DNA from: Ignavibacteria bacterium RIFOXYC2_FULL_35_21
Lineage (GTDB): Bacteria; Bacteroidota; Ignavibacteria; Kapaibacteriales; UBA2268
DNA length: 43,973 nucleotides
Direction: 5' to 3'
Assembly: GCA_001804705.1 (NCBI GenBank)
Contig: MHAY01000050.1
Location: 1-43,973 of the forward strand
In this document: piece by piece, positions 1-43,973 of the stretch
How positions within the stretch are numbered: the stretch's first letter is position 1
How the letters are laid out: each line of letters begins with the position of its first letter
Translations under genes and position numbers: made by a program
The notes under the pieces: generated by a model
What the model saw: the letters and a program-made list of their open reading frames with translations, nothing else
Database searches by the model: none
Told to the model about the DNA's origin: nothing

Positions 1-54
1 GAATTTCAAAAAAATATTTTTCTAAGTTTTAAATCGAATGGGGGGACTTTTTAT

Positions 55-1320
55 TTAATAGGATTGAAAAAATGTCCGAAGTATTGTTACAGATTTCAAT
101 GTAAAATCTGAAGAACTACCAAATGCTCCTGTAAGCTGTGAAATTACAAGCCATTTGATTATTTCGATTTTGATTTCTATATCTGCAATGGATTGAGATG
201 CAATAAAACTACTTGAAGTACCCTTTTTCATTAAATAATATGCTACTGGAATAAGTGAATTTTTTGAAATAATATTTTTTGCTGAAAATCCATAACGAGC
301 AATCAATTTCACAGTAAGATTTAAGTATTTTTTTATCGTTTCCCAATTATTTGATATAGTATCTAAATTTTCTTGATTGAAGTTTTTTATTTTGTATTGA
401 ACTTCTAAATCGGATAATACAAGTGCTGCTTTTAAAACATCGTCCTTAGCTAAATCATAATCTGGTTTGTGTAATTCTACTTCATTTAGCAAATCAACAA
501 ATCCAAATATCTCTTTTCTTGCACCATTTGGCTTAAAGATATTTTTATTCGATTCCATATAAGAAAGAAGCAGGTCTGCTTTTTCTAATTTTATTCCACC
601 ATCATTAGTTCTAACAAAAACATTAAGAGCTTTTTCATCATCACCTGTTACTAGTGTAACTATTATTGTTTCATCGCAACAAAAGGTCTGATGAAGTTGT
701 CCTAAAATCATTTTTGCTTTTATTACTTTATTATTATCATTTGTTTTTTGGCGTATAGACTGGTCAAAATACTCTTTAAATACTTCTGTATCTTTATCAT
801 AAAAATCTAGTACTTTTCCAACTTCAAACCATAGTTGATTATCATTTTCAGGAACATTCACAAGAAATTTAAATTCATATTTTAAGCCAAAGTCATTGTC
901 AGGATTGTCTTCTATTTCTGAAAATAAATTAAGAAATAGTTTTGAAGTTCTCTTTTTTGTATTTGATGTATAACTGACAGAACCCCTTAAACCGACATTG
1001 AGGGAAGAAAGCCTTTGTTGTCCGTCTAACACTAGAAATAGCTTAGTGAATCCATTAATATTGGCAATCTCATTATGGGGAGTATCTTTGTCATAATCCT
1101 GAACAAATTCATATACTTCCCATTGCAATTTTTCTAATTCTAAAGGTTTATCAACTTCCCAGGTTAATATTGTACCAAATGGATATTTTTGCATTATGGA
1201 ATCATACAGTTTTTCAATCTTTTGCTCTTTTGGACTTTTTAACCAGACAAACTCTCTTTGTATTGATGGAAGTAAATAGTCTCTGTTGACTCTTTTAAAT
1301 ATTAGTTCTGCAATTTTCAT
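55..1320 (-). CDS. DUF262 (GmrSD N-terminal-like) protein, probably C-terminally shortened
   Basis: A 421-residue protein of the DUF262/ParB-like fold family. LPSIQREFVW (residues 17-26), PFGTILTW (47-54) and the hallmark DGQQR (99-103) match the N-terminal half of GmrSD-type enzymes; FVRTNDGGIKLEKADLLLS near residue 232 is the second conserved block. Some DUF262 proteins belong to type IV modification-dependent restriction, others are of unknown role beside RM genes. Homologues I recall run to about 550-600 residues. This frame stops soon after SSSDFTLKS, where the family normally continues, so a frameshift near positions 55-100 or a true truncation is likely; the window edge hides the rest. 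It lies next to a nuclease-like gene on the same strand. The family call is firm; the function is open. Confidence 0.8.
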   Translation of the reverse strand: MKIAELIFKRVNRDYLLPSIQREFVWLKSPKEQKIEKLYDSIMQKYPFGTILTWEVDKPLELEKLQWEVYEFVQDYDKDTPHNEIANINGFTKLFLVLDGQQRLSSLNVGLRGSVSYTSNTKKRTSKLFLNLFSEIEDNPDNDFGLKYEFKFLVNVPENDNQLWFEVGKVLDFYDKDTEVFKEYFDQSIRQKTNDNNKVIKAKMILGQLHQTFCCDETIIVTLVTGDDEKALNVFVRTNDGGIKLEKADLLLSYMESNKNIFKPNGARKEIFGFVDLLNEVELHKPDYDLAKDDVLKAALVLSDLEVQYKIKNFNQENLDTISNNWETIKKYLNLTVKLIARYGFSAKNIISKNSLIPVAYYLMKKGTSSSFIASQSIADIEIKIEIIKWLVISQLTGAFGSSSDFTLKSVTILRTFFQSY

Positions 1321-1484
1321 ACTTACCCTTTAATTTAATTATTTATTTTTTTATTAATAAATTTGCATTATATAAAAAAATATACTTTCTAAATCAAAAT
1401 AACAAAATATATAGGACTTTCCCAATAATTTTTTAACTTAACTTTTCCTTATCTATGCACGCATAAACATAATCAGCTCTAACC

Positions 1485-2966
1485 CTACACACCCTCCAGC
1501 ACCTTCAGAATTTTTACCATTGCTAGTGTATCAAGCTTGCAGTAATCCAATAAATTTGCACGTGTTTTTGCTATTATTTCAGTATTTGTTTCTTCATATA
1601 AGTTCACAAAGGCACTGCTTGCCTGACCGCCCTGGTTTATTTCAAGGTCTCCATAACTCATTCCTGGCATTAATGCCGGTAGTACAGCTTTGATTGAATG
1701 TGAACCCCTCATTGCAGGAGTATAATAATATCGGTTCTGAAATGGTATCATTAAATCCTTTATCCTTGAAATTATATCCGCAATCGCCCCTGAATACTGT
1801 GGAAAGTCTTGTGCAAGTTCAATTAGTCTTGTTCTCTCGAAACTAATGTTATAAACCAAAATATCACCAGGCTTTTCTGTTTGTGCTAACAATGCCTCAA
1901 TAAATCCAATTCTTGGGTCAATCTTATAATCTGCTTCTGCGAGATATTCAAAATGCTGTAAATCAGAGTCTTTTGAGTCAAGATAATGCAGTGAATACTG
2001 AAAGGATATTTGCCTGTAAGGACGGGAATTGTCAAACATTGGTACTGCCGGAAAGAAAGTTTCAAAATCGAGAAAGTAAACCGGGTAGTTAATACCTGAG
2101 AGAAAATCTCTTATTTCCTGTTTTTTAATAACAGGTGTATTGGTTAGTGCAGAAGAAACCTCCGTCCTCTGTTTATCATTTAATTTGTAATCATCGGGGA
2201 TGTCTTCTATTCTAACAATTCCATTATAATATAAATCGTATTGTTTTTCCTTACCTAAATTACCAATATTAAAAACCGAATAATCTGGTATATGCTTCCA
2301 GCAATGACCCATAAAATCACAAATGTAAGGTTTCTCACAATATAGTCCAATGTCAATATCTGGCACTGAGGGAGATTTTAATACAGCCTTCAGCTCTTCA
2401 ACTTTTTCAGATACGAACTCCTGAAGAGGTAAGATTCTATCCCGCACTGATTCAATCGTGAACAACTGCTTGACATCAATTTCGCCATGTCTTACATATT
2501 GATTGTTGATATAGACAATGAAAAAGTCATCAATGTTCAATCCGGAGTTCTTAATGACATAATACTGTAAAGCGGCATCCCATATAACCTCATCCTTAAT
2601 TCCTGTTGAACTTTTTACTTCATACGCATACCATCTGCCATTCTTTGAAACAAGAATATCGAGTATTGACAATATTTCATTGTGCAGGAATGGTGCTTCG
2701 TATAAGGCAACATCCGGTTTGCTCAGATATTGCTTTGTCAGTTCAAGACCTTTATCAAAATCAAAATCGTATTCTTTCTTTAGTTTAATACCATCGGGGA
2801 ACAGGGACTGTGCTAACTCTCCGACCTGATGTCCTTGGGTAAATATGGTTTGTTTTGACTCAGATAATTCATCTTTCAGTTGAGGGTGATGACAATAAAG
2901 ATACAATGCCTTACTGCACTGACACCCCTTAACAAATGATGATTTGGATAGTAAATGATTACTCAT
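1485..2966 (-). CDS. DUF2779 protein: Cas4-like nuclease with Fe-S cysteines plus DEDD exonuclease-like domain
   Basis: A 493-residue protein with two nuclease-like halves. The first has DILV (103-106) followed by EVK (116-118), a PD-(D/E)XK core, and then C210, C216 and C222. With C15 or C17 these form a cysteine set like the 4Fe-4S site of Cas4/AddB-type nucleases. The second has FLDFET (298-303), YNISFE (372-377) and YCKLDT (475-480), which resemble exo motifs I, II and III of DEDD 3'-5' exonucleases. This matches the DUF2779 family, found scattered and often near defence genes; no member has an established role that I know of. It is transcribed away from the RM array, from an intergenic region shared with hsdM1. 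All key residues are present, so it should be active. Confidence 0.82.
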   Translation of the reverse strand: MSNHLLSKSSFVKGCQCSKALYLYCHHPQLKDELSESKQTIFTQGHQVGELAQSLFPDGIKLKKEYDFDFDKGLELTKQYLSKPDVALYEAPFLHNEILSILDILVSKNGRWYAYEVKSSTGIKDEVIWDAALQYYVIKNSGLNIDDFFIVYINNQYVRHGEIDVKQLFTIESVRDRILPLQEFVSEKVEELKAVLKSPSVPDIDIGLYCEKPYICDFMGHCWKHIPDYSVFNIGNLGKEKQYDLYYNGIVRIEDIPDDYKLNDKQRTEVSSALTNTPVIKKQEIRDFLSGINYPVYFLDFETFFPAVPMFDNSRPYRQISFQYSLHYLDSKDSDLQHFEYLAEADYKIDPRIGFIEALLAQTEKPGDILVYNISFERTRLIELAQDFPQYSGAIADIISRIKDLMIPFQNRYYYTPAMRGSHSIKAVLPALMPGMSYGDLEINQGGQASSAFVNLYEETNTEIIAKTRANLLDYCKLDTLAMVKILKVLEGV

Positions 2967-3204
2967 AATTTCGCTCTATAATGTTATAAATTTTATTATT
3001 ACAAATATAGTTTTAAAAGTGACAGAATGTGACGCAATTATTATTAAGTAAAGCTTACTTATAATATTTATTTGATATTGCCTGAAAATAATACTAAATT
3101 TAAGAAGTGGTAATTCATATTTTTTTAATAATAATTTAGTTCCATTAATATATTCTATTACTTAATGGCGTAAAGAGCTATTTTTACTATTCATTCAAAT
3201 CATT
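2967..3204. promoter_or_regulatory. Divergent intergenic region driving the DUF2779 gene and the RM array
   Basis: This 238-bp AT-rich stretch lies between the start codons of the leftward DUF2779 gene and the rightward hsdM1. It must carry the promoters for both directions. I see no strong dyad, no coding remnant and no clear Shine-Dalgarno sequence before hsdM1. Exact promoter boxes cannot be assigned with confidence. Confidence 0.4.
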
Positions 3205-4809
3205 ATGGCAAAAAACAATAAAGAACAACCTCTCGAACAGGCTCTCTGGCAGACGGCTGATAAGCTCCGTAAAAACATGGATGCAGCTGAATACAAGCAT
3301 GTTGTTCTCGGTCTGATATTCCTCAAATACATCTCCGATTCTTTTGAAGAGAAGCGTGGTCAGTTGGAATTTGAATATTCAAATCCGAAGAGTGAATGGT
3401 ATATAAAAGAGCCAAAGGAAAGATACAATGCTGTCGAAGATGTTGACGAGTACCGTTCATCCAATGTTTTCTTCGTCCCGGAAAAAGCACGCTGGTCATA
3501 TCTCAAGGATAATGCTAAACTGCCAAACATCGGCAAAATTGTTGATGATTCTATGGAGGAATTAGAGAAGCAAAATGCAACTCTCAAAGGTGTTCTGCCA
3601 AAAGAATATGCAAAGCAGGCACTCGACAAGCAAAGCCTCGGTCAGCTTATTGATATGATTAGCACTATTGCACTCGGTGATTCTAAAAGCCAGGCAAGAG
3701 ATGTATTGGGTAGAATATATGAATATTTCTTAGGTCAGTTTGCTGCGGCAGAAGGCAAAAAGGGTGGTCAGTTCTATACTCCCGAAAGTATTGTGAAATT
3801 GCTTGTAGCTATGATTGAACCATATCATGGACGTGTATTTGACCCTTGCTGTGGTTCAGGTGGCATGTTTGTCCAGAGTGAAAAGTTCATTCTGGCTCAT
3901 CAGGGCAAGATACATGATATTTCAATATTCGGGCAGGAATCCAATTCCACAACGTACCATCTTTGCAGAATGAATCTTGCCTTACGCAGTATTGACGGCT
4001 CTAATATCAAGTGGAACAACGAGGGAAGTTTCCTGAATGATGCACACAAAGACCTGAAAGCTGATTTTATTCTTGCTAATCCCCCATTCAACGACAGCGA
4101 CTGGTCTGGTGAAATGCTCCGAAATGATGCACGCTGGAATTATGGCGTTCCACCAACGGGTAATGCAAACTTCGCATGGGTTCAGCATTTCATCTATCAC
4201 CTGGCTCCTGCCGGTATTGCAGGTTTTGTTTTGTCGAATGGTTCTTTATCTTCCGAAACATCCAATGAAGGTGAAATACGCAAGAATATCATTGAAGCAA
4301 ATCTTGTGGACTGCGTTGTTGCCATGCCCGATAAATTGTTTTACAATACAGGTATTCCTGCCTGTCTTTGGTTCTTGTCCCGTGACAGGTCCAATCACAA
4401 GTTCAGGAACAGAAAGGATGAAGTTCTGTTTATTGATGCCCGTTCTTTCGGAACAATGATTGACCGCAAGCACAGGCTTCTCACAGAGGAAGACATCGGG
4501 AAAATTTCCGGTACTTTTCATAACTGGAGAAATAAACAGGATGCCCCCTTTGTCAAAGGGGGGAAGGGGGGATTTTATCAAGATGTGAAGGGCTACTGCA
4601 AGTCTGCTACAATAGAGGAAGTGAGAAAAAATAACTTTGTGCTTACTCCCGGCAGGTATGTCGGTGTGCCTGATGAAGAAGAAGACGATGAAGCATTTGA
4701 AGAAAAGATGAAAGCACTCACACAGGAACTTGCAGAGCAGATGAAGCAAGGGCTGGAACTTGACAAGAAGATAAAGGAGAATTTGAAGAGAATTGGTTAT
4801 GGATTTTAA
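3205..4809 (+). CDS. hsdM: Type I restriction-modification methyltransferase subunit HsdM (system 1)
   Basis: A 534-residue N6-adenine DNA methyltransferase subunit. The N-terminal helical HsdM domain ([20 protein letters not shown], residues 24-43) precedes the SAM-binding motif FDPCCGSGG (212-220) and the catalytic NPPF (292-295). Together with HsdS it would methylate the bipartite recognition site. It belongs to a different HsdM subgroup from the second hsdM at 6391 and has no complete partner hsdS of its own; only an hsdS start remains at 4969. Residues 446-459 ([12 protein letters not shown] core) are an in-frame insert from a GC-rich palindromic element. Its last 87 bases occur again at 4999-5085. 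Whether it works with the remaining HsdS or is an orphan methylase cannot be told from sequence. Confidence 0.93.
4544..4577. repeat. GC-rich palindromic element inserted in frame in hsdM1
   Basis: A perfect dyad (CCCCCTTTG, one base, CAAAGGGGG; 4544-4562) is followed by a GGAAGGGGGGA run. Its base composition stands out from the surrounding gene. It adds about 12 residues ([10 protein letters not shown] core) between the conserved HNWRN and VKGYCKSAT blocks, keeping the frame. Elements of similar design occur at 11984 (in hsdS) and 34081 (intergenic). Confidence 0.7.
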
Positions 4810-4840
4810 TATTACTCTTATAATAAATAAAGATAACAAT

Positions 4841-4889
4841 GCAATTGTGCAATTACCCCTTGCACAATTATCCTGGTACAATCATAATA
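4841..4889 (+). pseudogene. Fragment of a DUF1016-type gene with palindrome
   Basis: The stretch encodes AIVQLPLAQLSWYNHN, nearly the same as AIVQ...PLAQLSWYHH in the complete DUF1016 gene at 5075, so it looks like debris of an earlier DUF1016 copy. It contains the perfect inverted repeat AATTGTGCAA (4843-4852) / TTGCACAATT (4860-4869) with a 7-base loop, which recurs in modified form at 5436-5458. No start codon or longer frame is present. Confidence 0.55.
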
Positions 4890-4949
4890 TGTCGAAAAAT
4901 CGCTTATATTTCGACATATATTTTTGATATGACGATATTGTCGGCATAT
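4887..4949. promoter_or_regulatory. Two adjacent related palindromes, candidate operator
   Basis: The first dyad is ATATGTCGAAA (4887-4897) / TTTCGACATAT (4909-4919), a perfect 11-base stem. The second is ATATGACGA (4927-4935) / TCGGCATAT (4941-4949), 8 of 9 matched. Both share the half-site ATATGnCGA and their centres are 35 bp apart, close to 3.3 helical turns. This fits a cooperative repressor site upstream of the short chimeric frame and DUF1016. The first dyad followed by a T run could instead act as a terminator for hsdM1. Confidence 0.45.
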
Positions 4950-4968
4950 TTTAATTACAAAAAATACT

Positions 4969-5085
4969 ATGACCAACTGGAAAAAATATAAACCAATTCA
5001 GGAACTTGCAGAGCAGATGAAGCAAGGGCTTGAGCTTGATAAGAAGATAAAGGAGAATTTGAAGGGAATTGGTTATGAAATCTAA
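4969..5085 (+). pseudogene. Chimeric stub: first codons of a lost hsdS fused to a copy of the hsdM1 tail
   Basis: The frame reads MTNWKKYKPI and then [10 protein letters not shown]..., ending GIGYEI. The first ten codons look like the start of an HsdS subunit (typical form M-x-x-W-K-x-Y-K). The remainder, 4999-5085, is a copy of hsdM1 4723-4809. The 38-codon product is unlikely to be functional, but it is open from start to stop, and it contains AAGGAG and GAAGGG ahead of the ATG of the next gene, which starts inside it at 5075. The fusion marks where system 1 lost its specificity subunit. Confidence 0.7.
4999..5085 (+). repeat. Second copy of the hsdM1 3' end (87 bp)
   Basis: Aligned base by base with 4723-4809, the two 87-bp copies have the same length and about seven mismatches, and both end at a stop codon in the HsdM frame. 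The copy also carries the purine-rich ribosome binding sequence of the DUF1016 gene. Because it is diverged, it may come from a related operon and not from a recent tandem duplication. Confidence 0.85.
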
Positions 5086-6223
5086 AAAAAATCAAATCAT
5101 AAAAACAGATAGTCATTATAAAGATTTATTGGTTGACATAAAAAATCGAATCAAAGAATCCCAGCTCAAGGCAACTGTTACTGTCAACAAACATTTGCTG
5201 TTTTTATACTGGCAAATCGGAAATTTAATTCTCGAAAGGCAGGAAAGCGAAGGCTGGGGAACAAAAATAATAGATAATTTATCTCGGGACATTAAGTTGG
5301 AATTTCCCAATTTAAAAGGTTTCTCGCCAAGAAATTTGAAATATATGCGAAGATTTGCCGAACTTTATTCTAATAATTTTCTCCATAACCGTTTTAAAAA
5401 ACTACTTCCTGCACACATTCCCGGTAACAAAGCAATTGTGCAAGTACCTCTTGCACAAATTGAAGAAATGTTTATGCAAGTGCCTCTTGCACAATTATCA
5501 TGGTATCATCATATCACTCTGATGGAGAAGGTAAAGAATGTTGAAGACCGGCTTTGGTATATGAGCAGGGCTATAGAATATGGATGGAGCAGAAATATTA
5601 TGTTGATGCAAATAGAGAAGGAACTCTATGCAAGGCAGGAAAAGAAAAAGAAAATTACTAATTTCAGAATGACACTCCCCCCGCCCGATTCTGATTATGC
5701 AAATTATATGCTTAAGGACCCGTACATTTTTGATTTTATAAATGTATCTGCAAAGGCTCAGGAAAAGGATATTGAGGAACAATTGACAAATCATATTACT
5801 AAATTTTTGCTTGAATTAGGGCAGGGTTTTGCTTTTGTCGGCAGGCAATTTCATATTGAAATCGGTAGCGAAGATTATTATATTGACTTGCTTTTTTATC
5901 ACATTAAGCTGAAATGTTATGTTGTAATCGAGCTGAAGACAACTGATTTTAAACCTGAGTATGCCGGTAAACTGAATTTCTATATATCTGTCGTTAACGA
6001 TACCTTAAAATCTAAAACAGACAGCCAGACAATAGGTATATTACTATGCAAAGGGAGAAATGATATAGTAGCAGAATACTCTCTTGCTGCAATTAACAGG
6101 CCTATCGGCGTGGCAGATTACCAATTTATGCGGTCAATTCCGGAGAATTTGAAGACATCATTGCCAAGCATTGAAGAAATTGAAAAAGAACTTATGAATA
6201 ATACACAGTTTAAAAAAAAATAA
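5075..6223 (+). CDS. DUF1016 (YhcG-like) PD-(D/E)XK nuclease family protein
   Basis: A 382-residue protein. The N-terminal DUF1016_N domain is clear (LLFLYWQIGNLILERQ, then GWGTKIIDNLSRDIKLEFP), and the C-terminal nuclease domain has YIDLLFYH followed by VVIELKTTDF, a D...ExK core. The family often sits between hsdM and hsdS or hsdR, and is thought to be a restriction-associated nuclease, with the exact role unsettled. I prefer ATG 5075 over the TTG at 5069 because it follows the purine-rich AAGGAG/GAAGGG segment in the duplicated hsdM tail. The linker region reads QVPLAQIEEMFMQVPLAQLS, a near-tandem duplicate at the palindromic GTGCAAG/CTTGCAC elements (5436-5458 and 5475-5491). The normal family has a single AQLxWxHH here. 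Confidence 0.85.
   Translation: MKSKKNQIIKTDSHYKDLLVDIKNRIKESQLKATVTVNKHLLFLYWQIGNLILERQESEGWGTKIIDNLSRDIKLEFPNLKGFSPRNLKYMRRFAELYSNNFLHNRFKKLLPAHIPGNKAIVQVPLAQIEEMFMQVPLAQLSWYHHITLMEKVKNVEDRLWYMSRAIEYGWSRNIMLMQIEKELYARQEKKKKITNFRMTLPPPDSDYANYMLKDPYIFDFINVSAKAQEKDIEEQLTNHITKFLLELGQGFAFVGRQFHIEIGSEDYYIDLLFYHIKLKCYVVIELKTTDFKPEYAGKLNFYISVVNDTLKSKTDSQTIGILLCKGRNDIVAEYSLAAINRPIGVADYQFMRSIPENLKTSLPSIEEIEKELMNNTQFKKK
5436..5491. repeat. Palindromic GCAAG/CTTGC element, two copies inside the DUF1016 gene
   Basis: Copy 1 is TTGTGCAAG (5436-5444), TACCT, CTTGCACAA (5450-5458). Copy 2 is TGCAAG (5475-5480), TGCCT, CTTGCA (5486-5491). Each encodes QVPLAQ. A third copy lies at 4843-4869. The copies account for the doubled QVPLAQ peptide in the protein. 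Confidence 0.65.
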
Positions 6224-6390
6224 AATATTAATTTGTTTGAGTAAATTTAACAATGAGACATAGAAATTATGATTCCGTAAAAGAAAATATTCTTAATGTA
6301 ATGGAATAATTAGGATTCATTGCAAATTAAGAAAAAGATTATTTTACTAAATTGTATTTTAACCTGTTAATATTTTATTGAAATACATTT

Positions 6391-8142
6391 ATGCTCAACA
6401 ACAATTTTAAAGAGAAAGCGAATTTTATTTGGGGGATTGCTGACCTGCTGCGTGGGCAATACAAGCAGTCAGATTATGGTAAAGTAATACTGCCCTTTAC
6501 AGTATTGAGGCGACTGGATTTTGTCCTTGAGCCTACCAAGAAAAAAGTTCTCGAAGCATATATCAGGCATAAGGATAAAAAGCCTGAAATACTTGAGCCA
6601 ATACTGAATAATGTTGCTAAAGTGAAGTTCCATAATCGAAGTAAATTTGACTTCTATGAACTTGCTAAAGACCACAATAACATTGCTGCAAATTTAAGAA
6701 ATTACATCAATGGTTTTTCTATTGGAGCCAAAGAAATAATAGAGTATTTCAGCTTTGATGACCAGATAAAAAAATTGGATGAATATGACTTGCTGTATTT
6801 AATTATCAAAAGATTCGCTGAAGCCGAAGACATGTTCAAAGGTGTGAATACAATGGAAATGGGCTACGTCTTTGAAGAATTGATACGAAAATTTGCAGAG
6901 CTTAGTAACGAAACTGCCGGAGAACATTTCACACCACGTGAAGTAATTCGTTTAATGGTCAATTTGCTTTTCGTAAATGATAAGAAAATACTCAGGAAGG
7001 AAGGAATTGTTAAAACTCTCTACGACCCTGCTTGCGGGACAGGTGGAATGCTTTCTGTTGCAGAGGAATACTTACATGAACTCAATCCTGATGCCAAGCT
7101 TGAAGTGTTCGGACAGGAAATCAATCCTGAATCTTATGCAATTTGTAAATCCGATATGCTTATTAAAGGTCAAAATCCATCAAACATCAAATTTGGAAAT
7201 ACATTCACTCAGGATGGACTCACAGACGAAAGATTTGATTACATGCTCAGTAATCCTCCTTTTGGTGTAGATTGGAAAAAAGTAGAGAAATACGTTAAGG
7301 ATGAAAATGCGAATCTTGGATTTGCCGGGCGCTTTGGTGCCGGATTACCCCCGATAAGCGATGGTTCATTGCTTTTCCTTCAACACATGATTTCAAAGAT
7401 GAAAAGAGGTGCTGGTGGGACAAGGTTAGGAATTGTATTTAATGGCTCTCCCCTGTTCAGTGGCGGTGCGGGTAGTGGAACAAGCGACATCAGGAAATGG
7501 ATTTTTGAAAATGATATGCTCGAAGCTATTGTTGCAATGCCTGACCAGTTGTTTTATAATACTGGTATTTCAACTTATGTCTGGATTGTTACTGACCGCA
7601 AGAACAAAGAACGAAAAGGTAAAGTGCAACTTATTAATGCGACAGGTTCTGACAAGGATGACAAAGACAATCCTTTCTACAGTAAGATGCTCAGAAGTTT
7701 AGGCAACAAGCGAAAAGAAATACATGAAGAGGCTATAAAGTTCATCACCGAAATCTACGGTGAATTCAGGGAAAGTGAATACTGCAAGATTTTTGATAAT
7801 GAGGATTTTGGTTATTCGAGAATAACTGTAGAAAGACCTAAGAATGATGATAAAGGGAAAACAATATTAGATAAAAAAGGCAATCCTGTGCCTGATTCTG
7901 ATTTGAGGGATTACGAAAATGTACCATTAAAAGATGATATTGAAGAATATTTCAAAAGAGAAGTTTTACCTCATGTTCCAGACGCATGGATTGACTACAG
8001 CAAAACAAAAATCGGTTATGAAATAAATTTTACTAAGTATTTTTATAAATACAAACCATTACGAAGTCTCGAAGAAATCCGAGCCGATATTCTGGCTCTG
8101 GAAGACGAGACTGAGGGAATGATAAAGGAGATTATAAAATAA
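6391..8142 (+). CDS. hsdM: Type I restriction-modification methyltransferase subunit HsdM (system 2)
   Basis: A 583-residue N6-adenine methyltransferase subunit of a subgroup distinct from the first hsdM. The N-terminal domain reads FIWGIADLLRGQYKQSDYGK (residues 12-31). FTPREVIRLMV (180-190) leads to the SAM motif DPACGTGG (212-219) and the catalytic NPPF (288-291). The C-terminal helix LRSLEEIRADI is typical of HsdM/HsdS contact segments. Its stop overlaps the next start by one base (TAATG at 8140-8144), and AAGGAG a few codons upstream serves that gene, so translation is coupled. A diverged copy of its tail occurs at 9921-10003. With hsdS at 11305 and hsdR at 14866 it forms a complete type I system. 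Confidence 0.94.
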   Translation: MLNNNFKEKANFIWGIADLLRGQYKQSDYGKVILPFTVLRRLDFVLEPTKKKVLEAYIRHKDKKPEILEPILNNVAKVKFHNRSKFDFYELAKDHNNIAANLRNYINGFSIGAKEIIEYFSFDDQIKKLDEYDLLYLIIKRFAEAEDMFKGVNTMEMGYVFEELIRKFAELSNETAGEHFTPREVIRLMVNLLFVNDKKILRKEGIVKTLYDPACGTGGMLSVAEEYLHELNPDAKLEVFGQEINPESYAICKSDMLIKGQNPSNIKFGNTFTQDGLTDERFDYMLSNPPFGVDWKKVEKYVKDENANLGFAGRFGAGLPPISDGSLLFLQHMISKMKRGAGGTRLGIVFNGSPLFSGGAGSGTSDIRKWIFENDMLEAIVAMPDQLFYNTGISTYVWIVTDRKNKERKGKVQLINATGSDKDDKDNPFYSKMLRSLGNKRKEIHEEAIKFITEIYGEFRESEYCKIFDNEDFGYSRITVERPKNDDKGKTILDKKGNPVPDSDLRDYENVPLKDDIEEYFKREVLPHVPDAWIDYSKTKIGYEINFTKYFYKYKPLRSLEEIRADILALEDETEGMIKEIIK

Positions 8143-9893
8143 TGTCACTACCAGTCAATATTGATGAATTGATTAGCGGTAAAACTGTTGAATGGGAACG
8201 TATTGAATTCAAGGAAGGCTGGAATCCAGAACGGACTATCAAAACAATTTGTGCATTTGCTAATGATTTTAATAACTGGGGTAGTGGTTACATTATTATT
8301 GGAATTGAAGATAATAACGGTACTCCTGTTTTACCACCAATAGGTTTAAATGTTCTTACTATTGATTCAATCCAAAGAGAGTTGAACAATCTTTGCAGAA
8401 AAATTATCCCTAACTATTTTCCAATATCAGAACCAATTGATTATCAAGGGAAAAAAATTCTTATTTTATGGTGTCCCGGTGGTAGTAATAGACCTTACAA
8501 AGCTCCGGATAAACTTGGTGATAATCCAAGATATTTATATTTCATCAGGAAATTTTCTTCCACCGTCAGACCAACTCATGAGGAAGAAATTGAACTTATT
8601 TCTATGTCAAATCGAATTCCATTCGATGACCAAGTAAATCATTTGGCACAATTATCAGATTTTGACCTATCTTCAATCAAAATTTATTTAAACGAAATCA
8701 AAAGTGACCTTGAACAGCATATACATGATTTATCTATTCAGGACTTATCAAGAAGGATGAATATAGCAGAAGGTTCAAATGAATATTTGAAACCTAAAAA
8801 TGTTGGTGTTCTATTTTTTGCCAAAGACGTGAAAAAATTCTTCCCTTATGTTAAAATAGAAATTGTAACATTTTATGATGAATCTGGTACTAATTATACT
8901 GAAAAGATTTTCACTGAACAAATACACAATCAATTACAAAATGCACTTTCTTATTTAAAGAATAGTGTAATAAGAGAAAAAGTTGAAAAGATAGAAGGTG
9001 AAGCAGAAGCAAAGCGGTTCTATAATTATCCTTACGAAGCCATAGAAGAAGCTCTTTGCAATGCAGTTTACCATCGGGGTTATGATAATGATTCCTCAAT
9101 AGAAATAAGAATTTATCCTGACCGATTAAGCATAATCAGTTTCCCAGGTCCACTTCCTCCTCTTGATAAAGTTAAACTCCAAAATTTACAGTTTGAAGTT
9201 CGTAAATACCGAAATCGCAGGATAGGAGATTTTCTCAAGGAGCTTCACCTTACTGAAGGGAGGGCTACAGGTATCCCAACTATTATTAACGCACTCAGGA
9301 AGAATGGTTCTCCAAATCCTATATTTGAAACTGATGATGAAAGAACATTTTTCAAAGTAACTTTCCATATACATCCCGATTTTCATGTTAAGGACAAGGT
9401 CCAGGTTAAAGTTGATGGACATGAAATAAAATTAAATATTGAAGATGAACTAAAAGTCAGGACAGAGTTGGTACCAGAACTGGACCAAGTTGGCACCGAG
9501 TTAGCACCTAGCATAAAACAATTGAGTGTGCAAGTTAGTGTGCAAGTTAAGCTCTTTGTTATTAATAACTTAGATGAAGTTGTTGCTTGTTTTGACAAAT
9601 ATGGTGTACAAGCTGGTGTACAAGTTAGGGAGCAAGTCAGGAAACAAGTTGAAAAAAATAAAATTGATAATCTTATAAATCTATTGAAATTATGTACTAT
9701 TCCACAGACACGAACTAGTATCTTAGATTTATTACAACTATCAAATCATTATAAAAATTATAAAAACAATATCATTGTGTTAATTAACAATGGGCTGATA
9801 AAAATGACTATACCTGATAAGCCAAACAGCCCGAATCAGAAGTATATGACTACTGATAAAGGGAAAAAATTGCTCGAAATAATCAATAATTAG
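8142..9893 (+). CDS. RM-associated AlbA_2 / HATPase_c_4 ATP-binding protein
   Basis: A 583-residue protein. The N-terminal AlbA_2 (Schlafen-like, formerly AAA_4) domain shows EWERIEFKEGW and GSGYIIIGIEDNNG. A GHKL-type ATP-binding segment follows (EEALCNAVYHRGYD, then PDRLSIISFPGPLPP and EGRATGIPTI), and the C-terminal part is winged-helix-like. It corresponds to COG2865-type proteins annotated as putative transcriptional regulators and often found as extra genes in type I operons. Between about residues 440 and 505 is a low-complexity stretch of short Q-V repeats (QVSVQVK, VQAGVQVREQVRKQV), common in this family and perhaps prone to slippage. It starts on the TAATG overlap with hsdM2. The function in restriction is unproven; regulation or an extra defence effector are both possible. 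Confidence 0.85.
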   Translation: MSLPVNIDELISGKTVEWERIEFKEGWNPERTIKTICAFANDFNNWGSGYIIIGIEDNNGTPVLPPIGLNVLTIDSIQRELNNLCRKIIPNYFPISEPIDYQGKKILILWCPGGSNRPYKAPDKLGDNPRYLYFIRKFSSTVRPTHEEEIELISMSNRIPFDDQVNHLAQLSDFDLSSIKIYLNEIKSDLEQHIHDLSIQDLSRRMNIAEGSNEYLKPKNVGVLFFAKDVKKFFPYVKIEIVTFYDESGTNYTEKIFTEQIHNQLQNALSYLKNSVIREKVEKIEGEAEAKRFYNYPYEAIEEALCNAVYHRGYDNDSSIEIRIYPDRLSIISFPGPLPPLDKVKLQNLQFEVRKYRNRRIGDFLKELHLTEGRATGIPTIINALRKNGSPNPIFETDDERTFFKVTFHIHPDFHVKDKVQVKVDGHEIKLNIEDELKVRTELVPELDQVGTELAPSIKQLSVQVSVQVKLFVINNLDEVVACFDKYGVQAGVQVREQVRKQVEKNKIDNLINLLKLCTIPQTRTSILDLLQLSNHYKNYKNNIIVLINNGLIKMTIPDKPNSPNQKYMTTDKGKKLLEIINN

Positions 9894-9920
9894 TAATTAT
9901 GTAAAAAAAATATTGAATAA

Positions 9921-10003
9921 AACAATTACGTAGTCTTGAAGAAATCAGGGCTGATATTATGGCTTTGGATGCTGAAATTGATGGTAAGATAAATGAGATA
10001 TAA
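9921..10003 (+). pseudogene. Orphan hsdM 3' tail between accessory genes
   Basis: The sequence encodes LRSLEEIRADIMALDAEI and ends at TAA 10001-10003. This is the C-terminus of an HsdM, matching 8054-8142 (LRSLEEIRADILALEDE) but diverged and two codons shorter. No hsdM body precedes it: upstream is the AlbA_2 gene. The copy directly precedes the ATG of the HEPN gene (10005), just as the real hsdM2 tail precedes the AlbA_2 gene. It looks like a tail brought in from another type I operon with the downstream gene. Confidence 0.82.
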
Positions 10004-10004
10004 A

Positions 10005-11300
10005 ATGAAAAGACTTGACATTGAAAATATTAATTGGTACTTGTTCAATTTATATGGACTTCAGATTGAAGACCAGGATAATTGGCGTGATTTCATATTT
10101 GATGATGCTACAATAGTTAATGCAAAGCAACTAAAGGAATATCTTGAAGAAATTCAATACGATGAAAGACCAATTATCCATTATCTCTTTTCTCATTTTA
10201 AATCTGAACATACTTTTTTAATCGTTCAAAATTATGGAAAAATTGTAAAAGAAAATGAAAAAGAACTTCAAGCTCAAGCTGAAAAAAGAGCTTTAGAAGT
10301 CTCAGGATTTATATTTTTTGTATTCTTATTTTTATCTGATTTTAGAATTGGAATCTCTTTAGATAGTCAGATTTATGGAAGTCAAGGTAGTGAGATTAAC
10401 CTCTTAACAAGCTATAAAAGTCAATCAACTCATAATAAATATACTGCTGGTGAATATTCAATTTCTATACCTGATGAACCTTTGAGATATAGCAGAACAA
10501 AACTAATTAATTTATTTAATAAAATTCAGTTTAAGAGACTATATTATTTTGTCAAAACACGAAATGATAAAAATATTAATGAATCTTTATCAAATCTTTA
10601 TTTAACACTTAATGTTCCTTCTCCGATAACTCAATTGCTTGGAGCTATAACATCTATCGAAATTTTGTTAAAAGATGATATGAAATACGACAGGATAAGT
10701 GAGCGTATCAATACTATGCTCGGTGAGAAAATTTATAAAGATTTTGTTGAAACAAGTAAAGATAAAATTGGTGTCCTTAAAAAAAGACATAATGTAATCC
10801 ATCAGGGAGAACATTGTACAGATAAAGATGCTTATAGTGCTATAGTTGTCTCGTCTTATATTATTATTGTTTTTTCCCATTTAGTTCATCATTTCCCTAC
10901 AAAAAGTAAGATATGTAAACATTTAGATATAATACACAAAATTCAAAAGGACAAAGATTTGACCTTAGATATTTTTGGAATCATAGAAAAATGGGAAGCA
11001 ATAAAATTTGATTTAACATTGATTGATTGGACTGTGCAAAGACTGATTTATTATTTTGGTCTTTGCAATTCAAAAAAGAAGGAAGTTACAAAAGATAGCT
11101 TTACCCAAGCTATAGTATGGCATTCAAAAGTTAGGAATAACGATTTAGAAACTTCCTATAACTTGATTAAAAATTCTCTTTATTACAATGTAAGCCCAAT
11201 TAATAGCTTTGATGAATTGACAACATATTATGAAGAAAATAAAATTAATATTGATGAAGAGATTAATAAAAGTGAAAGATGGCACAAATTTATAGTTTAA
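10005..11300 (+). CDS. HEPN-domain protein, candidate RNase effector in the RM operon
   Basis: A 431-residue protein. Near the C-terminal half LLGAITSIEILLKDD and the helices around it end in KKRHNVIHQGE. R261-H-x3-H266 matches the R-(N/H/D)-x3-H motif of HEPN ribonucleases, placed as in ApeA-like and other abortive-infection HEPN proteins. The N-terminal 200 residues are unassigned; one hydrophobic stretch (FIFFVFLFLSDF, about 102-113) may be buried or membrane-touching. I chose ATG 10005, two bases after the stop of the orphan hsdM tail, over ATG 9993, which lies inside that tail. It is placed between the ATP-binding protein and hsdS, like PrrC-type anticodon nucleases that guard type I systems. 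RNase activity is inferred from the motif alone. Confidence 0.72.
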   Translation: MKRLDIENINWYLFNLYGLQIEDQDNWRDFIFDDATIVNAKQLKEYLEEIQYDERPIIHYLFSHFKSEHTFLIVQNYGKIVKENEKELQAQAEKRALEVSGFIFFVFLFLSDFRIGISLDSQIYGSQGSEINLLTSYKSQSTHNKYTAGEYSISIPDEPLRYSRTKLINLFNKIQFKRLYYFVKTRNDKNINESLSNLYLTLNVPSPITQLLGAITSIEILLKDDMKYDRISERINTMLGEKIYKDFVETSKDKIGVLKKRHNVIHQGEHCTDKDAYSAIVVSSYIIIVFSHLVHHFPTKSKICKHLDIIHKIQKDKDLTLDIFGIIEKWEAIKFDLTLIDWTVQRLIYYFGLCNSKKKEVTKDSFTQAIVWHSKVRNNDLETSYNLIKNSLYYNVSPINSFDELTTYYEENKINIDEEINKSERWHKFIV

Positions 11301-11304
11301 AGTT

Positions 11305-12678
11305 ATGCTAAAACAATACCCCAAATACAAACCCTCCGGCAATGATTTGATTGGCGATATTCCTGAGCATTGGAATATTAAAAAGTTAAAGTTTTTATTG
11401 AAACCAATAAAAGGTTCATTAAAACCTGGTCCATTTGGAAGCGATTTAAAAAATTCTGATTTTTCAACAATTGGTGAAATAAAAGTTTATACCCAAAGAA
11501 ATATAATTGAAAACAATTTTGAATTAGGTGAAGATTATATTTCGAATGAAAAATTTAATAAATTATCAGTTTTTGAAATATTTGAGAATGATATAATAAT
11601 TACTTCAAGAGGCACAATTGGAAAAGCTTCCAAGTTCCCAAAAGGAGTTCAGAGAGGTATTATTCACCCTTGTCTCATAAAATTACAAATTAATACTGAT
11701 AAAATTTCTAATGATTTTTTAATCAAATATTTCAATGATGCAGTATTTTTTAAAGAAGATGTTAAAATTTCTAGTAATAGTACAGTAATAGATGTTATTT
11801 ATGGGAACACCTTAAAAGAAATAAATATTTTTGTTCCTCCTATAGATGAACAAATAAAAATTGTAGAATTTATTAACAAAAAGACTGCTTTGATTGATTC
11901 CTTTATCGAAAAGAAGCAAAAGCTGATTGAACTGCTAAAAGAAGAAAGAACGGCTGTAATCAATCAGGCAGTAACAAAAGGTCTCCCCTCGCCATCCGGA
12001 GAGGGGCAGGGGGTGAGGTTTAAACCCAGCGGCATAGACTGGCTGGGCGATATACCGGAACATTGGGAAGTGAAGAAACTGAAGTATGTGGCAGAGATTC
12101 AATCAAGTAACGTTGATAAGAAAACAAATGAAGGAGAAATTTCAGTTCTACTTTGTAACTATATTGATGTTTATAAGAACGAATTTATTAACGATTCTAT
12201 TTTATTTATGGAAGCATCTGCAACCGAAAAAGAAATAGAAAAATTCATTCTCAATAAAGGAGACGTTTTAATTACAAAAGACTCTGAAACACCTGATGAC
12301 ATAGCAAAACCTGCATATGTTGAAAAAGATTTTGAAAATGTAATCTGTGGTTATCATTTAGCTCAGATAAAAACTAATCGACATGATATGTTTGGTGAGT
12401 ATTTGTTTAGACTTTTTCAATCAAAAGATTTCAATTCTCATTTTGAAGTTTCAGCAAACGGGGTAACGAGATTTGGGCTTCCACTTGATTCAATCACAGA
12501 CGTTATAGTTCCATTGCCTTTAAAGGCAGAACAAAAACAAATTGTAAATCATATTGAAAACGAAACACAAAAAATAGATTCAACAATAACCAAAATCGAA
12601 AAAGAAATAGAGCTGATGCAGGAATACCGGACTGCATTGATTAGCGAAGTTGTAACCGGGAAAGTGAAGGTGGTGTGA
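11305..12678 (+). CDS. hsdS: Type I restriction-modification specificity subunit HsdS
   Basis: A 457-residue specificity subunit with two target recognition domains. Each half opens alike (YKPSGNDLIGDIPEHWNIKK at 8-27; FKPSGIDWLGDIPEHWEVKK at 239-258) and each ends in a conserved helix (IDSFIEKKQKLIELLKEERT at 197-216; the second near the C-terminus ending EVVTGKVKVV). Each TRD should read one half of a split recognition site. Residues 227-238 (LPSPSGEGQGVR core) lie just where the first helix meets the second half and are encoded by a GC-rich palindromic insert, so spacer length or hinge geometry may be changed. ATG 11305 follows the HEPN stop by four bases. The 3' end is partly repeated at 12827-12856. 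Confidence 0.93.
   Translation: MLKQYPKYKPSGNDLIGDIPEHWNIKKLKFLLKPIKGSLKPGPFGSDLKNSDFSTIGEIKVYTQRNIIENNFELGEDYISNEKFNKLSVFEIFENDIIITSRGTIGKASKFPKGVQRGIIHPCLIKLQINTDKISNDFLIKYFNDAVFFKEDVKISSNSTVIDVIYGNTLKEINIFVPPIDEQIKIVEFINKKTALIDSFIEKKQKLIELLKEERTAVINQAVTKGLPSPSGEGQGVRFKPSGIDWLGDIPEHWEVKKLKYVAEIQSSNVDKKTNEGEISVLLCNYIDVYKNEFINDSILFMEASATEKEIEKFILNKGDVLITKDSETPDDIAKPAYVEKDFENVICGYHLAQIKTNRHDMFGEYLFRLFQSKDFNSHFEVSANGVTRFGLPLDSITDVIVPLPLKAEQKQIVNHIENETQKIDSTITKIEKEIELMQEYRTALISEVVTGKVKVV
11984..12019. repeat. GC-rich palindromic element inserted in frame in hsdS
   Basis: CCCCTC and GAGAGGGG flank a short loop, followed by CAGGGGGTGAGG. Its composition contrasts sharply with the AT-rich gene around it. 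It sits exactly at the hinge between the two HsdS halves and keeps the frame. Its layout (C-rich stem arm, loop, G-rich arm, then a second G run) parallels the elements at 4544 and 34081. Confidence 0.65.
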
Positions 12679-12719
12679 TGGAAGAAAAAGAACTTGTAAA
12701 ATTATTGAAAGAGTTATAA
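12678..12719 (+). pseudogene. 13-codon stub of a lost accessory gene after hsdS
   Basis: The ATG overlaps the hsdS stop (TGATG, 12676-12680) and the frame reads MEEKELVKLLKEL, then stops. The coupled start and the GAAGGTGG sequence upstream are those expected for a real next gene in the operon. The first residues (EKEL) resemble the start of the following AlbA_2 protein (MIEKEL), so this is probably the 5' end of an accessory gene whose body has been lost or replaced. Confidence 0.55.
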
Positions 12720-12826
12720 GTTTGGGACTATAAGTTTATGTGACGGTTATGTGATTAAGAGAATATTTCAATAATAAATCTATATATTTTTCAATGGATT
12801 ATAATGTGATTGATTTATTATTTTAA

Positions 12827-12856
12827 GAAGTGACTAGGAAAGTGAAAGTGGTGTAA
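12827..12856 (+). pseudogene. Orphan hsdS 3' tail before the second AlbA_2 gene
   Basis: The sequence encodes VTRKVKVV and stops at 12854-12856. This matches the true hsdS end VVTGKVKVV with its following start codon. It sits just before the ATG (12858) of the next gene, the same arrangement as the orphan hsdM tails. It is short, so the case rests on the match continuing through the stop and into the next gene start. Confidence 0.65.
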
Positions 12857-12857
12857 T

Positions 12858-14525
12858 ATGATTGAGAAAGAACTTCAAAATTATCTTTTTGATAATTATC
12901 CGAAAGAAAATGAATCCTGTGAGTGGAAGGGATTTCAATCATTAATACATTCAGTTTCTGGAAGCACTGGTGATGATATTATTTCATATATTTCAGCAAT
13001 TTCAAACATGGAGGGTGGTTCCTTATTGATAGGAGTAAAAGATGATACAATAGAAATTATTGGGATTAAAGAGTTCCATAATTATACAACCGATAATATC
13101 AAATTGAAAATACTGGAACAATGTCCAAATCTAACTTCCGAAGGATTTGATGTCGAGGAATTAATAGCGGAAGAGACTGGAAAAATAGTATGGATTTTTC
13201 ATATTCCAAAACATAAACCAAGACAGCCTGTTCTTGCCCACAATCGTATTTGGCAAAGGGTTAACGATAGCCTTGTAGAGATAAGACCTGAAAGAAAAGA
13301 AGCTATCCTAAGTGAACCTGCATATTCTGAGGACTGGAGTGCCGGAATTGTTCCGGATGCAACAATTGATGACTTAGACTATGAGGCAATTAAATTAGCT
13401 AGAAAAAATTACAAAGAAAAATCCCCTGGATTAGCTCTTGAGGTTGATTCATGGAATGATATAACATTTCTTAATAAAGCAAAAATTATTATAAGAGGAA
13501 AAATTACAAGAACTGCAATAATCTTACTTGGTAAGCAAGAGTCAGAACATTATATAAGCCCAGCAGAAGCTAAAATTAGGTGGATACTTAAAGATAGTAA
13601 AGGGGTAGAAAAAGATTATCAAATTGAAGGTTGCCCTTTATTATTATCGCTAAATAAAATATATATAAAGATTCGTAATTTGAAATATAGTTACCTTAAA
13701 GATGGGACATTATACCCTGAAGAAATGTTAACATATGAGCCATTCACAATAAGAGAAGCAATTAACAATTGCATAGCACATCAAGACTATACAAAGAGTG
13801 GAAGGATTAATGTCATTGAATTTGATGACCAGCTTGTTTTTTCAAATTTAGGCTCATTCATTCCCGGTTCAGTAGAAAAAGTCATTATTGAGGATGCACC
13901 TGAAGAGCATTACCGAAATAAATTTCTTACAACAGCCATGTTAAATTTGAAAATGGTTGATTCAATCGGGAGCGGAATTAGAAAAATGTTCAATTTTCAA
14001 AGAGCAAGATTTTTCCCTATGCCCGACTATGATTTGTCAGGGGGTAAGGTTAAAGTAACTATAATAGGGAAAGTATTGGATATGAATTATGCAAGTTTAC
14101 TTGCTCGGAACATAGATTTATCATTGGATGATATAATATTATTAGATAAAGTACAAAAGAAACAAACATTAACATTAGAAGCTGAGAAATATTTAAGAAA
14201 AAATGGTTTAATAGAAGGAAGAAAACCGAATTACTTCATTTCATTAAAGATTTCTAAAAAAACAGGATTAAAAGCTGTTTATACAAAAAATAAAGCCCTT
14301 GATAAAAAATATTATCTGGATTTAATTATTAGAGCTATAATTCAACATGATGTTTTAACAAGGAGTGATGTTGATGAATTATTGTGGAAAAAGTTACCTG
14401 AATGGATGAATGAAAATCAGAAAAAAGCTAAAATAAATCATTTGTTGACAGAACTTAGAATAAAAGGCGACATTAAAAATGTTGGTTCTGATAGAAGTCC
14501 TAAATGGATTCTGTTAAAGAATTAA
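12858..14525 (+). CDS. Second RM-associated AlbA_2 / HATPase_c_4 ATP-binding protein
   Basis: A 555-residue protein with an N-terminal AlbA_2 domain (SYISAISNMEGGSLLIGVKD; VWIFHIPKHKPRQPVLAH; RIWQRVNDSLVEI) and a GHKL-type segment (REAINNCIAHQDYTKSGRIN; FSNLGSFIPGSV; VDSIGSGIRKMFNFQ). The C-terminal part looks like two winged-helix segments. It is only distantly like the AlbA_2 protein at 8142, so the two are separate acquisitions and not a tandem duplication. It lies between hsdS and hsdR and is preceded by an orphan hsdS tail. Proteins of this type are common in type I loci; the role is unknown, with nucleic-acid binding and ATP-dependent signalling the likely options. Confidence 0.85.
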   Translation: MIEKELQNYLFDNYPKENESCEWKGFQSLIHSVSGSTGDDIISYISAISNMEGGSLLIGVKDDTIEIIGIKEFHNYTTDNIKLKILEQCPNLTSEGFDVEELIAEETGKIVWIFHIPKHKPRQPVLAHNRIWQRVNDSLVEIRPERKEAILSEPAYSEDWSAGIVPDATIDDLDYEAIKLARKNYKEKSPGLALEVDSWNDITFLNKAKIIIRGKITRTAIILLGKQESEHYISPAEAKIRWILKDSKGVEKDYQIEGCPLLLSLNKIYIKIRNLKYSYLKDGTLYPEEMLTYEPFTIREAINNCIAHQDYTKSGRINVIEFDDQLVFSNLGSFIPGSVEKVIIEDAPEEHYRNKFLTTAMLNLKMVDSIGSGIRKMFNFQRARFFPMPDYDLSGGKVKVTIIGKVLDMNYASLLARNIDLSLDDIILLDKVQKKQTLTLEAEKYLRKNGLIEGRKPNYFISLKISKKTGLKAVYTKNKALDKKYYLDLIIRAIIQHDVLTRSDVDELLWKKLPEWMNENQKKAKINHLLTELRIKGDIKNVGSDRSPKWILLKN

Positions 14526-14550
14526 TTAAACTATTATCAAGATTAATAAA

Positions 14551-14649
14551 TTGATAGTAAAATGATAGTAATTTGTTAGTTAATTGATAGTAAAATGATA
14601 GTAATTTGTTAGTTAATTGATAGTTATTTGATAGTAATTTGTTAGTTAA
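14551..14649. repeat. Three tandem 33-bp repeats
   Basis: The unit starts TTGATAGTAAAATGATAGTA and ends ATTTGTTAGTTAA. Units are 14551-14583, 14584-14616 and 14617-14649. The first two are identical; the third has TTATT in place of AAAAT. They lie in the 340-bp gap between the AlbA_2 gene and hsdR, follow the gene stop, and have stops in all readings I tried. Each unit also contains a repeated TTTGATAGTA-like submotif. Confidence 0.88.
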
Positions 14650-14735
14650 TTAAAGAGATTAAAAAGAACTTAATTAATCACTTTTAATAACTTAAAATTG
14701 ACTTTTTTATTGATTTTCAATGACTTATTAATGAG

Positions 14736-14776
14736 CTTTTAAACGAGTTTTAAATGACTTTTAAACGAGTTTTAAA
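14736..14776. repeat. Tandem 19-bp repeat upstream of hsdR
   Basis: CTTTTAAACGAGTTTTAAA occurs at 14736-14754 and again at 14758-14776, a 22-bp period. Each copy is itself near-palindromic (CTTTTAAA / TTTTAAA). The spacing of about two helical turns and the position 90 bp before hsdR make it a candidate protein-binding site. The rest of the gap (14650-14735 and 14777-14865) is AT-rich with no gene that I can see. Confidence 0.7.
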
Positions 14777-14865
14777 AAAGTTTTTATAATTTTGGACACT
14801 GTAAGTTATTGTAATTATTGAATATAAGAAGTTATTAGATAAACGATAGATATGATGGTAATTAA

Positions 14866-17859
14866 ATGAGCAATATCCACACCGAATCAACATTTGAATC
14901 AGCTATTGTCGGACATTTAACCGATAATGGCTGGCATTTAGGGAATGACAGTGATTACAGCACTGATTTAGCTTTTGATAAAAAGGCAGTCATTGACTTT
15001 ATTCAATCATCCCAACCGAAAGAATGGGAAAAGCTGATAGCATATTATAGAGAAGATACTGAAAGTAAGTTTGTCCAGAGGCTTTTCAAAGAGCTTGATT
15101 TAAGGGGTATGCTTGATGTTGTTCGACATGGCATAACCGATAGTGGAATAAAATTCAAACTTGCCTACTTCAAACCCGACAGTGGATTGAATCCTGAAAC
15201 ACTTGAATTATACAAGCTGAACAGATTGTATGTAACTCGTCAGGTTCATTTTTCACAAAAGAATAATAAAAGTATTGATTTACTTTTGTCATTGAATGGA
15301 TTGCCGATTGCAACAATTGAATTGAAGAACATATTCACGGGACAGTCTGTTAAAGAAGGTATTACCCAATATCAGACAAGCCGTGACCCAAGGGAATTAC
15401 TCTTCCAATTCAAAAAAAGGGTACTAGTGCATTTTACAATTGACTCCGACAATGTACATCTCACAACAAAACTTGAATTCTCAAATACAAAGTTTTTACC
15501 TTTCAACAAAGGTTTTCACAACGGAGCCGGCAACCCTCCTGCAAAGGATTACCAGTCATACAGGACATCTTACTTCTGGGAAGAAATGCTGGCACCTGAT
15601 AGCTGGCTTGAGATAATCGGCAGATATATACATATTCAAAAAGAAGATTACATTGTTGACGGGAAGAAATATTCAAAGGAGAAAATGTTATTCCCCCGTT
15701 ATCATCAAATTGATTCAGTACGAAAGTTGACGGCAGACGCAAAAATAGCAGGACAAGGGAAGAATTATCTTGTGGAACATTCTGCCGGCAGTGGTAAAAG
15801 CAATTCAATTGCATGGCTGTCATACCGCCTCAGTAGTCTTTACAATACTAATGATAAAAAGATATTCGATTCAATAATTGTCGTAACCGACAGAAATGTG
15901 CTTGACCAGCAGTTGCAGGATACAATCTATCAGTTCGAGCATAAGCAAGGAGTTGTCCAGCGTATTGACGAAGATTCCAAACAGTTAGCAGAAGCTATAA
16001 CACATGGAACAAATATAATAATTACTACCCTGCAAAAATTTCCATTTGCATTGAACCATTTATCGGAAATCCCTAACCGCAATTATGCAGTTATTATTGA
16101 TGAAGCCCACAGCAGCCAGGGTGGAGAAGCAAGTCGTAAAATGACTGAGGCACTTGCCGGAAAGAATGTTTCGTTGGAAGAGTCCGAGAAAATCGAAAGT
16201 GGTATTGAGAAGGAATCAATTGACGAAGATGATTACATTCGGGAAACAATAAGAAAGCGGGGACCTCAAAAGAATATCAGCATTTTCGCTTTTACTGCAA
16301 CTCCCAAAGCAAAGACATTAGAAGTTTTTGGTGTAAAAGACTCAGAAGGTATTCCCAGACCATTTCATTTGTATTCAATGAAGCAAGCCATAGAAGAAGG
16401 ATTCATACTTGATGTTCTCAAAAATTACACGACATATAAAGAGTATTACAAATTTTCAAAATCAATAGAAGATGACCCTGAGTTAAACAAGAAAAAAGCT
16501 ATCAAAGCCATTGCCCGATTTGCTTCACTACACCCTCATAATTTAGCACAAAAAACAGAGGTAATGGTTGAACACTTCCGGCAATTAACGATGAAAAAAA
16601 TCGGAGGCAGGGCAAAAGCTATGGTGGTTACATCTTCCCGGAAACATGCACTTCGATACTATCAGGAATTCAAAGAGTATATAAAAGAGAAAGGATATTC
16701 GTACATAAAACCGCTTGTTGCGTTTTCAGGAACAGTATATGATGATGATTTTCCAGAAGGGATAACTGAAGCACAAATCAATAAATTTAGTGAAACAGAG
16801 TTACCCGGTAAATTTGCTACAGATGAATTTCAGGTTTTACTTGTTGCGGATAAATACCAGACCGGATATGACCAACCGCTTCTTCACACGATGTATGTTG
16901 ATAAAAAATTATCTGGGGTAAAAGCAGTTCAAACACTTTCAAGACTGAATAGAACTCATCCGGGCAAGGAAGATACTTTTATTATGGATTTCCAAAATGA
17001 CAGAGAAACAATAATCGAATCATTCCAACCTTATTATGAATTGACGACATTAACTGAACCAACAGACCCGAATCATTTGTACGACCTGAAAGGCAAAATG
17101 GATGCCTCTAAAGTGTATTTCCAATCTGAGATTGATGCTTTTGCTAAAATATTTTATAAACCAACACACACATCCATTAAGGACCAGGGAAAATTATATG
17201 CGTATATTGACCCTTCGGTTGACAGATTCAAAGTATTAGAGGAAGAAGCACAGGATGAATTTAAAAAATCATTAACAGCTTATGTACATTTATATTCTTT
17301 CCTCTCTCAAATCATGCCATTTCAGGATGTCGAATTAGAAAAACTCTATTCCTTTGGACGTTTCTTATTAACAAAATTACCAAAGGCGGATTATACAGAA
17401 CGAATGAAGTTAGATAATGAGGTTGCTTTAGAATATTATCGTCTTCAAAAAATTGCTGATGGGAGTCTTGTTTTACAGATACAAGGTGAATATGGCTTAG
17501 ACCCGACAACTGAAGCCGGTATCAGCAGACCAAAGGAGGAAAAGGACAGACTTTCAAACATCATCAAAGTACTGAATGATAAATATGGAACCGAATTTAC
17601 GGATGCTGACCGCTTATACTTTGACCAGATTGAACAAGCTTTGTATGAGAATGATGAGCTTAAAGTCAGAGCCATGAATAATCCAATTGAAAATTTTAAA
17701 TACGCATTTGATGAGATATTTATACAAACACTCATTGACCGTATGGATTCTAATCAGGAGATATTCGATAGAATAATGGGTAATAATGATTTCAAGATAG
17801 ATGTTCGGGAATGGCTGACAAAAAAAATATATCAGAGATTTAATGAAATTGTACAATAA
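14866..17859 (+). CDS. hsdR: Type I restriction endonuclease subunit HsdR
   Basis: A 997-residue motor and nuclease subunit. The N-terminal PD-(D/E)XK nuclease has [19 protein letters not shown] (137-155). The SF2 translocase follows, with Walker A HSAGSGKS (305-312), DEAH (412-415), FTATP (476-480) and the helicase C segment [12 protein letters not shown] plus [11 protein letters not shown]. Length and all motifs are normal. It is the EcoR124-like form that lacks the DUF3387 C-terminal segment and ends YQRFNEIVQ, fitting the hsdM2 subgroup. A 340-bp gap separates it from the preceding gene, so it may have its own promoter. The debris of a different hsdR follows it by only two bases. Confidence 0.95.
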
Positions 17860-17861
17860 AA

Positions 17862-18011
17862 GATAGCGTCAGAGCCAATTTAAGAGTTGTTATTAAGCGT
17901 GTTCTCAGAAAATTCGGCTATCCTCCTGACAAACAGGAGAAAGCGGTGCAAACAGTAATGCAGCAAGCTGAATTATTAGCAGAGGAGTGGACTGAAGGGA
18001 AATTGAAATAG
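17862..18011 (+). pseudogene. Orphan C-terminus of a different (DUF3387-type) HsdR
   Basis: The open frame reads [20 protein letters not shown], then [20 protein letters not shown] and EEW, stopping at 18009-18011. This is the typical last 45-50 residues of HsdR subunits with a DUF3387 C-terminal region. The complete HsdR upstream does not have that region and ends differently, so this is not a copy of its own tail. It is the remains of the hsdR that once belonged to the system of hsdM1. No start codon is linked to it. Confidence 0.85.
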
Positions 18012-18119
18012 TAGTTTAGCTATTTATCAAATCCAATCTGAAAAATTTAATTCAATTCGATTAACAAATTAACTCAGTAAAATCAAGTAATTTCAGAGAT
18101 TTGAATAAAAGGAGATAAA

Positions 18120-18158
18120 ATGAGATTAATTAAAATAAAGAATTTCGTACACCAGTAG
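18120..18158 (+). pseudogene. Stub of an ATPase-like gene cut off at the tRNA-Arg gene
   Basis: A strong ribosome binding site (AAAGGAGATAAA) precedes the ATG, and the frame reads MRLIKIKNF, then VHQ and a stop that fall inside the tRNA gene. MRLIKIKNF is the standard opening of RecF/SMC/OLD-type ATPases, which usually continue RGF or RGI. The change comes at about 18145-18147, just before the tRNA 3' end at 18148. The gene was therefore truncated at the island boundary. Confidence 0.65.
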
Positions 18159-18221
18159 GGATTCGAACCCCAAACCTTCTGATCCGTAGTCAGATGCTCT
18201 ATCCAATTGAGCTACTGGTGC
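18148..18221 (-). tRNA. tRNA-Arg (anticodon ACG)
   Basis: The minus strand folds as a full cloverleaf: acceptor GCACCAG with CTGGTGT (a G-U pair at 1:72) and discriminator A; D-arm GCTC/GAGC; anticodon stem TCTGA/TCAGA with loop CTACGGA; T-arm with TTCGAAT. Loop position 34-36 gives ACG, arginine. No CCA is encoded. It starts five bases after the rpsT stop on the same strand, so the two are probably co-transcribed. Its 3' end marks the edge of the defence island. Confidence 0.96.
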
Positions 18222-18226
18222 AGATA

Positions 18227-18493
18227 TTAATTCTTTTGTTCTTTTAAAGAATTGACGAATCTCGAAAGAGATGATTTTCTGTGAGCAACCGTATTTTTTT
18301 TCAAAATGCCGCGGGCGGCGATTTTATCGAGAACGCTCGATGCTTTATTGAATTTTACTATTGCTTCATCATAATTTAATGAAGTTTGAACTGCTTTTAA
18401 AGCTTCTTTGAGCATTTTTTTATTCAGACGGTTATATACCCTTCTCGTCTTTGTCTGTCTAATTCTTTTTAAAGCCGACTTATGATGTGCCAT
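18227..18493 (-). CDS. rpsT: 30S ribosomal protein S20
   Basis: An 88-residue, lysine- and arginine-rich protein starting MAHHKSALKRIRQTKTRRVY, with the family signature and the three-helix pattern of S20. The protein binds 16S rRNA early in 30S assembly. Length is normal. The tRNA-Arg gene follows directly on the same strand. No island-like features are seen on this side. Confidence 0.97.
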   Translation of the reverse strand: MAHHKSALKRIRQTKTRRVYNRLNKKMLKEALKAVQTSLNYDEAIVKFNKASSVLDKIAARGILKKNTVAHRKSSLSRFVNSLKEQKN

Positions 18494-18600
18494 TTACCTA
18501 TTAATATTTTATTTAACAAAATTTACGAACTACAAAATTAGATATTTTATTTCAAAATATCAAGTTAATTATGAAAAAAGTCCATTGTAAGTGGTTAATA

Positions 18601-19134
18601 TCAAGATTTGGAAGTATGTAGAAATTCATCAATTATATTTTCGATTTCTTCTTTTTTATCCCGTCTGAAACAGGCTCTGTAAGGTTTTTTCATGCCGTGT
18701 ATAAATATTTTCACTCCCCATTCACTTTGCCCAATATCCCTGTCCCAGATTACACCTTTGACTTCGTGCCAATATGTTTTAGGTATTCCCGCTCCTGCAA
18801 ATCCATCTTTACAAAATAACATTTTCGAATATAGAGAACCTGAATAATATAAAGCTCCCCAAAAAATACATTGGCCAACAAATCTAATAAACAATTCTCT
18901 ATCACCGATAAAAATTAAAGTAATAACTGATGCACTGAAAATTATGATAAATACAATTAAAAGGGCAGTTTTAGTTAATTTCAAATTTCGTGACGTAAGT
19001 TTTATGACCCGAACAGAACCACCAAGTTTTTTTTTGAGAAGATTTTCTCTCAATATAAACAAACCTACGATTAAAGCGGACACTCCAAGAAATACTATTA
19101 ATGATGTTACTTCTTCTAAAAGATAAAATTGCAT
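18601..19134 (-). CDS. Small membrane protein, unknown function
   Basis: A 177-residue protein with three hydrophobic segments, at about residues 4-27, 51-75 and 82-104, and a soluble C-terminal third containing WHEVKGVIWDRDIGQSEW and ending in a charged helix (DKKEEIENIIDEFL). The C-terminal part has the look of a small PH-like membrane-associated domain such as DUF5673, but I cannot confirm this. It is followed by rpsT on the same strand after about 100 bases. No function can be given. Confidence 0.65.
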   Translation of the reverse strand: MQFYLLEEVTSLIVFLGVSALIVGLFILRENLLKKKLGGSVRVIKLTSRNLKLTKTALLIVFIIIFSASVITLIFIGDRELFIRFVGQCIFWGALYYSGSLYSKMLFCKDGFAGAGIPKTYWHEVKGVIWDRDIGQSEWGVKIFIHGMKKPYRACFRRDKKEEIENIIDEFLHTSKS

Positions 19135-19170
19135 CTAATTTATGAACAAATTTTCAAAATGATAAATAAT

Positions 19171-22100
19171 TTAATTTTTGATAATCTTATAATAGTACGA
19201 AATTCCATTCATTTCAATACATAGAAAATATATGCCTGTTCTTAAAATTTGAGTATCAATCTCAAAATTGTTGATTCCTTCAATTAATCCTTTTTGAGAG
19301 TTATAATAAGACTCACCCAGCAGGTTGTTTATTTTTAACTCTGATTTTGAATAATGTTTTGAAATTATTCTGATGTTTATAATATCATCAACCGGATTGG
19401 GGAAAATCTCAATTCCTGTTCCACTGACTATATCTTTAAATCCAAGGATATCTACCTGAAGTACATCTGATAAATAAGAAATACATCCATTTACATCGGT
19501 AACCTGAACCTGATAGAAACCCAATGTTTGAAGATTCAGAAACAGCTTTGTCTCTCCCTGCATTTTTAAGCCATTCAGATACCATTGATTACCTGCCGGG
19601 GAACTTGATGCAAGTGTATTGCCTATTCGTTCAATAGTTGGTTTCGGAGGTTGAGAATTCACGGTGATATTTTGTTTAGCCCTATTCACACATCCGTTAT
19701 TATAGAGATATGTATAAGTTATTTCGTGAATTCCAATACCGGCTATTGAAGGATAGAACATTCCATTATTCACACCATTTCCGGAATAAACACCATCCGG
19801 AGGTGAACCACCTGTCAAGATAGATGATGAATCATTGACACATGCATCAGGAAAAGTTTGAAGGATTACATCAGGCATCGGTTTGACATTTATTGTTTTT
19901 ATTATCGAGTCTATGCATCCATGTAATGAAGTTTGTACAAGCTTCAACATCCATTGTCCGCTTGTTTCCCACTTAACAAATATTGAATCATTATTTTGAC
20001 TAACAATTTCCGCACCTATAATCATCCAAGAGCTTATTGTACCAACATCATTTTCAGTTGTGTACAATTCATTTACATGTTGACACGGATTCAATTCACC
20101 ATAGATTAATGGTTTGGGTTTTCTGTAAACATTTACTTCAAAACTGATTATTTTACTGCAGCCGTTTTCGGCAAATGTCTCAAGTTCAACTCTTCTGAGG
20201 CCAGCTATCAACCACCTCACAATGAGATAATTATCATTATCTGTTCCGCCTGAGATTTTGAAATAATCGGTACCTTCAATTCCTGGCAAAGTCCAATGAT
20301 ATGAGGTAAAGGTTGATGTAGTATTGATATTCCAGTCTTCACCCATGCACAAGCTTGCTTTGGGATTATCAAAGATGGGATTGGGACTTTGTTTAACGAT
20401 TATATCGGTTTGGACATCATTTATACAATTAAATTCATTTGCAACTTCAACCTTGACAAATTTGTTACCAGGGGTAAGCCATGTCACAGTTGTGCTGTTA
20501 TCCGTAGAGCCTCCCCCGGCTTCGATAATATAATCTGTACTTTGCACACCTGAAAAAGTCCAGTCATAATTTGTAAAAGTTGATGTGGTATAAATATTTC
20601 CAGGAACACCTGAACAGACATCGGTTACTTCCTCTGAAAATGTTGGTACGGGTAAAGGATTGATTAGAACATTAATTGTTTTTAAATTTTTACAGCCGAT
20701 TTCGGAGGTAACTTCTAACAGCGCGGTTTGAGTTCCCGGTGTGAGCCATGTAACTGTAGCACTGCTTTCGTAACTATCACCACCTCCATTAATTATGTAA
20801 TCTATACCTTGTGTGCCTGAAAAATCCCAGGCATAGTTTGGATACTCACTAAAGGTGCCAAATTCAATCGGTTGATTTGCACACGTGATTGTAGATGAGC
20901 AATTGAGTTCAAATAAAGGTTTGACTTTCACTAGCACAGAGCTCGTTACAATACCCTTGCAACCATTTACATCAGTAACTTCAACCTGTACAAATCTTGT
21001 TCCGGGCATTAGCCATGTAACAGTTGTACTGTTGCTTGATGTTGTGCCACCGGCTTCGACAATATAGTCATATCCGGGAATGCCTGTAAAATACCATGAA
21101 TAAGAATTAAAATTTCCTGTAGTATAAACATTCCCCGATACATCTTCGCAAACGTTAGTTGCTTCTTCAGTAAAAACAGGATCTGGCCCTGCTGTTATTG
21201 TCAAATTACTACCATTATCACTTCCTTCGACATAAGGGTCTGTTGCAATAACTCTAATCCTGTAACCTGTTCCAGCAATAAAATCAGTAGGTATAGCTGA
21301 AGGTACAACACCTGAACCTGTCCCTGAAATTCTTCCAATCTCAATCGGATTGGTAAAACTTCCGGATGTATTTGAAATTTGAGCTATAAAAGTATTACTC
21401 GTATTAAATTGGTCGTTAGTATTAAAAGCAACGTTAATACCTTCACCCCTGCAATATATTCCGGAAAAAGGAACAGTAGTTATGGTTAAATTTTTCCATT
21501 GAAATTTTTGAACACGGCAGTTATTATAATCAGCTACATAAACAAATCCGTTGGTATCGACAGCTACTCCGGTAGGCCCATCAAATCTACCATCTCCTGA
21601 ACCGAGCAAACCCCATTGGGTTTTATAGTCCCCGGCCGAGTCAAATTTTTGAATCCTGTTATTTCCGAAATCAGAAACAAATACATCGTAATTTTTGTCA
21701 ATTGCTATACCAATTGGCATATTGAATTGTCCCGAACCAGAGCCGATTGTCCCCCACTTTCTAATAAAAATACCATTGTTGAAAAATTTCTGTATCCTGT
21801 GATTATTCTGGTCGGCAACATAAATATTACCTGCATTATCAACAGCAATGCCGTGCGGACTACGGAATTGACCGTCCTCTATTCCACAAGAACCCCAATG
21901 CAAAATTTCTATACCGGAAGGGTCGTATTTTGTAACTCTGCACATTCCATAATCGGTAACATAATAATTACCTCCGGCATCTACTGCAACATCGGTCGCA
22001 CCACTTGAAGCAAATTTCATCAGATAAATGCTTTGAGCTGTAAAACGCTGAACTCTGTTGTTCTCCTGGTCAGCAACTTCAATCCTTCCTTCAAAATCTG

Positions 22101-22401
22101 TAGTTAATCCATGGGGAGTATTAAATTCTCCATTATCTGTTCCTAAGTTTCCCCATTTAAGCCTAAAATCGCCGGATGATGTAAATTTTTGTACTCTATG
22201 ATTGTACCTGTCTGTTACATATACAAAACCTGATGAGTCGCATGCAACATCATAAGCACTGTTGAATTGTCCGTCATTAGAGCCGCAAGTGCCCCATTGA
22301 AGCATATATGAATATTGTGCTGATGACGATAAAGTCGATGCAATTATTAAGATGAATAATAAAGCAAGGGGGTTTATGAAATCTTTCATAAGATACTTCA
22401 A
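19171..22401 (-). CDS. Secreted NHL-repeat / PKD-like protein with T9SS C-terminal sorting domain
   Basis: A 1076-residue protein. A signal peptide (hydrophobic 11-25, cleavage near SSAQ) is followed by six NHL repeats of about 47 residues (about 30-310; typical unit GVAVDTNGFVYVADYNNCRV), which form a six-bladed propeller. After a linker come about five PKD-like repeats of about 85-90 residues, marked by TTxTFTxYxW...TVTWLTPGTxxVxVEV...GC. The C-terminus (about 1005-1076) begins EIFPNPVDDIINI and ends YYYKIIKN, a type A T9SS sorting domain. It is expected to be exported by T9SS and anchored to or released from the surface. The PKD-like units are unusually alike at DNA level, suggesting recent internal duplication. 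Ligand unknown. Confidence 0.88.
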   Translation of the reverse strand: MKYLMKDFINPLALLFILIIASTLSSSAQYSYMLQWGTCGSNDGQFNSAYDVACDSSGFVYVTDRYNHRVQKFTSSGDFRLKWGNLGTDNGEFNTPHGLTTDFEGRIEVADQENNRVQRFTAQSIYLMKFASSGATDVAVDAGGNYYVTDYGMCRVTKYDPSGIEILHWGSCGIEDGQFRSPHGIAVDNAGNIYVADQNNHRIQKFFNNGIFIRKWGTIGSGSGQFNMPIGIAIDKNYDVFVSDFGNNRIQKFDSAGDYKTQWGLLGSGDGRFDGPTGVAVDTNGFVYVADYNNCRVQKFQWKNLTITTVPFSGIYCRGEGINVAFNTNDQFNTSNTFIAQISNTSGSFTNPIEIGRISGTGSGVVPSAIPTDFIAGTGYRIRVIATDPYVEGSDNGSNLTITAGPDPVFTEEATNVCEDVSGNVYTTGNFNSYSWYFTGIPGYDYIVEAGGTTSSNSTTVTWLMPGTRFVQVEVTDVNGCKGIVTSSVLVKVKPLFELNCSSTITCANQPIEFGTFSEYPNYAWDFSGTQGIDYIINGGGDSYESSATVTWLTPGTQTALLEVTSEIGCKNLKTINVLINPLPVPTFSEEVTDVCSGVPGNIYTTSTFTNYDWTFSGVQSTDYIIEAGGGSTDNSTTVTWLTPGNKFVKVEVANEFNCINDVQTDIIVKQSPNPIFDNPKASLCMGEDWNINTTSTFTSYHWTLPGIEGTDYFKISGGTDNDNYLIVRWLIAGLRRVELETFAENGCSKIISFEVNVYRKPKPLIYGELNPCQHVNELYTTENDVGTISSWMIIGAEIVSQNNDSIFVKWETSGQWMLKLVQTSLHGCIDSIIKTINVKPMPDVILQTFPDACVNDSSSILTGGSPPDGVYSGNGVNNGMFYPSIAGIGIHEITYTYLYNNGCVNRAKQNITVNSQPPKPTIERIGNTLASSSPAGNQWYLNGLKMQGETKLFLNLQTLGFYQVQVTDVNGCISYLSDVLQVDILGFKDIVSGTGIEIFPNPVDDIINIRIISKHYSKSELKINNLLGESYYNSQKGLIEGINNFEIDTQILRTGIYFLCIEMNGISYYYKIIKN

Positions 22402-22568
22402 ATAATTTATTAAGACTTATTAATTACAATTTGATAATATCAGTTTTAATCTGAAAATGAATTTATAAAATAGCTCTGAATCACTAATCTAAATAATTAT
22501 TTCAAATTTAAAAATAATATTTTTTAGATTAGTGTTTAACCTGAAAATTAGAATATAAAATTTTATTA

Positions 22569-23639
22569 ATGAAAATGGGTATTTATCCTGAAAAAATAGA
22601 AACAATTTTTGAATTTAAAATACCTAAGGGGCAAATTCCTGAAAGACTCGACGTTTATCTTACTAACAGCATAAAAAATGCAACAAGGACAAAAGTACAA
22701 AGAGCTATAGATGAAGGAGCTGTGTTTGTTAATGGCAAGTCTGCCAAAGCAAGCCGTAAAATTCAACCAAATGATGAAATAATTTGCAAGATTATGAAGG
22801 CACCGCCAATTGACCTAATACCGGAAAATATTCCTCTCGATGTTGTATATGAAGATGAATATCTAATGGTTATTAATAAACCTGCAGGAATAGTATCTCA
22901 CCCGGGTTTTGGTAATCCTTACGGGACAATTGTGAATGCAGTGCTTTATCATCTTGGTATGAGGGAAACAATAAAAATTGAATTATATGATGAAGATGAT
23001 GAAAATGAAATTCAGGATGAAGGGTTGATTTTTTCGAGTGATGCAATAAGGCCCGGTTTAGTCCACAGGCTCGATAAGGATACATCAGGATTAATGTTGA
23101 TTTCAAAAAATCCCGATGTTCATGCAAAACTTGCTCAACAATTTCAGGACAGAACTGTAGATAAATTTTATTATGCATTAGTGTGGGGAACATTTAAAGA
23201 TGATAATGGGAGAATTGAAGAAGATATAGGACGTTCACAAAGAAACAGAAAATTATTTGCTGTTTTGAAGAAGGGCGGCAAATCTGCAATCACTGAATAT
23301 GAAGTTCTTGAAAGATTCGAATATCTCACTCTTATCAAAATAAAACTTATGACAGGCAGAACGCATCAGATTAGAGTTCATTTTTGTCACAATCATCATC
23401 CTGTATTTGGCGATGTTTCTTACGGAGGAGATTCAATTGTTTTTGGCGTTAATAATTCCGAATTCAAAAAAATTGCAAATAAGTGTCTTATATCGGTAAA
23501 CAGGCAGATGCTCCATGCTAAAGAACTTGGTTTTATTCACCCCGAATCCGGTGAAAGATTAAATTTTACAAGCGAACTGCCTGAGGATTTCGAAAAAGTA
23601 TTGAAAGAATTAGAAAAAATTAATGAGGATAACTTATGA
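22569..23639 (+). CDS. rluD: RluA/RluD-family 23S rRNA pseudouridine synthase
   Basis: A 356-residue enzyme. The N-terminal S4 RNA-binding domain (ERLDVYLTN through FVNGKSAKASRKI, residues 25-65) precedes the catalytic domain, with HRLDKDTSG (166-174; catalytic D169) and GRTHQIRVHF. In the family this makes pseudouridines in 23S rRNA helix 69 or tRNA. An acidic insert (DEDDENEIQDEG, 141-152) before the catalytic motif lengthens the protein relative to E. coli RluD. A second ATG at 22575 is an alternative start. The stop overlaps the nitroreductase start (ATGA), so the two are translated together. The exact target base is not assignable. Confidence 0.88.
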   Translation: MKMGIYPEKIETIFEFKIPKGQIPERLDVYLTNSIKNATRTKVQRAIDEGAVFVNGKSAKASRKIQPNDEIICKIMKAPPIDLIPENIPLDVVYEDEYLMVINKPAGIVSHPGFGNPYGTIVNAVLYHLGMRETIKIELYDEDDENEIQDEGLIFSSDAIRPGLVHRLDKDTSGLMLISKNPDVHAKLAQQFQDRTVDKFYYALVWGTFKDDNGRIEEDIGRSQRNRKLFAVLKKGGKSAITEYEVLERFEYLTLIKIKLMTGRTHQIRVHFCHNHHPVFGDVSYGGDSIVFGVNNSEFKKIANKCLISVNRQMLHAKELGFIHPESGERLNFTSELPEDFEKVLKELEKINEDNL

Positions 23640-24238
23640 AAAAGTTAGCAATAACATCACAGCCGATAAATTTGATAATCGCTGAAAGATGGTCATGCAG
23701 AGCCTATGATATTAATAAACCTGTTTCAAGAGAGCAGATTATTTCTATTTGTGAAGCAGGGAGATGGGCACCATCATGCAATGGTGATGAACCATGGCGA
23801 TTTATGGTGTGGGATATTTATCACAATAAGAAGGCTCATGAAAGAGCCTTCAACTGTCTTGGAGAATGGAATCAGAAATGGGTAAAAAATGCTCCTGTAT
23901 TACTTGCCGCTTGTGCTGACAGCAAGTTCAGGAAGGATGGCAAACCAAACCGTTGGGGACAATTTGATACAGGTGCGGCATCAATGAATATATATCTTCA
24001 GTCTGTAACACTTGGATTGATGGCTCATCCAATGGGTGGTTTCGATAAAGACAAACTAAGGAATGAGTTTAACATTCCTGAACAATTTGAAATTATGGCA
24101 ATGATAGCAATTGGTTATCAAGCTGAAGCAGATGTAATAGAAGATGAGAAGCAGAGAGCAAGTGAATTAAAAGCAAGAGAGAGAAGGCCCATTGGCACTA
24201 TGTTCTTTGATAGCGAGTGGGAGAATGGAATATTTTAA
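23636..24238 (+). CDS. Nitroreductase family protein (FMN-dependent)
   Basis: A 200-residue protein with the nitroreductase signature: RWSCRAYDINKPVSREQI near residues 18-35, then AGRWAPSCNGDEPWRF, and GLMAHPMGGFDKDKLR before the C-terminal IAIGYQAEAD. These are FMN-binding elements of NAD(P)H-dependent reductases. It overlaps the pseudouridine synthase gene by four bases, a coupling that need not mean a shared pathway. It converges with alaS. The substrate cannot be predicted. Confidence 0.88.
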   Translation: MKKLAITSQPINLIIAERWSCRAYDINKPVSREQIISICEAGRWAPSCNGDEPWRFMVWDIYHNKKAHERAFNCLGEWNQKWVKNAPVLLAACADSKFRKDGKPNRWGQFDTGAASMNIYLQSVTLGLMAHPMGGFDKDKLRNEFNIPEQFEIMAMIAIGYQAEADVIEDEKQRASELKARERRPIGTMFFDSEWENGIF

Positions 24239-24253
24239 TTCTTTGTCCTACGA

Positions 24254-24274
24254 TGTCAGGAGTAACTCCTGACA
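24254..24274. terminator. Hairpin between convergent genes
   Basis: TGTCAGGAG (24254-24262) and CTCCTGACA (24266-24274) form a perfect 9-bp stem with a TAA loop between the ends of the nitroreductase gene and alaS. No long T run follows on either side, so termination strength is uncertain; it may also be an end-of-transcript stabiliser. Confidence 0.55.
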
Positions 24275-24290
24275 CGGATTCATACTAAAT

Positions 24291-26843
24291 CTATGAAATA
24301 AATTTTTCAATCATTGATTCAAAGTTATTCAGTAAATCCGGTAGTTTTGATATATCTTTACCTCCTGCTGTTGCAAGATGAGGTTTGCCTCCACCGGCAC
24401 CGCCAATTTGTTTTGCGGCTTCACCCGCAATTTTTCCTGCGGGATATTTTTTCATCAAATCATCTGTTACAACACATACTAATTGTACCTTCTCATTTAA
24501 TATAGATGCGATTAGTCCAATACCTTGTTTACCAAGTTCATCTCTTAGGTTTTCACCGATTTGCCTTAGTTGTTCTAAATCGTCAGATTCAACTTTTTGG
24601 GAAACAATTCTAATACCATTGATAATCTTTGCTTGTTTGAGCCACTCCTGCATCTGAGTCTTAATATCACCCATTTTATAGCTGGATACCTCTTTTTCGA
24701 GTTGTTTTATTTGAACCTGCAACTGCTCAATCTCTGACTGTTTCCCTGAAATTTTCTCTTGTGTATTATTGATGAATTCTTCAATAGATTTCCCAGTAAT
24801 AGCTTCGATTCGCCTTACTCCTGCGGCTATTGATGATTCGGAAATAATTTTGAAAAAACCGATTTCGCTTGTGTTTTTCACATGAGTGCCGCCGCAAAAT
24901 TCCTGTGAGAAACTTTCATCCATTTTCACAACACGAACTATATCCCCATACTTATCTCCAAAGAACATTTTAATTCCCGGAGTTTTCTTTGCTTCTTCAA
25001 TAGGAAGCACATCGGTTCTGACATCAATATTCTGGAAAATCTTTTCGTTAACAACCGATTCAATTTTTTTCAAGTCATCATCATTGACTTTTTCGAAATG
25101 ATTGAAGTCAAAGCGAAGATAATCAGGTGCTACTAATGAACCTGCCTGCTTAACGTGTTCTCCGAGGACTTGCCTTAATGCCTCGTGAAGCAGGTGAGTT
25201 GCAGAATGGTTCCTCATTATATTTCTTCTTCTGTCAATTTCAACTTCGGCTAAAGCAATTTCACCAATCAGGGATTCGACTTCCGTGTCACAAATATGAA
25301 CGATTGCATTTCCATACTTACGGACATCAATCACATTGTATTTCTGTCCGCCAAGTGTAATCGTTCCGGTATCTGAAATCTGTCCACCACTTTCTGCATA
25401 GAATGGAGTTCTATCGAGTATAATTTGATTACCATTAACATATAAAACTTTTGCTTCGGAAGATAATTCATCATAACCTATAAAGACTGATTTCGCCTTA
25501 ATATCATGTATTTCAACGTCTTTAGTTAATGTTTTACGTGCATTCCTTGAACGTTCCCTTTGCTCTTCTAATTTTTCATCAAAACCTGCTTTATCAATAG
25601 TCAGATTATTTTCTCTTGCGAGAAGTTCTGTGAGGTCAATCGGGAAACCGAATGTATCGTATAACTGAAAAGCATCTGCACCTGAAATCAGGTTTTTATT
25701 AGTTTGTACAAGTCTATTTTTTATATCCTCAAATATTTCCAGCCCCCGTTCAAGAGTTTGGAGAAAGCTCTCTTCTTCGGCTTTAATCACTCGTTCAATA
25801 ATGCTTTGGTGTGAAGTTAATTCAGGAAAAACATCCTTCATAATTTCAACTAAAACCGGAACGAGTTTGTATAATACAGGTTCCTTGATTCCAATATTTT
25901 TTGAAAATCTTGATGCCCTTCTCAATATTCGACGTAATACATATCCCCTGCCTTCGTTGCTCGGCATGGCTCCATCGGCAATAGCAAAGGATAGTGTCCT
26001 GATATGGTCGGCAATGACTCTCATAGCTACATCATCGGGATTTTTCAATTCTGTCGAATATTTCTTTCCAGATAATTTTTCAATTTCATTAATAAGTGGC
26101 ATGAAAACATCAGTGTCATAATTTGATGATTTACCCTGAATCACAGCACATATTCTTTCAAATCCCATTCCTGTGTCAACATGTTTGGCTTTCAAATCTT
26201 CGAGTGTACCTCCCTGTTTACGGTTATACTGAATAAAAACAAGATTCCAGATTTCAATTACATCAGGTGTTCCTGCATTTACAAGTTTTACTCCCGACAT
26301 ATCAGGAGTTCTGTCATAATGAATTTCACTGCAAGGACCACAGGGACCTGTTTCCCCCATTTCCCAGAAATTATCTTTTTCATCAAATCTTAAGATTTTC
26401 GATTCAGGTAAAAATCTTTTCCATAGCTTATATGCTTCATCATCCGTTCTGTAAACTGTTGCATATAACCTGTTCTTATCGAGCTTCCAGACTTCAGTCA
26501 TCAGCTCCCATGCCCATTCGATGGCTTCTGCTTTATAATAATCTCCAAAGCTCCAATTACCCAGCATCTCGAAAAAGGTATGGTGATAGGTATCGAATCC
26601 GACTTCTTCGAGGTCGTTGTGCTTACCGCTTACACGAATACACTTCTGAGTATCAGCCGCTCTTGAATAATCACGCTTTCCGGAACCGAGAAAAACATCC
26701 TTAAATTGATTCATACCCGCATTGGTAAAAAGCAAGGTCGGGTCTCCATGCGGAATAACGGAAGCACTCTGAACAATTCGATGTTCTTTCGATTTAAAAA
26801 AATCTAAAAATGATTGTCTTATTTCACTTGATGTCATATTCAA
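24291..26843 (-). CDS. alaS: Alanine--tRNA ligase
   Basis: An 850-residue class II synthetase. It opens SSEIRQSFLDFFKSKEHRIV, with the aminoacylation core (FTNAGMNQFKDVFLG; TYHHTFFEMLGNWSFGDY). The editing domain has HSATHLL and CGGTH, which bind zinc and clear mischarged serine and glycine. The C-Ala domain ends in GGAGGGKPHLATAGG. Length is normal (E. coli 876). It lies downstream of tnaA on the same strand, after a hairpin and 134 bases, and probably has its own promoter. Confidence 0.97.
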   Translation of the reverse strand: MNMTSSEIRQSFLDFFKSKEHRIVQSASVIPHGDPTLLFTNAGMNQFKDVFLGSGKRDYSRAADTQKCIRVSGKHNDLEEVGFDTYHHTFFEMLGNWSFGDYYKAEAIEWAWELMTEVWKLDKNRLYATVYRTDDEAYKLWKRFLPESKILRFDEKDNFWEMGETGPCGPCSEIHYDRTPDMSGVKLVNAGTPDVIEIWNLVFIQYNRKQGGTLEDLKAKHVDTGMGFERICAVIQGKSSNYDTDVFMPLINEIEKLSGKKYSTELKNPDDVAMRVIADHIRTLSFAIADGAMPSNEGRGYVLRRILRRASRFSKNIGIKEPVLYKLVPVLVEIMKDVFPELTSHQSIIERVIKAEEESFLQTLERGLEIFEDIKNRLVQTNKNLISGADAFQLYDTFGFPIDLTELLARENNLTIDKAGFDEKLEEQRERSRNARKTLTKDVEIHDIKAKSVFIGYDELSSEAKVLYVNGNQIILDRTPFYAESGGQISDTGTITLGGQKYNVIDVRKYGNAIVHICDTEVESLIGEIALAEVEIDRRRNIMRNHSATHLLHEALRQVLGEHVKQAGSLVAPDYLRFDFNHFEKVNDDDLKKIESVVNEKIFQNIDVRTDVLPIEEAKKTPGIKMFFGDKYGDIVRVVKMDESFSQEFCGGTHVKNTSEIGFFKIISESSIAAGVRRIEAITGKSIEEFINNTQEKISGKQSEIEQLQVQIKQLEKEVSSYKMGDIKTQMQEWLKQAKIINGIRIVSQKVESDDLEQLRQIGENLRDELGKQGIGLIASILNEKVQLVCVVTDDLMKKYPAGKIAGEAAKQIGGAGGGKPHLATAGGKDISKLPDLLNNFESMIEKFIS

Positions 26844-26943
26844 ATATACTTAAATCAAATTCATAAATAATTGAAATGCTAAGACGAAAGAGTATCTCTT
26901 TCATTAATGCAATGAAAAGGAGAATAAAATGGATTATCAAATT

Positions 26944-26964
26944 GGGTAGATTTTGAATCTGCCC
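26944..26964 (-). terminator. Hairpin after tnaA
   Basis: GGGTAGATT (26944-26952) and AATCTGCCC (26956-26964) pair with one G-U across a TTG loop, about 15 bases past the tnaA stop. On the minus strand it is followed by an AT-rich stretch before alaS. It is a plausible terminator for tnaA; part of it could be a dispersed repeat. Confidence 0.5.
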
Positions 26965-26977
26965 CTACATTTATATC

Positions 26978-28348
26978 TTAAATGTAATCGAATTTAGCCG
27001 TAAAATGTCTTAGGAAAGGCGGCTCCCAGACTAATTTCATTCCCCTGAGCTTCTTCCTGTTTTTATATACCTCAACAATAGCTTCAACGGTATAATCAAT
27101 ATGACTGTTTGTATAAACCCTTCGTGGAACAGCACACCTGACTAATTCCATAGGAGGAGCAATGTGTTTTCCTTTATCATCTTTTTTGCCAAACATGACA
27201 GAGCCGATTTCTACAACCCTGATTCCACCAACTTTGAATATTTCACAAGTAATACTTTGACCCGGAAAATGTTCAGGTTTGATATGAGGAGCAAACCGCT
27301 TTGCATCCAGATAAACGGCATGGCCACCGGTTGGAACAAGAATAGGTACACCCGATTCCATTAATTTATCACCGAAATATTTTACCTGCTCGATTCTGTA
27401 TTTGAGGTAATTCTCATCAAATACTTCTTCAAAACCCACTGCAAGAGCTTCGAGGTCACGTCTTGCGAGGCCGCCATAGGTAATAAATCCTTCGGTAATT
27501 ATTAAAAGGGTTTTTGCTTTACCTGCAATATCATCATCATTAGTACCGATGAATCCGCCAGTGTTAGAAAGCCCGTCTTTTTTAGCACTCATAGTGCAAC
27601 CGTCAGCATAAGAGAACATTTCTCTTGCAATTTCTTTTATAGATTTATTCTTATATCCTTTTTCACGCATTTTAATGAAATAGGCATTTTCTGCAAACCG
27701 GCAGCAGTCAAGATAAAGAGGAATCCCATATTTTTGGAGAAGATTCTTTGTTTCGCGAATATTCTGCATCGAAACAGGCTGGCCGCCACCGCTATTATTA
27801 GTAACAGTCAGCATACAAACAGGTATATTCTCTTTACCAACTCTTTTTATCAGATTTTCGAGTGCTTCTATGTTTAAATTCCCTTTAAAATCACCTAATT
27901 TTTCAGGATTTGTGGTATCTTCCCCCGGTAAATCAACTGCAATTGCTTCTGCATACTCGATATTAGCCCTTGTGGTATCGAAATGAGTGTTGTTGGGGAT
28001 GTATTTACCTTTACCACCAAGAACCGAGAACAGGATTCTCTCAGCGGCTCTCCCCTGGTGTGTAGGAATAATATGCTTGAAATTAGTAAAATCTTTAACT
28101 GCATTTTCAAACTTGTAATAACTTTTGGAACCTGCATAAGATTCGTCACCTTCCATAATTTTACCCCACTGACGTGCACTCATTGCGGTTGTACCGCTAT
28201 CAGTAAGTAAATCAATGGTTATTTCTTCGGATTTAAGATAGAATGTATTATAAAATGCTTTTTTTATGAATTTTTCTCTTTGTTCAAACGTAGTTACTGC
28301 AATCGGTTCGACTGACTTAATTTTAAATGGCTCAATAACTGTCTTCAT
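26978..28348 (-). CDS. tnaA: Tryptophanase
   Basis: A 456-residue PLP enzyme of the tryptophanase/tyrosine phenol-lyase family, with the PLP lysine in SAKKD (254-258) and the conserved YADGCTMS before it. Two sites separate the families. Tyrosine phenol-lyase has Thr124 (in FTTTR) and Arg381 (in MERG). This protein has D124 (FDTT) and I381 (VEIG), as in E. coli TnaA. It should therefore split tryptophan to indole, pyruvate and ammonia. The C-terminus RHFTAKFDYI is of mixed type. No tnaC-like leader peptide is evident in the 190 bases upstream, so induction may differ from that in E. coli. Confidence 0.9.
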   Translation of the reverse strand: MKTVIEPFKIKSVEPIAVTTFEQREKFIKKAFYNTFYLKSEEITIDLLTDSGTTAMSARQWGKIMEGDESYAGSKSYYKFENAVKDFTNFKHIIPTHQGRAAERILFSVLGGKGKYIPNNTHFDTTRANIEYAEAIAVDLPGEDTTNPEKLGDFKGNLNIEALENLIKRVGKENIPVCMLTVTNNSGGGQPVSMQNIRETKNLLQKYGIPLYLDCCRFAENAYFIKMREKGYKNKSIKEIAREMFSYADGCTMSAKKDGLSNTGGFIGTNDDDIAGKAKTLLIITEGFITYGGLARRDLEALAVGFEEVFDENYLKYRIEQVKYFGDKLMESGVPILVPTGGHAVYLDAKRFAPHIKPEHFPGQSITCEIFKVGGIRVVEIGSVMFGKKDDKGKHIAPPMELVRCAVPRRVYTNSHIDYTVEAIVEVYKNRKKLRGMKLVWEPPFLRHFTAKFDYI

Positions 28349-28540
28349 TCACCTAACCTGTTTTTTATAAAAATTGGTTAATACAACAAAGCAAATTAAG
28401 AAATTTTGTCAAAATTTGGGGTGTTTTCTTAAGTGAATAACTGTATTTTATTATAATCTAATAAGTTCAGGGAAATTGCCAACATTAAATTTCATTTGAT
28501 TTTTCCTGAGATTATTCCTAATTTTGTAATCCTTTAAAAA

Positions 28541-28611
28541 GGTGCCTTGGCCGAGTGGTTAGGCAGAGGTCTGCAAAACCTCCTACGTTGGTTCGATTCC
28601 GACAGGCACCT
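28541..28611 (+). tRNA. tRNA-Cys (anticodon GCA)
   Basis: A 71-base cloverleaf: acceptor GGTGCCT with AGGCACC and discriminator T (U73, the main identity base for cysteine); anticodon stem GAGGT/ACCTC with loop CTGCAAA, giving GCA; T-arm with GTTCGATTC. No CCA is encoded. It lies between tnaA (divergent) and efp. Confidence 0.96.
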
Positions 28612-28648
28612 CATTTTAATGTCTTATTTTAGAAATTATTTGTAATAT

Positions 28649-29212
28649 ATGGGTACAACAGCAGATTTAAGGCCTGGAGCGGTCATAATATATAATGGGG
28701 ATTTACACACTGTTTTGGAATCGGAACACAGAACACCCGGCAACCTGAGGGCATTTTACCAGGTTAAAATGAGAAATATGAAATCAGGAAAGCTTTCGGA
28801 AAATCGCTTCCGTTCAGGTGAATCAATTGAATTTGCACGTGTCGAAAGAAAGAATTATCAGTACCTTTATAATGATGGTACGAATTTACATTTTATGGAT
28901 AATGACACTTACGAGCAAATCCCTGTCGAGCCTGAAAAGTTAGGCGTTGCTATCAATTTTTTAAAAGAAAACCAGGAAGCACAACTTGCTTTTTATGATA
29001 ATATTGTAATTGCAGTTGATTTACCACCACATGTTAATTTGTTGATAACTCATACAGAACCCGGCGTAAAAGGCGATACGGCTACCAACGTTCTCAAGCC
29101 TGCTACTCTTGAAACAGGTGCTACCGTTAATGTTCCACTGTTTATCAACGAAGGCGATATGATAAGAGTTGATTCTAAAACCGGAACTTATGTAGAACGC
29201 GTTAAGGAATAA
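28649..29212 (+). CDS. efp: Elongation factor P
   Basis: A 187-residue three-domain factor that relieves ribosome stalling at polyproline. N-terminal KOW-like domain (TADLRPGAVIIYNGDLHTVL), middle OB domain and C-terminal OB domain (ITHTEPGVKGDT; GDMIRVDSKTGTYVERVKE) are all present. The domain I tip reads PGNLRAF (30-36). The residue matching E. coli Lys34 is N32, so neither lysine (lysylation) nor an arginine at the usual tip site is present; R34 is two residues further on. First gene of efp-accB-accC. Confidence 0.97.
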   Translation: MGTTADLRPGAVIIYNGDLHTVLESEHRTPGNLRAFYQVKMRNMKSGKLSENRFRSGESIEFARVERKNYQYLYNDGTNLHFMDNDTYEQIPVEPEKLGVAINFLKENQEAQLAFYDNIVIAVDLPPHVNLLITHTEPGVKGDTATNVLKPATLETGATVNVPLFINEGDMIRVDSKTGTYVERVKE

Positions 29213-29266
29213 TAATTAAATATGAAACAGCTTTTTGCTCTTCATTCACTAATGTTATGAGGAATT

Positions 29267-29791
29267 ATGGATTTAAACTACCTCAAAAAAGTCATCAAAA
29301 TTTTTGATGACAGTAATATGGCAGAAATTACGATTGAAGAAGAAGGAACAAAAATTAAGCTGGCAAAAAATAGGGAAAATAAGAACCAGCCTATTATCCT
29401 TCCTGCACAAAACTTCGTTCCTAATAATAATTTTGTAGAGACACATAGTAATGCGCCTGTACTTCCAAATTCCCCTAATATTGAACAAGGAGCGGGAACA
29501 AATTTATCTCCCAAAGAACAAGATGCCTCTCAACAGGATAGCAAAACAATACTACATACAGTATATTCACCTATTGTTGGTACTTTTTACAGGTCTCCTT
29601 CACCGGAATCGGACCCTTATGTCGAGATTGGTTCCCATGTTACTGCCGGGACTACCTTGTGCATCATAGAAGCTATGAAACTTATGAATGAAATTGAATG
29701 TGATGCATCGGGTACAATTGTAAAAATTCTGATTGAAAATACACAACCTGTAGAATTTAATCAGCCTTTGTTCATAATTAAACCCGATTAA
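29267..29791 (+). CDS. accB: Biotin carboxyl carrier protein of acetyl-CoA carboxylase
   Basis: A 174-residue protein. The N-terminal dimerisation region ([19 protein letters not shown]) is joined by an Asn/Gln/Pro-rich flexible linker (about 38-95) to the biotinyl domain, with the biotin lysine K138 in [27 protein letters not shown] is the thumb-type signature of AccB. It lies 54 bases after efp and 28 before accC, an operon. Carries the carboxyl group for malonyl-CoA synthesis. Confidence 0.96.
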
Positions 29792-29819
29792 ATATAAAAT
29801 TGAAATTGAGCTTTTCGCT

Positions 29820-31163
29820 ATGATAAAAAAAATCCTGATTGCAAACAGAGGGGAAATAGCACTAAGAATAATCAGAGCCTGTAAGGAACTGAAAATTCCG
29901 ACTGTTGCTATTTATTCAACTGCTGATAAAACTTCATTGCATGTCAGGTTTGCAGATGAAGTAGTTTGTGTAGGTCCCCCTTCAGGAAAAGATAGTTACC
30001 TTAACATACCATCCATCATTGCAGCAGCACAAATCACTAATGCCGATGCCATTCACCCGGGATACGGATTTATGGCAGAGAATGACTCATTTGTTGATAT
30101 ATGCAATGCCTGCGGAATTACCTTCGTCGGTCCATCTGCAGATTCAATAAGGAGAATGGGAAACAAATCGGTTGCAAAAGAAACTATGCGTAATGCCAGT
30201 GTTCCGGTTGTTCCCGGAAGTGATGGTATTGTAAATTCTGAAAAGGAAGCAAAAAAAATTGCAAAAGAGATAGGTTATCCGATACTTCTCAAAGCAGTCG
30301 CAGGCGGCGGTGGTAAAGGAATGAGACTTGTCAATGATGATGCAGAGTTGGATAAAGCATTCAGCATGACAAGATATGAAGCAGAGTCTGCTTTCAATAA
30401 TCCCGATTTGTATATTGAAAAACTTGTTACAGGTTCTCGTCATATCGAAATACAAATTCTCGGCGATAAGCATGGAAATATAATTCACTTGAACGAGAGA
30501 GAGTGTTCGATTCAGAGAAGGCACCAGAAACTAATCGAGGAAGCACCATCTCCGATAATGACGACTGAATTGAGAAGCGCCATGGGAACTGCTGCTGTCC
30601 GGGGAGCCATGGCTGTTGATTATTATGGCCCCGGTACAATTGAATTCCTCGTAGACAATGACAGGAATTTCTATTTTATGGAAATGAACACGAGAATACA
30701 GGTAGAGCATCCTGTAACGGAGGAATCTTTAGATATTGATTTAATTAAGGAACAAATAAAAATAGCTTCGGGTGAAAAATTAACAATCGAAGCACATGAA
30801 CCAAAAATGCATGCCATCGAGTGCAGGATTAATGCTGAAGACCCGTATAATGATTTCAGGCCCAATCCGGGCACTATCGAAAGTCTGCACTTCCCCGGTG
30901 GACATGGCGTTAGAGTTGATTCTCATATTTACACCGGGTACACAATACCACCCTACTACGATTCTCTTGTTGCAAAGCTTATTACATTTGCACCTACGAG
31001 AGACGGAGCTATTGCCAAGATGCAGCTTGCATTAGAAGAATTTGTTATTGAAGGAATTAAGACAACAATACCGTTTCATTTGAAAATGATGCAGAATCCT
31101 GATTTCATTGCAGGAAACATTGATACAAAATATCTTGAAAGAATAGATTGGAAATCATTGTAA
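29820..31163 (+). CDS. accC: Biotin carboxylase subunit of acetyl-CoA carboxylase
   Basis: A 447-residue ATP-grasp enzyme that carboxylates biotin on AccB. It opens [20 protein letters not shown], with MGNKS (113-117), the glycine-rich ATP loop GGGGKG (162-167), and [14 protein letters not shown] in the active site. Length is normal for AccC (about 450). The transferase subunits accA and accD are not in this window. A repeat-rich gap follows. Confidence 0.96.
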
Positions 31164-31173
31164 AATGGTCATA

Positions 31174-31258
31174 TTGTCATTTTGAATGCAGCGATGCGAA
31201 ATGAAGAATCCAATTCATTCAAAAGGTTGAGATTCTCCGCTACGCTGTTAATGGCACA
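31174..31258. repeat. Dispersed-type repeat after accC
   Basis: Two facing arms, CAGCGATGCGAAATGAAGAATC and GATTCTCCGCTACGCTG, enclose a short loop with imperfect pairing. The wording (GAAGAATC ... GATTCTCCGCTACGCT) is that of widespread intergenic repeats in many bacterial genomes. It lies in the 382-bp gap between accC and gcvH; a second, larger repeat follows at 31288. Confidence 0.5.
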
Positions 31259-31287
31259 TTATCAAAATGGTTTATTATATTTAAAAT

Positions 31288-31417
31288 GAATAGCTACTAC
31301 TTTTAAGTAGTGGTGATTGTTAATCACCATAAATCGGGATTTATCCACTTAAAATAAGTGACTAAAGTCGAAATCTGGTGGAATTAAACTTCCACTATCT
31401 GAAGATAGTGGCTATTC
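31288..31417. repeat. Structured intergenic repeat, copy A
   Basis: A 130-bp unit bounded by GAATAG and CTATTC. It holds a left hairpin (CTACTACTT TTAAGTAGTGG), a centre with GGGATTTATCC and GACTAAAGTC, and a right hairpin (CCACTATCT / AGATAGTGG). It shares layout and words with copies B (31946) and C (35020). After it, 31418-31545 holds no gene that I can see. Confidence 0.85.
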
Positions 31418-31545
31418 AAAAAGATATAAAGTACGATTTTAATTTTTCATATTTTTGCTTTACCATCGCATCGGCGGTGGCCATGGACTCAGAATTACTA
31501 AAATAAATTTATGATAAAACATTATATAATAATTATGGAGTTTAT

Positions 31546-31926
31546 ATGAATTTTCCCGAAAATCTTAAGTACACCGCAGACCACGAATGGCTCAAAATTG
31601 AAGGTAAAAAAGGTACAGTCGGAATTACCGACCATGCACAGGGCGAGCTTGGCGATGTAGTTTACATTGACATAGCCGATGATATTGCATTTGTTAAAGC
31701 AGGAGATACATTCGGTACAATCGAAGCAGTGAAAACGGTTGCCGATATGCTTGCTCCGGTCAGCGGCAAAGTCATTGACGTCAACAGAAGCCTGAATGAC
31801 CACCCAGAAGTCATTAACAGCGACCCTTATGGCGAAGGATGGATAATCGAGATAGAATTAACAAATCCGTCAGAGCTTGACGAACTCCTCGATGTCAAGG
31901 CATATAAAGAGTTAATCGGACAGTAA
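31546..31926 (+). CDS. gcvH: Glycine cleavage system H protein
   Basis: A 126-residue lipoyl carrier protein with DHEWLKIEG near the N-terminus and the lipoyl-lysine K63 in GTIEAVKTVADM. It shuttles the aminomethyl group among the P, T and L proteins, and in many bacteria is also the scaffold for lipoate assembly. A good ribosome binding site (TATGGAG) precedes the ATG. It stands alone, flanked by two structured repeats; gcvP and gcvT are not in the window. Confidence 0.97.
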   Translation: MNFPENLKYTADHEWLKIEGKKGTVGITDHAQGELGDVVYIDIADDIAFVKAGDTFGTIEAVKTVADMLAPVSGKVIDVNRSLNDHPEVINSDPYGEGWIIEIELTNPSELDELLDVKAYKELIGQ

Positions 31927-31945
31927 AATATTTATTTTATGGAAT

Positions 31946-32078
31946 GAATAGCCCCTATTTTTTAAATAGGGGTAAATTTTCCTGACAAATAAGACTTTAG
32001 TCCCTTATCAATCTTAGGGGATAAATCCCGACAAACGAAGGAATAAATATCTCAACTATTTGAAAATAGTGGCTATTC
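31946..32078. repeat. Structured intergenic repeat, copy B (inverted)
   Basis: A 133-bp unit bounded by GAATAG and CTATTC, with hairpins CCCCTATTT/AAATAGGGG and CAACTATTT/AAATAGTGG. The central words occur as GACTTTAGTC then GGGATAAATCCC, the reverse complement and reverse order of copies A and C, so this copy is inserted in the opposite orientation. The remaining 143 bases to 32221 are AT-rich leader of the next gene. Confidence 0.85.
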
Positions 32079-32221
32079 ATTCTTTATTTATCTTTTCACC
32101 TTTTAATTTTTTCCATTTAATCCCAACTTTTTTTTAAATTGCAGACAATAAATGATGAGTGTTTTACTCTATCTTATGAGATTATAGAAAATAATTTTAT
32201 TGAATAAATTTTGGTGAGAAA

Positions 32222-34075
32222 ATGAAAACTAAAAACTACTTATTCGTAAATTCTTTGATAATATTTACTGTAATATCGGCTTCAATTTTATTATCAAATA
32301 AATTGTATTCCCAGGACTGGAATGTATATTATGATAGTCCGCCGAATGTTGCGAATTGTATCCCGGGTGTCCTGAAAGCATCGGAGAAACAGGCAGTTTT
32401 GGATTATATAAATCAAATCAGAAGCATTCACGGATTGAAACAAGTGACTTACGACCCTAGTGGTGATGCCGAATCACAGGCAGCAACATTAATGATGGTA
32501 GCCAATAGTGATCTATCACATCAACCACCAGCATCCTGGCAATGTTATACACAACCTGGATATGATGGTGCAAGTGCAAGTAATCTCCATCTTTCAAGTT
32601 ATTCAAGTCTAGGATATATTCCTCAAACATTAGAAAGCATACACGGTTGGATGATAGATAAAATTATTATAAATAATATAGAAGATTATACTGTAGGTCA
32701 CAGACGTTCAATTATAAATCCATTTCTCAGCAGAATATCATTTGGAAGATGCGATGGCCAGCCAAAAGTCTCATCTCAATATTCGTATGGAACCTCGATG
32801 TCTCTAAAATGGATTGGAAATCTCGAACAGAATATAACTGACTGGTCGAGCGATTTTGTTGCTGTACCTTTTCAGGATTATCCTATAGAATTATTTGATA
32901 AAAGTTGGGTATTATCATTTTCTGTATTTTTTGATAAAATCAATTGGGGGAATAATGTCAATGTTGATTATACAAATACAACAATCGAGATGAAAGATGA
33001 AAACCAGCAAAATATAACTGTTACCAATAAAGAAGTTGATGATGACCAGGGTTGGGGCGGAGTACCTAATTGTCTCACATGGAAAGCTGTTGGACTCCAG
33101 GACCATAAAACATATTATGTAACAATAAAAAATGTAAATGTAAATGGTACTTTTAAAAATTATTCATATTGGTTCAATTTAAATAACAAAGGAATGGCTG
33201 CACCCGATGACCCGGTTCTTTTTATGCCGCCTGATGCAGCAATAGATGTAAGTACAAGCCCGCAGTTGCAGTGGAATCCTGCACAGAGAGCCTATACATA
33301 CAGGGTTATCGTATCGAAGGTTTCCAATTTCACAACATATATCGTTGACGATAATAATGTTACAAACTACTCCTACAGTCTTGCCGGCTTGGAACCATTT
33401 ACAACATATTACTGGAAGGTTTCTGCAAGTAACGAAGGCGGGGAAAGCGGCTGGTCGCCCGTGTGGAGTTTTACAACAGCAGGTACTGCACCGGATGCAC
33501 CTACTCAGGTATATCCCGAAACAGCTCAGGATAGTTTATCATTAAACCCGAAATTGATTTGGAATAAATCTTTATATGCAGAATCGTACAAATTACAAGT
33601 TTCAGCAGGCAATGATTTTTCGGAACTCAATGTTGACGAGAGCGGGATAACCGATACAACATATACTGTGCCTGCCGGAAAATTATACCATGACAGGAAT
33701 TATTTCTGGCGTGTAAAATCTGTTAATGGTATTGGTGAGAGCGTTTGGTCGGGAAAGAGAAGATTCAGAACTCTCGATAGTATTACTTCAGTCATCGAGA
33801 TACTTCCAGGTACTTATTCAACTAAATTAAATAACTATCCGAATCCTTTCACAGGAAAAACAAACATTGTGTTTAATGTGCAGAATACAGGTATTGTACT
33901 GTTAAAGGTTTATAATTCACTTGGTACGGAAGTAAGCACACTTGTTAACTCAAGATTAGAAGCGGGAAACTACATGGTTGAGTTTGACGGTAACTCGGTA
34001 GCTTCAGGAACATATTATTATAAATTAATAAGTTCATCCGGTATTGAATCAGGAAAGATGACATTGCTGAGATAA
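32222..34075 (+). CDS. Secreted CAP-domain protein with fibronectin-like repeats and T9SS sorting domain
   Basis: A 617-residue protein. Signal peptide to about residue 30 (ends LYSQD). A CAP/SCP-like domain follows (QAVLDYINQIRSIHGLKQV; then VGHRRSIINPFLSRISFG, the GHxRxxxxP-type block). Two fibronectin type III-like repeats come next (each with TTYYWKVSA or NYFWRVKSV), and then a T9SS type A sorting domain starting YPNPFTGKTNIVF and ending GKMTLLR. It should be exported through T9SS. CAP proteins bind lipids or act in surface interactions; the role here is not predictable. It is flanked by structured repeats on its left. Confidence 0.85.
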   Translation: MKTKNYLFVNSLIIFTVISASILLSNKLYSQDWNVYYDSPPNVANCIPGVLKASEKQAVLDYINQIRSIHGLKQVTYDPSGDAESQAATLMMVANSDLSHQPPASWQCYTQPGYDGASASNLHLSSYSSLGYIPQTLESIHGWMIDKIIINNIEDYTVGHRRSIINPFLSRISFGRCDGQPKVSSQYSYGTSMSLKWIGNLEQNITDWSSDFVAVPFQDYPIELFDKSWVLSFSVFFDKINWGNNVNVDYTNTTIEMKDENQQNITVTNKEVDDDQGWGGVPNCLTWKAVGLQDHKTYYVTIKNVNVNGTFKNYSYWFNLNNKGMAAPDDPVLFMPPDAAIDVSTSPQLQWNPAQRAYTYRVIVSKVSNFTTYIVDDNNVTNYSYSLAGLEPFTTYYWKVSASNEGGESGWSPVWSFTTAGTAPDAPTQVYPETAQDSLSLNPKLIWNKSLYAESYKLQVSAGNDFSELNVDESGITDTTYTVPAGKLYHDRNYFWRVKSVNGIGESVWSGKRRFRTLDSITSVIEILPGTYSTKLNNYPNPFTGKTNIVFNVQNTGIVLLKVYNSLGTEVSTLVNSRLEAGNYMVEFDGNSVASGTYYYKLISSSGIESGKMTLLR

Positions 34076-34080
34076 AAACA

Positions 34081-34122
34081 CACCCCTTAATCCCCTCTTT
34101 TTAGAAGGGAAACTGGGGGGAG
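34081..34122. repeat. GC-rich C/G-run element, intergenic copy
   Basis: CACCCCTTAATCCCCTC, a short T/A loop, GAAGGGAAAC and then a GGGGGGAG run. This is the same design as the in-frame elements at 4544 and 11984. It directly follows the stop of the CAP protein gene and could act as a terminator hairpin. Confidence 0.55.
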
Positions 34123-34130
34123 AAAATAGA

Positions 34131-34326
34131 ATTTTCAATTTGAAATTTTCAATTTTCAATGAATTTTTAATGTGAAAATTTTCAATGTACTTAATGTTAT
34201 CAATATTCAAGTTCACAACATATTGTGTATCTACATGTTAAACAATTATTTGGTTGACTTGTATTTTAATATATTATAACATTTAAAATTTATTGAAAAT
34301 TATAAAATTGAAAATTGAAAATTATT
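34131..34326. repeat. Imperfect inverted repeat around an AT-rich core
   Basis: The left arm (34131-34170, built on ATTTTCAATTTTCAAT) is matched in reverse complement by the right arm (34282-34326, built on ATTGAAAATTGAAAAT), with about 110 AT-rich bases between. No frame is present. It could be a degraded MITE-like element or simple low-complexity sequence. Confidence 0.5.
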
Positions 34327-34349
34327 GGATAAAGAAATTTTAATTAATA

Positions 34350-34997
34350 ATGCAATTATTTGAAAGCTTGTCGAACCTTCGCAGAGATTATACAAAAGGC
34401 AGTTTCAGCGAAAAGACCGCTAAGGAGAATCCTTTTGAACAATTCAAATTATGGTTCGAGGAAGTATTAGCCGCAGAAATGCTCGAACCTACGGCTTTTG
34501 TTCTATCTACCTCAACAAAAGATGGAAAGCCTTCCTCACGTGTTCTGTTATTAAAACAATTTGATGAAAAAGGATTTGTTTTCTACACAAATTATGATAG
34601 CAGAAAAGGAAAAGAAATCGAGGAGAATCCAAATGCTGCAATTCTTTTCTTTTGGGATAAATTGGAAAGACAAATTAGAATCGAAGGAAAAATTGAAAAA
34701 ATCTCAGAAGTAGAATCAGACAAATATTTTCAGACCAGACCTTACACAAGCAAGCTTGGTACATGGGCTTCGGAACAAAGTTCACCCTTGTCAAGCAGGT
34801 TCAAGCTCATAAGACAAGTTGCACAATTCATGGCAAAATATCCTGTGAATGTCCCTCTGCCACCCAACTGGGGCGGCTACAGGCTCATTCCTGACGTGTT
34901 TGAATTTTGGCAGGGACGAGAAAGCCGTTTGCACGACAGATTGCAGTATAATAAAAATGAAAATGGGAAATGGGTAATAACGAGGCTATATCCGTAA
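34350..34997 (+). CDS. pdxH: Pyridoxamine 5'-phosphate oxidase
   Basis: A 215-residue FMN enzyme that makes pyridoxal phosphate. Family blocks are all present: SSRVLLLKQFDEKGFVFYTN, SRKGKEIEENPNAAILFFW, the phosphate-contact region RPYTSKLGTWASEQSSPLSS, and the C-terminal PPNWGGYRLIPDVFEFWQG ending RLYP. Length is normal. It stands alone, and no ribosome binding site is evident before the ATG. PLP is also the cofactor of the tryptophanase in this window. Confidence 0.96.
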   Translation: MQLFESLSNLRRDYTKGSFSEKTAKENPFEQFKLWFEEVLAAEMLEPTAFVLSTSTKDGKPSSRVLLLKQFDEKGFVFYTNYDSRKGKEIEENPNAAILFFWDKLERQIRIEGKIEKISEVESDKYFQTRPYTSKLGTWASEQSSPLSSRFKLIRQVAQFMAKYPVNVPLPPNWGGYRLIPDVFEFWQGRESRLHDRLQYNKNENGKWVITRLYP

Positions 34998-35019
34998 CGA
35001 AAACCCATCTAAAAAAAAT

Positions 35020-35155
35020 GAATAGCCACTACTTTCAAGTAGTGGGTGTATAAACAAAAATAATCCGGGATTTATCCCCTTAAACAATAATGCTTAGAGA
35101 CTAAAGTCAGAATGCCTTGGAAACCTTCCCCAATCTAAAGATTGGGGTTATTCTT
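35020..35155. repeat. Structured intergenic repeat, copy C
   Basis: A 136-bp unit starting GAATAGCCACTACTT with arm AAGTAGTGG, centre GGGATTTATCCCCTT and GACTAAAGTC in the same order as copy A, and right hairpin CCCCAATC/GATTGGGG ending in ATTC. It lies between the convergent pdxH and ATPase genes. Confidence 0.85.
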
Positions 35156-35169
35156 ATTTGTGATGGAAT

Positions 35170-37395
35170 TTATATAAAAGGTTCTTCGAGTTTCATCTTA
35201 ATGGTTTCTATTTCGCTTTCGAGAAGCTTTTTTCTGACGAGCATTTCGGATAATCGGGTTTCCGAATCACTTCTTATCTCTTTATTGCCTCTCATTCTTA
35301 TCTGGCGTCCATTGTTTTCTTCCTCTGCTATTGCTATCTCTTCTTTCAATTCCCGATATTCATCTTTTCTTGTTAATATGTTTATTTCTTTTATAAAATA
35401 TACGATTGTCAGAATACCGAATAATATGGAGAAACTGTAAGATGAAATATAAAGGATATTATACAATTCTTTGTTCCCGTTGTTGAGGTCCTTAAATACG
35501 TCAGGGAAGAAATTAGTAACTAAGCCTAATACAACTGTTATAATAAGACAAATAATAGCTGCTGACAAATTACTTTTTTTAGTAAAGATTAAAGTTTCAC
35601 GTCTCATTTCAATAAGCGAGTTTTCGGTTTCAAAGAAATCCGTCTGGTCTTTATCGTACTCCTGACGCAGGAGTTTTACTCCTTCCTCGAGTTCGGTAGA
35701 TTCGGTTTTCATTTTCTCAAATTCACCGCTAAATTCCGTATGCTTTTTACTTAATACTTCAGATAGTTTTGTCCATGAATCTCTAATAAGTTGTTTCTTA
35801 AGTTCATATTTATTTCTATCAACAACTTTATTATATTCATCGAGCTTTTGAGCATAATCCGGCTTAAGTGAGTAAGTTGTTCTGTTCTTAACAAAACAGT
35901 CAGGGTTATTTATCAAAAATTCTTTGGCGAGATGTATATCGGATTGAAATGTATCTTCAAGTGCGGACTCATTATCAAAAGATTTGAAATAAGCGAAACT
36001 TCTAATGACATTCAAATCATCGGTACTAATTTTATCCAGTACATCTTTAGTTTTATTATATACCCCCGCTCTCTCTTTGCAATTTTCATAGAATTCAGGC
36101 TGTACAGCTCTAGTATATTCAATTACAAATTCCTTAATGGAGGATTTTATGATTATTTTATCATTATTTTTAGAGTTACCAGTTAATGAATTTTTATTTT
36201 TCAAAAATGTGAATGCAAGTTTATAATCAGAGCCAAATTCATCGAAACATCTCAATCCCTTCTCATCAAAATCACTAAGAAAAGATGCACAAATAAGCCA
36301 ATCTCTTTGTTGCTGATTAAGGCCTTTCATGATTGATTTAATTGCAGACTCATAAATTGGCAGTTGAATTTGAACCTCACCCGAACTATCAATATATTCA
36401 AGGTATGACATCAAAAGTAATGGCAATCCTTTTGTCAATTTTATTATTTCACTATATGGCTGACTAATAGTTACCTTCAAGTAATCGAAGAAGTCCTGCA
36501 TATCATTTTCATTCAACGGTTCCAGCTCAAGCGATGCGGTGATTGTTTCGTACTTGTCCCAATTATAATTAAATTCTTTTTTATTAAAATAGTCTTCCCT
36601 CGAAGAAATTATAAATCTGAAATCGAGGTATTTGGATATTTTCGTATCTTCTTTGATGTAGGAAATATTATATGATATAAAATCGGAAAACTTTTTTTCA
36701 CAGCAATAATCGAGCAAATAGCCTGTCAGCCATTTGTTCAGAGTGTAATCATGGTTTTCAACATTATCATAAGCAATTAATATTTTCTTTGGTTCAACAT
36801 CAGAATAAAACCTTTCGAAGTCATCACCGATATTTTCATAAGGATAATATTTGTTCATTAAGTCAACAACGAGTGCTTCGGCTGAAACCCTGAAAACATC
36901 CATCAGAAGCCGCCTGTCGCCTTTTTTGTCCAGGTATTTCCCGAGGAGTTGCTCATCAATGATAATACCGGAAGATTTTATTTTATTACATAGAAAATCA
37001 GTTTCCGATAATAAAGATGTATTGGATTTAATGTCTTCCGATAATGACTCATCTTTATCTTTTATTAATGCGAATATTTCATTAAATCTTGTGCTATTGT
37101 AATCACATTCGGAAAACAAATAAGGCTGGTTCGATTCATCTGAAGATTGAAAATTAATTGCAAGTGTATTGACAAGCTCGTGCAAATTATTAACGCCATA
37201 ATCGCCATCGAAAAAGCAGATTGCATCAACCACTTTCTTTTGTAAAACCTCATCAATGAAATTTCTGACGAACCGGCTTTTACCAACACCAAAAATTCCA
37301 TTGACAAAAAATACACGCTTTGATTCAGAAATTCCAAGTGGTAAAAAAAAGCTCTTTCTGATTTTTTCCTGTTCGATAAACCGATTAGCCGACAT
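35170..37395 (-). CDS. STAND-like P-loop ATPase with C-terminal membrane anchor and coiled coils
   Basis: A 741-residue protein. Walker A is GIFGVGKS (33-40). A Walker B-like ILIAYDNVE and a following RFIISSRED resemble the second-strand and sensor elements of STAND/NACHT-type NTPases. After the ATPase region come a helical middle, a long charged coiled coil (about 540-605), two membrane helices (about 609-629 and 644-668), and another coiled coil (about 676-735). An N-terminal ATPase with a C-terminal membrane part is a layout seen in some KAP- and STAND-type signalling or defence proteins. It stands alone. No effector nuclease domain is seen. Function unknown. Confidence 0.7.
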   Translation of the reverse strand: MSANRFIEQEKIRKSFFLPLGISESKRVFFVNGIFGVGKSRFVRNFIDEVLQKKVVDAICFFDGDYGVNNLHELVNTLAINFQSSDESNQPYLFSECDYNSTRFNEIFALIKDKDESLSEDIKSNTSLLSETDFLCNKIKSSGIIIDEQLLGKYLDKKGDRRLLMDVFRVSAEALVVDLMNKYYPYENIGDDFERFYSDVEPKKILIAYDNVENHDYTLNKWLTGYLLDYCCEKKFSDFISYNISYIKEDTKISKYLDFRFIISSREDYFNKKEFNYNWDKYETITASLELEPLNENDMQDFFDYLKVTISQPYSEIIKLTKGLPLLLMSYLEYIDSSGEVQIQLPIYESAIKSIMKGLNQQQRDWLICASFLSDFDEKGLRCFDEFGSDYKLAFTFLKNKNSLTGNSKNNDKIIIKSSIKEFVIEYTRAVQPEFYENCKERAGVYNKTKDVLDKISTDDLNVIRSFAYFKSFDNESALEDTFQSDIHLAKEFLINNPDCFVKNRTTYSLKPDYAQKLDEYNKVVDRNKYELKKQLIRDSWTKLSEVLSKKHTEFSGEFEKMKTESTELEEGVKLLRQEYDKDQTDFFETENSLIEMRRETLIFTKKSNLSAAIICLIITVVLGLVTNFFPDVFKDLNNGNKELYNILYISSYSFSILFGILTIVYFIKEINILTRKDEYRELKEEIAIAEEENNGRQIRMRGNKEIRSDSETRLSEMLVRKKLLESEIETIKMKLEEPFI

Positions 37396-37493
37396 AATAA
37401 AAATAATTTATTTCCCGAATAAGCCTAACAGTGCAAAGATAAAATTAAATCATTAGCAATAAAAGTAATAAACAATATTAAAGAAAAATAGAT

Positions 37494-37928
37494 TTAATTT
37501 TTCAAATTGAAATAAAGTATTAATTCAGTCCCTTCATCCAAAAAATTGAATACAACATTATCGGCAATTTTTCTTATGATAAAAATGCCGCGGCCGCTTT
37601 CTTTGAGCAAGTTTTCAGGCGATAAGGGATTTTCCAGGCTTTCCAAATCGAAGCCACTGCCCTGGTCTTTTACGGAAACGGTTAATAATTTGTTTTTACA
37701 TTTAACTATAATCCGGACAATCTTATCTATGTCAAATTTATTGCCGTGTATAATAGCATTATTAACAGCTTCTGTAATAGTTATTACAAGATTGTAATAT
37801 AGTTCATCATTAATGCAAAATTTTTGCTTAATCTCCTTTAACATAGGTTCAACGAGCTTAAGGGATTTCCTTTCACTTGTCAAATCTTTAGTAAAAGATA
37901 TATCTATGCAATTAGCTTTATCGCTCAT
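37494..37928 (-). CDS. RsbW-like anti-sigma factor / serine kinase ATPase
   Basis: A 144-residue GHKL protein. The N box is ITEAVNNAIIHGNKF, the G1 box DQGSGF, and the G2-like SGRGIFIIRK closes the ATP lid. This is the HATPase_c_2 type of RsbW and SpoIIAB, which bind sigma factors or phosphorylate STAS-domain antagonists. No RsbV or sigma gene is adjacent. Its start overlaps the preceding barrel-like gene by four bases (37925-37928), so it is the third gene of a FlbD-like/barrel/RsbW-like operon. Confidence 0.85.
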   Translation of the reverse strand: MSDKANCIDISFTKDLTSERKSLKLVEPMLKEIKQKFCINDELYYNLVITITEAVNNAIIHGNKFDIDKIVRIIVKCKNKLLTVSVKDQGSGFDLESLENPLSPENLLKESGRGIFIIRKIADNVVFNFLDEGTELILYFNLKN

Positions 37929-39916
37929 AGTACAATTTTTGTCGTCAAATAGAAAATAGGTGCCTCTTTAAAAATAAAATTATTCACATTCTGAAATTCA
38001 TAAAACCCTTGCAGTGAAATATTTGAGCCATTAGAAAAATTTATAGTTAAATCCACTGCCGGCCCCAATGAAACATAATAATCACCCGGAGTTAACTCAT
38101 TATTACCAAAATTTATCAAACTTTTTTGGGTTATGCTATAATATTTGATACCACATCCAATATTAATTACGTTATCAATAAAATTGGTAAATAGCATAGC
38201 CTTAATATAGTTCTCTAATCTACTGCTTTGTGGTGATTCTGAAAATGATTTCCAAAAGAATACACCTGTTTCAATATATCTTAAATTTACATTAAATTGC
38301 AAAGATAATAATTTCCCCAATTTTATGTTTATAGAATCTTTATAAGCAATTTGTCTATCACTGTAACTGTACCCAATTAAATTTAAAGATGAATCTTCTT
38401 CAAAATCATAATTCGTGTATTTTGATATTATTTCAAATTCAGGATTAATGATGAAATAACGGGTTAACCATGAAATTTTTGATTTTAAACTAATAATTCT
38501 TTCCCAATAATTATTAGCACTCATTTGGGATTTAATATAGACATGATGGTTAAATTGTAAATTCCCATCTATTGAAAATTTAAGGGCATCATCAAATTTA
38601 TGAATAAAAACTGCATTAATAATTGATGTAAACTCATCCCTATCGGTATTATCATCTTTGCTGGGTGTATCATGTTGATACAAAGAAACAGAATATTCAA
38701 ATTTTATGGTTTCTTTTTGATTAGGCAACCAATCAGTTCTCAAATAAAACCTTGTGGTATTACCATCTAAATCAAACATCGCCTCATCGGCTTTGTAATG
38801 ATTGTAGTCGGCATCATTAATATGATAAGTGTTCAAAACGTTATTATCCTGAGTTTTTATGTTAAAATAAATTCCTGCAGTTTGAATGAATGTACTTGTT
38901 TTATATTTTCCTTCTGTTAAAAAGGATAATTCGAGGTCATTTCGATTTCGTGTTACACCTGTATTACTAATAGAATCATAATATTGCTTATAAAATTTAT
39001 CAATCCAGATTTTTTGTATTGAAATATCAAATAAACCATAAAATGAATTAAAAACTGCGAAATCAAATTTAATTTTCGAATTTATTTGATTTTCATTTCT
39101 TGTTTCAACTTCAATAAATTTACTGCCAGATATGTTTATCGGAGGAAGGTTGTCATAATATAATAACTTGTAATTTAATTCAAAATCAATAATATCAAAT
39201 TCATCGAATTTTTTAAACATGTTGTATTTAAAATCAAGATTCATGTTTTTTCTATTTTTGGTTAAATCAATGTAATTACCTTTCAAGGAAGATTGAATAT
39301 TATAATCTTCAATATTAATTTCAGTTAAATTACCTTCGATGTTTAACAATTTGCCTAAGTAACTAATCCCAAGTAAGTAATTTCTTTCAATCCCACCATT
39401 TAATTCTAAAAATGATTCCTTATTAAAAATATATCTGAATCCTGATGCAACACTGAATTTATCCATTTTGTTAATTCCAATGTCTCTGGTTACCGAATAT
39501 AAAAATAAATTTTGATTAACGACAAAATTCATGGAATCCCAAATTGGAAAAAATAATTTTATGTCATATTCTTCATAATCCATATTCACAATTTCTGTAA
39601 ACGAAGAATCATTATTAAAGGAGTCCTTTACTGTCTTAGAATTTTTTTGGGTACTTCCATTATATTTCTGATTCAATGTCAATTTACCATCAAAGAGTTC
39701 ATATTCTAATATTGCCTGATTATTTAATAGAAAAGTATTGACAAGTTTTGACGAAGTAAAGTCAATTGAATTAATAGGAATTGAATCATGTACCGATACA
39801 GTGGTATCCTGAGATTTTAGTTGAATTGTTAAAAGGTAATAAATTCCCACAATTAAAAATATCCTGAACATTTTTGCTCGTATTGCCGACAACAATTTAT
39901 CAGGATGAAATGGCAT
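37925..39916 (-). CDS. Outer-membrane beta-barrel-like protein, unknown
   Basis: A 663-residue protein, not recognised as a named family. It has a signal peptide if started at M16 (MFRIFLIVGIYYLLTIQ, cleavage near LKSQD), or an extended one from M1. The rest is made of alternating strands with many aromatic girdles, and ends in a strand with terminal YLTTKIVL, as in outer-membrane barrels. No lipobox or known domain is visible. It lies three bases after the FlbD-like gene and overlaps the RsbW-like gene. Likely cell-surface or structural. Confidence 0.7.
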   Translation of the reverse strand: MPFHPDKLLSAIRAKMFRIFLIVGIYYLLTIQLKSQDTTVSVHDSIPINSIDFTSSKLVNTFLLNNQAILEYELFDGKLTLNQKYNGSTQKNSKTVKDSFNNDSSFTEIVNMDYEEYDIKLFFPIWDSMNFVVNQNLFLYSVTRDIGINKMDKFSVASGFRYIFNKESFLELNGGIERNYLLGISYLGKLLNIEGNLTEINIEDYNIQSSLKGNYIDLTKNRKNMNLDFKYNMFKKFDEFDIIDFELNYKLLYYDNLPPINISGSKFIEVETRNENQINSKIKFDFAVFNSFYGLFDISIQKIWIDKFYKQYYDSISNTGVTRNRNDLELSFLTEGKYKTSTFIQTAGIYFNIKTQDNNVLNTYHINDADYNHYKADEAMFDLDGNTTRFYLRTDWLPNQKETIKFEYSVSLYQHDTPSKDDNTDRDEFTSIINAVFIHKFDDALKFSIDGNLQFNHHVYIKSQMSANNYWERIISLKSKISWLTRYFIINPEFEIISKYTNYDFEEDSSLNLIGYSYSDRQIAYKDSINIKLGKLLSLQFNVNLRYIETGVFFWKSFSESPQSSRLENYIKAMLFTNFIDNVINIGCGIKYYSITQKSLINFGNNELTPGDYYVSLGPAVDLTINFSNGSNISLQGFYEFQNVNNFIFKEAPIFYLTTKIVL

Positions 39917-39919
39917 TTT

Positions 39920-40144
39920 TCAAAGACTACTTGAAGATTTGATATCTGGCACATCAAAATAATTTGAAAAACAAAGCTGACGGTAATAAATCACCTTTGC
40001 AATTATATCGTCAGCCGATTCCTGGACAATCAGCTTTTTCCCGCTCTTGAGGCTGACGGTTGTATCATGAAAGGTTTCAACAATTTCGATTTCGTCTGCA
40101 TTAACAGTAACCAAGCTGTTATCAATTTTTGTAAGTGTAATCAT
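39920..40144 (-). CDS. FlbD-like small protein
   Basis: A 74-residue protein starting MITLTKIDNSLVTVNADEIE, with TTVSLKSGKKLIVQES, the pattern of the FlbD family (TxLNGxxxxxNPxxIExIE...TLxxGKxxxVxES). I use this internal ATG, preceded by an AAGG sequence, and not the upstream one at 40195, which adds an unrelated hydrophobic lead. FlbD is a small protein found in flagellar loci of other phyla; no flagellar gene is seen here. First gene of the operon with the barrel-like protein and RsbW-like kinase. Confidence 0.75.
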   Translation of the reverse strand: MITLTKIDNSLVTVNADEIEIVETFHDTTVSLKSGKKLIVQESADDIIAKVIYYRQLCFSNYFDVPDIKSSSSL

Positions 40145-40239
40145 ATTAACCTTAATTTGTTTAATTTTCAAAATAAACAAATATAATAATTTCATTTTGC
40201 ATTTTTAATTATTCATTTACTATTTTCTGATAATTTTAA

Positions 40240-41547
40240 TTATTTATTTCCGATTTCCCGTAATAATGCCTGTTTTTCAATTTCAAGCTGGCGGATTTTC
40301 CTCTCGATCGAATCTAATTCCGCAGGCATCGAATCAATCTCCATCCTGAGTTTGCTGGCAGCTTCGTCAATTAAATCAATAGCCTTATCCGGTAAAAACC
40401 TATCGGTAATATATCGTGTCGACAACTCTGAAGCCGCTACTATTGCAGGGTCTGTTATCCTGGCGCCATGATGAACTTCATATCTTTCCTTCAATCCTCT
40501 TAAAATGGAAATTGTATCATCAATAGTGGGCTCTTCGACCATAATTTTTTGGAACCGCCTTTCGAGTGCGGCATCCTTTTCAATATATTTTTGATAATCA
40601 TCTATTGTAGTGGCACCAATGCAACGCAAATCCCCTCGTGAAAGGGCAGGTTTCAAAATATTAGCCGCATCCATGCTCCCTGTGGTTGCTCCTGCACCAA
40701 TCAGTGTGTGAATTTCATCAATGAAAAGGATTATTTGCCCTGCTGAATCTGTTACTTCTTTGATTACTGCTTTTAAACGTTCTTCGAACTGTCCCCTAAA
40801 ACTTGTACCTGCAACCAAAGCCCCAAGGTCAAGCGTTACAACCTGCTTTGGTTTTAATGTGTCGGGGACATCCCCTGAAACAATCCTGTGGGCAATACCT
40901 TCGACTATTGCAGTCTTTCCGACACCAGGTTCACCGATTAAAATGGGATTGTTCTTCGTCCTTCTCGAAAGAACCTGTAAAACACGCCTGATTTCATCTT
41001 CCCTGCCAATTACAGGGTCAAGCTTACCCAGCTTCGCCTCTTCATTTAATTGTCTTCCATAACGCTTCAATGCCTGATATTTGTCTTCCGGATTTTGGTC
41101 GGTTACTCTTTGATTACCTCTGATGTCATGAATTATTTTATAAATATTTTCTTTGTTAACACCATTGTCTTTCAATAATTGAGAAATTCGGGATTTAACG
41201 ATTGACAAGGCAATAAGGATGTGTTCGGTACTTATGTATTCATCCTTTAGGGCTTTGGCTTCTTTCTCGGCTTCATCCAGTATTTTCATAAGAGAAGGAG
41301 ATACATACTGCTGTATGGTTCCGCCGACTTTCGGCAGTTTTTCTAATTCCTCGAGAATTTTTACTTTCAGATAAGCCATATTTACACCAATCTTCATTAA
41401 AATTTCGGGAATGATACCTCCCTCATCCTGAATCATTGCGGCAAACAAATGCGTTTCTTCAATTGCCTGATTATTATAATTTACTGCAATCTCACCGGCT
41501 GTTTGAACGGCTACCTGGGATTTTAAAGTAAGTTTTTGAAAATTCAT
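40240..41547 (-). CDS. clpB: Truncated ClpB-like chaperone: N domain and first ATPase domain only
   Basis: A 435-residue protein. The Clp N domain (1-145; [18 protein letters not shown] and [12 protein letters not shown]) and NBD1 (Walker A GEPGVGKT at 205-212; Walker [28 protein letters not shown]) are complete and well kept. The protein ends just as the M domain begins ([20 protein letters not shown], then GNK and stop). Full ClpB is about 860 residues; the coiled-coil M domain and all of NBD2 are missing, and I do not see them in the 100 bases that follow. Ring assembly and disaggregation normally need both ATPase rings, so this is either a recent 3' deletion or a short-form protein. Confidence 0.9.
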
Positions 41548-41760
41548 ATAAATAATTTGTTATTAAATAACATGACAATTGTTAAGTATAAAACTAAATA
41601 ATATAAGAAAAATTGTAATTACTATAATAGCTTAAACAATATTTTCATTAAAACTCCTTCTACACTTAAAATTTTTATTAATAATGTGTGGTCTGATTAT
41701 ACCTTCATCTATACTTTTTTATATAATTTGTCATTTTAAAATAACGTATAGGTAATTATT
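41548..41760. promoter_or_regulatory. Divergent intergenic region between clpB-like gene and porX
   Basis: A 213-bp AT-rich stretch with promoters for both directions expected. I see no CIRCE-like element (TTAGCACTC-N9-GAGTGCTAA) that would mark heat-shock control of the chaperone. No other structure is evident. Confidence 0.35.
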
Positions 41761-43332
41761 ATGGATGAATCTAAGGGAAAAATACTTTGGATAGATGATG
41801 AGATTGATTTATTGAAACCACATATTATTCTTATCGAACAACGCGGGTATTCAGTTGACCAGGTTACAAACGGCGAAGATGCGGTCGAGCTTGTAAAACA
41901 AAAGCAATACGATTTAATCTTTCTCGACGAGTCTATGGTTGGAATGAGCGGGCTTGATACTTTGCCAATTCTTAAGGAAACAAATCCTTACACACCAATC
42001 GTAATGGTAACTAAGAATGAAGCCGAAAGCGTAATGGAAGAAGCAATTGGGAAAAAAATTGACGATTACCTGACAAAACCTGTCAATCCTGCACAAATTT
42101 TAGCAGCCATAAAAAAGCATCTCGAATCACATAAAATCAGGTCAGATAGACTCTCCCATGATTATTTAATAGGATTTCATCAATTAAATACAAGATTTTT
42201 CGATAAACTTAATTGGAACGACTGGCTCGATATATACCTGAAACTCGTTTCATGGTCGATGGAACTCGATAAAAGCCCTGAGCTTGGTTTTGAGCAGACT
42301 CTAAAAGACCAGTGGCGTGAAGCTGATTCTGCGTTTTCTAAATTCGTAGAAGACAATTATCATGACTGGGTAAATAAAAGCTATAATGATAATATTCCGG
42401 ATTTATCACCCGATATTATTGAGAAATATTTATTTCCACAATTAAAGAATTCAAAACCGACTGTATTTTTTGTTATTGACTGCATGAGGCTTGACCAGTG
42501 GCTTGTTATGGAGGAACTCCTAAAGCCATATTATACCTTTCAAAAAGATTATTATAATTCAATTATTCCAACGGCTACTCCTTATGCAAGAAATGCAATT
42601 TTTGCAGGTTTGATGCCAATAGACATTCAAAAGCATTACCCTCAGTGGTGGGCCGGTGTAACTAATTCCGAAGACCATAAGGCTAATGCTTATGAAAAAG
42701 AATTGCTCGAAGAGCAGTTAAGAAGAAAAAAAATTAAATTGAACAACCCTATTAATTATATCAAAATTCATGACACTGATTTTGGAAAGAAAATCGAGAG
42801 CAACGTTCTCACTTATGCCCAAAGCCATCTGACGGCAATAGTCATAAACTCAGTCGACATGATTGCTCATTCGAGGTCCGACTTTGCAATACTTAAAGAA
42901 ATAGCACCGGATGAAGCAGCTTATAGGTCATTAACCAAATCCTGGTTCCAGCATTCAAGCTTTTTTGGCATGTTAAAATTATTGGCAGGATTAGATATTA
43001 ATATAATAATAACGACAGACCATGGCTCAATCCGTTGTATGCGCGGCGTCAAGGTTCTTGGTGACAAGGACACATCTACCTGCCTGAGATATAAATTTGG
43101 CAAGAATGTTAAGGCAGAACAGCGACATGCTATGCAAATCAGAAATCCGATTAATTATAAATTACCTATTTCAGGTATAACTGTTAATAATATAATAGCT
43201 AAAGAAGATTATTATTTTGTTTATCCAACGGATTATCACCACTATTTACAAAGGTACAAAGACAGTTTCCAGCATGGGGGTATTTCAATGGAGGAAATGA
43301 TTATACCTGTGATAACATTAAGAACCAAATAA
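41761..43332 (+). CDS. porX: PorX-type response regulator with PglZ domain
   Basis: A 523-residue protein. The receiver domain has acidic pocket residues D12 and D13, phosphoacceptor D56 (FLDES), T84 and K106 (LTKP). The C-terminal part is an alkaline phosphatase-superfamily PglZ domain with FVIDCMRLDQW, TATPYARNAIFAGLMP and ITTDHGSIRC, which bind zinc and nucleotide. PorX controls expression of type IX secretion genes in Bacteroidota with the PorY kinase and sigma factor SigP. Its presence fits the two T9SS cargo genes in this window. It is followed by tsaE after 40 bases. Confidence 0.93.
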   Translation: MDESKGKILWIDDEIDLLKPHIILIEQRGYSVDQVTNGEDAVELVKQKQYDLIFLDESMVGMSGLDTLPILKETNPYTPIVMVTKNEAESVMEEAIGKKIDDYLTKPVNPAQILAAIKKHLESHKIRSDRLSHDYLIGFHQLNTRFFDKLNWNDWLDIYLKLVSWSMELDKSPELGFEQTLKDQWREADSAFSKFVEDNYHDWVNKSYNDNIPDLSPDIIEKYLFPQLKNSKPTVFFVIDCMRLDQWLVMEELLKPYYTFQKDYYNSIIPTATPYARNAIFAGLMPIDIQKHYPQWWAGVTNSEDHKANAYEKELLEEQLRRKKIKLNNPINYIKIHDTDFGKKIESNVLTYAQSHLTAIVINSVDMIAHSRSDFAILKEIAPDEAAYRSLTKSWFQHSSFFGMLKLLAGLDINIIITTDHGSIRCMRGVKVLGDKDTSTCLRYKFGKNVKAEQRHAMQIRNPINYKLPISGITVNNIIAKEDYYFVYPTDYHHYLQRYKDSFQHGGISMEEMIIPVITLRTK

Positions 43333-43372
43333 TTTTTTATAGAAATCATACCAAAAGTTTTTAAATTTGGGC

Positions 43373-43813
43373 ATGAAACTTGGAAAATTTACAACAAAGA
43401 GTCAGCCGGAAACATTTGATTTGGGTTTTCGATTTGCCACTGAATTAAAACCCGGTGATGTTGTGGCTTTATTTGGCGACTTAGGAGCAGGAAAAACCGA
43501 ATTTATTAAGGGAATCTGCAGTTATTTCAAAGTTGATGAGCTTGTTAACAGCCCGACATTCACAATAATGAACCAATATGCAGGCCTGTTGGATGATAAT
43601 GAAATTCCAATACTCCATATAGATTTATACAGAATAAAAAAATCCAATGAACTTAAAGAAATCGGTTTCGATGAAATAATATTTTCAAACGATTCGATTA
43701 AACTGGTTGAATGGGCTGACAAAGCATTTGGCATCCTTCCTCCCGATTCATACTCCGTTAATATCAATTTCAAAAAAAATAATGAAAACGAAAGAGTAAT
43801 AACAATTGACTAA
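43373..43813 (+). CDS. tsaE: tRNA t6A biosynthesis ATPase TsaE
   Basis: A 146-residue P-loop protein with FGDLGAGKTEFIKGIC (Walker A) followed by SPTFTIMNQY, the signature of TsaE (YjeE). It drives the TsaB-TsaD complex that makes threonylcarbamoyladenosine at position 37 of ANN-decoding tRNAs. I prefer ATG 43373 over the TTG at 43367. It follows porX on the same strand, probably in one transcript. Confidence 0.95.
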   Translation: MKLGKFTTKSQPETFDLGFRFATELKPGDVVALFGDLGAGKTEFIKGICSYFKVDELVNSPTFTIMNQYAGLLDDNEIPILHIDLYRIKKSNELKEIGFDEIIFSNDSIKLVEWADKAFGILPPDSYSVNINFKKNNENERVITID

Positions 43814-43914
43814 TCCTGTCTTTTTTTAATAAAAATAGAACCAAACTTCAGTTCGGTGAATATTGAGAATTATCCAATCAATTATTAATATTAAAAAATT
43901 ATATTTTAAAAATA

Positions 43915-43973
43915 ATCGAGTAGGAGGTAAGGGATTATTTCCCTTACCGTCCTCTCACACCACCGTACGTGCC
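43915..43973 (-). mobile_element. 3' end of a group II intron, cut by the window edge
   Basis: Read on the minus strand the last bases give GGCACGTACGGTGGTGTGAG, then AGGACGG, a hairpin GGTAAGGGA/TCCCTTACC (43926-43948), and CTACTCGAT. This is the wording found after the reverse transcriptase gene of many bacterial group II introns: the 3' strand of domain V (ACGTACGGT), then domain VI and the splice boundary. The reverse transcriptase gene would lie beyond the right edge. The exact 3' splice site, near 43915, is an estimate. Confidence 0.65.

Follow-up and report, generated by a model that had tools for sequence, protein, structure and literature searches.

What is the end of an hsdM gene doing between two accessory genes, and from which hsdM did it come? 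This question was raised by a type I restriction operon of Ignavibacteria bacterium RIFOXYC2_FULL_35_21, which lies on a contig of 43,973 nt (MHAY01000050.1), the whole of which is hereafter called the window. Loci and genomes used for comparison are denoted by numbers preceded by L and G, respectively.

Arrangement of the type I operon

The genes of the operon are all located on the forward strand, in the order hsdM1 (3205-4809), a YhcG/DUF1016 nuclease gene (5075-6223), hsdM2 (6391-8142), an AlbA_2/HATPase accessory gene (AlbA_2a, 8142-9893), the displaced hsdM tail (9911-10003), an accessory gene with an R-x4-H (HEPN-type) motif that encodes a predicted ribonuclease effector (10005-11300), the specificity subunit gene hsdS (11305-12678), a second AlbA_2 gene (12858-14525), and the restriction subunit gene hsdR (14866-17859). 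The hsdM2 gene is a complete type I methyltransferase subunit gene having N6_Mtase and HsdM_N domains, and its product is 85% and 81% identical to those of L047 and L041, respectively. The hsdR gene is also related to that of L047 (80% identical), the locus carrying the closest relative of hsdM2. In L047, hsdM is directly followed by hsdS, with neither AlbA_2a nor the HEPN-motif gene in between, whereas a homologue of AlbA_2a (58% identical) was found behind an HsdM2-like hsdM in L214 of G694, with one small gene separating the two. Both junctions in the window are tight: the ATG of AlbA_2a and the stop codon of hsdM2 have one base in common (TAATG), and the ATG of the HEPN-motif gene, at 10005, lies 1 nt past the stop codon of the tail.

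A second displaced tail, a copy of the 3' end of hsdM1 (92% identical over 87 nt), is present at 4999-5085 and overlaps the start of the YhcG gene at 5075. Its extent was taken from the comparison of 3'-end copies, as the best match in the tail alignment was the original tail itself. The space between hsdM1 and YhcG (4810-5085) also holds a decayed YhcG-like scrap, with 34 nt matching the YhcG gene.

Identity of the displaced HsdM tail

The open frame of the tail at 9917-10003 comprises 28 codons and reads IKQLRSLEEIRADIMALDAEIDGKINEI up to a stop codon at 10001-10003; the tail itself reads LRSLEEIRADIMALDAEIDGKINEI up to its stop. An ungapped match to residues 551-581 of HsdM2 begins at 9908 and crosses an in-frame TGA at 9914-9916. 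When the own genome was searched, the tail was matched by HsdM2 alone with an E-value of 6.2e-4 and by the tail profile A4 with 9.1e-11, the latter match covering positions 9-38 of the 40 in the profile, and a tail HMM made without HsdM2 gave 1.8e-8. At the DNA level, the local score of 85 was well above the maximum of 39 obtained among 30 codon shuffles. No methyltransferase domain is attached to this end, which consists of a 28-aa open frame with the TGA upstream and the AlbA_2 gene (stop at 9893) before it. These observations confirmed 9911-10003 as homologous to the last approximately 30 codons of a type I HsdM, standing without its gene.

The preliminary description of this stretch, in which an HsdM C-terminus was recognized behind an AlbA_2 ATPase gene, was thus borne out by the profile match and by the AlbA_2 and HATPase_c_4 domains (annotated as SLFN_AlbA_2 and HATPase_c_4) encoded upstream. 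It was equally correct in stating that the tail differs from that of hsdM2 and is two codons shorter than the hsdM2 end (...GMIKEIIK, stop at 8140-8142).

The HEPN-motif gene and its relatives

HEPN ribonucleases, such as the Apea-like proteins, carry an R-x4-H motif and are found in defence loci. The protein encoded behind the tail resembles them in having this motif within a defence locus (RHNVIH in the window), and the motif, R[HN]x[VIA][IV]H, is aligned in the five family members whose sequences extend to it; the remaining member, in L040, is cut short ahead of the motif. It is unlike them in that neither the protein nor its family profile is matched by any family model or solved structure: the window protein had no match in Pfam, PADLOC or NCBIfam at the limits used, and the profile had none among solved structures. 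One relative, other than the window member, matched PRD_Mga at 0.0018. A structure model from the single sequence was of unusable quality (mean pLDDT 38). The HEPN label comes from the R-x4-H motif, which supports it without proving it. The motif and the setting make it probable that this protein acts with the restriction system as an effector that cuts RNA.

Homologues of this gene were found in L038, L039, L040, L127 and L133, and relatives occurred in five of the 123 genomes of the order, including that of the window, whereas the searched genome contigs, viral contigs, plasmids and phages yielded none. In L038 (G047), the ATG of the HEPN-motif gene overlaps the hsdM stop codon with an offset of -4, and in L039 (G002) the gene lies approximately 111 nt behind an hsdM that begins at the contig end. 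Three of the six family members, those of G106, G052 (recovered by profile search) and G018, stand alone outside hsd loci, and no tail was detected in the stretches around them (best E-value 0.54). The genes thus form a small HEPN-motif family, the window member of which has no Pfam match, occurring either behind hsdM or alone in relatives of this genome.

The slot behind hsdM

Comparison of 88 loci, a set in which one place is counted twice (as L042 and L060) and a few hsdM genes are cut at contig ends, revealed that the space between hsdM and hsdS in this hsdM subfamily is a slot with changing contents. AlbA_2-type genes stand right behind hsdM in L058, L064 and L077, as well as in L200, and of the 88 loci only the window has both an AlbA_2-type and a HEPN-motif gene. 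Among the 80 loci with a usable next gene, the start codon of that gene, taken as the nearest in-frame ATG, was located at most 15 nt from the hsdM stop codon in 50; in 39 of these 50 the offset was -4 or -1, that is, an ATGA or TAATG overlap.

In L041 (G001, 7437-13382), the gap between hsdS and an hsdM that is 81% identical to hsdM2 holds five open frames, the first of which is related to the window gene at 55-1320 (32%) and is DUF262-like by eye.

Displaced tails in other genomes

Screening of two overlapping sets, 391 genomes from the class and 395 from the phylum, with the 40-position tail profile yielded 10 places with an open frame of less than 130 aa at E-values of 1e-4 or below. Sixteen regions were inspected in all, among them the hsdM operons of G655 and G259, which were used for comparison. 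Reading of the neighbourhoods left eight displaced tails, namely those of the window, G493, G550, G155, G313, G167, G393 and G275, with a weaker ninth in G440. The tails of G167, G393, G275 and G440 may go back to one event, since these genomes share one genus code and the left edges of the tails are similar, at 122-130 nt before the stop codon. The displaced tails of G493 and G167 closely resemble the hsdM of their own operon. Two of the 10 places, G704 and G294, were ruled out as frameshifted hsdM genes; of the other regions, G510, G585 and G500 proved to be chance matches, and the match in G145 is the end of an hsdM cut off by the contig border.

A start codon near the tail end was kept in seven of the 13 displaced tails measured (L122 being left out of this measurement) and was absent from the other six. 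In six of the seven it lies within 11 nt of the tail stop codon, and in G313 it lies approximately 9 nt beyond the aligned tail. In G167, a Shine-Dalgarno-like AAAGGAGG was seen by eye right before the overlapping ATG.

Copies of 3' ends (last 120 nt) were detected for five of the 88 hsdM genes and for 11 of the 563 other open frames, one of these 11 being hsdM1. Such copies are thus only modestly more frequent for hsdM, and a duplication peculiar to the hsdM 3' end was only weakly supported. Copies of the first 120 nt were found for 14 of the 563 other frames, and for the hsdM 5' part there was one 27-nt copy, in L112. A tblastn search of plasmids with the hsdM2 end returned 709 records.

Further copies were seen in other settings. 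Four related loci among the five hsd loci of Poribacteria (L112, L120, L122 and L124) have strong short copies of the hsdM 3' end downstream, at varied distances, and the fifth, L110, has only a weak one. The copies are 29-46 nt long, and some lie within wider repeats; that of L124 is part of a 194-nt repeat running past the stop codon. The short copies and the L124 repeat look like plain segmental duplication. In L061, a 78-nt stretch at approximately 4927-5004 is a 77% copy of sequence near the hsdM 3' end and stands upstream of the gene, approximately 3.9 kb before the hsdM end.

Association of tails with the genes behind them

The tail-plus-gene unit was clearest in G155 (L189), where an AlbA_2 gene is preceded by 69 nt of an hsdM end joined to it and the 15 kb read contain no hsdM. 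In G655, hsdM is directly followed by an AlbA_2 gene whose protein is 84.5% identical to that of G155, and the homology between the two genomes begins 69 nt ahead of the hsdM stop codon and extends into the AlbA_2 gene, interrupted by one gap of 1 nt. Homology across the junction was likewise observed between G393 and G167, including 126 nt of the hsdM end, and between G393 and G230 (L185) at the protein level. The preliminary description had considered the tail in front of the HEPN-motif gene the clearest case of a tail-plus-gene cassette; that place belongs to G155, which matches the hsdM-AlbA_2 pair of G655 across the junction.

The gene following the tail was then compared with the genes behind hsdM elsewhere, the 154 of which include repeated places and some incomplete hsdM frames. 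For nine of the 11 displaced tails tested, homologues of the following gene were located at most 160 nt behind hsdM in another locus; in two of these nine, L124 and G440, the nearest ATG of the gene is approximately 200 and 690 nt, respectively, after the measured tail end. The 11 were taken from 14 aligned tails, leaving out G493, where the next gene is hsdS, and L112 and L122, which have no gene at the tail end. Control frames of at least 100 aa from the same loci, some of which are probably not genes, had a homologue behind hsdM in four of 80 cases, or in four of the 25 having any homologue in the collection, which is rich in hsdM loci and favours matches near hsdM for cases and controls alike. 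The four positive controls were an hsdS, another part of the same YhcG gene, the frame of the tail, and the gene at 55-1320 of the window. The cassette of tail plus HEPN-motif gene suggested in the preliminary description stood in part: the HEPN-motif family does occur behind hsdM (L038, L039) and tail-plus-gene units do recur, but no exact donor was found among the loci compared.

In L189 (5123-9833, with the strand turned), the tail and the AlbA_2 gene lie between a 724-aa gene, whose end is receptor-like by eye, and a copy of the end of that gene. The copy is partial and 93% identical, and corresponds to the last 119 residues. This layout, a full gene, an insert and a 3' copy, is the same as in the hsd loci.

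Origin of the tail

Compared with the hsdM ends of the 88 loci, the orphan tail scored 91 with L047, 90 with L041 and 88 with the resident hsdM2 at the protein level, while at the DNA level hsdM2 was best (48) and L041 next (43). Between the tail and hsdM2, pS was 0.62 and pN 0.12 over 25 codons (p = 8.5e-4 for the synonymous excess); pS between the tail and L041 was about equal (0.59), and hsdM2 differed from L041, L047 and L071 with pS values of 0.79-1.07. As the change relative to hsdM2 is mostly synonymous, the tail diverged for the most part as the terminal piece of a working HsdM2-like protein and not as a fresh decaying copy. This favours a different but related hsdM allele as its source. 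Judged from sequence, the donor would be an HsdM2-like allele and not a distant hsdM, because hsdM2 has the closest tail at the DNA level.

No hsdM bearing this exact tail and followed by this HEPN-motif gene, the arrangement that the preliminary description had proposed to look for, was found in the loci compared: the hsdM tail of L038 is less like the orphan than that of hsdM2 (73 vs 88), and that of L039 is outside the 22 best matches. The earlier view that the tail came from a different hsdM held in so far as the tail is no recent copy of hsdM2 (pS 0.62, pN 0.12). The closest likeness to hsdM2, which the preliminary description had named as an observation that would refute it, was seen at the DNA level (48 vs 43) but not at the protein level, where hsdM2 ranked third (88).

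A source within the operon itself deserves consideration: the end of the resident hsdM2 may have been duplicated in tandem long ago, at the insertion of the AlbA_2 gene, without any foreign hsdM taking part. Such a duplication would explain why no other hsdM end in the 88 loci matches the tail as well at the DNA level as that of hsdM2, and it has parallels in the tail copy of hsdM1 in the same window (92% identical to hsdM1) and in G493 and G167, whose displaced tails closely copy the hsdM of the same operon. A pS of approximately 0.62 together with a pN of only 0.12 would be hard to reach for an untranslated fragment behind an in-frame TGA, and the synonymous distance to L041 is about equal (0.59). 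We regard an old local duplication as unlikely. We assign a comparably low probability to the opposite history, in which the tail, the HEPN-motif gene and hsdS were the residents, and an incoming hsdM2 with AlbA_2 replaced the old hsdM except for its last 30 codons. The AlbA_2a homologue (58%) behind the HsdM2-like hsdM of L214 is in keeping with this replacement, as both genes may travel together, whereas the common closest relative of hsdM2 and hsdR, L047 (85% and 80%), speaks against it, since hsdM2 looks no newer than hsdR.

Proposed mechanism

We consider it fairly probable that the tail was once the 3' end of an HsdM2-like hsdM and was displaced together with the HEPN-motif gene that this end overlapped or touched. 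The similar tails in other genomes suggest more generally that defence genes starting at the end of hsdM carry that end with them in their moves. In these operons the gene after hsdM usually has a start codon on the hsdM stop codon, and its ribosome-binding region would be placed inside the last hsdM codons. With the start signals inside hsdM, excision, copying or recombination of a gene together with them takes a piece of hsdM along; such a gene would need the hsdM end for its translation, and a piece carrying a working gene would thus carry the tail. In the window, two such genes appear to have been stacked in one slot, where hsdM2 with AlbA_2 stands upstream of the tail with the HEPN-motif gene and hsdS. 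Today the tail probably serves as a leader, guiding ribosomes to the HEPN-motif start codon.

As for the recombination itself, it would be illegitimate or guided by short homology and not catalysed by a site-specific enzyme, because the left break differs between lineages. Genomic islands at tRNA genes offer a known model for the latter, in which the integrase rebuilds the gene end and the old end is left behind. An integrase inserting accessory genes at a fixed site in the hsdM 3' end, rebuilding that end and leaving the old one behind, would produce the topology observed here, a full gene, an insert and a 3' remnant. The left edges of the displaced tails, however, lie at varied distances ahead of the stop codon, between about 36 and 225 nt, and define no fixed site, for which reason this mechanism was dropped, and no integrase was present among the eight operon proteins scanned; we consider it very improbable. 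Slightly less likely still is an assembly chimera of two strains, conceivable in a draft genome of 105 contigs, since arrangements of the same kind occur in other genomes and, by eye, the AlbA_2/tail junction contains no repeat that could cause a false join.

Beyond the displaced tail itself, we tentatively raise the possibility that the hsdM 3' end may act as a portable adaptor, supplying ribosome-binding and stop-start signals as well as enough homology to recombine, so that accessory defence genes could be plugged in, stacked and moved between type I operons without a recombinase.

Comparison with known systems

Davidov and Kaufmann described, in 2008, the rloC gene of Geobacillus kaustophilus beside an hsdR relic. 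This relic, upstream of rloC, is the nearest precedent that we saw in the literature (PMC2610378). According to that account, the relic is a 568-aa C-terminal part of hsdR, lies next to rloC in an IS4-family transposon, and has a complete copy elsewhere in the genome (PMC2610378). The two cases are alike in having an accessory nuclease gene behind a 3' hsd relic, of which the same genome also holds a complete copy. The window is unlike rloC in that approximately 30 hsdM codons directly adjoin the start of the following gene, in an arrangement that recurs with different genes, and in that there is no transposon among the operon proteins.

Inserts in the hsd loci of Campylobacter jejuni have been named rlo (Miller 2005, as cited in PMC2610378), and prrC of EcoprrI is embedded in a type IC operon (PMC3874165). 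These systems share with the window the presence of defence-like genes between or beside hsd genes, but the passages available from both accounts (PMC2610378, PMC3874165) mention no copies of hsdM tails travelling with the accessory gene, unlike the window. In EcoKI, hsdM and hsdS overlap and are translationally coupled (PMC3510504), and the gene after hsdM starts at the hsdM stop codon, as in the window. The window differs from EcoKI in that an accessory gene follows, the coupling is presumed from the overlap, and an hsdM end is separated from its gene. Among the full-text matches listed, judged by title and the beginning of the abstract and drawn mostly from outside the subscription literature, none described hsdM tails travelling with accessory genes.

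The passages on restriction-modification systems cited above leave the entry and exit of accessory genes at type I restriction operons without explanation. A displaced hsdM tail would be a readable scar of the origin of an accessory gene, even away from hsd loci. The explanation proposed here predicts that the start signals of such an accessory gene lie inside hsdM, which would let the movement of defence genes between operons be tracked and tested.
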